Notes under the pieces: model-generated
The model's database searches: none
Told to the model about the DNA's origin: nothing
What the model saw: the letters and a program-made list of their open reading frames with translations, nothing else
Position numbers and translations under genes: made by a program
Part shown: piece after piece, positions 1 to 39,783 of the stretch
Layout: every line of letters begins with the position of its first letter
Numbering within the stretch: position 1 is the stretch's first letter
Assembly: GCA_036496425.1 (NCBI GenBank)
Contig: DASXLG010000038.1
Coordinates: forward strand, 1 to 39,783
DNA: 39,783 bases
Direction: 5' to 3'
Source of the DNA: Terriglobia bacterium
GTDB lineage: Bacteria > Acidobacteriota > Terriglobia > 20CM-2-55-15

Positions 1-2063
1 TTGATCGTCCCGCCGGCAGGGTTCGAGGCGGTCACGGTGTATTTGTAGAGGTCTCCATCGGCTGTCTGAATCGTGAGCGGATTGCTCGTGATCAGCGGAT
101 TCTCGTTCGTCTGAAGATCGGGAGGAAGATCATAAGCAGCGTCGTACCGCGTTCCGCTAAATATCGTTCCATCGATGCCGGCGGCCGAATAGCCCATGCC
201 GTGCTTTGCAAAGATCGTCCATATCACGGTACGGTTGCCGCCGTTATTGTCGGCCTGATCCGCCGAAAGAATCCCGTCGCGCGCATCCGTCATTGCCGGA
301 TTACACGGAGTGGCTTTCAAGCCATCCAGAACCAGCTTGTCTGTGGTAGCGGGACCCAGTGATTTTCGCAAATCCCACAACGTTGCGGTCCAGATCTCAC
401 CATCATCGTGCACCTCATATCCATGACTGCCTGTGCCGATGTCCTCATAAGTCAGTGGATATCCTTCGTAGCTGTACCGGCGTTGACCGGAAACGAAGTT
501 CTGGCCGGAGTACCCGCCAAATACAGGGTTATTGAAATAGCTGATGGCAAAGTAGTCCGACCAACCCTCACCCATTCCGCCGGACTGTATTTTGGTAAGA
601 CAGGTCGTGCTTGTCTTGGCGCCCACCAGGCGATTGCTGACTCCATGACCGTATTCGTGAACGATGACCTGTCCGTCATAGTCCGCGTCCAGGTCATCTG
701 TCCGTGAGGTTGTGTTTCGTGTAAATATGGCCATGCGCATCTTCGGAGGCATTCCCTCAGGAGTCGGACTGAAGTCCGCGTTGTCCATAAACCCGCCAAA
801 CTGCGCCTCGGCCATGACCGCATCATTACCGGCTCCGCCGTGTCCCAGGTTATCCGTTTGAAAATTCCCGGCAGCTTCGTTGAAACCCAGACCGTAGTAA
901 AAGTCATGCGCGAGATTGACAAAATAGAACAGGCTCGTGACGGCGGCCGGTTGATAGCTTCTTGGATCGAGCTGAACGGTTCCGTCTCCGAACGGGAAGT
1001 TAAAAGTCTGATTCGTACTCAAGGCGCGGCCGGCCTGCATATTGGAGTTCGTCAGGGTATCGGGCTGATCATTACCATCGGTATCCAGGTAAGCGTCGAC
1101 ATTGTTGCCGGTGGTTACCGTTGCGGTTGAGGGGAGCCAGCTGTCCGGAAAAGTTACAAGGCTTCTTGTGCCGGTCGACGGAGACTGCGGCCACACATTG
1201 CCCTGAAACGATGAAACATACAGATTGTGACGAAGCAGGAGCGCTCCGGTTGCTGCATCGACAACCAGTTCGTACCAGCGCTGCTGATCCAGCTCGAGAA
1301 AAACCCGGTAAGCCAGACGCGCCGATGACGCGTTCATAGGAAAAACCGTCAATTCCGCCGTTATCGGGCTGTATCTGCCCCCGCGGGGGTTGGCGAATGT
1401 CGTCTTATTGTCCGTGCCTGGCATCACGGAGAGCGTTGCCGCCAGAGCGGTCCCGCTACCGGCAAAGGCCGCCCTGACCGCATTTTCGGGAGTCAGCCGC
1501 GCCGCCGTTGACACATTCAATCCGGGCGTAACATCTCCTGTTGCGATCTGGATGATTTCTCCAGCTTTATTCAAGGTGAATTTGATCTGGCCGTTGAACA
1601 CATCGATGCCGTTGACAGTCTGGTTGAAAGCGACGAACCTCGCGCTATCCGTCGTGTCGTCAACAAGAAGCCGGAGGCCGTCGATTTCGGCCGGAGTCAT
1701 GGGGAAAATGTCAGTGCGCCCCCTTAGAAAGCCTCTGGCTATTTCGGAGGCTGAAAGGCTGGAAGGAGCGCTGAGAGAATGCCCGTCGCGCAGATACAGT
1801 TTAGGCATTCCGTACTTGCTGGGAACAATCCGGGTCCCCTGCCCGGCTTCCTCAGGCCGCCTCGCAAATGCCGTCAGCGCAGCCGAGCGGCGGTCCACCA
1901 CAGTTCTGGACTCGGCTTCCGAGGATGATGTGGTTGCCGCAAGCGCCGACTCGCGGATGTCGAAGTCGGGGAGAGATCTTTTCCCGCCGGTTCCGGACTG
2001 CCCCGCAGCGAGGGAACAACTGATGCCGAACACGATAATCCCGAAAATGCATCCTTTTAGCAC
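1..2063 (-). CDS. Secreted fungalysin-type (M36) zinc metalloprotease, partial (C-terminus beyond left edge)
   Basis: An open frame of about 687 codons runs from a GTG at 2063 off the left edge. The GTG is chosen because GGAGGA lies just upstream and a hydrophobic signal peptide (MLKGCIFGIIVFG..., ending near AAG-Q) follows at once. An FTP/PepSY-like propeptide region covers roughly residues 60-300. The catalytic motif HEYGHGVSNRL begins at H469 (bases 645-659); E499 in GMGEGWSD is the expected third zinc ligand. HEYGHGVSNRL and GEGWSD are hallmarks of M36 fungalysins, secreted endopeptidases made as inhibitory-propeptide precursors. The last visible residues (about 660-687) resemble the start of an Ig-like or other C-terminal extension (TASNPAGGTI), so the whole protein is probably larger than a minimal fungalysin. 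It is followed in reverse by no partner gene. Family call is firm; substrate is unknown. Confidence 0.9.
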   Translation of the reverse strand, partial: MLKGCIFGIIVFGISCSLAAGQSGTGGKRSLPDFDIRESALAATTSSSEAESRTVVDRRSAALTAFARRPEEAGQGTRIVPSKYGMPKLYLRDGHSLSAPSSLSASEIARGFLRGRTDIFPMTPAEIDGLRLLVDDTTDSARFVAFNQTVNGIDVFNGQIKFTLNKAGEIIQIATGDVTPGLNVSTAARLTPENAVRAAFAGSGTALAATLSVMPGTDNKTTFANPRGGRYSPITAELTVFPMNASSARLAYRVFLELDQQRWYELVVDAATGALLLRHNLYVSSFQGNVWPQSPSTGTRSLVTFPDSWLPSTATVTTGNNVDAYLDTDGNDQPDTLTNSNMQAGRALSTNQTFNFPFGDGTVQLDPRSYQPAAVTSLFYFVNLAHDFYYGLGFNEAAGNFQTDNLGHGGAGNDAVMAEAQFGGFMDNADFSPTPEGMPPKMRMAIFTRNTTSRTDDLDADYDGQVIVHEYGHGVSNRLVGAKTSTTCLTKIQSGGMGEGWSDYFAISYFNNPVFGGYSGQNFVSGQRRYSYEGYPLTYEDIGTGSHGYEVHDDGEIWTATLWDLRKSLGPATTDKLVLDGLKATPCNPAMTDARDGILSADQADNNGGNRTVIWTIFAKHGMGYSAAGIDGTIFSGTRYDAAYDLPPDLQTNENPLITSNPLTIQTADGDLYKYTVTASNPAGGTI

Positions 2064-2142
2064 AGATCCTCCGCACGAACTTCGAGGCGTAGCGGGGATT
2101 CTACCGGTCCATCGCTCGAATTGCATCCCAAATTATTGGTCT

Positions 2143-2176
2143 GTTAATGCTAGAGTCCTGCTCCGTCGTTAATGCT
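2143..2176. repeat. Two direct repeats GTTAATGCT, 25-bp period, upstream of the protease gene
   Basis: GTTAATGCT occurs at 2143-2151 and again at 2168-2176 (GTTAATGCTAG and GTTAATGCTGG). They sit in the 126-bp stretch between the protease start and the terminator of the ankyrin operon, about 80-115 bases upstream of the protease GTG. Paired direct repeats spaced about two helical turns plus are a common layout for response-regulator sites, but no known binding consensus is recognised. Confidence 0.35.
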
Positions 2177-2189
2177 GGCATTGGGGAAT

Positions 2190-2227
2190 AAAAAAGGGCC
2201 CATCCGCATTTGACGGACGGGCCCTTT
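2190..2227 (-). terminator. Intrinsic terminator of the DUF1592-DUF1552-ankyrin operon
   Basis: An 11-bp GC-rich stem (2196-2206 with 2214-2224; one mismatch) encloses the 7-base loop 2207-2213. Read on the minus strand the stem is followed by a run of T (2190-2195). It begins 16 bases after the ankyrin-gene stop codon, the usual position for a rho-independent terminator. Confidence 0.85.
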
Positions 2228-2242
2228 CAGTTCAGCAGACGG

Positions 2243-4105
2243 CTATTGGCCGGAGTCGCAAGCCTCGGTAATGCAGATCGATTCGAGCGTACGGCCCATC
2301 GGGGGCGCCGGCAGTCCCGCCGCGATCAGCAGTTTGCGAATGAGGGCTCCCGCATCCGGATGAGGGATGGCGGATTGCACGCCGACGCGGACGAGGCCGT
2401 CCGCGTAGTCGACGGGTTCCCAGGTGTGAACGGCGAGCTTGCCGCCGCGGTTGTCTGTATTGCCGTAATCACGGACGTCCAGTTTCGCGCCGTGGTCGTA
2501 CAGCATCTGAATCACAACAGGGCGGCCTTTGTGCGCAGCGCCGTGCAGGGCGACACGCCCGGTGTCGGCTTGAGCATTCGGATCGAGGCCAAGGTCCAAC
2601 AGCATCTTCACGGCTTCTTCGTTTTCCTTGACGCCCCACTCGTAGGTGATGCCTTCGACCCAGCCGATCCCGGCCGCGACCTGAAGAGGGGTAACGCCAA
2701 GAACCGTATTGATCTTCGGATCGGCGCCGTGGGCCAGAAGAAGTTTCATCAGCACGACGTCGCCGGATTGCGACGCCCGGAGGAACGCGGTCGCGCCGTC
2801 CTCACTGAGCCATTGATTCGTGAACACGGTGCGCGTCTCGGTACTGTCCTTCATTCGGGCGTTTACGTCCGCGCCTTTGTCGAGGAGCAGCTTGATGAAA
2901 TCGAGATGATCCATGTCCGGCTTGCGGACCGGATAATCGCCGCTCTCGATGTTGCGGTTGTCCGTCGCGATGTAAAGCGGAGTCCAGTTGCCTTTGTTGG
3001 CAAGATTCGGATTGGCGCCGTGATCGAGCAGGTAGGAGCCAAGCTTGTAGTACCGGTTTTGAGTCGCGACAAGCAGAGGGCTCCAGCCGTAACCCGACAC
3101 CTGGTTGATATCGACGCCGGCGGCAAGCAACGCTTTAACCGATTCGACGTCGTTGGACCGGGCAGCGTAGATCAACGGCGTTAATGCGCCGCCGTCGTTC
3201 GGAGTACCTCTGCCGCGTCCGCCTCCGCCGCCGACTGCTGCAGCTGCATCGTCTCCCTGGTCGTCACCGGCGGCAGCATCACCTGCGGCCGCTCCAGCAG
3301 CGGCCCCGCGGGCGCCGCCACGGCCTGCAGCCGCGCCGCGCTGACCTGCGCCGCCGCGTTGTCCCTGGGCAGCCTGCGGCGGTTGCGCATTTGCTCCAAC
3401 AACAGCTCCAGCGTCCTCGCGCGGAGGCAACGCGGTTCCAAATGCCTGGCCCGCAGCCAAAGCTGCACCTTGAGCGGCGACTTGTTTCCGCGGATCGTTC
3501 GCCTTGCCGAGCGCGGGTCCTTTTCCGCGAGGGGCGGGATTCGATCGCGCATTGATATCGGCGCCGCGCTGAATCAAAAATTGAACGGCCGGGGCATGCG
3601 CTTCATCCGCCGCCCACATGATCGGCGTTGTTCCGCGAGCCGTGTCTTTCGCGTTCAGATCCGCGCCGTGATCGATAAGGACCTTCATGGCCTCGACGTT
3701 GCCCGTGCGCGCTGCAGCCATCAACGGCGTTCTTCCCAATGGAAGGTGTTCATTAGGATCGGCGCCGGCAGCCAAAAGCGCGGAGATCATGGCGGCGTCG
3801 CCGTTGATGCCTGCAAGCCAAAGCGGAGTCGAACCCTCGCGGTTCGCCACCTTGACATTCGCGCCTGCGCGAATCAACAGGTCCGCCATTTCTTTATCGC
3901 TCTTGTAAGCGGCCCAATGCATGGCCGTGGCTCCATCGGGCTGCGGAGCGTTGACGTCTGCGTGTTGCTGGATCAGCGTCCGGATGGCAGCTTTATCGCC
4001 GCGCATGGCTGCATCTGCAACGTCGCTGCGTCCGGCGCCGATCATCGCTGCGGCGGATGCCAGCAGAACCAGTGCACAGACTCCCGTAACGTGTTTGAGG
4101 TTCAT
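2243..4105 (-). CDS. Secreted ankyrin-repeat protein
   Basis: 620 residues. A signal peptide (about 1-25, hydrophobic ALVLLASAAAMIGAG) is followed by two ankyrin blocks, about residues 28-186 (five repeats with typical G-TPL-AA and LL-GAD-N signatures) and 307-575 (about six), separated by an Ala/Gly/Arg/Gln-rich low-complexity linker at about 187-306. The C-terminus ends in PPMGRTLESICITEACDSG with two cysteines. Ankyrin repeats bind proteins; an exported copy is expected to act in the periplasm or outside. Its ATG overlaps the TAA of the DUF1552 gene (TAATG), implying translational coupling, and the terminator follows. It is the last gene of the operon, so it probably works with the DUF1592/DUF1552 proteins, but its partner is not known. 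Confidence 0.9.
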   Translation of the reverse strand: MNLKHVTGVCALVLLASAAAMIGAGRSDVADAAMRGDKAAIRTLIQQHADVNAPQPDGATAMHWAAYKSDKEMADLLIRAGANVKVANREGSTPLWLAGINGDAAMISALLAAGADPNEHLPLGRTPLMAAARTGNVEAMKVLIDHGADLNAKDTARGTTPIMWAADEAHAPAVQFLIQRGADINARSNPAPRGKGPALGKANDPRKQVAAQGAALAAGQAFGTALPPREDAGAVVGANAQPPQAAQGQRGGAGQRGAAAGRGGARGAAAGAAAGDAAAGDDQGDDAAAAVGGGGGRGRGTPNDGGALTPLIYAARSNDVESVKALLAAGVDINQVSGYGWSPLLVATQNRYYKLGSYLLDHGANPNLANKGNWTPLYIATDNRNIESGDYPVRKPDMDHLDFIKLLLDKGADVNARMKDSTETRTVFTNQWLSEDGATAFLRASQSGDVVLMKLLLAHGADPKINTVLGVTPLQVAAGIGWVEGITYEWGVKENEEAVKMLLDLGLDPNAQADTGRVALHGAAHKGRPVVIQMLYDHGAKLDVRDYGNTDNRGGKLAVHTWEPVDYADGLVRVGVQSAIPHPDAGALIRKLLIAAGLPAPPMGRTLESICITEACDSGQ

Positions 4106-5451
4106 TACAGATTCTCCAACCGGCCTGTACTATCGCCGATGCTTTCGAGGTGAATGTCGTATTTGTCCAGGATACTCAACAGGAGATTCCCGGTGGGCAC
4201 CTGCTTCGAGGGATATGCCAGATGCCGGTTCCCTTTGATTTTGCCGTTCAATCCGCCGACCAGCACGTGCGGAACGTCGTAATGCTGATGCTGATTCGAG
4301 TTGCCCATGTTGCTCCCGTATAGAATCAACGAGTGATCGAGCACCGTTCCGTCGCCTTCCTTGATCTTTGAAAGGTTCTCGACCAGGTGGGCCAGCATCT
4401 TGATGTGATATTGATTCAACTTCGCATAATTCTCGATGATCTTGGGATTTTCTCCATGATGGGATCCGCCATGGAAACCGAGCGTTGGCGCTTCGCTTGC
4501 CGGATACGTACGGCCGGTCAGGTCGCGCGCGAAGATCAGTGTGCCGACCCGCGTAATATCCGCCTGGAAGGCCAGGGAGAGCAGATCGAATTGCAGCTTG
4601 ATGTGTTCGTCGAAGGTTTGCGGCACGCCGACCGGAACGGCCATGTCTTCCGGCGCGACCGTTGAGGCCTTCATCGCGATGTCCAGCCGGCGCTCGATCT
4701 CGCGCACGTTTTCGGCGTAGGTATCGAGCCGTCCGCGGTCCGAAACGCTCAGGTCCTTGCGCAGGCGCGCGAGGCTGCCGCCGACCGAATCCAGAATACT
4801 CTGATCGCGTTTCCGCCGTGCGGCCCGCTGCTCGACGGTGGTGCCATCGCCGAACATGCGCTCGAAAACCACTTGCGGATTCAGTTCCATCGGCAGCGGA
4901 TCTGTCGGCGACGTCCATGAGATCGTGTTCGTGTAGACACAACTATAGCCTTCGCCGCAGTTGCTCGAGTTGGAGCCCGGATCCTCGACGGCCAGCTGCA
5001 TGGACGGCATCAAATTACCCTGGCCGATCTTCTGCGCGATCATCTGGTCGATCGTGGTTCCCGCATACACATCGGGGCCCGCCGTTTTCCTCGGCTTGTT
5101 GGCGCACATGAATGCGGCGGCGACCCAGTGGTCCGCGCCGGTCGCTCCGGGAGGCGGCTCTGCGGAACGCGAATGCAGGCCGGTGAGCTGGGTCACATAC
5201 TCTCGAAAGGGTTCGAGAGGCTTGTAGCAGAACTTGAAGTCGAAGTCCGTGCCCACCTTTTCCGGTATCCACCAGCCCGGGGCGATGCCGTGCGGCACGA
5301 AGCAGCCGACAAAGCGGGGTTTCGGATTGGCCGCCGTTTGTGCCAGCGCGGTCGCAGCCGGCACCATCGCGTCCAGGAAAGGCAGCGCCAATACGGCGCC
5401 CGCGCCTTTCAGTACCGTTCGCCTGGAAATGTGCTTCTTAGTGATAAACAT
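4105..5451 (-). CDS. DUF1552 family protein, Tat-exported
   Basis: 448 residues. The N-terminus has a twin-arginine signal (ISRRTVLKGAGA, Arg10-Arg11) followed by a hydrophobic stretch and an ALAQ cleavage-like site, so the protein is probably folded in the cytoplasm and exported by Tat. The remainder matches DUF1552 (related to the alkaline-phosphatase-like DUF1501 group): PRFVGCFVPHGIAPGWW near 45, a Gly-Ser-rich SNSSNCGEGYSC segment near 160, FHGGSHHGE near 335 and LILYGSNMGNSNQHQHYDVP near 385. Family members are found next to DUF1592 cytochromes; no enzyme activity is established to my knowledge. Start is supported by AAGGAG nine bases upstream of the ATG. It lies 62 bp after the DUF1592 gene and overlaps the ankyrin gene. 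Confidence 0.93.
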   Translation of the reverse strand: MFITKKHISRRTVLKGAGAVLALPFLDAMVPAATALAQTAANPKPRFVGCFVPHGIAPGWWIPEKVGTDFDFKFCYKPLEPFREYVTQLTGLHSRSAEPPPGATGADHWVAAAFMCANKPRKTAGPDVYAGTTIDQMIAQKIGQGNLMPSMQLAVEDPGSNSSNCGEGYSCVYTNTISWTSPTDPLPMELNPQVVFERMFGDGTTVEQRAARRKRDQSILDSVGGSLARLRKDLSVSDRGRLDTYAENVREIERRLDIAMKASTVAPEDMAVPVGVPQTFDEHIKLQFDLLSLAFQADITRVGTLIFARDLTGRTYPASEAPTLGFHGGSHHGENPKIIENYAKLNQYHIKMLAHLVENLSKIKEGDGTVLDHSLILYGSNMGNSNQHQHYDVPHVLVGGLNGKIKGNRHLAYPSKQVPTGNLLLSILDKYDIHLESIGDSTGRLENL

Positions 5452-5513
5452 GTTTTAATGCTCCTTATTATTGAAGGCTGCGCGCTGTCGCGCTTGCGCT
5501 TCGCGTATTATTA

Positions 5514-7976
5514 CTAACGCGCCGCCGTTAGCGGGGCGGCTTTCATGTTCATCTGGAATGCAGGGCTCTTGACGACGCCGAGCACAAGAGACGAAAACTT
5601 ATAATTGTTGGCCGACGCGTCGCGAACGATCGAACGAACCAGCGGCATGTCGGGATATTCGACGCCACGGCCGAGACCGTAGGTCAGAAGCTTCTCGGCA
5701 ACGACGCGCATAAACGTATCCTGGCGTTTGACCAGCACGTCGCGAAGGCTCTTCACGCCGTCCACTTTCGTTCCATCCACGATGACGCCGCTGGCATCGA
5801 TAGGCTGGCCTTCATCCTGGGTCCGCCACATACCGACAGCGTCGAAATTTTCCAGCGCCAGGCCGAGCGGCTCAAAGATCTGATGGCAGGTGTTGCACGT
5901 CGGATTCGAATGATGCGCTTCCATCGTCTGTCGCATCGTCGGCGCCTTCGCATTGCCGGTCGTGTCTGCCGCTTTTTCCTTGATCGCCGGAACGTTTGGC
6001 GGCGGATCCGGCGGGCTGACGCCCAGGAAAGTCTGCAGGAACCACTTGCCGCGTTGCACCGGAGAAGTGCGGGCCGCGTTCGAAGTCACTGTCAGCAGCG
6101 CCCCCTTGCCGAGCAGGCCGCGCCGCATGTCCATATCCGGGCCCAGCGTCACACGGCGGAATTGCGGGCCGTAGATATTGGGGATTCCATAGTGTTTGGC
6201 CAGCCGCTCGTTGACGTAGGTGTAATCGGCGGTCAGCAGGTCCAGCACGCTGCGATCTTCATGAACGACGCTGCCGAAGAAGAGTTCCACTTCGCGCTGA
6301 AATGCGTCCCTCAGATTGTCATCGTAGTCCGGGAACAGATTCACGACGGGTTCGCTCGTCTTCAACGAACGGACGCTGAGCCACTGTCCGGTGAAATTCG
6401 TAATCAGAGCCTCGGCGCGCGGATCGGCAAGCATGCGCCGCACCTGCTTCTCCAGAACGATGGGATCCTTGAGCTTGCCTTGAACCGCCAGGTCGATCAA
6501 CTGATCGTCGGGGACACTGCTCCACAAAAAGAACGATAAGCGCGATGCCAGCTCGAGGTCGGTGATGCGATAGGCCTTCCCGACGGCAATACCTGCCGGC
6601 TCGCGTTCTCCGCGATAGACGAATTCAGGATCCGCAAGGATGCGCTGCAAAGCCGCTTCGATACCCTGATCGAAAGTGCCGCCTTCTTTCCGGCCGGCGA
6701 GATAGAAGTCCGTCAGCGACTCCATGTCCGCCGGCGTAGCGGGCCGCCGGAACGCGTGCTTTGTTAAAGTCGAGATGATGGTTCGGGCGCAGGTGTTTTC
6801 GTCCCGGGCCGTCGCCGGATGGCAGACAAAAATCTTCTGCCGGCTCGCTGTATCTTGCGCGCCCTGGGCATTGTATGGACCTTCGATCACGACTTGCCCG
6901 ACGTGGGGATAGAACTGATATCCCGGGATGTCTCCGGGGGTGTTCATGGTGCGTTCGAACGGCCGGTTCAATTCCGTAGCTGGCAGATCATTCGTTGCGA
7001 TGAAGGTTACGCCGACGGTATGCAATCCGGCCTTGAGCGGGATGCGGGGACTGCGTCCTCCGTTGCCGCGCGTATTCGCGATTTCCTTGTCCCAATCGAA
7101 CAGCTTGACGCGCGAGCCGTCGACAGTAACCTCGAGCTGCTCCCCTTTGATTTGCCCGAGCACGGCCTGGAAGTATCCCGTGATGCCCGTGACTTTGAAG
7201 GTGTATTCGCCGTCTGCCGGGAAGTCATATTTGATCAGCATGCCGCCGCGGGTTCCGAAAGGCAGTCCCTCGACATGGAAGTTCTGCGCGGTATCCGGCG
7301 GAACTTCGAACACGCCCTGCGTTGGAGCCGAGACATCGCCAATCGCGAGCCGGCTGATTTTTCCCGCAGCCGAAAGATACGCCTCCATCAAAGCGGGCGA
7401 CATCGTCAGAGCGCCGGCAATGTTGTCGAAACCGCGGGTGGAATCGTCGGGCGGAAGGAACTTCGTGGAGTCGACTTCGAGGCCGATCAGATCACGAATC
7501 GCATTCGCGTACTCGGTGCGATTCAGGCGATGGAGTCCGGGCGACGGAACGCTGGTGACGGCGCTGCGATCGAGTTCGTTTTCCGTCCAGACCACAAAGG
7601 CATTCAGGGTTGCGGGATCCGGACGCTTCATTCCCTTGGGCGGCATCATGCCCGCGCGCAGCTTGCGGACGACCTTCTCACCGATTTCCGCATGCTGGCC
7701 GATATGCGCAATATCGAGTTCATCCAACAGCAGGTTCGCCGTCTTCAGCTTGACGTTGTGACATGTCACGCAATACTGATCGAGAAGCGCACGCTGAGCT
7801 GTGGCATCCCGGGCGGGAGCCGGCGTATTCGCCTTCAGCGGCGTTGCCTGCGGCGTCGTTTGTTGCGCAGATCTGGCCACTGGGGCCGCCGTCCTGGTCG
7901 TTTGAGCGGACTGTGCAGATACCATGGCGACTGACATGACAGTCACGGCACCGGCCAGCAATAACTTGGTGTTCAC
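5514..7976 (-). CDS. DUF1592/DUF1587/DUF1588/DUF1585/DUF1595 (PSD1-type) cytochrome c-domain protein
   Basis: 820 residues from a GTG at 7976, chosen over an in-frame GTG at 8000 because GGAGG lies six bases upstream and a signal peptide (KLLLAGAVTVMSVAM, cleaved near VSAQ) starts there. Residues 69-73 are a heme-binding CVTCH in a Planctomycete-type cytochrome c domain (axial Met candidate in AGMMPPKGMK, 109-116). Then come DUF1587 (about 147-210), a beta-rich ligand-binding-like region (240-370), DUF1595 (about 390-455), DUF1592 (465-595), DUF1588 (615-715) with a second heme-type motif CNTCH (694-698), and DUF1585 (735-808). Family members are periplasmic and of unknown function, usually paired with DUF1552. 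It is first in the operon, downstream of the promoter at 8025-8053. A redox role is inferred from the CXXCH motifs. Confidence 0.93.
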   Translation of the reverse strand: MNTKLLLAGAVTVMSVAMVSAQSAQTTRTAAPVARSAQQTTPQATPLKANTPAPARDATAQRALLDQYCVTCHNVKLKTANLLLDELDIAHIGQHAEIGEKVVRKLRAGMMPPKGMKRPDPATLNAFVVWTENELDRSAVTSVPSPGLHRLNRTEYANAIRDLIGLEVDSTKFLPPDDSTRGFDNIAGALTMSPALMEAYLSAAGKISRLAIGDVSAPTQGVFEVPPDTAQNFHVEGLPFGTRGGMLIKYDFPADGEYTFKVTGITGYFQAVLGQIKGEQLEVTVDGSRVKLFDWDKEIANTRGNGGRSPRIPLKAGLHTVGVTFIATNDLPATELNRPFERTMNTPGDIPGYQFYPHVGQVVIEGPYNAQGAQDTASRQKIFVCHPATARDENTCARTIISTLTKHAFRRPATPADMESLTDFYLAGRKEGGTFDQGIEAALQRILADPEFVYRGEREPAGIAVGKAYRITDLELASRLSFFLWSSVPDDQLIDLAVQGKLKDPIVLEKQVRRMLADPRAEALITNFTGQWLSVRSLKTSEPVVNLFPDYDDNLRDAFQREVELFFGSVVHEDRSVLDLLTADYTYVNERLAKHYGIPNIYGPQFRRVTLGPDMDMRRGLLGKGALLTVTSNAARTSPVQRGKWFLQTFLGVSPPDPPPNVPAIKEKAADTTGNAKAPTMRQTMEAHHSNPTCNTCHQIFEPLGLALENFDAVGMWRTQDEGQPIDASGVIVDGTKVDGVKSLRDVLVKRQDTFMRVVAEKLLTYGLGRGVEYPDMPLVRSIVRDASANNYKFSSLVLGVVKSPAFQMNMKAAPLTAAR

Positions 7977-8024
7977 AGGATCCCTCCGTCCTACACGCAC
8001 ATTAATGACATAGAAGTACTTATC

Positions 8025-8053
8025 TCTTTATGCCACCCATGGATTGAAGTCAA
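8025..8053 (-). promoter_or_regulatory. Sigma-70-type promoter for the DUF1592 operon
   Basis: On the minus strand TTGACT (8053-8048), a 17-base spacer, and TAAAGA (8030-8025) precede the DUF1592 gene. Predicted transcription would begin near 8018, giving a leader of about 40 bases that contains the GGAGG ribosome site. Confidence 0.5.
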
Positions 8054-8121
8054 GAATTCTTTGAAAAAATGTCTTCCGGCGGTCACTCTATTTACTTGAC
8101 GTTTTGCCAGACGCGGCGTTG

Positions 8122-8150
8122 TTGACTCCCGATCTTCAGGGTGTTACGTT
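8122..8150 (+). promoter_or_regulatory. Candidate promoter of tRNA-Leu
   Basis: TTGACT (8122-8127) and TACGTT (8145-8150) with a 17-base spacer lie 20 bases upstream of the tRNA. The -35 is good, the -10 only moderate; position is right for a tRNA gene. Confidence 0.4.
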
Positions 8151-8170
8151 CCAGGAGTTCTCGCTCCAGG

Positions 8171-8255
8171 GCCGGAGTGGCGAAATTGGCATACGCAGCA
8201 GACTCAAAATCTGCCGGTACTTAGTACCGTGGGGGTTCAAGTCCCCCCTCCGGCA
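8171..8255 (+). tRNA. tRNA-Leu (anticodon CAA)
   Basis: The acceptor stem GCCGGAG (8171-8177) pairs fully with CTCCGGC (8248-8254); A8255 is the discriminator. The anticodon stem 8198-8202/8210-8214 closes a 7-base loop with CAA at 8205-8207, which reads UUG. A long variable arm (about 8215-8230) marks a class II tRNA, and the T arm GGGGG-TTCAAGT-CCCCC is at 8231-8247. CCA is not encoded. No integrase or duplicated 3' end is seen beside it. The 3' end lies 21 bases from the stop of the convergent DUF1572 gene. Confidence 0.95.
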
Positions 8256-8276
8256 TCACCCCCAGAAATTCCGGTC

Positions 8277-8816
8277 TCACCGGGCGCCCGGAGGCCGCTG
8301 CGAGGCCGGGTTGCGGTTGTATTCCTCGGACTTTCCCAGCGGAATGGAGAGAGAATCCCACGAAGTGCCGCGGAACGATTTGGCAAGATAGACGATCTGA
8401 CCGACGTGGTAGCTCGTGTGCGCCACAAGGCGCTGCAACGCATCGACCACAGTGAACTGCTCGCCGCGAATGCTGACCGTGCGGAAAAGATCCTCATCCT
8501 GGAGCGGCTCCAGCGCTGAAAACAGGACGGCCCAGCCGTCATTCCATCGGCTGAGGACCTCGGCACGGGTGATTCCAACGCGCGGTTCGAATTCGGTGTC
8601 GCGTTTCCGCCAGGACTTTTCACCGTCAGCGGTCAGAAAGTCTGTGAATCGCGACTTCAGGTTCCCGGCGATGTGCCAGACCATGACGGCCATGGAGTTG
8701 TTGTCGCCCGGCCCGCTCTTGCCGAACTCGTCGTCCCTCAGCTGCCGGAACGCCCCTTCCCCCAGGGCTTTATAGCGGCGCCATTCGCCTTCGAGCGAGG
8801 AAACAATCTGTCTCAT
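8277..8816 (-). CDS. DUF1572 family protein (DinB-like fold)
   Basis: 179 residues from the ATG at 8816 (an alternative in-frame ATG at 8837 would add MLYTANA and overlap the divergent DedA region; neither has a clear ribosome site). The sequence fits the DUF1572 branch of the DinB/YfiT superfamily: a four-helix protein with conserved histidines in VWHIAGNLKSRF (about 48) and LVAHTSYHVGQIVY (about 135-140), the positions expected to bind a metal. Members are small cytoplasmic proteins, possibly metal-dependent thiol transferases or hydrolases; the reaction here is unknown. The C-terminal about 20 residues (NRNPASQRPPGAR) are probably disordered. It is divergent from the DedA gene with only about 30 bp between starts. 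Confidence 0.82.
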   Translation of the reverse strand: MRQIVSSLEGEWRRYKALGEGAFRQLRDDEFGKSGPGDNNSMAVMVWHIAGNLKSRFTDFLTADGEKSWRKRDTEFEPRVGITRAEVLSRWNDGWAVLFSALEPLQDEDLFRTVSIRGEQFTVVDALQRLVAHTSYHVGQIVYLAKSFRGTSWDSLSIPLGKSEEYNRNPASQRPPGAR

Positions 8817-8847
8817 TGCGTTCGCAGTGTATAACATCGATAGGGGA

Positions 8848-9462
8848 ATGAGAGAAGCCGCCTTCCATTGGATCGCACAATGGATTTCACAATATGGATA
8901 CGCCGGAATTTTCTCGCTGCTTGTATTTGGAATCGTCGGCTTGCCTGTGCCCGACGAGTGGCTGCTGACATTTTCCGGCTATCTGGTTTTCAAGCGCACG
9001 CTCGTGTTTGCTCCGACCTTCGTGGCCGCTTTTGCCGGCAGTTCGTGCGGCATCACGTTCAGTTACCTGCTGGGGCGGCTCTTCGATACATACGTCCTCC
9101 TGAAGTACGGCCGCTTCATTCATCTGACACCCGAGCGGCTGGCACGTGTGCACACATGGTTCGAGCGCCGCGGGCGTTGGACGCTCCTGATCGGCTACTT
9201 CATTCCCGGTGTCCGCCACCTGACCGGATACGTCGCAGGCGTCTCAAAACTCTCCTATGCGAATTTTGCTCTCTTTGCCTACACAGGCGCATTTTGCTGG
9301 GCCGCTGTGTTCATCTCGCTGGGTTACCTTCTGGGAGAACAGTGGAATCGGGTGCTGGAGAGCATCCATGAAACAAAACTGCTTATGATTGGCCTCGCAG
9401 TTGCGGCCGTGCTTGGATATCTGATTTTCAGCTACCTCCGGCGGCAGCAGAGACACGCTTAA
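8848..9462 (+). CDS. DedA family membrane protein
   Basis: 204 residues from ATG 8848 (GTG 8827, in frame, would give 211; the ribosome site is weak for both). Multiple membrane segments and DedA/SNARE-associated motifs are visible: GLPVPDEWLLTFSGYL near 25-38, GSSCGITFSYLLGRLFD near 62-80, and the conserved FIPGVRHLTGYVAG near 118-131. DedA proteins are inner-membrane proteins needed for envelope integrity; some members translocate undecaprenyl phosphate or phosphatidylethanolamine. Which substrate this one uses cannot be told. It is followed after 17 bp by a YfiT-like gene, probably in the same transcript, and is divergent from the DUF1572 gene. Confidence 0.9.
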   Translation: MREAAFHWIAQWISQYGYAGIFSLLVFGIVGLPVPDEWLLTFSGYLVFKRTLVFAPTFVAAFAGSSCGITFSYLLGRLFDTYVLLKYGRFIHLTPERLARVHTWFERRGRWTLLIGYFIPGVRHLTGYVAGVSKLSYANFALFAYTGAFCWAAVFISLGYLLGEQWNRVLESIHETKLLMIGLAVAAVLGYLIFSYLRRQQRHA

Positions 9463-9479
9463 GGTAAAAGGAGGAACCC

Positions 9480-10001
9480 ATGGACCCGAGATATCCGATC
9501 GGCAAGTTTACCTGGAGTGGCTCGAATACATCGAGCCAGCGCGCCGAGCTGATTGAAGATATTACCCTCACTCCGCAGCGGCTGCGAAAAGCTGTCGAAG
9601 GATTAATGGAGCTACAGCTGAACACGCCGTATCGGGAAGGCGGATGGACGGTTCGGCAGGTCGTGCACCACTTGCCGGACAGCCATATGAACAGCTACAT
9701 CCGATTCAAGCTGGCCCTGACAGAGCACGAACCAACGATCAAGGCTTATGACGAAGCGAAGTGGGCGGAACTCATCGACGCCAGGAACGCGCCTATCGAA
9801 CCATCATTGCAACTGATGGACGGGTTGCACCGCCGCTGGGTCATGCTCCTGCAGTCTTTGTCGGGCGACGACGTTCAACGGAAATTCATGCACCCGGAAC
9901 TCGGAGTCGTTTCCATCGACCAATACATCTCCGTGTATGCCTGGCACGGAAAACATCATGTCGCGCACATCACCAGGCTGCGCGAAAGACAAGGCTGGTA
10001 G
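9480..10001 (+). CDS. YfiT/BstA-type DinB superfamily metal-dependent transferase/hydrolase
   Basis: 173 residues; start supported by GGAGG seven bases upstream. The whole length follows Bacillus YfiT (BstA): RYPIGKF near the start, TPYREGGWTVRQVVHHLPDSHMNSYIRFKLALTE at about 49-82, and AWHGKHHVAHITRLRE at about 154-169. Histidines at 63/64 and in the 156-163 cluster match the metal ligands of that family. Characterised relatives transfer bacillithiol to electrophiles; acidobacteria may use another thiol, so the acceptor is open. The stop codon lies inside a 10-bp tandem repeat, and a large hairpin follows. Confidence 0.92.
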   Translation: MDPRYPIGKFTWSGSNTSSQRAELIEDITLTPQRLRKAVEGLMELQLNTPYREGGWTVRQVVHHLPDSHMNSYIRFKLALTEHEPTIKAYDEAKWAELIDARNAPIEPSLQLMDGLHRRWVMLLQSLSGDDVQRKFMHPELGVVSIDQYISVYAWHGKHHVAHITRLRERQGW

Positions 10002-10020
10002 AAGACTCTAGAAGACTCTA
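9999..10020. repeat. Short tandem repeat, 10-bp unit, 2.2 copies
   Basis: TAGAAGACTC is repeated back to back (9999-10008, 10009-10018) and followed by TA. The TAG stop of the YfiT-like gene is the first three bases of the first copy. Confidence 0.8.
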
Positions 10021-10095
10021 TTGCAGATTGCATCATTCGAAGTTTCTGCATTTGAAATTTGAAATGAAGCAACCTCGAATGATGCAATTTCCAAT
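10020..10095. repeat. Imperfect inverted repeat between convergent genes (dispersed repeat, copy A)
   Basis: A perfect 14-bp stem (10027-10040 with 10075-10088) extends outward to about 10020/10095 with two or three mismatches and inward (10041-10053 with 10062-10074, 10 of 13 pairs). The element fills the gap between the stops of the YfiT-like gene (+) and the last permease gene (-), so it could serve as a two-way transcription end. Bases 10027-10053 match 30600-30626 at 24 of 27 positions, which makes it part of a dispersed family. Confidence 0.75.
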
Positions 10096-10099
10096 AAGA

Positions 10100-10972
10100 T
10101 CATTCTTTCGAATAGGGCTGTCCCAGAGCACGTGGCGCGCGGGAGGCGCCGATGAAACCGGCAAGCACAACCATCGTCAGAATGTAGGGAAGAATCTGAA
10201 TGTACTCGACCCGCACATGCGGGATCACGCCCTGCATCTGGATCGAAGCGGCTTCCGCAAATCCGAACAACAGACACGCCAGCATCGTCTGAAACGGACG
10301 CCATTTTCCAAATATCAAGGCCGCCAACGCGATAAAGCCGCGGCCGGCAGTCATGTTGCGCGTAAACAAAGACGACTGCCCGATCGAAAGATATGCGCCT
10401 CCGATCGCCGCCAGCGCACCGGACAAAAGAACGCCGGCGTACCTTATACGAATCACGCTGACTCCTGCAGTGTCCGCGGCTTCCGGATTCTCACCGGCTG
10501 CCCGCAATCGCAATCCGAACGGGGTGCGATAAAGCAGATACCAGACGATCGGCACCAGCGCGAAGGCAATGAATACCGGGGCGTTCGGAATCAGGTTCGT
10601 GCGTGGAATAGGCGGGGTGGAGCCGGTTGTTTCAAACAGCGCACCGCTGAGCAGCGTGGGTACGCCGAGCATCAGAATATTGATGGCGGTGCCGGTCACG
10701 ACCTGATCCGCGTCAAAACTGATGCAGGCCACAGCATGGATCAAAGCGCCAAGAAGTCCGGCCGCGATTCCCGCCGCTAAGCCGATCCATGGGCTACCCG
10801 CATAGTGCGTCACTGCCGCACTGGCAAAGGCGCCCGCCAGCATCAGACCTTCCAACGCGATATTGATGACTCCCGACCGCTCCGAGAACAATCCTCCGAG
10901 GGCGGCAAGGAGCAACGGCGTGGCGAACCGAACCGTCGAAAACAAAATACCGAACGTGAAGATGTCTTTCAT
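10100..10972 (-). CDS. ABC transporter permease, BMP/nucleoside-type, second permease (NupQ/YufQ-like)
   Basis: 290 residues, about eight or more hydrophobic segments. Conserved signature of the BPD_transp_2 family is present: FSERSGVINIALEGLMLAGAF near 28-48 and RAAGENPEAADTAGVSVIRIRY near 155-175. These permeases form the membrane channel of RbsC-like importers; in this group the cargo is usually purine/pyrimidine nucleosides. The ATG overlaps the TGA of the preceding permease (ATGA), so the two are translated together. Last gene of the eight-gene run; the inverted repeat at 10020-10095 lies directly after it. Confidence 0.92.
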   Translation of the reverse strand: MKDIFTFGILFSTVRFATPLLLAALGGLFSERSGVINIALEGLMLAGAFASAAVTHYAGSPWIGLAAGIAAGLLGALIHAVACISFDADQVVTGTAINILMLGVPTLLSGALFETTGSTPPIPRTNLIPNAPVFIAFALVPIVWYLLYRTPFGLRLRAAGENPEAADTAGVSVIRIRYAGVLLSGALAAIGGAYLSIGQSSLFTRNMTAGRGFIALAALIFGKWRPFQTMLACLLFGFAEAASIQMQGVIPHVRVEYIQILPYILTMVVLAGFIGASRAPRALGQPYSKE

Positions 10973-12018
10973 GAAACGCGTTTACCCATGCGCCTCCGGA
11001 ACAGGGCTTCCGCGGCGACGAAAAGGATAATGAGTGCCTGCAGAACGAAGACCAGATCTTTCGAAACGTGCTCCGTGAAAATGTCCACAAACAGCCCGCC
11101 GCGCGTGAGGGCTCCGAAAAACAGCGCAGCGAGAAGAACGCCAAGAGGGTGATTGCGTCCAAGCAACGCCACGGCTATTCCAGTGAAGCCGTAGTTTGCA
11201 GAAAAATCCTGGTAGTACCGATAGCGATAACCGAGGACTTCATTGACCGCAACGAAGCCCGCAAGACCGCCGGAAACGGCCATAGCCAGAACAATCTCCT
11301 TCTTTACGGAGATGCCGCCATATTCAGCGGCGCTCGGGTTCGAACCTGTCGCACGGATTTCGTATCCCCACTTCGTACGCCAGAGGAAAACATAGACCAG
11401 CGCGCAAGCCGCCAGGGCCAGCAGAAACGCAAAATTCAACGGCAACCGTGAGGGCAATCCGGGAATGAACCGGCCTAACCGGGGGATGTGCCCCGCCCCC
11501 GCTATGGCACGAGTCTCCAGGATGGGATCCCCCTGCTCCTTGAAATAAGACTGTGTCAGCGCACTCGCGATTCCTGCGGCAATGAAATTCATCATGATGG
11601 TATTGATGACCTCATGCGATCCGAAGCGCGCTTTCAAAACTCCCGGAATCGCTCCCCATGCGGCCCCGGCCAGTACAGCGATGCCGCAGGCCAGCGGAAT
11701 CAAGAGCCACCACGGAAGACGGCCGAATTCAATTCCTGCCCATGCCGTCGCGAACGCTGCGATCGTCAATTGCCCCTCGGCTCCGATGTTCAGCAGCCCG
11801 CAGCGGAATGCGACCGCTACCGCGAGCCCGGTAAAAATAAGAGGAGTGGCATAGAAAAGCGTGTACCCGATGCCATCGGGCCACGACAGCGCGCTGCCGA
11901 TAAGCAGCCGATAGGTGTAAATGGGATCGTCTCCAATGATGGCGACGACGATTCCGCCGATCACAAATGCAGCGGCTATCGCGATCAGGGGGAACAGGAG
12001 TTCGCGTGCGAGCTTCAT
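10969..12018 (-). CDS. ABC transporter permease, BMP/nucleoside-type, first permease (NupP/YufP-like)
   Basis: 349 residues from the ATG at 12018 ([18 protein letters not shown]), which overlaps the TGA of the ATPase gene by four bases (ATGA); longer in-frame starts would lie inside the ATPase gene. About eight to ten membrane segments and the BPD_transp_2 signatures [19 protein letters not shown] (about 80-98) and [20 protein letters not shown] (about 228-247). It pairs with the second permease to form the heterodimeric channel. Nucleoside specificity is inferred from the BMP-type binding protein in the same operon. Confidence 0.92.
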
Positions 12019-13526
12019 CTGCCGCCTGTCATCATCAAGCCGATTTCCTCTTTTGTCGCTCGAACGGGATCCACTTCGCCGGCGATGCGGCCTTGATAGA
12101 GGACCATCAACCGGTCGGCCAGAGCCGTGACTTCCTCGAGTTCGGCAGACACCAGCAGGATCGCGCAACCGGCATCGCGCAAGGCCACCAGTTTTCGATG
12201 GATAAACTCGATCGCCCCGATATCCACGCCACGCGTCGGCTGCGACACCAGCAGCAGCTTCGGCGGCAAGTCAAATTCGCGGCCGATAATCAGCTTCTGC
12301 TGGTTTCCGCCGGATAGCGCGCGTACCGGTAGATCCGCGTTTGCAGGACGCACATCGAAATCGCGAATGATCTGTTCCGTGCGTGCGCGAATGGCCGGCT
12401 CATCCAGCAAGATACCTCCGAAATGCCGCACCGCGGGCTTCCGGTAGTGCACTCCAAGGATTGCATTCTCAGTGAGAGGAGAATCCAGCAGAAGCCCTCG
12501 CCGGTGACGGTCTTCGGGAATGTGAGCAATGCCCCGTTCTTTACGGGCCCGTGCCGGCATGTCCGTGATTGTGTTTCCATCAAAGAAAACCTGACCTGAG
12601 ATAGCGGACGGATCCGAAAGACCGGCCAGCGCTTCAATCAATTCTGTCTGTCCGTTCCCCTCGACCCCAGCGATACCAACGATCTCGCCGGAGCGCACCG
12701 CGAAAGACACTTCACTGACGGGCCGGCCGCCGTCCGATTTCTTCACGGAGAGATTTCGCACCTCCAAAACCAGTCCCGCAGGACGTGCCGGTGTTTTTTC
12801 GACCCGCAACAGCACTTCCCTGCCGACCATCAGGCGAGCCAGCTCCGCCGCATTCGTTTCGCGCGTATTCCGTTGTCCGACAACGCGGCCATCACGCATG
12901 ACGGTCACTTCGTCGGAAATGGCCAGGACCTCCTCGAGCTTGTGGGTAATGATGATGATGGTTTTTCCCTGTCCGCGCATCCGCCGGAGGATCTGGAAAA
13001 ACTCTTCCACTTCAAGAGGAGTCAGCACTGCCGTCGGCTCGTCGAGGATCAGAATGCGCGCCTGCCGATACAGCGCCTTCAGCAGTTCCACGCGCTGCTG
13101 CTCTCCGACGGAGAGCGTTTCAACAATCGAGCGGGGATTGATCGCGAGGTGAAATTCTTCGGACAGGGCGGCAATCTGTTTCTCCGCTCCACGCACATCG
13201 AGAGCGGCGGCGGTGCCGGGCTCGGCGCCGAGAATAATATTCTCGGCAACCGTCATCGTGTCGACCAGCATGAAGTGCTGATGCACCATCCCGATTCCCA
13301 ATGCGATCGCGTCGTGGGGGTTCTGGATAGATTGAATGTTGCCGTCGACCAGAATTTCGCCGCCGTCGGGCCGGTAAAATCCATAGGCCAGACGCATGGC
13401 AGTTGACTTGCCGGCGCCGTTCTCGCCGACAACAGCATGGATCGTTCCGCTACGGACGACGATATTGATGTGGTCGTTGGCGAGAACCTGGCCGAAGCGC
13501 TTCGTGATGTTTCGCAGCTCGAGCAT
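12015..13526 (-). CDS. ABC transporter ATP-binding protein with two ATPase domains (NupO/YufO/RbsA-like)
   Basis: 503 residues with tandem nucleotide-binding domains. The first has Walker A GENGAGKS (34-41), Q-loop Gln83, signature LSVGEQQR (138-145) and Walker B ILILDEP (157-163). The second (about 255-503) has a degenerate Walker A ([10 protein letters not shown] in place of GxxGxGKS/T), signature LSGGNQQK, and a changed Walker B ([14 protein letters not shown], Ser-Gln for Asp-Glu). Loss of the second catalytic site is usual for this family, so one site probably hydrolyses ATP. It sits 26 bp after the binding-protein gene and overlaps the first permease gene. Confidence 0.95.
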
Positions 13527-13552
13527 TGTCTAGGACTGCGGCCTCATCACTC

Positions 13553-14578
13553 TCACTTCTCCATCGCGTTGGTGACTTTGATTTGACCGGCAATGATTTT
13601 TTGTTTTGCGGATTCGACGGCGGCGAGGGTGGAGACTGGGATCAGGCTCTTGTTAAAGTCGTCGAGAGAATAGCCGATGCCGTCGTTGTCCAGGCCGTAG
13701 CTGTGCACGCCGCCAAGCGGCCGGTTTTCCACGCGATCTTTCACGATCTGATACACCGCGTTATCGACGCGCTTGACCATGCTGGTGAGGATGAATCCCG
13801 GTTTGACCCAGTTCTGGTTTGAATCGACGCCGATCGCGAACGCCCTGGCACGTCCCTGACTGTCCTTGCCGTATTGCTCGACAGCGTCGAAGGCGCCGAG
13901 GCCCGAATTTCCGGCTGCGGCAAAGATCACGTCCGCCCCTTTTTCAATCTGAGTTTGCGCCAGTTCTTTGCCTTTGACCGGATCGTTCCATGCAGCATCC
14001 GTGACGCCGACGTAATTCGCAATGACGCGAGTCTTCGGATCGACAGCCTTGGCGCCCTCTTCGTATCCAACCTCGAATTTTCGAATGAGCGGAACGTCCA
14101 TACCGCCGACAAAACCAATCGCGTGGCTCCTGGACGTCATCGCGGCGATCATTCCGACCAGATAGGAACCTTCATGTTCCCTGAAAACCAGCGAGGCGAC
14201 ATTGGGGAGCTGGCTTACGCCATCGATGATGGCGAAATTCAGGTTGGGATAGTCCTTCGCAACCGAATCGACAATGGGTGTCTGATTAAAGCCAACGCCG
14301 ATTATAAGGTCATAGCCTCGTTCGGCAAACGCACGCATCGCCGGCTCCACGGAAGTCGCGTCGCCCGGCTCGACGTCGCGCACCACAATCGGAAGGTCCA
14401 TGGCGGCGCGCTTTACGCCCTGCAATGCAGCAGCATTGAAGGAGTGGTCGTCTTTCCCGCCGATATCGAAAACGATCCCGACATGAACTTTCGAGGTATC
14501 GTCGGCGGCATATCCTGCCCGGTTGCAGCCCGTCAGAACGGCCGCACAAGCCATCAGAATCGCGGCAAACCATTTCAT
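13553..14578 (-). CDS. BMP family (PnrA-like) nucleoside-binding lipoprotein of ABC importer
   Basis: 341 residues. The N-terminus has a lipoprotein signal with lipobox LTGC (Cys18). The rest is the BMP/PnrA fold: VHVGIVFDIGGKDDHSFNAAALQG (31-54), GVGFNQTPIVDSVAKDYPNLNFAIIDG (about 96-122), AIGFVGGMDVPLIRKFEVGYEEG (about 152-174), VIFAAAGNSGLGAFDAVEQ and FAIGVDSNQNW. Relatives bind purine nucleosides (PnrA of Treponema) and deliver them to the permease pair; nucleoside import is therefore likely, but other ligands such as autoinducer-like sugars cannot be excluded. It starts 16 bp after the sigma-54 activator gene, which makes it part of the same gene run. Confidence 0.93.
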   Translation of the reverse strand: MKWFAAILMACAAVLTGCNRAGYAADDTSKVHVGIVFDIGGKDDHSFNAAALQGVKRAAMDLPIVVRDVEPGDATSVEPAMRAFAERGYDLIIGVGFNQTPIVDSVAKDYPNLNFAIIDGVSQLPNVASLVFREHEGSYLVGMIAAMTSRSHAIGFVGGMDVPLIRKFEVGYEEGAKAVDPKTRVIANYVGVTDAAWNDPVKGKELAQTQIEKGADVIFAAAGNSGLGAFDAVEQYGKDSQGRARAFAIGVDSNQNWVKPGFILTSMVKRVDNAVYQIVKDRVENRPLGGVHSYGLDNDGIGYSLDDFNKSLIPVSTLAAVESAKQKIIAGQIKVTNAMEK

Positions 14579-14594
14579 TCGCCGCGATTGTACA

Positions 14595-15926
14595 TCACCT
14601 CATCTTCGTAATGCCGAGGGCTCGAATTCTCTTATGAAGGTTTGTCCGCTCGATCCCAAGCACTCGCGCGGCGCCGGACACATTCCAGTTCGTTTGCTCG
14701 AGAGCTTTCAGGATGCTTTCACGCTCGGCGGAATTGCGCGTTTCATGCAGGTTGGATGGCGCTTCACCCTCGGCTGCCAGGCGGATTTCCAAAGGGATAG
14801 AAGACGCCGTCAGACGATCTTCGGATGAAAGAATCGCCATTCTTTCGGTCGTATTCTTCAGTTCCCGCACATTTCCCGGCCAGGAATAGTTTTCGAAGAA
14901 TCCGAAGACTTCGTCTTCGATGGCTTTGGGCCTGAAATTGTTTCGAAGGCAAAACTCGTTGAGGAAGTAATGCGCCAGGTCCCGAATCTCCTCCGGCCGC
15001 TCACGCAATGCAGGGGCACGAATCGGGACCACGCTGAGGCGGTAGAACAAATCCTCGCGAAACTTATTCTGGCCGATGAGTTCCTGAAGATCGCGATTGG
15101 TCGCAGAAACGACGCGGACCGAAACGCGGAACGTCTGTTCGCCTCCGACACGCTGAAACTCTCCCTCCTGAAGGACGCGGAGCAGCTTTGCCTGCGACCC
15201 CTCGTGAAGGTCGCCGACCTCATCGAGAAAGATGGTCCCCCCGTCGGCCAGTTCGAATTTGCCGCGCCGGGCAGCAACGGCGCCGGTGAAGGCGCCCTTT
15301 TCATGCCCGAACAGTTCGCTCTCAAGCAATTCAGCCGGTATCGCGGCGCAATTTACTTTTACGAACGGCCCGGCCGCAAACGGGCTCTCGCGATGAATGT
15401 GTTCCGCCAGCAGCTCTTTTCCGGTGCCGGATTCACCGCTCAGCAAAACACGGGCATCCGATCTGGCGACAAGCGTGGCCTGTTCGATCGCCTGCCTCAG
15501 CGCGGGGCTGGAGCCGATCATTTTCGGTCCTTCCCCGACCATCTCGCGATAGCGCTCGTTCTCGCGCTTCAGACTCGCCTGTTCGAGCGCGTTTTTCAGA
15601 ACGATGAGAACCTTATCGCGCGACAAAGGCTTCTCGAGAAAATCGAATGCGCCCGCGCGCAGGGCCTGCACGGCATCGGCGATCGTCCCGTGACCCGAAA
15701 TCATGATGGCGGGAACATGCAGCAGCGGCAGCAGGCCGATTCCGCTTCCGTCGGGCAACCGGACATCGATCAGGCACGCGTCAGGCCGATATTTACTCAA
15801 GCGCGCCCGAAACTCGGCGGCGTTCGCGCAGACCAGGACGCCATAACCCTCGCCTTCAAGAATCATCTGCAGCGATCTCCCGATGTTCGGCTCATCGTCG
15901 ACGACAAGAATCCGTTTAGCCGGCAC
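14595..15926 (-). CDS. Sigma-54-dependent response regulator (NtrX/NtrC-like)
   Basis: 443 residues from a GTG at 15926 that overlaps the TAG of the kinase gene (TAGTG). Receiver domain 1-120 with Asp10/Asp11, phospho-acceptor Asp54 and Lys99; AAA+ domain about 135-375 with Walker A GESGTGKE (164-171), the sigma-54 contact loop GAFTGA (211-216) and Walker B IFLDEVGD (232-239); a Fis-type DNA-binding helix-turn-helix at about 400-440 ([23 protein letters not shown]). All parts needed to activate a sigma-54 promoter on phosphorylation are present. Partner is the NtrY-like kinase immediately upstream. Target genes are not visible. Confidence 0.95.
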
Positions 15927-17305
15927 TATTCCGCCTTCGGCAGCACGACACGGAATGCCGCTCCGCCAAGTTCGCTTCGGACGTGAAGGATGTCGCCGCC
16001 ATTGAGCAACGCACTTTTGCGGGTGATGGAGAGCCCGAGGCCCATTCCACCCTTCTTGAAAGTGATTGTCGGTTCAAACAGAGAACGCATCGCCTCTTCG
16101 CTGAGTCCAGGACCCGAATCATGAATTTCGACGAAGACTTTACCATCGGCGGTCGTGGTTACGGCCAACACATGTCCCGCTTCGCCTACCGCCTCGGCCG
16201 CATTCTGCAGGAGGTTTGTCACGATACCTTTTACCTGATCTGCGTCCGCAAATGCGCGGGGAGCGCCCGCCGCCAGCCGGGTGTCGTGCGAAACGCCGGA
16301 ACGGCCGGGCTTGAGCAACGAGAGCCGCTCCATTACCAGCGCATTGATATCCAGAACTGACGGCCGCCGTTCCGGCTCACTCGAAAACTCGGAAAACGCC
16401 CGCACTCGCCGCTCAAGAGACTCGATCTCTTCGACAACGATCTGCACCGCGCGATCCATGAACTGCCTATCGGTCTCGGTCTGCCTGGCGGCGATTTCTT
16501 CCACCGTCAGACGAATCGGCGTCAGCGAATTCTTGAGTTCATGCGCCATTTTTCTCGCGAGAAGCTGCCAACTGGCAATCTGCGTCAGGTACACAAGCCG
16601 ATCGCGGCTCTGCTGCAGTTGCTCGGCCATGTTGTTGAATGCGCGGATGGCCTGTCCGGTTTCGTCGTTGCCTTTGGCCGTGAGGCGTACTTGAAGGTTT
16701 CCGGAAGCCAGGTCCGAGAGACCACCCGTCAGTTCCTGAATCGGCCGGCTGATTCGATGAGCGAGATAGATAAGAGACGCCAGCGCGAACAACCATACAG
16801 CGACGACAAGGACCAGGAGCGTATTGATCAAACCGCGCCGGAGATCTCGATTCTGGGCCTCGGTGACGGCTTCTCTCGCATTCCGATATTCGTCCGAAAG
16901 CTGTTGCATCCGGATCGAGCCCAGATCCCGGGAGTAGACCAGAACGCCGTTCGCACTACGAACCAGATAGTCGATGCGGTTGCCACCCTCCCCGGATTGA
17001 ACGAAGCGTTCGGGTTCTGCACTCTCCCAGAACTCCTGCACCGGCGGGGGCCAGTTCTGCATGGCACTCGTGACATAGCGAGTGGCGGGACTGCGGCCCG
17101 CGAGCGCATCTTCTTTAAGGTCCTGCCGCGCCTGCTGATAAAACTCACGGGCTGTCTGTTCGAGCGACTTTGAAAGCTGATCCAACTCATTCGTGGTGGT
17201 GTAGGCGAGGCTGCGGTCCAGTAAGGCGGTGGCAATCCAGAGCGTCGCAGCGAGCGGGACGACGGTGGCCGCGAGGAACGCGATAATGAGTCTTCTCTGA
17301 AGCAA
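15926..17305 (-). CDS. Membrane sensor histidine kinase, NtrY-like
   Basis: 459 residues from a TTG start at 17305. Membrane segments at about 7-28 and 158-182 bracket a periplasmic sensor of about 130 residues. A HAMP domain (about 183-235) leads to HisKA with His255 in ARKMAHELKNSLTPIR and HATPase_c with N-box NLLQNAAEAV (364-373), DSGPG (396-400), an F-box near 410 and GMGLGLS (420-426). The gene lies 20 bp after the DUF4390 gene and its stop overlaps the start of the response regulator. DUF4390-NtrY-NtrX order is known from betaproteobacteria. The signal sensed is unknown; its neighbours suggest an envelope or nutrient signal. Confidence 0.93.
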   Translation of the reverse strand: MLQRRLIIAFLAATVVPLAATLWIATALLDRSLAYTTTNELDQLSKSLEQTAREFYQQARQDLKEDALAGRSPATRYVTSAMQNWPPPVQEFWESAEPERFVQSGEGGNRIDYLVRSANGVLVYSRDLGSIRMQQLSDEYRNAREAVTEAQNRDLRRGLINTLLVLVVAVWLFALASLIYLAHRISRPIQELTGGLSDLASGNLQVRLTAKGNDETGQAIRAFNNMAEQLQQSRDRLVYLTQIASWQLLARKMAHELKNSLTPIRLTVEEIAARQTETDRQFMDRAVQIVVEEIESLERRVRAFSEFSSEPERRPSVLDINALVMERLSLLKPGRSGVSHDTRLAAGAPRAFADADQVKGIVTNLLQNAAEAVGEAGHVLAVTTTADGKVFVEIHDSGPGLSEEAMRSLFEPTITFKKGGMGLGLSITRKSALLNGGDILHVRSELGGAAFRVVLPKAE

Positions 17306-17325
17306 AAGCTTTTTGCCTTGGTGGC

Positions 17326-17898
17326 TTACCTCTTTTTTAAATCGGAGAGCCGCAGCGGTCCTATCTCTTCCGTGCCGTGAACCTGTTCTCCACGGGTTCG
17401 CCGGCTGAAGATATCAACCAGGCTGCTCAGCGAGAAGCTGGAATTGTCTGCCGGGTCTGCGGGGCCGCCGGATTCCTCGGCGCGGTAGTCCAGGCGGATC
17501 CAGAATGCATCCTTCAGCGGCAGAACACCGACGGGCATCGAGACGTTACTGATACACCATGCTTCTGCGGCGGCGGCCGAGAGATGTGAAACCGATTTCG
17601 GAGGGCCGCCCAACCTGGTGACCGCAAATTTCTCCTCCCACAGATCGTAGCTGACGGCGAACCGCTCGGCCGAACGGCCGAGCGGTTTGCCGGTGCGATC
17701 GGGACGCAGCGTGATGTCGAATTCATAGTTCACCGTCGCTCCGTCATTCAGACGTTTAAGCGCTTCGCCGGTGAGAAAATGGATTCGAGAAGCGACGATG
17801 CGCAACTGATCGCCCTCGATATGCGCGGTCAGCGACTGCGCCGCCGCAGCCGTGGTAAGCGCGCTCAGAAGCAAGAGCTGTAATACGGCTCGCTTCAA
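17326..17898 (-). CDS. DUF4390 domain protein, secreted or periplasmic
   Basis: 190 residues from a TTG start whose bases overlap the TGA stop of the Omp85-like gene (TTGA). A signal peptide (KRAVLQLLLLSALTTAAA, cleaved near AAAQS) is followed by a beta-rich region matching DUF4390: EGDQLRIVASRIHFLTGEALKRLNDGATVNYEFDITL at about 28-64, VSYDLWEEKFAVTRL near 84-98, and a C-terminal Asp-Tyr strand (FWIRLDYRAEE). DUF4390 proteins are found next to NtrY-type kinases, so it may act as a periplasmic input for the kinase; that is inference from context. The C-terminal 45 residues are polar. Confidence 0.8.
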   Translation of the reverse strand: MKRAVLQLLLLSALTTAAAAQSLTAHIEGDQLRIVASRIHFLTGEALKRLNDGATVNYEFDITLRPDRTGKPLGRSAERFAVSYDLWEEKFAVTRLGGPPKSVSHLSAAAAEAWCISNVSMPVGVLPLKDAFWIRLDYRAEESGGPADPADNSSFSLSSLVDIFSRRTRGEQVHGTEEIGPLRLSDLKKR

Positions 17899-19466
17899 AA
17901 CCGGAACCCCGTTGTAAAAACAGGCTCCACGCGGCTCGAACGGATCGGGAATCCCAGCTCCATGAAAAAAGTGTGGCCGCCGATTCCGAAACCTGCCGAA
18001 TGCCTTGCGATGATCGGCATTCCGGAGTTTCCGACCGCTCCTACGTCATAAAAAATGTGGAAACCCGAGCGGATCTGGCCGACATGAATGCCCTGGTCGG
18101 TATTGATGTTGAATTGTCCGATCGAGGGCTTGCCGAAGCCGTACTGAACGGATCCGTAAAGCATCCGATTTCCGCCCGCCGGCGCGATATCGAATTTGTT
18201 CCATCCCCGAAGCGTGTCGGTGTTCCCCAACGAAAAGCGTTCGAACATGGGGGCGTTTCCGGAAAGGTGGCCGCCAATGAACGAGAACGACAACTGATTC
18301 TTATTCTGGCCATACACGTATTGGGCGTGCAGCACATGACGGGTGTAGATAAAGTCACTGTCGAGCTCGTGATTGCCCGCGCGGAAGTCATAACCGGCTT
18401 CAACCTTGTGGCGGTCCTGTGCCGCGTCCGCCCAGACATTGTGAAAATTCAATGACGCCGTGACCGCGCCGGCATTCGCGTCGTGTATCGCCGGGTATTG
18501 GATCTGCATCCCGGAAAGACTTAGACCCGCAGTCAGCCGAAGCCGTGGATCGAACCCGAACGTGATACTCGGATCGAAGGTGTTGCGTTCGCGATCGATG
18601 CTGTTCCTGTCGGCCAAAACCGTGGATGGCTGCCAGCGTTCGTGGTAGCGCGCATAGCGTAGCGCGACGCCGAGATGGTCGGTGCCCACTTTTGTATTCT
18701 CATATCCGAAGGAGAACCCGGCAAACCGTTCGAGCAGGGCGTCCTGATCGTCGGCAAAACCCAGAAGGATACGATTGTTCTGGCCCATGTCGATCGGAAG
18801 CGATGGGTCCAGGCTGAAGTTCTGCTTCGAGTGGTAGACGACCCGATCCGGCGGGATATCGAGTTGCGGGATCAAGCGCGCCTTCTGAATCTCGTATATC
18901 AGGACGACATGCTGGGGATCGCTGCCCTTTGTGACCTTTTTCTTGACGGTATAGGAGGGCTGCAGTTGTCGACTGATCTCGTGAAGGATCTGATCCGCTT
19001 TGTCCTGGTCGAGCTTCTCGCCGACAAGCTTTTGCATCTCATCCTGGATCGTCTGATGGAGCTTGGGATGGTCAGCCCCTTCAATATCCACACGCTCGAC
19101 GGTGTAACGGGAATTGACGTTTGCCTCGGCGTGCGGCCCGGCGCCTTGTTTCTGAATAACAAAGAGAAGCTTGACCGAATTGCAATCGCTACCCGGAGCG
19201 AGCCTGGCCGCCGCCGTGAATGCGGGGCTTTCGGCCTGGATTCGCACGATCAGTTCATCCGCGGCATTCTGGTCGTAGGGTTTGCCCGTGAGCTGATGTA
19301 TCGCATTGCGCAGGTCCTCACTGATCTCACCGGCGTCGACACCCGAGATCCCGGCGCTCTCGACAATCCCTTTTGGATTGACGCCTTCGGGCGCCTGCTG
19401 CGGTGCAGCCAGGCCGGCAAAACAGGACAGGAAGAAAACAATGGAGAGCAGAATCGATCGTTTCAT
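17895..19466 (-). CDS. Omp85/BamA-like outer-membrane beta-barrel protein with POTRA-like domains
   Basis: 523 residues from ATG 19466 (MKRSILLSIVFFLSCFAGLAA, a signal peptide). An upstream in-frame start would add an unlikely leader. Residues about 30-215 hold two or so POTRA-like units (AADELIVRIQAESPAF..., RYTVERVDIEGADH...). From about 240 on, alternating strands form a beta-barrel, with FSLGNTDTLRGWNKFDIAPAGGN near 425-450 matching the Omp85 surface-antigen motif (LRG followed by GGN) and a C-terminal Phe (TTGFRF), the usual outer-membrane signal. Shorter than BamA (about 800) and closer to two-partner secretion or TamA-like proteins. First gene of the eight-gene run; function (protein insertion or export) is inferred from the fold. 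Confidence 0.82.
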   Translation of the reverse strand: MKRSILLSIVFFLSCFAGLAAPQQAPEGVNPKGIVESAGISGVDAGEISEDLRNAIHQLTGKPYDQNAADELIVRIQAESPAFTAAARLAPGSDCNSVKLLFVIQKQGAGPHAEANVNSRYTVERVDIEGADHPKLHQTIQDEMQKLVGEKLDQDKADQILHEISRQLQPSYTVKKKVTKGSDPQHVVLIYEIQKARLIPQLDIPPDRVVYHSKQNFSLDPSLPIDMGQNNRILLGFADDQDALLERFAGFSFGYENTKVGTDHLGVALRYARYHERWQPSTVLADRNSIDRERNTFDPSITFGFDPRLRLTAGLSLSGMQIQYPAIHDANAGAVTASLNFHNVWADAAQDRHKVEAGYDFRAGNHELDSDFIYTRHVLHAQYVYGQNKNQLSFSFIGGHLSGNAPMFERFSLGNTDTLRGWNKFDIAPAGGNRMLYGSVQYGFGKPSIGQFNINTDQGIHVGQIRSGFHIFYDVGAVGNSGMPIIARHSAGFGIGGHTFFMELGFPIRSSRVEPVFTTGFRF

Positions 19467-19547
19467 GGCGACGGCTTTAGCAACCGCTGCGCCATTGTAT
19501 AAGTGCTTGATCCCGCAAAGAAGACCCGTTGCCGTACTGTGATTGCG

Positions 19548-19562
19548 TTTCACACTGTGAAA
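19548..19562. promoter_or_regulatory. Palindrome TTTCACA-C-TGTGAAA between divergent genes
   Basis: A perfect 7-1-7 inverted repeat lies in the 145-bp space between the Omp85-like gene (-) and the gene at 19612 (+), 50 bases upstream of the latter's ATG. The position and symmetry suit an operator for a dimeric regulator. It is overlapped on the left by TGTGA-N7-TCACA (19538-19554), one base longer than a CRP site. No regulator is identified. Confidence 0.45.
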
Positions 19563-19611
19563 TTCATCAAACTGTTTGCCAGCGGTTCCGCTCTCAGGTC
19601 AGAATGAGCTC

Positions 19612-20757
19612 ATGTGGACAACTCGACGGCGCTTTCTTGTTGGAGCCGCGGCGGCGCTGCTGGCGTTTGCCGGATCGCTCAGTTTCATATCGAGCCCCCG
19701 CGTTGCGGGCGATACTCTGCCCGCGCAACTCAGCGATGAAGCCTTCTGGAACCTGGTCAACGAATTTTCAGAAGGCGGAGGCTATTTCCGCTCCGACAAC
19801 TTCGTCTCGAATGAAACGACGTTTCAATATGTGATCAAGGACCTCAAGAAAACGACGCCGGGCGGGGTTTATCTCGGCGTCGGGCCCGATCAGAACTTCA
19901 CGTATATCGTCGCGCTGCAACCCAAAATGGCGATCATCTTCGACATTCGCCGCCAGAACGCGATGCAGCACCTGATGTACAAGTCGCTGATTGAAACGTC
20001 CGCGGATCGAGCCGAGTTTCTGTCCCGATTGTTTTCCCGCAAACGCCCGCAAGGTCTGAGCGCCAAATCGACGTCCGAAGAACTCTTTGCCGCGTACGAC
20101 AACGTCGAAGCGGATCGGCTGATCTTCGAGGACACGCTGAAAGGCATCAAGAAGGACCTCGAGGAGACACACAAGTTCAAACTCTCCCTGGATGACGAAG
20201 GCAACATTGAATATGTCCTGCGCGCTTTCTTCGCCGGCGGTCCGGACCTGACGTACAACGGGATCGGCGGCGGCAATTTCGGAAGGGGCCGGATGCCTTC
20301 GTATGAAGAGATCATGCAGACCACCGACGCCGAAGGCACGAACCTCAGCTACATGGGCAGCGAGGAGAATTACAAATCGCTGCAGAATCTCGAAAAGAAC
20401 AATCTGATTGTTCCCGTCGTGGGCGACTTCGCCGGAGCAAAAGCCATTCGAACCGTTGCGAAGTATCTGAAGGATCACGACGCGCACGTCACCGCTTTTT
20501 ACCTGTCCAATGTCGAACAGTATCTGTTTCAACAGGACGACGACTGGAGCAAGTTTTACAAAAACGTTGAAACGCTGCCGCTGGACTCCACAGCCACATT
20601 TATTCGCTCGGTCTTCAATGGTGTCGCCGCGAATTCGCAACCCAGCGGCTATGGTTTGCGGTCCGCCTCCCTGCTCTCCTCGATTCCCGATCTCTTAAAG
20701 GCTTTCGGCGCGGGGGAAATCCAGAGCTATTACGACGTGATCAACATGTCGAAATAG
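19612..20757 (+). CDS. Exported protein of uncertain family, possibly LIC_10091-like
   Basis: 381 residues from ATG 19612. The N-terminus TTRRRFLVGAAAALLAFAGS looks like a Tat or Sec signal with an Arg triplet. The body contains LSDEAFWNLVNEFSEGGGYFRSDNFVSNE (about 43-71), GGVYLGVGPDQNFTYIVALQP (about 84-104) and FDIRRQNAMQHLMYKSLIE (about 110-128). The last stretch resembles a nucleotide- or SAM-binding Rossmann segment as seen in the LIC_10091 family of Leptospira, but I am not certain of that match. The enzyme activity, if any, is unknown. It is not in an operon; it diverges from the Omp85-like gene and converges on the RND operon, 8 bp between stops. Confidence 0.8.
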   Translation: MWTTRRRFLVGAAAALLAFAGSLSFISSPRVAGDTLPAQLSDEAFWNLVNEFSEGGGYFRSDNFVSNETTFQYVIKDLKKTTPGGVYLGVGPDQNFTYIVALQPKMAIIFDIRRQNAMQHLMYKSLIETSADRAEFLSRLFSRKRPQGLSAKSTSEELFAAYDNVEADRLIFEDTLKGIKKDLEETHKFKLSLDDEGNIEYVLRAFFAGGPDLTYNGIGGGNFGRGRMPSYEEIMQTTDAEGTNLSYMGSEENYKSLQNLEKNNLIVPVVGDFAGAKAIRTVAKYLKDHDAHVTAFYLSNVEQYLFQQDDDWSKFYKNVETLPLDSTATFIRSVFNGVAANSQPSGYGLRSASLLSSIPDLLKAFGAGEIQSYYDVINMSK

Positions 20758-20765
20758 CGGGGACA

Positions 20766-23700
20766 TCAGGCCTGAGACTCTCCTGGGGCAGGCGTGCGGA
20801 GCCGGTTCTTCGAGCCGAGGCGAATCCCGAGGCGGTCGAGATAAAGGTAGACAACGGGCGTCGTATACAACGTCAGCATCTGGCTGAAGATCAGGCCGCC
20901 GATAATCGCAACGCCCAGGGGACGCCGGAGTTCGGAACCTGTTCCTGTTCCGACGGCCAGGGGCAACGCTCCGAGGAGGGCCGCCATCGTGGTCATCATG
21001 ATGGGACGGAAGCGCAGGAGGCACGCCTGATGGATGGACTCGATCGAACTCCTGCCGTCATTTCTCTCCGCGGCGAGCGCGAAATCGATCATCAGGATGG
21101 CGTTCTTCTTGACGATCCCGATCAGCAGAATGATTCCGATCAGCGCCATGATGCTTAACTCGATTCGAAACAACAGCAGTGCGAGCAGCGCTCCCACGCC
21201 GGCGGACGGCAACGTGGAAAGGATGGTGAGCGGATGGATGAGGCTTTCATAGAGAACACCCAGCACAATATAGACAGCCAGCAAGGCAGCGGCGACGAGA
21301 AACGGCTCATTGGCGACGGACTCTTCGTAGGCCTGGGCCGTCCCGGTAAAACTTCCGGTTATCGTTCCCGGCATCCCGATTTCCAGTTCCGCCTGCCGAA
21401 CCTCACCGACGGCGTCTCCGAGGGCGTAACCCGGAAGCAGATTGAACGAGATGGTCGAGGACGGAAACTGTCCCTGGTGGCTGATCGACAACGGTGTGGT
21501 CGAGCGGTCATACCCGGCAAATGCGCTCAGCGGCGCCTGTCCACCGCCGCTTGCCGCGACATAGATGTATTTCAAGGCGTCCGGATTCTGTGAAAACTTC
21601 GGATCCACTTCCATGATGACGTGGTACTGGTTCAATCCCGTGTACATGGTCGATACCGGCCGTTGCCCGAACGCATCGTACAACGTGTTATCGATCGCCT
21701 GCTCGCTGATGCCGAGACGGGCGGCCGTTGAACGATCAAAATTCAGCGCGAGCTCGAGCCCGCTGTTCTGCTGATCGCTGTTCACATCCGCAAGGCCGGG
21801 CAGGGTTTTCAATTTGGCGTAAACCTTCGGTGTCCACTTGGTGAGAGCTTTCAGATCGTCGCTCTTGAGGGTGTACTGGTACTCCGCGTTCGCGGCCCGG
21901 CCGCCCACACGCACATCCTGGACTGCCTGGAGATAGAGCGTGGCACCCGGAATCTTCGACAGTTGCCGCCGCAATCTGCCAATGATCTGATCGGCGCTGG
22001 CCTTGCGTTTATCGAGGTCCTTCAACGAAACGAACATGCGGCCGGTGTTTGCCGTGCCGCCTCCACCCGTGAACGCGATCACATCTTCAACGGCCGGGTC
22101 CTTGCCTACTGCAACGGCGAATTCTCTGAGCTTCCCGCTCATGGTCTGAAAGGAAGTGTCCTGATCGGCCTGGATATTTCCCGTGAGGCGGCCGGTGTCC
22201 TCTTCCGGGAAAAAGCCCTTCGGCACGACGAAGTACAGGTAGACGGTGAATGCTATCGTTCCCAGCGTCACCAGAAGCATCAATGCCTGATGGCGCAAAA
22301 CCCACCCGAGCGTCGTCTCATAGAAGTCCAGTATCCATTGAAAGCCGCGCTCGCTGAGGCGGTAAGCGCGGCCGTGGCGGATTTCACTTTCAGGCCGGAG
22401 CAGGCGCGCACACATCATGGGTGTAGTGGTGAGTGAAACGAGCAACGACACGCCGATCGCAACGGAGAGCGTCACGGCAAATTCGCGGAACAGGCGGCCG
22501 ACGATTCCCCCCATCAGCAGGATCGGAATGAATACCGCGATAAGCGACAGACTGATGGACAGAACTGTAAAGCCGATTTCCTTCGCCCCTGTCAGCGCGG
22601 CCTGAAGCGGTGTCTCACCCTTCTCGAGATACCGCGTGATGTTCTCGATGACGACGATCGCATCGTCGACGACGAAACCGGTCGCGATTGCCAGCGCCAT
22701 GAGCGACAGGTTGTCCAGGCTATACCCCGCGAGGTACATGACACTGAAGGTACCCACGAGCGACACGGGCACCGCGACACTTGGAATGAGAGTTGTCCTG
22801 AAATTGCGGAGAAAGACGAATACGACGAGCACGACCAGAATGATGGACAACCCCAACGCGATCTCGACATCGTGTACGGATTCCCGGATCGTGATCGTCC
22901 GGTCGAGCACGACAGACATATGAATCGCCGGAGGTATCGACCCCTGGAGCGTCGGTATCAGACTGCGGACGCGGTCTACAGTCGAAATAATGTTCGCGCC
23001 GGGCTGCCGGAAGATGATGATCGGAATTGCCGGTTGGCCATTGACGAGACCGAGCGTGCGAATGTCTTCCACGGAATCCGTGACGTTCGCCACCTGTGAG
23101 AGCGGGACCGCAGCTCCATTCCTGTATGCAATCACGAGCGGCTGGTATTCGCTCGCTTTCAGGAGCTGATCGGTCGCGCCGACCTGCCAGGTGCGTCCTT
23201 CATTCTGGAAATTCCCCTTTGGCGCATTCGCATTGGCATTGGTGAGCGCGGTCCGGATGTTTTCCAGCCCGAGTCCGGCGTTGTTCAACAGCGTGGGGTT
23301 CACCTCAACCCGCACGGCAGGCAACGCGCCTCCTCCGACGATTACCTGCCCGACGCCTTCGATCTGCGAAAGTTTCTGCTGAAGGATCGACGAAGCGGCA
23401 TCGTAAATGCGTCCACGGTCGTAGGTATCCGCCGTAAGCGACAGAATCAGGATCGGCGCATCCGCCGGATTGACCTTGCGATACCTGGGATTATTCGGAA
23501 GATTGGCCGGCAATTGGCTTCGCGCTGCGTTGATTGCGGCCTGAACATCGCGGGCGGCCGCATCGATGTTCCGGCTCAGATCGAATTGCAGGACGATGCT
23601 CGCCGTACCGAGGTTGCTGGATGAGGTCATTTCGTTAACGCCGGCAATTCGGCCGAAAAACCGTTCCAGCGGCGTGGCGACCGAAGACGCCATCGTCTCG

Positions 23701-23867
23701 GGATTTGCGCCCGGCAGCGACGCAGAAACCTGGATCGTCGGAAACTCCACCTGGGGCAACGGAGAAACCGGTAACTGGGTGTACGCGAGCGCGCCGGCAA
23801 ACGCGACCGCCGCAGTGAGCAGCGTGGTAGCGATCGGCCGATGGATGAATGGCGCGGAGATGCTCAC
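20766..23867 (-). CDS. mdtC: RND multidrug efflux pump subunit, MdtC-like
   Basis: 1033 residues, the normal size for the family. The N-terminus [38 protein letters not shown] and the stretch [35 protein letters not shown] follow MdtC closely. Twelve membrane segments in two halves, each half with a large periplasmic loop. Proton-relay residues are seen: Asp-Asp in [16 protein letters not shown] (TM4) and Lys in [15 protein letters not shown] (TM10). MdtB and MdtC form a hetero-trimer that pumps drugs and bile-salt-like compounds. The ATG overlaps the TGA of the MdtB-like gene (ATGA). Last gene of the operon; no outer-membrane TolC-like gene follows. Confidence 0.92.
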
Positions 23868-26800
23868 GCAGCCTCTGGATGATCCGGAGAGATTTCCGCA
23901 TGGCCGCCGTCCGGCTGATGCGGCTTCCTTCCGCCGAATCGAACCGCCAAGCGGTCGAAAGCCAGATAAATGACGGGTGTCGTAAACAACGTCAGCAGCT
24001 GGCTGACGAGTAATCCGCCGATAATCGCGATTCCCAGTGGCCGCCGCAGCTCGGCGCCTGTCCCGCCTCCGAACGCAAGCGGAATACCGGCGAATAAAGC
24101 CGCCATCGTCGTCATCATGATCGGCCGGAAGCGCAGCAGGCTGGCCTGGTAGATCGCCTCTTCGGGAGGTTTTCCTTCGTTGCGCTCCGCATCGAGCGCG
24201 AAGTCGATCATCATGATTCCATTTTTCTTGACGATGCCGATCAGCAGGATGATTCCGATCAGCGCAATCACATCCATCTCCTGTCCAAAAAGAAGCAACG
24301 CCAGCAGGGCGCCGACTCCCGCCGACGGCAGCGTGGACAGAATCGTGATCGGGTGAATATAGCTCTCGTACAACACGCCCAGCACGATGTAGACGGTGAT
24401 AAGAGCGGCCAGAATCAGCGTCGTTTCATTTGTCAGCGACGTCTTGAATGCTTCCGCGGTGCCTTGGAAACTGCCCGTCATGCCGGCCGGCAGGTTCATA
24501 TCCTTGATCGCTTCATCGACCTGGCCGACCGCTTCACCCAGCGAAACGCGAGGCGCAAGATTGAATGAAAGCGTGACAGCCGGAAACTGCCCCTGCCGGT
24601 TCAGCGCCAGAGGCACGGCCTGGCGTTCCAGACGCGTGAATGCGCTGAGCGGAACTGCCGCCACCGGGGCGGCCCGCGGCGCAGTGACCGAGGACGTCGG
24701 CGTACGCGACGCGCCGGGTGCTCCCGTAGAGCCGCTCGTGCCGGTTGTACTCGTCGTGTTGGCCGTGCTTGTGGGTCCAGAGCCGGCCGAGCCGATGCCT
24801 ATATTCGTGGTTATGGACGGAACAGGCCGGACATAGATGTTGGAAAGATCCTCCGGCGCCTGCTGAAACTGCGACGCGGTCTCCAGGACCACACGGTACT
24901 GATTCAGCTGCGTGAACATCGTCGAAACCTGCCGCTGTCCGAAAGCGTCGTACAGGGTGTCGTCTATCATCTGCGGCGTGATGCCGAAGCGTGATGCCGT
25001 GTTCCGGTCGATGACGAGTCTCGCCTGCAGCCCCCGGTTCAGCTGGTCGGTTGCAACGTCACGCAATTCCGGCATCGACTGAAGCTTGCCGACGATTTTC
25101 GGCACCCATTGGTCCAGCTCATTCATGTCCGGATCCTCGAGGCTGTACTGGTACCGCGTGCGGCTCACCCGGTTTTCCACCGTCAGATCCTGAATCGGCT
25201 GCATGTACAGGTGGATTCCTTCAACCTTCGAAAGTTCCTGTTGCAGCCGGGGAATGAGGTTGACGGCGTAATCTTTTCTATCACTCAGCGATTTGAGGTT
25301 GATCTGGATCGTTCCGCTGTTCAGCGTGGTGTTCGTCCCATCGACTCCGATGAACGACGACAGGCTCTCGACCGCCGGATCCTGAAGCAACGCGCGCGCC
25401 AGAGCCTGCTGCCGCTGCGCCATCGCGTCGAAGGAGACGCTCTCCTCGGCTTCGGAAATTCCGAGAATCACGCCGGTGTCCTGGACAGGGAAAAATCCTT
25501 TGGGGATCACCAGATACAGGAGAACGGTCAGCACGAGCGTGCCCGCGGCCACCAGCAGAGTCAGGACTTGATGGTCCAGCGCCCAACGCAGCGTTCGCCC
25601 GTAATAGGCAATAATCGATTCGAACGCATGCTCGGTCTTCTGATAGAACCAGCTCTGCTCCGCTTCCGGTTTGTGACGTAAAAGTCTCGCGCTCATCATC
25701 GGCGTCAGCGTCAAGGACACCACCGCGGAAATCAGGATGGTGATGCTCAGCGTCACGGCGAATTCCCGAAAGAGCCGGCCCACGACATCCGCCATGAACA
25801 GCAGCGGAATCAGGACGGCGATCAACGACACCGTCAGCGAAATGATCGTGAAACCGATTTGCTCGGAACCCTTTAGAGCGGAATCCAGCGGCTGATCGCC
25901 TGCCTCGACATAGCGCGCGATGTTTTCGATCATCACGATGGCGTCATCGACGACAAACCCAGTCGCGATCGTCATGGCCATGAGCGTGAGGTTGTTCAGG
26001 CTGTAACCGAGCAGATACATCACACCGAACGTACCGACAAGCGACACGGGCACGGCGATGCTCGGAATGACGGTCCCGGCCAATGTGCGCAGGAAGATAA
26101 AAATCACGAACACAACCAGCAGGATGGTCAGTATCAATTCGAACTGAACATCTTTCACAGAGGCGCGGATCGTATTGGTCCGGTCCGTGAGAATCGCAAT
26201 GTCGATCGATGACGGAAGGGTGTTTTTAAGCTGCGGAAGCAACGCCTTGACCCGATCGACGACCTCGATAATGTTCGTGCCGGGCTGCCTCTGAATATTC
26301 AAAATGATGGCGGGAGTCGTATTCATCCACGCCGCCTGCTTCATGTTCTCGACGCCGTCGGTGACCGTAGCGACATCGGACAAAACCACCGGCGCGCCGT
26401 TGCGGAATGCAACGATGAGCGGCCGGTAGTCCGCGCTGGACAGAAGCTGGTCGTTTCCGGAAATCGTATACGCCTGCTTCGCTCCGTCGAGATTGCCTTT
26501 TGCCTGATTCACATTGGCCGCAACGATCGCCGAGCGGAGATCCTCCAGGCTCAGCGAATAGCGCGAGAGAGCCGTCGGATTGGCCTCAATGCGGACGGCG
26601 GGCTTCTGTCCGCCCGAGATGCTGACCAGACCGACGCCGGAGAGCTGCGAAATCTTCTGGGCGAGCCGGGTATCGGCGAAATCCTCGACATTCGAAAGCG
26701 GCAACGTTTTCGAGGTCAGCGCCAGTGTGATCACGGGGGCATCCGCCGGATTGATCTTGCTGTAGACCGGGGGGTTCGGCAGATCTCTCGGAAGAAAATT

Positions 26801-27148
26801 CGATCCTGCGTTGATCGCAGCCTGAACTTCCTGTTCAGCCACGTCGATACTGAGATCGAGGGCGAACTGGAGCGTGATGATCGAACTCCCGCCCGAGCTC
26901 GAAGAAGTCATTTGATTCAGCCCGGGAACCTGGCCGAACTGGCGCTCGAGCGGTGCTGTGACGGATGAAGCCATCACGTCGGGGCCGGCGCCGGGATAAA
27001 ACGTGACGACCTGAATCGTCGGATACTCCACCTCGGGAAGCGCGGAAACCGGCAACTGCCGGTAACCTGCAATTCCCGCGAGCAGAATCGCGGCCATCAA
27101 AAGCGATGTCGCGATCGGCCGGAGGATAAAGATCCGCGAAACGTTCAT
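23864..27148 (-). CDS. mdtB: RND multidrug efflux pump subunit, MdtB-like, with a low-complexity insert
   Basis: 1094 residues, about 50 longer than typical MdtB. The N-terminus [39 protein letters not shown] and [25 protein letters not shown] are characteristic. Proton-relay Asp-Asp in [17 protein letters not shown] and Lys in [15 protein letters not shown] are intact. The extra length lies at about residues 780-830 (bases about 24655-24805), a Thr/Ser/Gly/Ala/Pro-rich stretch in the second periplasmic loop, between IYVRPVPS and VPLSAF. This would sit in the porter or docking region and is not usual for the family. Overlaps its neighbours by ATGA at both ends. Confidence 0.93.
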
Positions 27149-28284
27149 GGGCTTATCGGTTGCCGCTCGGTGACTTTCATTCCCGACTGCAGCTTATCGA
27201 CGCCTTCCGTCACCACCGTTTCATTTGCCGAAAGACCTTTATCGATTTCGGCGATATCGGCGTTGATCGGTCCAACGACGACGTTTCGCGTTTCCACGGT
27301 GCTGTCTGCCTTGACGACGAATACAAAAGTGGATTGCGGGCCGCGCTGAACCGCCCCGGATGGAATAAGGACAACTCCGCGGTTTACATCGACAAGCAGT
27401 CTGGCATTGACGAACTGACTGGGAAACAGCGCATTGTCTTTGTTCGGAAAGGTCGCTTTGAACCGGACAGTGCCGGTGTTGACGTCCACCTGGTTATCGA
27501 TCGTCAGCAAGCTGCCCGACGCGATTTTCTTCTTGAAGTCCCGGTCAAAGGCGTCGACGGCAAGCGTCCGGCCGGCCTGTAACTTTTGATTGACGGTGGG
27601 AATGCTGTCTTCGGCGATGTTGAAAATCACGGCGATCGGCTGCAGCTTTGTGATGACAGCGATGCCGGTGGTGTCGGAGGCGTGCACGATATTGCCCGGG
27701 TCGACGAACCGCAGGCCCATCCGGCCTGTAACCGGCGACGTGATACGCGCATACACGAGTTGAAGCTTGGCGTTTTCGACGGCGCCCTCATCCGACTTCA
27801 AGGTAGCCTCGTCCTGATGGACCAGCGCGACCTGCGTGTCGTACATCTGTTTCGGTACGGCATCCTCGCTTGCCAGGGCTTTGTAGCGCTCCAGGTCGAC
27901 TCTCGCGTTCGCCAGAAGGGCCTGATCATGGTCGAGTTGCCCCTGGGCTTGCAGGAGCTGAACCTGAAACGGACGTGGATCGATTTGCGCGACGAGATCC
28001 CCCGCCGAGACCATCTGGCCTTCCCGCACAGGCATGTCCATGAGCTGTCCATCGACACGCGTCGTGAGTGTGACGGTCTCAAAAGGCGTCACCGTCCCAA
28101 GACCCGTCAGATAGATCGGCTGGTCCCCGGTCTTCGACATCGCAGTCACGACGGGTGTGGACGGAGGAGCAGGCGGCGGGGCGGACTTCGCGTTCTTCTG
28201 ATAGTGGCTGAAGACGACGACCACCAGAACAAAGACCACCAGGATGGTGAACCGCCGCAGCCATCGTCGTTGATTTGCAGTCAT
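27145..28284 (-). CDS. mdtA: RND efflux periplasmic adaptor (membrane-fusion) protein, MdtA-like
   Basis: 379 residues. An N-terminal membrane anchor ([17 protein letters not shown], about 12-28) is followed by a biotinyl-lipoyl-like region ([36 protein letters not shown], about 72-107), a coiled-coil hairpin (about 108-170), a second lipoyl half ([18 protein letters not shown], about 180-197) and beta-barrel domains. It follows MdtA closely (Gly-rich [14 protein letters not shown]). The adaptor links the inner-membrane pump to an outer-membrane channel. Gene order A-B-C with overlapping codons indicates one transcript. The 141 bp upstream to the divergent VWFA gene should hold the promoter; I saw no clear one. 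Confidence 0.93.
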
Positions 28285-28425
28285 CAGTGTGGAATACCGA
28301 TTCCATTCCTCGCCTCCGCAACATCACGGAAGACACGGAACAGAAGCGGACCGCGGGAGTAGCTGCAAATCACCCTCCAATGTCCATAAAAAAAGCCTTG
28401 GCGAACGAGTTGCAGCGTTACGGTC

Positions 28426-29367
28426 GTGCGCTTGAAGCTCGTTCTACTGGGTTTCTTCGCTTTTTATCTGGCGGTCTCGGCGCAGGAAACGGTAAGCCCC
28501 GTGAGACTCAAACCCGGGCCCGTGGAGCATGCACTCTCCGTCAACGTCGACCGGGTGAACGTTCTGTTCACCGTATCGGGTAAAGGCGGCAAACTCGTCA
28601 CTCACCTTACAAAGGATGATTTCAAAGTCTTCGAAGACGGAAACCCGCAAGACATTTCGAATTTCAGCCGTGAAAGTGATCTGCCGCTGAACATCGGCCT
28701 GCTGGTGGATACGAGCGGGAGCGTCTGGGGCAAGCTTCGATTCGAGCGGGAGGCGGCCACAAAGTTTTTTTATTCCAATCTTCGGCGCGGGCGCGACAAA
28801 GCGTTCGTGATGGCTTTTGATTCACGCGCCGTTGTCCTTCAGGACTTCACGGATAATCCGGCAACGTTGCAGCACGCAGTTGAACACATGATCGCCGGCG
28901 GATCGACGGCGCTGTTCGACGCCGTCGCCGAAGCTGCCAGGCAGAAACTTGGAAGACAGTATGGCAAACACGTCCTGATCGTCCTCAGCGACGGCCTCGA
29001 TAACTCCAGTCACACCGACCTGGCAGGGACGCTGGAAGCCGCGCAGAAGAATGACGTCGTGATCTATACGATCAGCACAAACCGCACGGAAGGTCTTCAG
29101 CCGGAGGCTCCCGCGCGTGGAGACGCCAATCTCAGCCGGCTGGCCGAGGAAACCGGCGGATATGCGCTGTTTCCGAAACGGCTTGAAGATCTCACCGAGG
29201 CATTTCACCGCATCGGAGAGGATTTACGCGCCCAATACAGCCTCGCCTACGGCCCGACGAATTCGAGCCGCGACGGAACATATCGCATGATCGATGTCGT
29301 CCCCTCGCACAAGGGTTACACCGTGCGTTGCCGGCACGGCTACTTCGCGCCCGGAGTACACTCTTAA
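28426..29367 (+). CDS. VWFA-related acidobacterial secreted protein (TIGR03436 type)
   Basis: 313 residues from GTG 28426. A signal peptide (RLKLVLLGFFAFYLAVSAQ) is followed by a small beta-domain (VNVLFTVSGKGGKLVTHLTKDDFKVFEDGNPQDISNF, about 44-80) and a von Willebrand factor A domain (about 87-280). The metal-ion site DTSGS (95-99) is complete, with a later Thr in GGSTALFDA and Asp in LSDGLDNS. This two-part layout is the VWFA-related family named from Acidobacteria, where it is present in many copies; the function is unknown, and adhesion or protein binding at the surface is inferred. Ends four bases before ywbE. Confidence 0.93.
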   Translation: MRLKLVLLGFFAFYLAVSAQETVSPVRLKPGPVEHALSVNVDRVNVLFTVSGKGGKLVTHLTKDDFKVFEDGNPQDISNFSRESDLPLNIGLLVDTSGSVWGKLRFEREAATKFFYSNLRRGRDKAFVMAFDSRAVVLQDFTDNPATLQHAVEHMIAGGSTALFDAVAEAARQKLGRQYGKHVLIVLSDGLDNSSHTDLAGTLEAAQKNDVVIYTISTNRTEGLQPEAPARGDANLSRLAEETGGYALFPKRLEDLTEAFHRIGEDLRAQYSLAYGPTNSSRDGTYRMIDVVPSHKGYTVRCRHGYFAPGVHS

Positions 29368-29370
29368 AGG

Positions 29371-29565
29371 ATGGACGGCCAGACACGATCGAATATCCAG
29401 CCCGGCATACGAGTCCGGGTGGTGGAAAAGCAGAACCAGCGCACGGGCCAGCTGACCGAGGGCGTCGTTCAACGCATCCTGACGAATTCTCCGAATCACC
29501 CGCATGGAATCAAGGTCATGCTTGAAAACGGCATCGTCGGACGCGTCAAAGAAATTATCAGGTAG
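29371..29565 (+). CDS. ywbE: YwbE family protein
   Basis: 64 residues, the full length of the YwbE family (PF09962). Conserved text: IQPGIRVRVVEKQNQRTGQLTEGVVQRILTNSPNHPHGIKVMLENGIVGRVKEI. It is a small KOW-like beta-barrel protein of unknown role, probably nucleic-acid binding by fold. The gene starts three bases after the VWFA stop, with AAAGG just in front of the ATG, and its last 8 bases overlap the convergent DUF1330 gene. Confidence 0.92.
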   Translation: MDGQTRSNIQPGIRVRVVEKQNQRTGQLTEGVVQRILTNSPNHPHGIKVMLENGIVGRVKEIIR

Positions 29566-29854
29566 GGCCGGAGCCTTCGGCGAGAATCATGCTGGACCGG
29601 GCGCTTTGATGCCTCAGCGCTTTCGCCGGAGCGTACTCGACAGAATCGGACCAGGCCTTTGCCAGTTCGACGGAGGGAAACTCGAGAATCACGAGCCGCT
29701 TCGGCGACCAGTCCCCTTCGAGTGTTTCCACCTTTCCGCCGCGCACCAGAAACCTGCCGCCATATTTGACAACTGTGGCGGGGACCATGGTCTTGTAGAT
29801 TTCGTATTTCTCGGGATCGAGGACTTCCAGATCGACGATGACATAGCCAGGCAT
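29558..29854 (-). CDS. DUF1330 family protein
   Basis: 98 residues, normal length for this dimeric alpha+beta-barrel family. Conserved features: MPGYVIVDLEVLDPEKYEIYKTMVP (1-25), GGRFLVRGGKVETLEGDW (32-49) and RLVILEFPSVELAKAWSDSVEYAPAKALR (53-81). AGGAAAAG precedes the ATG. Cytoplasmic; no reaction is known for the family. It converges on ywbE with an 8-bp overlap of 3' ends. Confidence 0.93.
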   Translation of the reverse strand: MPGYVIVDLEVLDPEKYEIYKTMVPATVVKYGGRFLVRGGKVETLEGDWSPKRLVILEFPSVELAKAWSDSVEYAPAKALRHQSARSSMILAEGSGPT

Positions 29855-30079
29855 CTTTTCCTCAGCCTAACGTGGTAATCCGGTTCATCAGTCTCGCCTG
29901 TGTCGGAGGAATCGTAAACCTGAATCTTCCATTTCATGGTTATTCACCCGCTGGAGAGTCCTTCGCAAAGGAGATTCCGCGGTAAACCTAAGAAATTTCA
30001 TCCGCCTTCCGGATGCATCGAAAAAAACCTGGAATTTCTTCATGGAATTAAGAACGGAGATTTTATTAATCCCGCCGGA
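29855..30079. other. Intergenic stretch, 225 bp, no gene recognised
   Basis: The stretch is more AT-rich than its surroundings. It holds a short stem, CATCCG/CGGATG with a 5-base loop (about 29999-30015), without a T-run. On the minus strand an open frame starts at 29937 with a protein-like beginning (MKWKIQVYDSSDTGETDEPD) but soon runs inside the DUF1330 gene; it may be a remnant. Confidence 0.4.
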
Positions 30080-30556
30080 CTAATCCCACTTTGCAATTCG
30101 AGAGGCTTTCAGCGTGCTGCCGCTGAGTACGCCGTGGATGGAGATCGTTTCGCCCGAATGGAAGTCTTCAAGACGAAGATTGTCGACGCCGTCCTGGAAG
30201 AGCGTGCTGTCGGTCGTGATGACCATGTATTCATTGGGAATCAAACCGTCCTGGACCGGTCTGACGGACGAATTTCTCGCGGCATGTCCCGGCAATAAGA
30301 CCGCGATGCCCGGCATTCGAACGGAAGGCACCCTGCCGGATATCCTCTGCCAGAGGCTTTCCTTGATCTCGGGCACAATATGCAGACTCTGACCTTCAGA
30401 GCCGCGAATTTTCAGTGTTCGGTTTTTCCCATCGATTCGTAAGATGCGGCCGGTTGTCGCAATCGGCATCGGCGGTGGATCCTGATTGAACATGTCCGCT
30501 GCAAAACCCGAAACCGTCATCAGCATAAGGATAGCGATGCAGAGGGTTCGATTCAT
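30080..30556 (-). CDS. Small secreted protein of unknown function
   Basis: 158 residues with a clear signal peptide (RTLCIAILMLMTVSGFAAD, cleaved near FAA-D). The mature part is beta-rich with two repeated strand patterns: TTGRILRIDGKNRTLKIRGSEGQSL (34-58) and, near the end, NLRLEDFHSGETISIHGVLSGSTLKASRIAKWD. This resembles OB-fold-like DUF5666 or similar periplasmic proteins, but I do not recognise a family with confidence. Single gene, with the repeat at 30593-30626 upstream. GC content is lower than in neighbouring genes. Length and composition support a real gene. Confidence 0.65.
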   Translation of the reverse strand: MNRTLCIAILMLMTVSGFAADMFNQDPPPMPIATTGRILRIDGKNRTLKIRGSEGQSLHIVPEIKESLWQRISGRVPSVRMPGIAVLLPGHAARNSSVRPVQDGLIPNEYMVITTDSTLFQDGVDNLRLEDFHSGETISIHGVLSGSTLKASRIAKWD

Positions 30557-30592
30557 GGCAAGGGATTATACCCTCAAATTGGGGGGAAGTTT

Positions 30593-30626
30593 ATTGGAGG
30601 TTGCATCATTGGAGGTTTCTGCATTT
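30593..30626. repeat. Dispersed intergenic repeat, copy B
   Basis: ATTGGAGGTT occurs twice, at 30593-30602 and 30608-30617 (15-bp period). Bases 30600-30626 match 10027-10053 at 24 of 27 positions. ATTGGAGGTT is also found in each arm of the hairpin at 34571-34656. Here only one arm is present, so this looks like a half or decayed copy. Confidence 0.7.
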
Positions 30627-30755
30627 CATACAATTTTGACTGCAAACCGAGCCAAAACGCCTGCCGCTCAGGGCTGATTTCCGACTGTTCGCCCGAAAAC
30701 CGGCTAGTTGTGAGAAGCCCGTCCCGCAGACTTGGGGCTGGGAGGTTCCACGACC

Positions 30756-31643
30756 ATGCGCTTTCGATCGTTATTGGTTGCAGCAGCCGTTCTATTGATC
30801 TGGAGTATTTCCGCTTTCGCTCAGGTGCCTCAATTCGAAGTGGCGTCTATCCGGCCGTCAGGACCGATCGGCCAGATCAATACCGGTATCAACGCGGGCG
30901 TTCATATCGATGGAGCGCAAGTTCGGTTTACGTTGTTCAATCTCATTTCGTATATCGGCTATGCGTACGACGTTCCTCCATATCAAGTCCATGGGCTGGA
31001 TTGGATGGGATCGGCCTGGTTCGACATTTCCGCTAAAATGCCGGACGGCGCCGACACAAAGCAGGTCCGCGCAATGCTGGGCTCGCTGCTGGAGGAGCGC
31101 TTCGGGTTGAAGGCACATCGTGAAAGCCGGGAGTTTCCCGTATATGCGCTCGAAGTCGCCAGGACTGGACTCAAAATGAATGAACTGGCGCCCGATCCTG
31201 CTCTCGACCTCGCCAGGCAAGGCGGTGAAAATATATCGATGAAGATCCAGGGGAATGGCGGCACTTATGACCTTGGCAATGGCGCATATTTTGCGGTCGG
31301 CGAACAAGGATTCGAAGGGAAGAAGCTCACGATGCGGACGTTGTGTAAGGTCATCCGGCCGTTCCTCGATCGCGACGTCGTCGATATGACGAACCTGAAG
31401 GGCACGTATGATTTCCAGCTACCCGTCACATCGGAGGACCGTATTGCAATGATGATACGTTCGGCCGTCAATGCAGGAATGGGCGCGACACTCCCTCCGC
31501 AAATGCTGCGGTTGCTGGACAGCGCATCGGGAGATTCTTTTGCGGAAGCGCTGCAAAAGCTTGGGCTCGTGCTTGTGCCGCGGAAGGCGCCGTTGGAGGT
31601 CGTCGTCGTCGATTCGCTGCAAAAGACACCGACAGAGAATTGA
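30756..31643 (+). CDS. TIGR03435 family secreted protein
   Basis: 295 residues from ATG 30756 (GGAGG lies about 11 bases upstream). A signal peptide (FRSLLVAAAVLLIWSISAFAQ) is followed by the hallmark PQFEVASIRPSGP (23-36). Later conserved features: MGSAWFDISAKMPDGADTKQVRAMLGSLLEERFGLKAHRESREFPVYALEVARTGLKMN (about 90-150) and DMTNLKGTYDFQL near 210. TIGR03435 is a secreted family expanded in Acidobacteria (Solibacter), function unknown. Its stop is one base from the start of the LytS-type kinase gene, so the three genes 30756-33485 form one transcript. A role as a periplasmic partner of the kinase is inferred from context. Confidence 0.93.
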   Translation: MRFRSLLVAAAVLLIWSISAFAQVPQFEVASIRPSGPIGQINTGINAGVHIDGAQVRFTLFNLISYIGYAYDVPPYQVHGLDWMGSAWFDISAKMPDGADTKQVRAMLGSLLEERFGLKAHRESREFPVYALEVARTGLKMNELAPDPALDLARQGGENISMKIQGNGGTYDLGNGAYFAVGEQGFEGKKLTMRTLCKVIRPFLDRDVVDMTNLKGTYDFQLPVTSEDRIAMMIRSAVNAGMGATLPPQMLRLLDSASGDSFAEALQKLGLVLVPRKAPLEVVVVDSLQKTPTEN

Positions 31644-31644
31644 G

Positions 31645-32748
31645 ATGAAGCGCATTATCTTCCTGAAACCGTTCTTTTGGCCGCGCATCAGCACACTCAG
31701 AGAACTTCCGCTCGCGCTGCTGCAGATTGCGATCTACGGAGCTCTTTCGGGGCCTATCGTCGGTTACTTTTTCATCTGGCTGATGAGGCCGCCAGGAATC
31801 TGGCATGTCACGCTCCCCCCGGGCGCGTTTGTCGGGTGGCTCGTGTACGCAAGCCGGTCCGCCATCCTGTACGTCGGCATTTACTATCTGACGTTGGGCG
31901 TCTCGATCGACTACAGCCGGCGCCGGTACCAACCCCGTGGGCTCAAGCTCGGTTTGCTCTACGGCGCCGGCTGGGTTGTGGCCTTGTTCCTGACGGCATG
32001 GATCACGCCGGGCACCGAACAATTCCGCCAGAAATTCCTGGCGATGTTTGATGGAGATTCTTTACGCGTCGTCGTTGTAATGACGATTCTTTTCGCGCTC
32101 ATCCGCTTGTTCCGGAGCAGGCTCGAGAAAGCCAGGGCCGAGAAGGCCGCAGCCGAAGCACTCTCTCAGGTCAAAGCACTTCAGGCGCAGATCAATCCCC
32201 ACTTCTTTTTCAATACGCTGAATACGATCTATGCGCTGATCCCTGTAGATCCGCCGGCGGCGCAGCGGACCGTCGCTCTCCTTGCGGACATGAGCCGGCA
32301 TGCGTTCGCAACCGCCCAGGCGGATCTGATTCCGCTTGCGCAGGAACTGGATTTTGTGAAGGCTTATCTGGAGATTGAAAAAGTACGGTTCGGGCAACGA
32401 CTGCAGTGTGAGATGCCCGGCACGGAGACGGCCGCAGGCATTCATGTGCCGGCCCTTATTGTTCAGCCGTTGATCGAAAATGCCATCCGGCATGGAATCT
32501 CGCGGCGTATGGACGGCGGTAAAGTTGCCGTGGAGATCGACCGAAAGGGCGATTCTTTCTCGGTAACCGTCAGGAACCAGTGTGACGCTTCGCCGGAACG
32601 TTCCGCGTTGTCATTCTTTCGTGAAGGCCACGCGCTCGAAAACATCCGCGAGCGTCTGCGCATCCATTATCGCGATAAGGCGCTGCTCACCATTTCGTTT
32701 CCCAGCGTCGATGCGGTTGCCGTCACGATTACAGGCCCTCTCCAATGA
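31645..32748 (+). CDS. Membrane sensor histidine kinase, LytS/YehU type
   Basis: 367 residues from ATG 31645, one base after the TIGR03435 stop. Four hydrophobic segments are seen (about 22-48, 60-85, 103-121, 140-155), followed by a helical linker and the His_kinase (PF06580) domain. The phospho-acceptor is His186 in QINPHFFFNTLNTIYALI; the ATP-binding N-box is PLIENAIRHG (275-284), and ALENIRERL near 325 follows. There is no separate periplasmic sensor domain, so it may sense through its membrane part or an external partner. Stop overlaps the regulator start (ATGA). Confidence 0.93.
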   Translation: MKRIIFLKPFFWPRISTLRELPLALLQIAIYGALSGPIVGYFFIWLMRPPGIWHVTLPPGAFVGWLVYASRSAILYVGIYYLTLGVSIDYSRRRYQPRGLKLGLLYGAGWVVALFLTAWITPGTEQFRQKFLAMFDGDSLRVVVVMTILFALIRLFRSRLEKARAEKAAAEALSQVKALQAQINPHFFFNTLNTIYALIPVDPPAAQRTVALLADMSRHAFATAQADLIPLAQELDFVKAYLEIEKVRFGQRLQCEMPGTETAAGIHVPALIVQPLIENAIRHGISRRMDGGKVAVEIDRKGDSFSVTVRNQCDASPERSALSFFREGHALENIRERLRIHYRDKALLTISFPSVDAVAVTITGPLQ

Positions 32749-33485
32749 TTCGATCTCTGGTTGTAGACGATGAAAAAGTTGCCCGCGAACATATGGTCCG
32801 CCTGCTGGCGGACTATTCCGATGTGACCACCGTCGGCACGGCTTCCAACGGTGTGGAAGCTTTGCAGGCGATCTCGGACTCCACTCCGGATGTCCTATTT
32901 CTCGACATCGAAATGCCGGAAATGAACGGGTTCGACGTGCTTGCCCAGCTGCGGACCGCTCCGCTTGTCGTTTTCGCGACAGCCTACGACGAGTATGCCG
33001 TTCAGGCATTCGAAGCCAACGCGATCGACTATCTCCTGAAACCAGTGCAGCCATCCCGCCTGGCCAGGACGATCGAAAAGGTACGAGTCACGCTCGACAA
33101 ACCACCAAAAGACTATGAATCCCTGCTCCGGCGCGCCCTGTCGCAAATCCGGCCCGGACCGCCTGCCAAGCTTGCGGCCCGGCGAGGCAGACGGATCGTG
33201 TTGCTGTCCCCGAGGGAGATTCTTTACGCGCGGATCGAAGACGATATTGTGTTCTTTTATTCGCAAAGCGACCGGTTCGCAACCGACCGTACCATCACAG
33301 AGCTCGACGAACTCCTGGCGCCGGCAGGATTCTGCCGGATCAGCCGTTCTACCATCGTGAACCTCGCTTATGCGCGGGAGCTCTTGCCTTGGCTCAACGG
33401 CACGTGGAAGTTGAAACTGGCCAACAATACCGAACTGGACGTCAGCCGTGAGCGGGCTCGCGACCTCAAGTCGCGAATCGGATAA
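32745..33485 (+). CDS. LytTR-type response regulator
   Basis: 246 residues. Receiver domain 1-120 with Asp8/Asp9, phospho-acceptor Asp54 in FLDIEMPEMNGFDV, Thr79 and Lys99 in YLLKPV. The LytTR DNA-binding domain is at about 145-243, with GRRIVLLSPREILYARIEDDIVFFYS and ISRSTIVNLAYARELLPWLNGTWKLKL. LytTR proteins bind paired direct repeats about 10 bp apart. Cognate of the LytS-type kinase that it overlaps by four bases. Targets are not visible here, though auto-control of the TIGR03435 gene is plausible. Confidence 0.95.
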   Translation: MIRSLVVDDEKVAREHMVRLLADYSDVTTVGTASNGVEALQAISDSTPDVLFLDIEMPEMNGFDVLAQLRTAPLVVFATAYDEYAVQAFEANAIDYLLKPVQPSRLARTIEKVRVTLDKPPKDYESLLRRALSQIRPGPPAKLAARRGRRIVLLSPREILYARIEDDIVFFYSQSDRFATDRTITELDELLAPAGFCRISRSTIVNLAYARELLPWLNGTWKLKLANNTELDVSRERARDLKSRIG

Positions 33486-33692
33486 TCACAATACGCAGGC
33501 AAGCGCCGGCGGCTCAAACTGTCATCATGGATGGACGCTTTCCGAAGGCAAAATCAGTGATGCAGAAAGGTGGGGCGCACACCGGGATTCCCGAGGGTCT
33601 GGGTCGCTCCACACTCAGTTTTCCCTCGGCTTTGATATAGACTCTCTGATGCGTCAGGGGAGTTCTATTTTTCAACGTTTCTGGAGGGTCCA
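33486..33692. other. Intergenic stretch, 207 bp, presumed promoter region of the lipoprotein gene
   Basis: TATAGA in TTTGATATAGACTC (about 33634-33647) is a possible -10 for the gene at 33693, but no -35 at a fitting distance was seen. GGAGGG sits five bases before the ATG. Nothing else recognised. Confidence 0.3.
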
Positions 33693-34562
33693 ATGCAACG
33701 ACTGCGTATATTTTCTGTACTGCTGGCCATCGTGCTCCTCACAGCCTGCGGCCAAAAGGATTCGAGTCAAGCGGCGCCGGATTCCACCGCGCCCCATGCC
33801 AATGTTGTCCTGCGTGACGGCACCAGGCTATCGGGTACAGTCACATCCAGCACTCCGTCCCAGATCACACTGAATCTGGATAGCGGCGGCACACGCACGG
33901 TGCTCACGAAAGACGTCAAAGCGCTCAATTACAATGACACAGGAGACGCCGCCGGACCGGCCTCTTCCAGTGCAGCGGCAGCGCCGGCGCCTACGCCGCG
34001 AGCACGACCGAACATCGCCGCAATTCAGACCCAGACATTTGTAATACCCGCCGGGTCGGAAGTGTCGGTGCGCAATGACGAGACGATCGATTCATCGAAG
34101 GCGTCCGAAGGCCAGACGTACGCTGCGGAAGTAACCGGCGACGTACACGATGCCAACGGGGCTGTCGTTATTCCGAGCGGAGCCAATGCTCAACTGATCA
34201 TCAAGTCGGCATCCAAGGGCGGACGGTTCCGAGGAGCATCCGATCTGGTGGTGGACCTGCAGTCGGTCTCGGTGGAAGGACAGCAATATGCCGTCAACTC
34301 CACCGATCTCGAGGAGAAAGGAAAGGACGGCGTCGGCAAAAACAAGCGCACCGCAGAATTTGTCGGAGGCGGCGCCGCGCTTGGCGGAATCATTGGAGCC
34401 ATCGCGGGCTCAGGCAAAGGCGCATTGATCGGAGCGGCGGCCGGCGCGGGTGGCGGCGCACTCGGGCAGGTTTTGACGAAAGGCAGTTCGATCAAAATTC
34501 CAGCGGAGACGACGATGACTTTCAAGCTGGATCAACCTGTCAGGATCGTCGAGCAAAAGTAA
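33693..34562 (+). CDS. Glycine-zipper lipoprotein of unknown function
   Basis: 289 residues. The lipoprotein signal has lipobox LTAC (Cys19). A first small beta-domain (NVVLRDGTRLSGTVTSSTPSQITLNLDSGG, about 37-66) may bind nucleotide-like or RNA-like ligands by analogy, but this is only a resemblance. An Ala/Pro/Ser linker (about 85-110) leads to a beta-domain (TFVIPAGSEVSVRNDETIDSSKASEGQTYAAEVTGDV, about 115-151), and the region about 225-265 is a glycine zipper (GGGAALGGIIGAIAGSGKGALIGAAAGAGGGALG) that could enter a membrane. The last strand (IPAETTMTFKLDQPVRI) resembles the second domain. Common in Acidobacteria as far as I recall; function unknown. Followed by the hairpin at 34571. Confidence 0.85.
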   Translation: MQRLRIFSVLLAIVLLTACGQKDSSQAAPDSTAPHANVVLRDGTRLSGTVTSSTPSQITLNLDSGGTRTVLTKDVKALNYNDTGDAAGPASSSAAAAPAPTPRARPNIAAIQTQTFVIPAGSEVSVRNDETIDSSKASEGQTYAAEVTGDVHDANGAVVIPSGANAQLIIKSASKGGRFRGASDLVVDLQSVSVEGQQYAVNSTDLEEKGKDGVGKNKRTAEFVGGGAALGGIIGAIAGSGKGALIGAAAGAGGGALGQVLTKGSSIKIPAETTMTFKLDQPVRIVEQK

Positions 34563-34570
34563 GAGACCTT

Positions 34571-34656
34571 GGAAATTTGAAATTGGAGGTTCGAGATTGG
34601 AAATTGAAAATTGGATTTTCGATTTCCAATCTCGAACCTCCAATTTCGAATTTCCA
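34571..34656. repeat. Near-perfect long hairpin between convergent genes (dispersed repeat, copy C)
   Basis: The 40-base arms 34571-34610 and 34617-34656 pair at 38 positions with two T-G wobbles, around a 6-base loop (34611-34616). The arms are AT-rich and made of repeated GGAAATT / ATTGGAGGTT words (34582-34591; inverted at 34635-34644). It starts 8 bases after the lipoprotein stop and precedes the 3' end of the GNAT gene, so it could end transcription both ways. The neighbouring 34657-34839 holds nothing recognised. Confidence 0.9.
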
Positions 34657-34839
34657 ATTAGGTCTGGCCTGCCTGCAGCCTGCACCACGTTCCAACCCAC
34701 GTATTGTTCTACATAATACCCATATGATAGCCGTTCAGCCCCATTCCGGCCGCACCCACCTGCCTTAAAAGTCTTACATTCTCGACCGTAGGCGAATGCG
34801 GTCGTCGCGGTAAACGCGATTTTGTTTGTGTCGCGGTGT

Positions 34840-35337
34840 TTAGTTCAGGTTCCCATTTTCCGCCAGCCTTTTCAGGGCGTCCCCTGTCACGCGGAAGATC
34901 GTCCATTCATCCATCGATACAGCGCCGAGGTTTTTGTAAAAGTCGATCGCCGGTTTATTCCAGTCCAGGACCGCCCATTCGAAACGTCCGCATTTGCGCT
35001 CGTTGGCAATTCTGGCGAGTTCCACCAGCATGGCGCGGCCGAATCCCTTTCCTCGCATTTCGGGAATCACGAACAGATCTTCCAGATAGAGGCCGGAGCG
35101 GCCGAGGAACGTGGAGAAATTATGGAAGAAAACCGCGAAGGCGACCGGTTGCTCGCCCGCATAACCGAGAAGAACTTCGGCAGCGGGCCGGGGACCGAAG
35201 AGACTCTGGCGCAGGGTCTCTTCGGTCATGACAGCCTCATGCGACAGCCGTTCATACTCGGCAAGTTGCCGGATGAACGAAAGAATCACCGGAACGTCGC
35301 GTTCGGCCGCCTGCCGGATTTGAAAGGCGCTACTCAA
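34840..35337 (-). CDS. GNAT family N-acetyltransferase, SSAT (diamine acetyltransferase)-like
   Basis: 165 residues from a TTG at 35337, which lies 8 bp inside the ilvE gene's end; the frame upstream of it has no better start. The GNAT core is complete: IRQAAERDVPVILSFIRQLAEYERL (7-31), LYLEDLFVIPEMRGKGFGRAML (83-104; acetyl-CoA-binding RGKGFG at 95-100) and CGRFEWAVLDWNKPAIDFYKNLGAV (116-140). The last block matches spermidine/spermine-type acetyltransferases closely. It transfers acetyl groups from acetyl-CoA, perhaps to a polyamine or diamine; the substrate is inferred. Coupled to ilvE by overlap. Confidence 0.9.
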   Translation of the reverse strand: MSSAFQIRQAAERDVPVILSFIRQLAEYERLSHEAVMTEETLRQSLFGPRPAAEVLLGYAGEQPVAFAVFFHNFSTFLGRSGLYLEDLFVIPEMRGKGFGRAMLVELARIANERKCGRFEWAVLDWNKPAIDFYKNLGAVSMDEWTIFRVTGDALKRLAENGNLN

Positions 35338-36304
35338 CCGTAACGTGCGTTCGATCGTCTGCAGTGACGGTCTTTTTGACGTCGTAAACCCCGTGGCACC
35401 AGTCCCGATACTTCGGCACACGGCCGCGGACGACATCGAAATAGAGATGGCGCAGCCGCTGCGTCACGTCTCCGATTTTGCCGGTTCCCACCGTGCGGTG
35501 ATCGACACGCGTGATCGCGCTGATCTGCGCGCCGGTGCCGCAGAAGAACATTTCGTCGGCCAGATAAAGCTCGGTGCGATCGATCGGCCGCTCCTGGACT
35601 TCCATCCGGAACTCGTCGCGAAGCAACTGAATGACCGTCCGGCGCGTGATGCCTTCGAGCACGTTGTCTGTAATCGGAGGTGTACACAGCACGCCATTGC
35701 GCAGCATGAAGAAATTCGCGGCCGATCCCTCGGAAACGTGGCCGTCGCCGTTCAGCACGATGGCTTCATCGAAGCCGGCGCGCACGGCGTCCGTCTTGAT
35801 GAAAGCGGAATTGACGTAGGCGCCCGCGATCTTGCCGCGGGCCGGGATCGAGTTGTCGTCAATCCGGCGCCAGGAAGAGACCGTCACGTGCATGTTTTCT
35901 TCGTTCTTGTTGTACGAACCAAACGGCATGACAACGATCGTTGCGTCGGCGGTCAGGTCGTGAACGCGCACACCGATGATCTCGTCCGAATAAAAACCCA
36001 GCGGACGGATGTAAAGGTCTTCCTGGTAGCCTTCCGTCTGGATCAAGTTGACCAGCCCGTTCGTCAAATCGTCGCCGGAAAAGGGCAGCTCCATGCATAG
36101 CAGTTTCGCGGATTGCAGAAACCGCCGGAAATGGTCCTTCGGCCGAAAAACGAACAGCTGTTTTTCGTCCTTATTCCAGTAAGCACGGAGACCCCCGAAT
36201 ACCGCCGTTCCGTAATTCATGGCATGCATCAGCACGCCGAATTTCACGTCCGAATAAGGAACGATGCGGCCCTTATGAAACACGAAATTTGGCAACGAAG
36301 ACAC
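35330..36304 (-). CDS. ilvE: Branched-chain amino acid aminotransferase
   Basis: 324 residues from GTG 36304, chosen because GAGGTG lies six bases upstream; an in-frame TTG at 36331 would add nine residues (MINKIEVKT). PLP fold type IV: the catalytic lysine is Lys158 in RGKIAGAYVNS, the substrate/PLP-binding Glu192 in SEGSAANFF, and the N-terminal MNYGTAVFGGLRAYW (29-43) and IRPLGFYSDE are as in IlvE. It makes or breaks down Leu, Ile and Val by transferring the amino group with 2-oxoglutarate. Lies 37 bp after an MFS gene and overlaps the GNAT gene by 8 bp. Confidence 0.95.
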   Translation of the reverse strand: MSSLPNFVFHKGRIVPYSDVKFGVLMHAMNYGTAVFGGLRAYWNKDEKQLFVFRPKDHFRRFLQSAKLLCMELPFSGDDLTNGLVNLIQTEGYQEDLYIRPLGFYSDEIIGVRVHDLTADATIVVMPFGSYNKNEENMHVTVSSWRRIDDNSIPARGKIAGAYVNSAFIKTDAVRAGFDEAIVLNGDGHVSEGSAANFFMLRNGVLCTPPITDNVLEGITRRTVIQLLRDEFRMEVQERPIDRTELYLADEMFFCGTGAQISAITRVDHRTVGTGKIGDVTQRLRHLYFDVVRGRVPKYRDWCHGVYDVKKTVTADDRTHVTVE

Positions 36305-36341
36305 GGTTTTCACCTCAATTTTATTGATCAAAAGTCCGCAA

Positions 36342-37544
36342 TCAGTCTACCACACGGACAGGCTCGGGAGCCTGCCGCGGCTCGACCTGGAAGGCGAGCA
36401 GGCTGACCAGACCGACGAAGAAGGCGGCACAGTAGAACGGCATTCCGTGGTTGATCCGTTCAAAGAGTGAGGTTGAAACCAGAGGCGCCAGGACCCTGGA
36501 AACTCCAGCAAACGTCTGAGCGATACCCATCGTGAGGCCGATTTCGGCTTTGTGAGAATGCCTCGACATCATCGCTGTTGTGGCCGGAAACAGAAGGGAC
36601 GTCCCGATCGGCACCAGGGGAACAATAAACGCCAGCGACCAGAGACTCGGCGCCATGGGATAAGCCAGCAAGCCGAGGATCAATATTCCGGCGCCGGCCC
36701 GGATCGACCCCGGCTCGCCGATCCGGTCCACGATCGGACCGATCAAGGTGGATCGCATCAGAACCGAAAAGAATCCGACGTACAGGAAGACATATCCGAT
36801 GGTTTTTTCGGTAATGCCGAAGTCCTTGTTCAGATACAGCGCCAGCACCGACGAAAGGCAGGAAAATGCAAACATCGCGACCGCGTAAATCAAGGTCAGG
36901 CGCTGCACCTGGCCTGTCGGGTTCCGGAGCACCGACCAGACTCCGTGCCAGACCGGTTTTCTCGGCGGGACCTCCGCATTTTCCGGCTTGGATTCCGGCA
37001 GCCATTTCCAGGCGCATATGGCGTTCGTCAAGCACAGGCCCGCCGCAATGTATCCAGGCCACTGCTGCCCCCAAAACGTGGCGAAGGACCCGAGCACCGG
37101 TCCGACCATCGTGCCGACGTTCGTCCCCGCGGAAAGCCATCCCAGGGAACGTGCGCGATCTTCCGGCGGGATGGTATCGCTGACATACGCCTGAAGGACG
37201 CCGGTGGTTCCGCCCCCGAGGCCCTGCACGATGCGGCACAGAAACAAAAGCCAGATCGAATTCGCAAAGCCGAATACCGCGAACGCCACAGTCGACGCGG
37301 TGAGCCCGACCAGCAACGCGGGCCGCCTGCCGTAACGATCGGATACGCGGCCCCACAGCGGAGCCGAAATCAGCTGCGCAATAAAGAAGGAGGAGATGAT
37401 CGCGCCGATCGTGATGTCCGAAGCGTGGAACTTCAAGCCGTAGAATGGGATCAGAGGGAAAACCATGGCGCCGCCGATCATGTCGACCGTGGCCACGGCA
37501 ATTAAAACCGTCAAGCGCTTGAATTGATCCGATTGAGCAGGCAT
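36342..37544 (-). CDS. MFS transporter, TetA-like drug/proton antiporter type
   Basis: 400 residues, 12 hydrophobic segments. The MFS motif A is seen in loop 2-3 as GRVSDRYGRRPALL (about 61-74), and a motif C-like segment follows (LGWLSAGTNVGTMVGPVLGSFATFWG, about 138-163). The N-terminal half (FPLIPFYGLKFHASDITIGAIISSFFIAQLISAPLWG) resembles the TetA/DHA1 group, so it may export a small molecule or drug; the substrate is unknown. Starts 11 bp from the divergent DNA glycosylase gene. It is first in an MFS-ilvE-GNAT transcript. Confidence 0.92.
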   Translation of the reverse strand: MPAQSDQFKRLTVLIAVATVDMIGGAMVFPLIPFYGLKFHASDITIGAIISSFFIAQLISAPLWGRVSDRYGRRPALLVGLTASTVAFAVFGFANSIWLLFLCRIVQGLGGGTTGVLQAYVSDTIPPEDRARSLGWLSAGTNVGTMVGPVLGSFATFWGQQWPGYIAAGLCLTNAICAWKWLPESKPENAEVPPRKPVWHGVWSVLRNPTGQVQRLTLIYAVAMFAFSCLSSVLALYLNKDFGITEKTIGYVFLYVGFFSVLMRSTLIGPIVDRIGEPGSIRAGAGILILGLLAYPMAPSLWSLAFIVPLVPIGTSLLFPATTAMMSRHSHKAEIGLTMGIAQTFAGVSRVLAPLVSTSLFERINHGMPFYCAAFFVGLVSLLAFQVEPRQAPEPVRVVD

Positions 37545-37555
37545 AAACTAGCATT

Positions 37556-38176
37556 ATGCACGATCAACACATCCAGGCGGCCCTCCGCCACCTTTGCCGG
37601 CGGGATCCCGTCATGCGGAAAGTCATCAAGGAAGCCGGCCCGTTTACCATGCGCCCGCATCGCAACCGCTTCCGGGCATTGGTCTATTCGATTCTCGGCC
37701 AGCAGATCTCCGGCAAAGCTGCTTCGGCGATAAGAAAGCGGCTTGTGGACCATCTGAAACCGGAAGAGATCGCGCCGCATACGATCGCGCGCCTCACTCC
37801 GGAAACCCTGCGCAGTCTGGGCATTTCGAGCCAGAAGGCGAGGTATCTGCTCGATCTCGCCGGCCGCGTCGCCGGCGGCGAAATCCGCCTGGATCGGATC
37901 GGGCGGCTGCGTGACGAAGAAGTCATCGAAACGCTGACTCAGGTGAAAGGAATCGGCGTCTGGACCGCCCAGATGTTTCTTATATTTTCGCTCGGCCGCC
38001 TTGATGTTTTCCCTCACGACGACCTGGGCGTGCGGGTCGCCATCCGCAACCTATATGGTCTGGATGAACTGCCCAACAAGGAAATCGGCCACCGGATCGC
38101 CGCTCCCTGGCGGCCGTATGCCAGCATCGCCAGCTGGTACTGCTGGCGCAGCCTGGAATTTAAGAAGCCCGACTGA
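37556..38176 (+). CDS. DNA-3-methyladenine glycosylase II family (AlkA-like, HhH-GPD)
   Basis: 206 residues, lacking the N-terminal beta-domain of Escherichia AlkA (282). The HhH-GPD core is intact: ALVYSILGQQISGKAASAI (41-59), the helix-hairpin-helix LTQVKGIGVWTAQMFLIFSLGRLDVFPHDDLGVR (127-160), with Asp156 at the catalytic position. Removes alkylated bases such as 3-methyladenine to start base-excision repair. No ribosome site is visible; the ATG follows TAAACT by six bases, so a leaderless transcript is possible. Divergent from the MFS gene. Confidence 0.95.
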   Translation: MHDQHIQAALRHLCRRDPVMRKVIKEAGPFTMRPHRNRFRALVYSILGQQISGKAASAIRKRLVDHLKPEEIAPHTIARLTPETLRSLGISSQKARYLLDLAGRVAGGEIRLDRIGRLRDEEVIETLTQVKGIGVWTAQMFLIFSLGRLDVFPHDDLGVRVAIRNLYGLDELPNKEIGHRIAAPWRPYASIASWYCWRSLEFKKPD

Positions 38177-38218
38177 CACCTCTTGTGCTTCTTGTGGTTC
38201 CTTCCCTAATCTGTTCGC

Positions 38219-39046
38219 TTGAGAACCTTCAAATTGCGGCCGCTCCAAATCGTCACCGCATCGTTTCGAAAGTTCTACGAGGATGACGGAACTTTCCTGG
38301 CCAGCGGGCTGGCGTTCGGGCTTTTGTTTTACTCGGTTCCCTTTGCGCTTTTGACCGTATCCGTCCTGAGCCTCACGATCGGCCGGTCCGACGCGGCACT
38401 CGCATGGTTGCGCCGCTTATCCGCCAACATGATTCCCCACTCCCGCGACACCTTCGACAATTTCGTTGCATCGATTGTTGCAAAACGCGGCCTGCTGGGT
38501 TTCTTTGGTTTCATCGCTTTTCTTTTTGCCAGCAGCGCCACGTTTGGTTCTGTCCGCCTGGTGCTGAATCGTGTCTTCCGCGGCCGCGAACCCCGCGGAA
38601 TTGTTCATGGCAAACTCATGGAAGTCGCGATGATGTTCGGCACCTCGCTCTTGTTTTTCATCATTTTCGGGGTCGTCTATATGATCAATCTGGTGGAAAG
38701 CTTTCTCGCAACTCTCTGGATCGAACAATACATTCATCCCGGGATCGTGCTGCTGGGATGGGTCGTGGGTCTTATGGCGACGTTCGCGCTTTTCTTCTTT
38801 TTGTATCGCTTTTCTCCATCCGAAACCCTCAGTCCTCCCGCGCTCATCGTGGCCTCTGCCACAGCGACGTGTCTCTTCCAGGTTTCCAAATGGGCCTTCG
38901 GCATCTATCTGCAATACGCGCAGACAACAACCGCCATTTACGGCGCACTCAGCGCCCTGGTGTTTTTCTTCCTCTGGCTGTACTACGCCTGTACTATCTT
39001 TGTTTTTTCCGCCGAAGTAGGCTGGGTCTTCGATTCGCAGCGTTAG
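38219..39046 (+). CDS. YihY/virulence factor BrkB family membrane protein
   Basis: 275 residues from TTG 38219 (no ribosome site seen; ATG codons in frame are much farther in, inside the first membrane segment). About six membrane segments. Family features: FYEDDGTFLASGLAFGLLFYSVPFALLTV (about 19-47), RGLLGFFGFIAFLFASSATFGSVRLVLNRVF (about 89-119) and the C-terminal IYGALSALVFFFLWLYYACTIFVFSAEVGW (about 240-270). YihY (UPF0761) proteins are inner-membrane proteins of unknown transport role, once misnamed RNase BN. The final TAG overlaps the TAA of the convergent gene in the four bases TTAG (39043-39046). Confidence 0.92.
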   Translation: MRTFKLRPLQIVTASFRKFYEDDGTFLASGLAFGLLFYSVPFALLTVSVLSLTIGRSDAALAWLRRLSANMIPHSRDTFDNFVASIVAKRGLLGFFGFIAFLFASSATFGSVRLVLNRVFRGREPRGIVHGKLMEVAMMFGTSLLFFIIFGVVYMINLVESFLATLWIEQYIHPGIVLLGWVVGLMATFALFFFLYRFSPSETLSPPALIVASATATCLFQVSKWAFGIYLQYAQTTTAIYGALSALVFFFLWLYYACTIFVFSAEVGWVFDSQR

Positions 39047-39672
39047 GTGCACATCCTGGTGACAGGGTTGCTCCAGTCCGAATAGGTTTCGTCGTTTTTG
39101 TAAACGCGGACTTGAAAGGAATAGATGGTACCGGGCGTGAGGTTCTGGATTCGGGCTGGCCTCCTGGCTTGCTTCGAGGTCAGCGAAATCGTCCAGGGAT
39201 TGGGAGGCGTTCCGTCACGACCCTGCGCTCCGCCACGGAGTTCGTACTGCACAACTCGGCGGTAGAAAGCTTGATACCATGCAAGTAGCTCACCGGACTT
39301 CCCTTGTGTGAGCTTCAGGATACGCGGAACAACAGGCGCGGTCGGACCACTTTTGCCGGCAGGCTCAAAACCACTGGCGATAAATGCCGCTATATCGTTG
39401 TCGGCAACGGATTCGACATAATGGCCAAGCTGAATCAGAAGTTTGCATAATTTCTTGCGGCACGACTTCTTCCGTGCAAAGGCCTTCCTCCCGCCGTCGA
39501 GCGCCTGCGATCTGGCGTGGGTAAAGTCATCGAGCGCGGCTTTCAGATCACTCTGTTTGACCGGAGGATCCGGGAACTTGTCGCTTCCGTACGTACCTTT
39601 AAGGACGGCTCCTCCTCTTATCCAAATGTCGCCGTCAGATTGCCGAGTGAAGCCAAGACGTGCTCTAAGCAT
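39043..39672 (-). CDS. Uncharacterised protein with an FN3-like C-terminal part
   Basis: 209 residues from ATG 39672, supported by AAGGAG nine bases upstream and the promoter at 39699-39726. No signal peptide is seen. The N-terminal half is basic and helical (DLKAALDDFTHARSQALDGGRKAFARKKSCRKKLCKLLIQLGHYVESVADNDIAAFIASGFEPA, about 43-105). The C-terminal about 95 residues look like a fibronectin type III domain (PRILKLTQGKSGELLAWYQAFYRRVVQYELR... near the start; NLTPGTIYSFQVRVYKNDETYSDWSNPVTRMC at the end). This matches a type of acidobacterial and Bacteroidetes FN3 protein seen in several copies, as far as I recall, with no known function. Confidence 0.8.
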   Translation of the reverse strand: MLRARLGFTRQSDGDIWIRGGAVLKGTYGSDKFPDPPVKQSDLKAALDDFTHARSQALDGGRKAFARKKSCRKKLCKLLIQLGHYVESVADNDIAAFIASGFEPAGKSGPTAPVVPRILKLTQGKSGELLAWYQAFYRRVVQYELRGGAQGRDGTPPNPWTISLTSKQARRPARIQNLTPGTIYSFQVRVYKNDETYSDWSNPVTRMCT

Positions 39673-39698
39673 GCTCGGAAGCTCCTTATCAGCTGCGT

Positions 39699-39726
39699 TT
39701 TATAGCACAACAGTATGATTTGGCAA
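39699..39726 (-). promoter_or_regulatory. Sigma-70-type promoter of the FN3-like gene
   Basis: On the minus strand TTGCCA (39726-39721) and TATAAA (39704-39699) are separated by 16 bases, five of six matches each to the consensus. It lies 27 bases upstream of the ATG of the gene at 39672. Confidence 0.6.
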
Positions 39727-39744
39727 AGTAAATCAAGGGTTTAG

Positions 39745-39783
39745 CTCGTGACGCGCGTCTCGTCCCTCGTGACGCGCGTCTCG
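39745..39783. repeat. Tandem 21-bp repeat with palindromic core, cut by window edge
   Basis: CTCGTGACGCGCGTCTCG occurs at 39745-39762 and 39766-39783, joined by TCC. The core GACGCGCGTC is a perfect 10-bp palindrome in each copy. The second copy ends exactly at the edge, so the array may be longer. GC-rich, unlike the AT-rich stretch just before it. Confidence 0.8.

Follow-up and report, generated by a model that had tools for sequence, protein, structure and literature searches.

A TIGR03435 protein–PF06580 kinase–LytTR regulator gene trio in a Terriglobia genome: a real yet rare arrangement

The gene family TIGR03435/DUF3738 has multiplied heavily in Terriglobia, and a literature search found no paper naming TIGR03435 or DUF3738. 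One member of this family lies at the head of a compact gene trio with a sensor kinase and a LytTR response regulator. This locus raises the question of whether the first product serves the kinase as a sensor or ligand and whether such partnerships account for the expansion of the family, as an earlier note on this DNA had proposed. The window, i.e. the whole analysed stretch of 39,783 nucleotides, is contig C38; the genome comprises 6.16 Mb in 407 contigs and is 95% complete. The features of the trio are as follows.

30557–30755, plus strand: presumed promoter region, intergenic, with no LytTR-spaced direct repeat
30593–30617, plus strand: exact 10-bp direct repeat of ATTGGAGGTT, period 15 bp (P ~0.0025)
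30756–31643, plus strand: TIGR03435/DUF3738 protein, 295 aa, predicted to be secreted (TIGR03435 and PF12543 profile matches)
31305–31616, plus strand: C-terminal half of DUF3738, residues 184–287; in a relative, the homologous half has an STN/secretin-N0-like predicted fold
31645–32748, plus strand: PF06580 (His_kinase) family sensor kinase, 367 aa (Pfam, hydropathy)
32167–32403, plus strand: His_kinase domain with the conserved H box QINPHFFFNTLN (Pfam, residues 175–253)
32745–33485, plus strand: response regulator with receiver and LytTR domains, 246 aa (Pfam)
33192–33479, plus strand: LytTR DNA-binding domain (Pfam)

The coordinates and family profiles agreed with the claimed gene order (TIGR03435/DUF3738, PF06580 kinase, LytTR regulator) and with the claimed 1-bp and 4-bp junctions. 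The TIGR03435 gene begins with ATG at 30756 and ends with TGA at 31641–31643; after one base, the kinase gene begins with ATG at 31645, and its stop codon shares the ATGA at 32745–32748 with the start codon of the regulator gene. Since a small divergent gene begins at 30556, the interval 30557–30755 was taken as the presumed promoter region. Judged by this operon structure, the trio looks like one transcription unit whose genes are probably co-transcribed.

The first product scored 227 bits against the TIGR03435 profile (curated cut-off, 40) and 142 bits against DUF3738, PF12543 (cut-off, 22; E 3e-41). Hydropathy analysis indicated a signal-peptide-like N-terminal segment at residues 6–24. The protein is thus a TIGR03435 member that is predicted to be secreted, as had been claimed. 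The second product matched PF06580 (His_kinase) with an E-value of 3.8e-26. Hydropathy predicted four transmembrane (TM) helices joined by short loops, and no outside domain of notable size, which bears out the claim that the kinase has no extracytoplasmic sensor domain. The earlier note had called it a LytS kinase. The 5TMR-LYT input domain is given as the mark of LytS-like kinases (PMC10653868), and Pfam detected no such domain, PF06580 being the sole match; the label therefore holds in the sense of "PF06580 family" and not in the strict sense. The third product matched both PF00072 and PF04397 above the cut-offs and is a LytTR response regulator.

The frequency of the pairing was examined in this genome and in others. 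This genome holds approximately 87 TIGR03435 matches, including many fragments, whereas PF06580 kinases and LytTR domains number just five each. A TIGR03435 gene directly precedes two of these kinases, those of the window and of C390. With 5,600 genes assumed, the chance of at least two such cases among five kinases was P 0.001–0.002, and that of the second one, given that the window was ascertained, was about 0.05. Among the 59 nearest codirectional ORFs to TIGR03435 in this genome, many of which are spurious, the only repeated families were His_kinase, methyltransferase, and CarboxypepD_reg (two each). Next to the approximately 77 PF06580 kinases of 20 other TIGR03435-bearing Terriglobia genomes, one loose neighbour was found (L173), where about 0.5 was expected upstream. 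We rejected this pairing as chance; there, the kinase gene precedes an enolase gene, and a gap of 40 bp leads to the TIGR03435 copy. A PF06580 kinase lies within 1.5 kb of three of the 192 distinct DUF3738 domains, and only two domains, both in this genome (window and C390), form a kinase–regulator trio.

The surroundings of the relatives gave the same picture. No PF06580 kinase was found beside the closest TIGR03435 homologues at 40 loci from whole genomes, nor beside TIGR03435 at 29 loci from named genomes, and a C390-type pairing was absent from all loci examined in other genomes. The nearest homologue in the genus (G002, 53% identity) is followed by an ORF on the opposite strand. In two complete genomes with 33 and 49 TIGR03435 matches, one response regulator lay within 600 bp of TIGR03435, as against 2.1 expected by a circular-shift test. 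The earlier note had implied that TIGR03435 genes adjoin LytS/LytTR genes and had itself named chance-level adjacency in other genomes as the observation that would count against it; as pairing elsewhere is at chance level, the general claim fails. Its corollary, that kinase pairing could explain the expansion, falls with the zero count at the approximately 70 loci of closest homologues and the lack of enrichment of response regulators. Therefore, we concluded that the TIGR03435–kinase–LytTR trio is a real yet rare arrangement: partnership with a kinase is a use of the family that is rare and was acquired separately, most TIGR03435 genes stand alone, and the partnership is not the cause of the expansion.

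Response regulators of other types were also seen next to the family. A histidine kinase, an OmpR-type response regulator, and TIGR03435 follow one another in one direction in two genomes of one genus (L156 and L160), with a third case suggested by coordinates, and a Reg_prop kinase, a NarL-type response regulator, and TIGR03435 do so in one further genome (L150). These orders are suggestive only.

The second trio, at C390, has the same gene order as that of the window: a TIGR03435 gene, a 4-bp gap, a kinase gene, and an overlapping LytTR regulator gene. Between the two trios, identity is 30% for the TIGR03435 proteins and 35% over the core for the kinases, which belong to different clades. 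Relatives of the C390 kinase are preceded by small secreted-looking proteins with CHxCHTGK-like C-terminal motifs (L194, L188, and L218), LiaF-family proteins lie immediately upstream of other, short PF06580 kinases at L042, L043, L075, and C125, and no tightly linked partner precedes the relatives of the window kinase. Related kinases thus have different upstream genes or none, and the upstream slot is variable.

We then compared the upstream regions of the two trios. In the window promoter region, the best 11-mer match at a period of 19–24 was 7/11 (P 0.94). The ATTGGAGGTT repeat is the sole exact 10-mer repeat at period 15 within the window, and a spacing of 15 bp is unlike that of LytTR sites. 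The C390 trio is preceded by three repeats arranged as CGGTTTTTCGG-N11-CGGTTCGTCGG-N10-CGTTTCGTCGG, with periods of 22 and 21 bp (L036, approximately 2595–2649, minus strand). They resemble the triple LytTR operators, 9-bp direct repeats with 10–13 bp spacers, described previously (PMC11347149). Triplets of this quality occur very roughly once per 30 kb in the sampled loci, with overlapping hits interpreted, and the operator match is therefore suggestive. The check named in the earlier note, for LytTR direct repeats upstream of TIGR03435 genes, thus gave LytTR-like repeats at C390 and none in the window promoter.

If the family is not tied to kinases, what might its members do? DUF3738 was found in, or next to, membrane signalling proteins of two further kinds. 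Those of this genome that end in DUF3738 are as follows.

L284, L285, L010, and L287:834–2522: FecR–DUF3738 fusions, C-terminal DUF3738
L272, L273, and L287:4569–6320: M56–DUF3738 fusions, C-terminal DUF3738

An ECF sigma gene immediately precedes each of the four genes for FecR-domain proteins, and a blaI-type gene each of the three genes for M56/BlaR1 proteases. By the chosen start codons, six of the seven junctions are 4-bp overlaps, and the seventh (L285) is a longer overlap. M56–DUF3738 proteins were also present at nine other Terriglobia loci tested. Split forms occur as well. At C244 (L288, 384–3331), an ECF sigma gene and a FecR gene without DUF3738 are followed 24 bp later by a free TIGR03435 gene, whose domain grouped as sister to a FecR-fused DUF3738 in a FastTree tree (support, 0.98); some tips of this tree labelled by locus mislabel neighbours (L114_2810 and L115_577), and the C244 pair is unaffected. 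At C257, two TIGR03435 genes lie approximately 120 bp ahead of a blaI–M56 pair whose M56 protein has no DUF3738. From its place in these proteins, DUF3738 is probably a signalling part outside the cell, and the coexistence of fused and split forms is the main reason for supposing that TIGR03435 proteins not fused to a transmembrane regulator can still act for one.

Structure prediction was consistent with such a role. The model of the window TIGR03435 protein (pLDDT 88.6, pTM 0.81) as a whole had no match in the PDB (best Foldseek E 0.29; VIA Z 3.0), a result that is compatible with a known fold. For a relative, the 99-residue C-terminal half of DUF3738 was predicted with a beta-alpha-beta-beta-alpha-beta order (pLDDT 69.7). 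The best PDB match of this half-domain model was a FecR-type anti-sigma factor (Z 6.2 over 66 residues), followed by GspD, FpvA, FoxA, PupA, PupR, and FecA (Z 5.8 to 3.7). Most structural matches were STN or secretin-N0 domains; the phage-tail proteins 3d37, 3cdd, and 3gs9 also matched (Z 4.0–4.7). A Z below 8 may reflect a common arrangement, so that the STN likeness, though in line with the FecR fusions, is a lead and no proof. Pfam showed no STN sequence match in DUF3738, and searching PDB sequences with an HMM profile of the half-domain gave no convincing hit. Profile comparison of the two halves of DUF3738 gave a weak signal of internal duplication (single-comparison P 0.004, probability 8%). 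We consider the C-terminal half to be predicted as STN/secretin-N0-like, with moderate model confidence. The idea of a secreted sensor or ligand that serves a membrane transducer thus gains indirect support from the FecR and M56 fusions, the split FecR partner, and the predicted fold.

Here, we propose, giving it slightly less than an even chance, that the TIGR03435 protein is a periplasmic signalling subunit that was recruited by a four-TM kinase rarely and separately, twice in this genome. Once exported, the protein would work in the periplasm as a signalling component made up of predicted STN-like modules. It may bind a putative cue or an outer-membrane partner and would touch the short outside loops of the kinase, presumably in direct physical contact. 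The kinase would then phosphorylate the LytTR regulator, which in this form would change transcription of putative target genes. This reading is supported by the tight junctions, by the same order in the C390 trio with its low identities, by the fused and split forms of DUF3738 and the STN-type matches of the half-domain model, by the lack of an outside sensor domain in the kinase itself, and by the LytTR-like repeats at C390. Against it stand the lack of conservation of the pairing, with close TIGR03435 homologues having no neighbouring kinase; the small number of tight cases, only two and one of them ascertained; the lack of a LytTR repeat in the window; and the modest Z of the STN-like fold, which comes from a model of a relative with a pLDDT of 69.7 and has no STN sequence match behind it.

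A broader version, which we regard as possible if rather doubtful, treats DUF3738 as a periplasmic signalling module, made up of tandem STN-like units, that can be exchanged between BlaR1-type proteases, FecR anti-sigma factors, and PF06580 kinases and serves them either in cis or in trans. On this view, the stand-alone TIGR03435 paralogues, dozens in each genome, would supply a range of carriers for periplasmic signals. If a signalling role is common to the three regulator types, TIGR03435/DUF3738 would gain a first testable function, and it would point to how soil Terriglobia sense what lies outside their membrane.

The trio might instead be an accident of position, in which an amplified TIGR03435 copy landed upstream of a kinase–regulator pair and is merely transcribed by read-through, functionally unconnected to it. 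The abundance of matches and fragments in this genome, the chance-level pairing outside it, and the absence of a kinase neighbour in close homologues all fit such an accident. We nevertheless think it somewhat unlikely, because two trios of the same order with 1–4 bp junctions occur among just five kinases (P 0.001–0.002 with both counted, about 0.05 given ascertainment) and because DUF3738 is fused to other transmembrane regulators. A functional link of another kind would exist if the kinase sensed within its own membrane helices and the TIGR03435 protein were its output or a co-regulated envelope protein. BtsS, which binds pyruvate inside its TM bundle, is a precedent (PMC10653868); relatives of the window kinase exist without TIGR03435, and the LytTR-like repeats at C390 precede TIGR03435 itself, as is consistent with a regulated gene. 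However, the window kinase differs from BtsS in having four TM helices and no 5TMR-LYT, and in other transducers DUF3738 forms the extracytoplasmic end; we judge this explanation improbable.

One more partner role was considered. LiaF is thought to restrain LiaS, and the TIGR03435 protein could likewise be an accessory protein that inhibits the kinase; LiaF-family genes in the same slot of PF06580 kinases at the four loci above would fit this role. Among the DUF3738 sequence matches, however, none was to LiaF, and the clade of the window kinase differs from that of the LiaF-linked kinases; we regard this role as the least probable of those considered.

Regarding known systems, the window operon shares with BtsS/BtsR and LytS/LytTR a PF06580 kinase without a periplasmic sensor domain and a LytTR response regulator, and differs from them in the four predicted TM helices of the kinase as against 5TMR-LYT (seven TM helices in BtsS) and in its first gene, which encodes a secreted DUF3738 protein. 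The FecI–FecR–FecA and PupB–PupR systems resemble the FecR–DUF3738 fusions behind ECF sigma genes in this genome, and the signalling domains of FecA, PupA, and PupR are STN domains, to which one DUF3738 half is similar in a predicted fold of moderate confidence. Cell-surface signalling of the FecIRA type was rejected for the window operon, whose output is a kinase and a LytTR regulator instead of an ECF sigma factor, FecR, and a TonB receptor, none of the last being identified. In the M56–DUF3738 proteins, DUF3738 takes the place of the outside sensor domain of BlaR1 (BlaR1/BlaI); in contrast, the window operon has no protease and encodes DUF3738 as a polypeptide of its own. LytTR Regulatory Systems are likewise small operons of a LytTR regulator and a membrane protein, with direct repeats that could serve autoregulation (PMC6193735), such repeats being seen here at C390 only. 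As they combine the regulator with a membrane inhibitor and have no kinase, this class was also rejected: the receiver domain and histidine kinase of the window system make it a phosphorelay.

Some further genes were observed around the family. Approximately ten TIGR03435 domains or genes lie in tandem at L244 (2623–10849). In the window, a gene for a VWA protein of TIGR03436, another acidobacterial family, lies at 28426–29367, approximately 1.4 kb upstream of the operon. On the minus strand, a HAMP histidine kinase and a sigma-54 type response regulator form a pair unrelated to the trio (14595–17305), and two adjoining AcrB-family (RND) transporter genes overlap by 4 bp (20766–27148).
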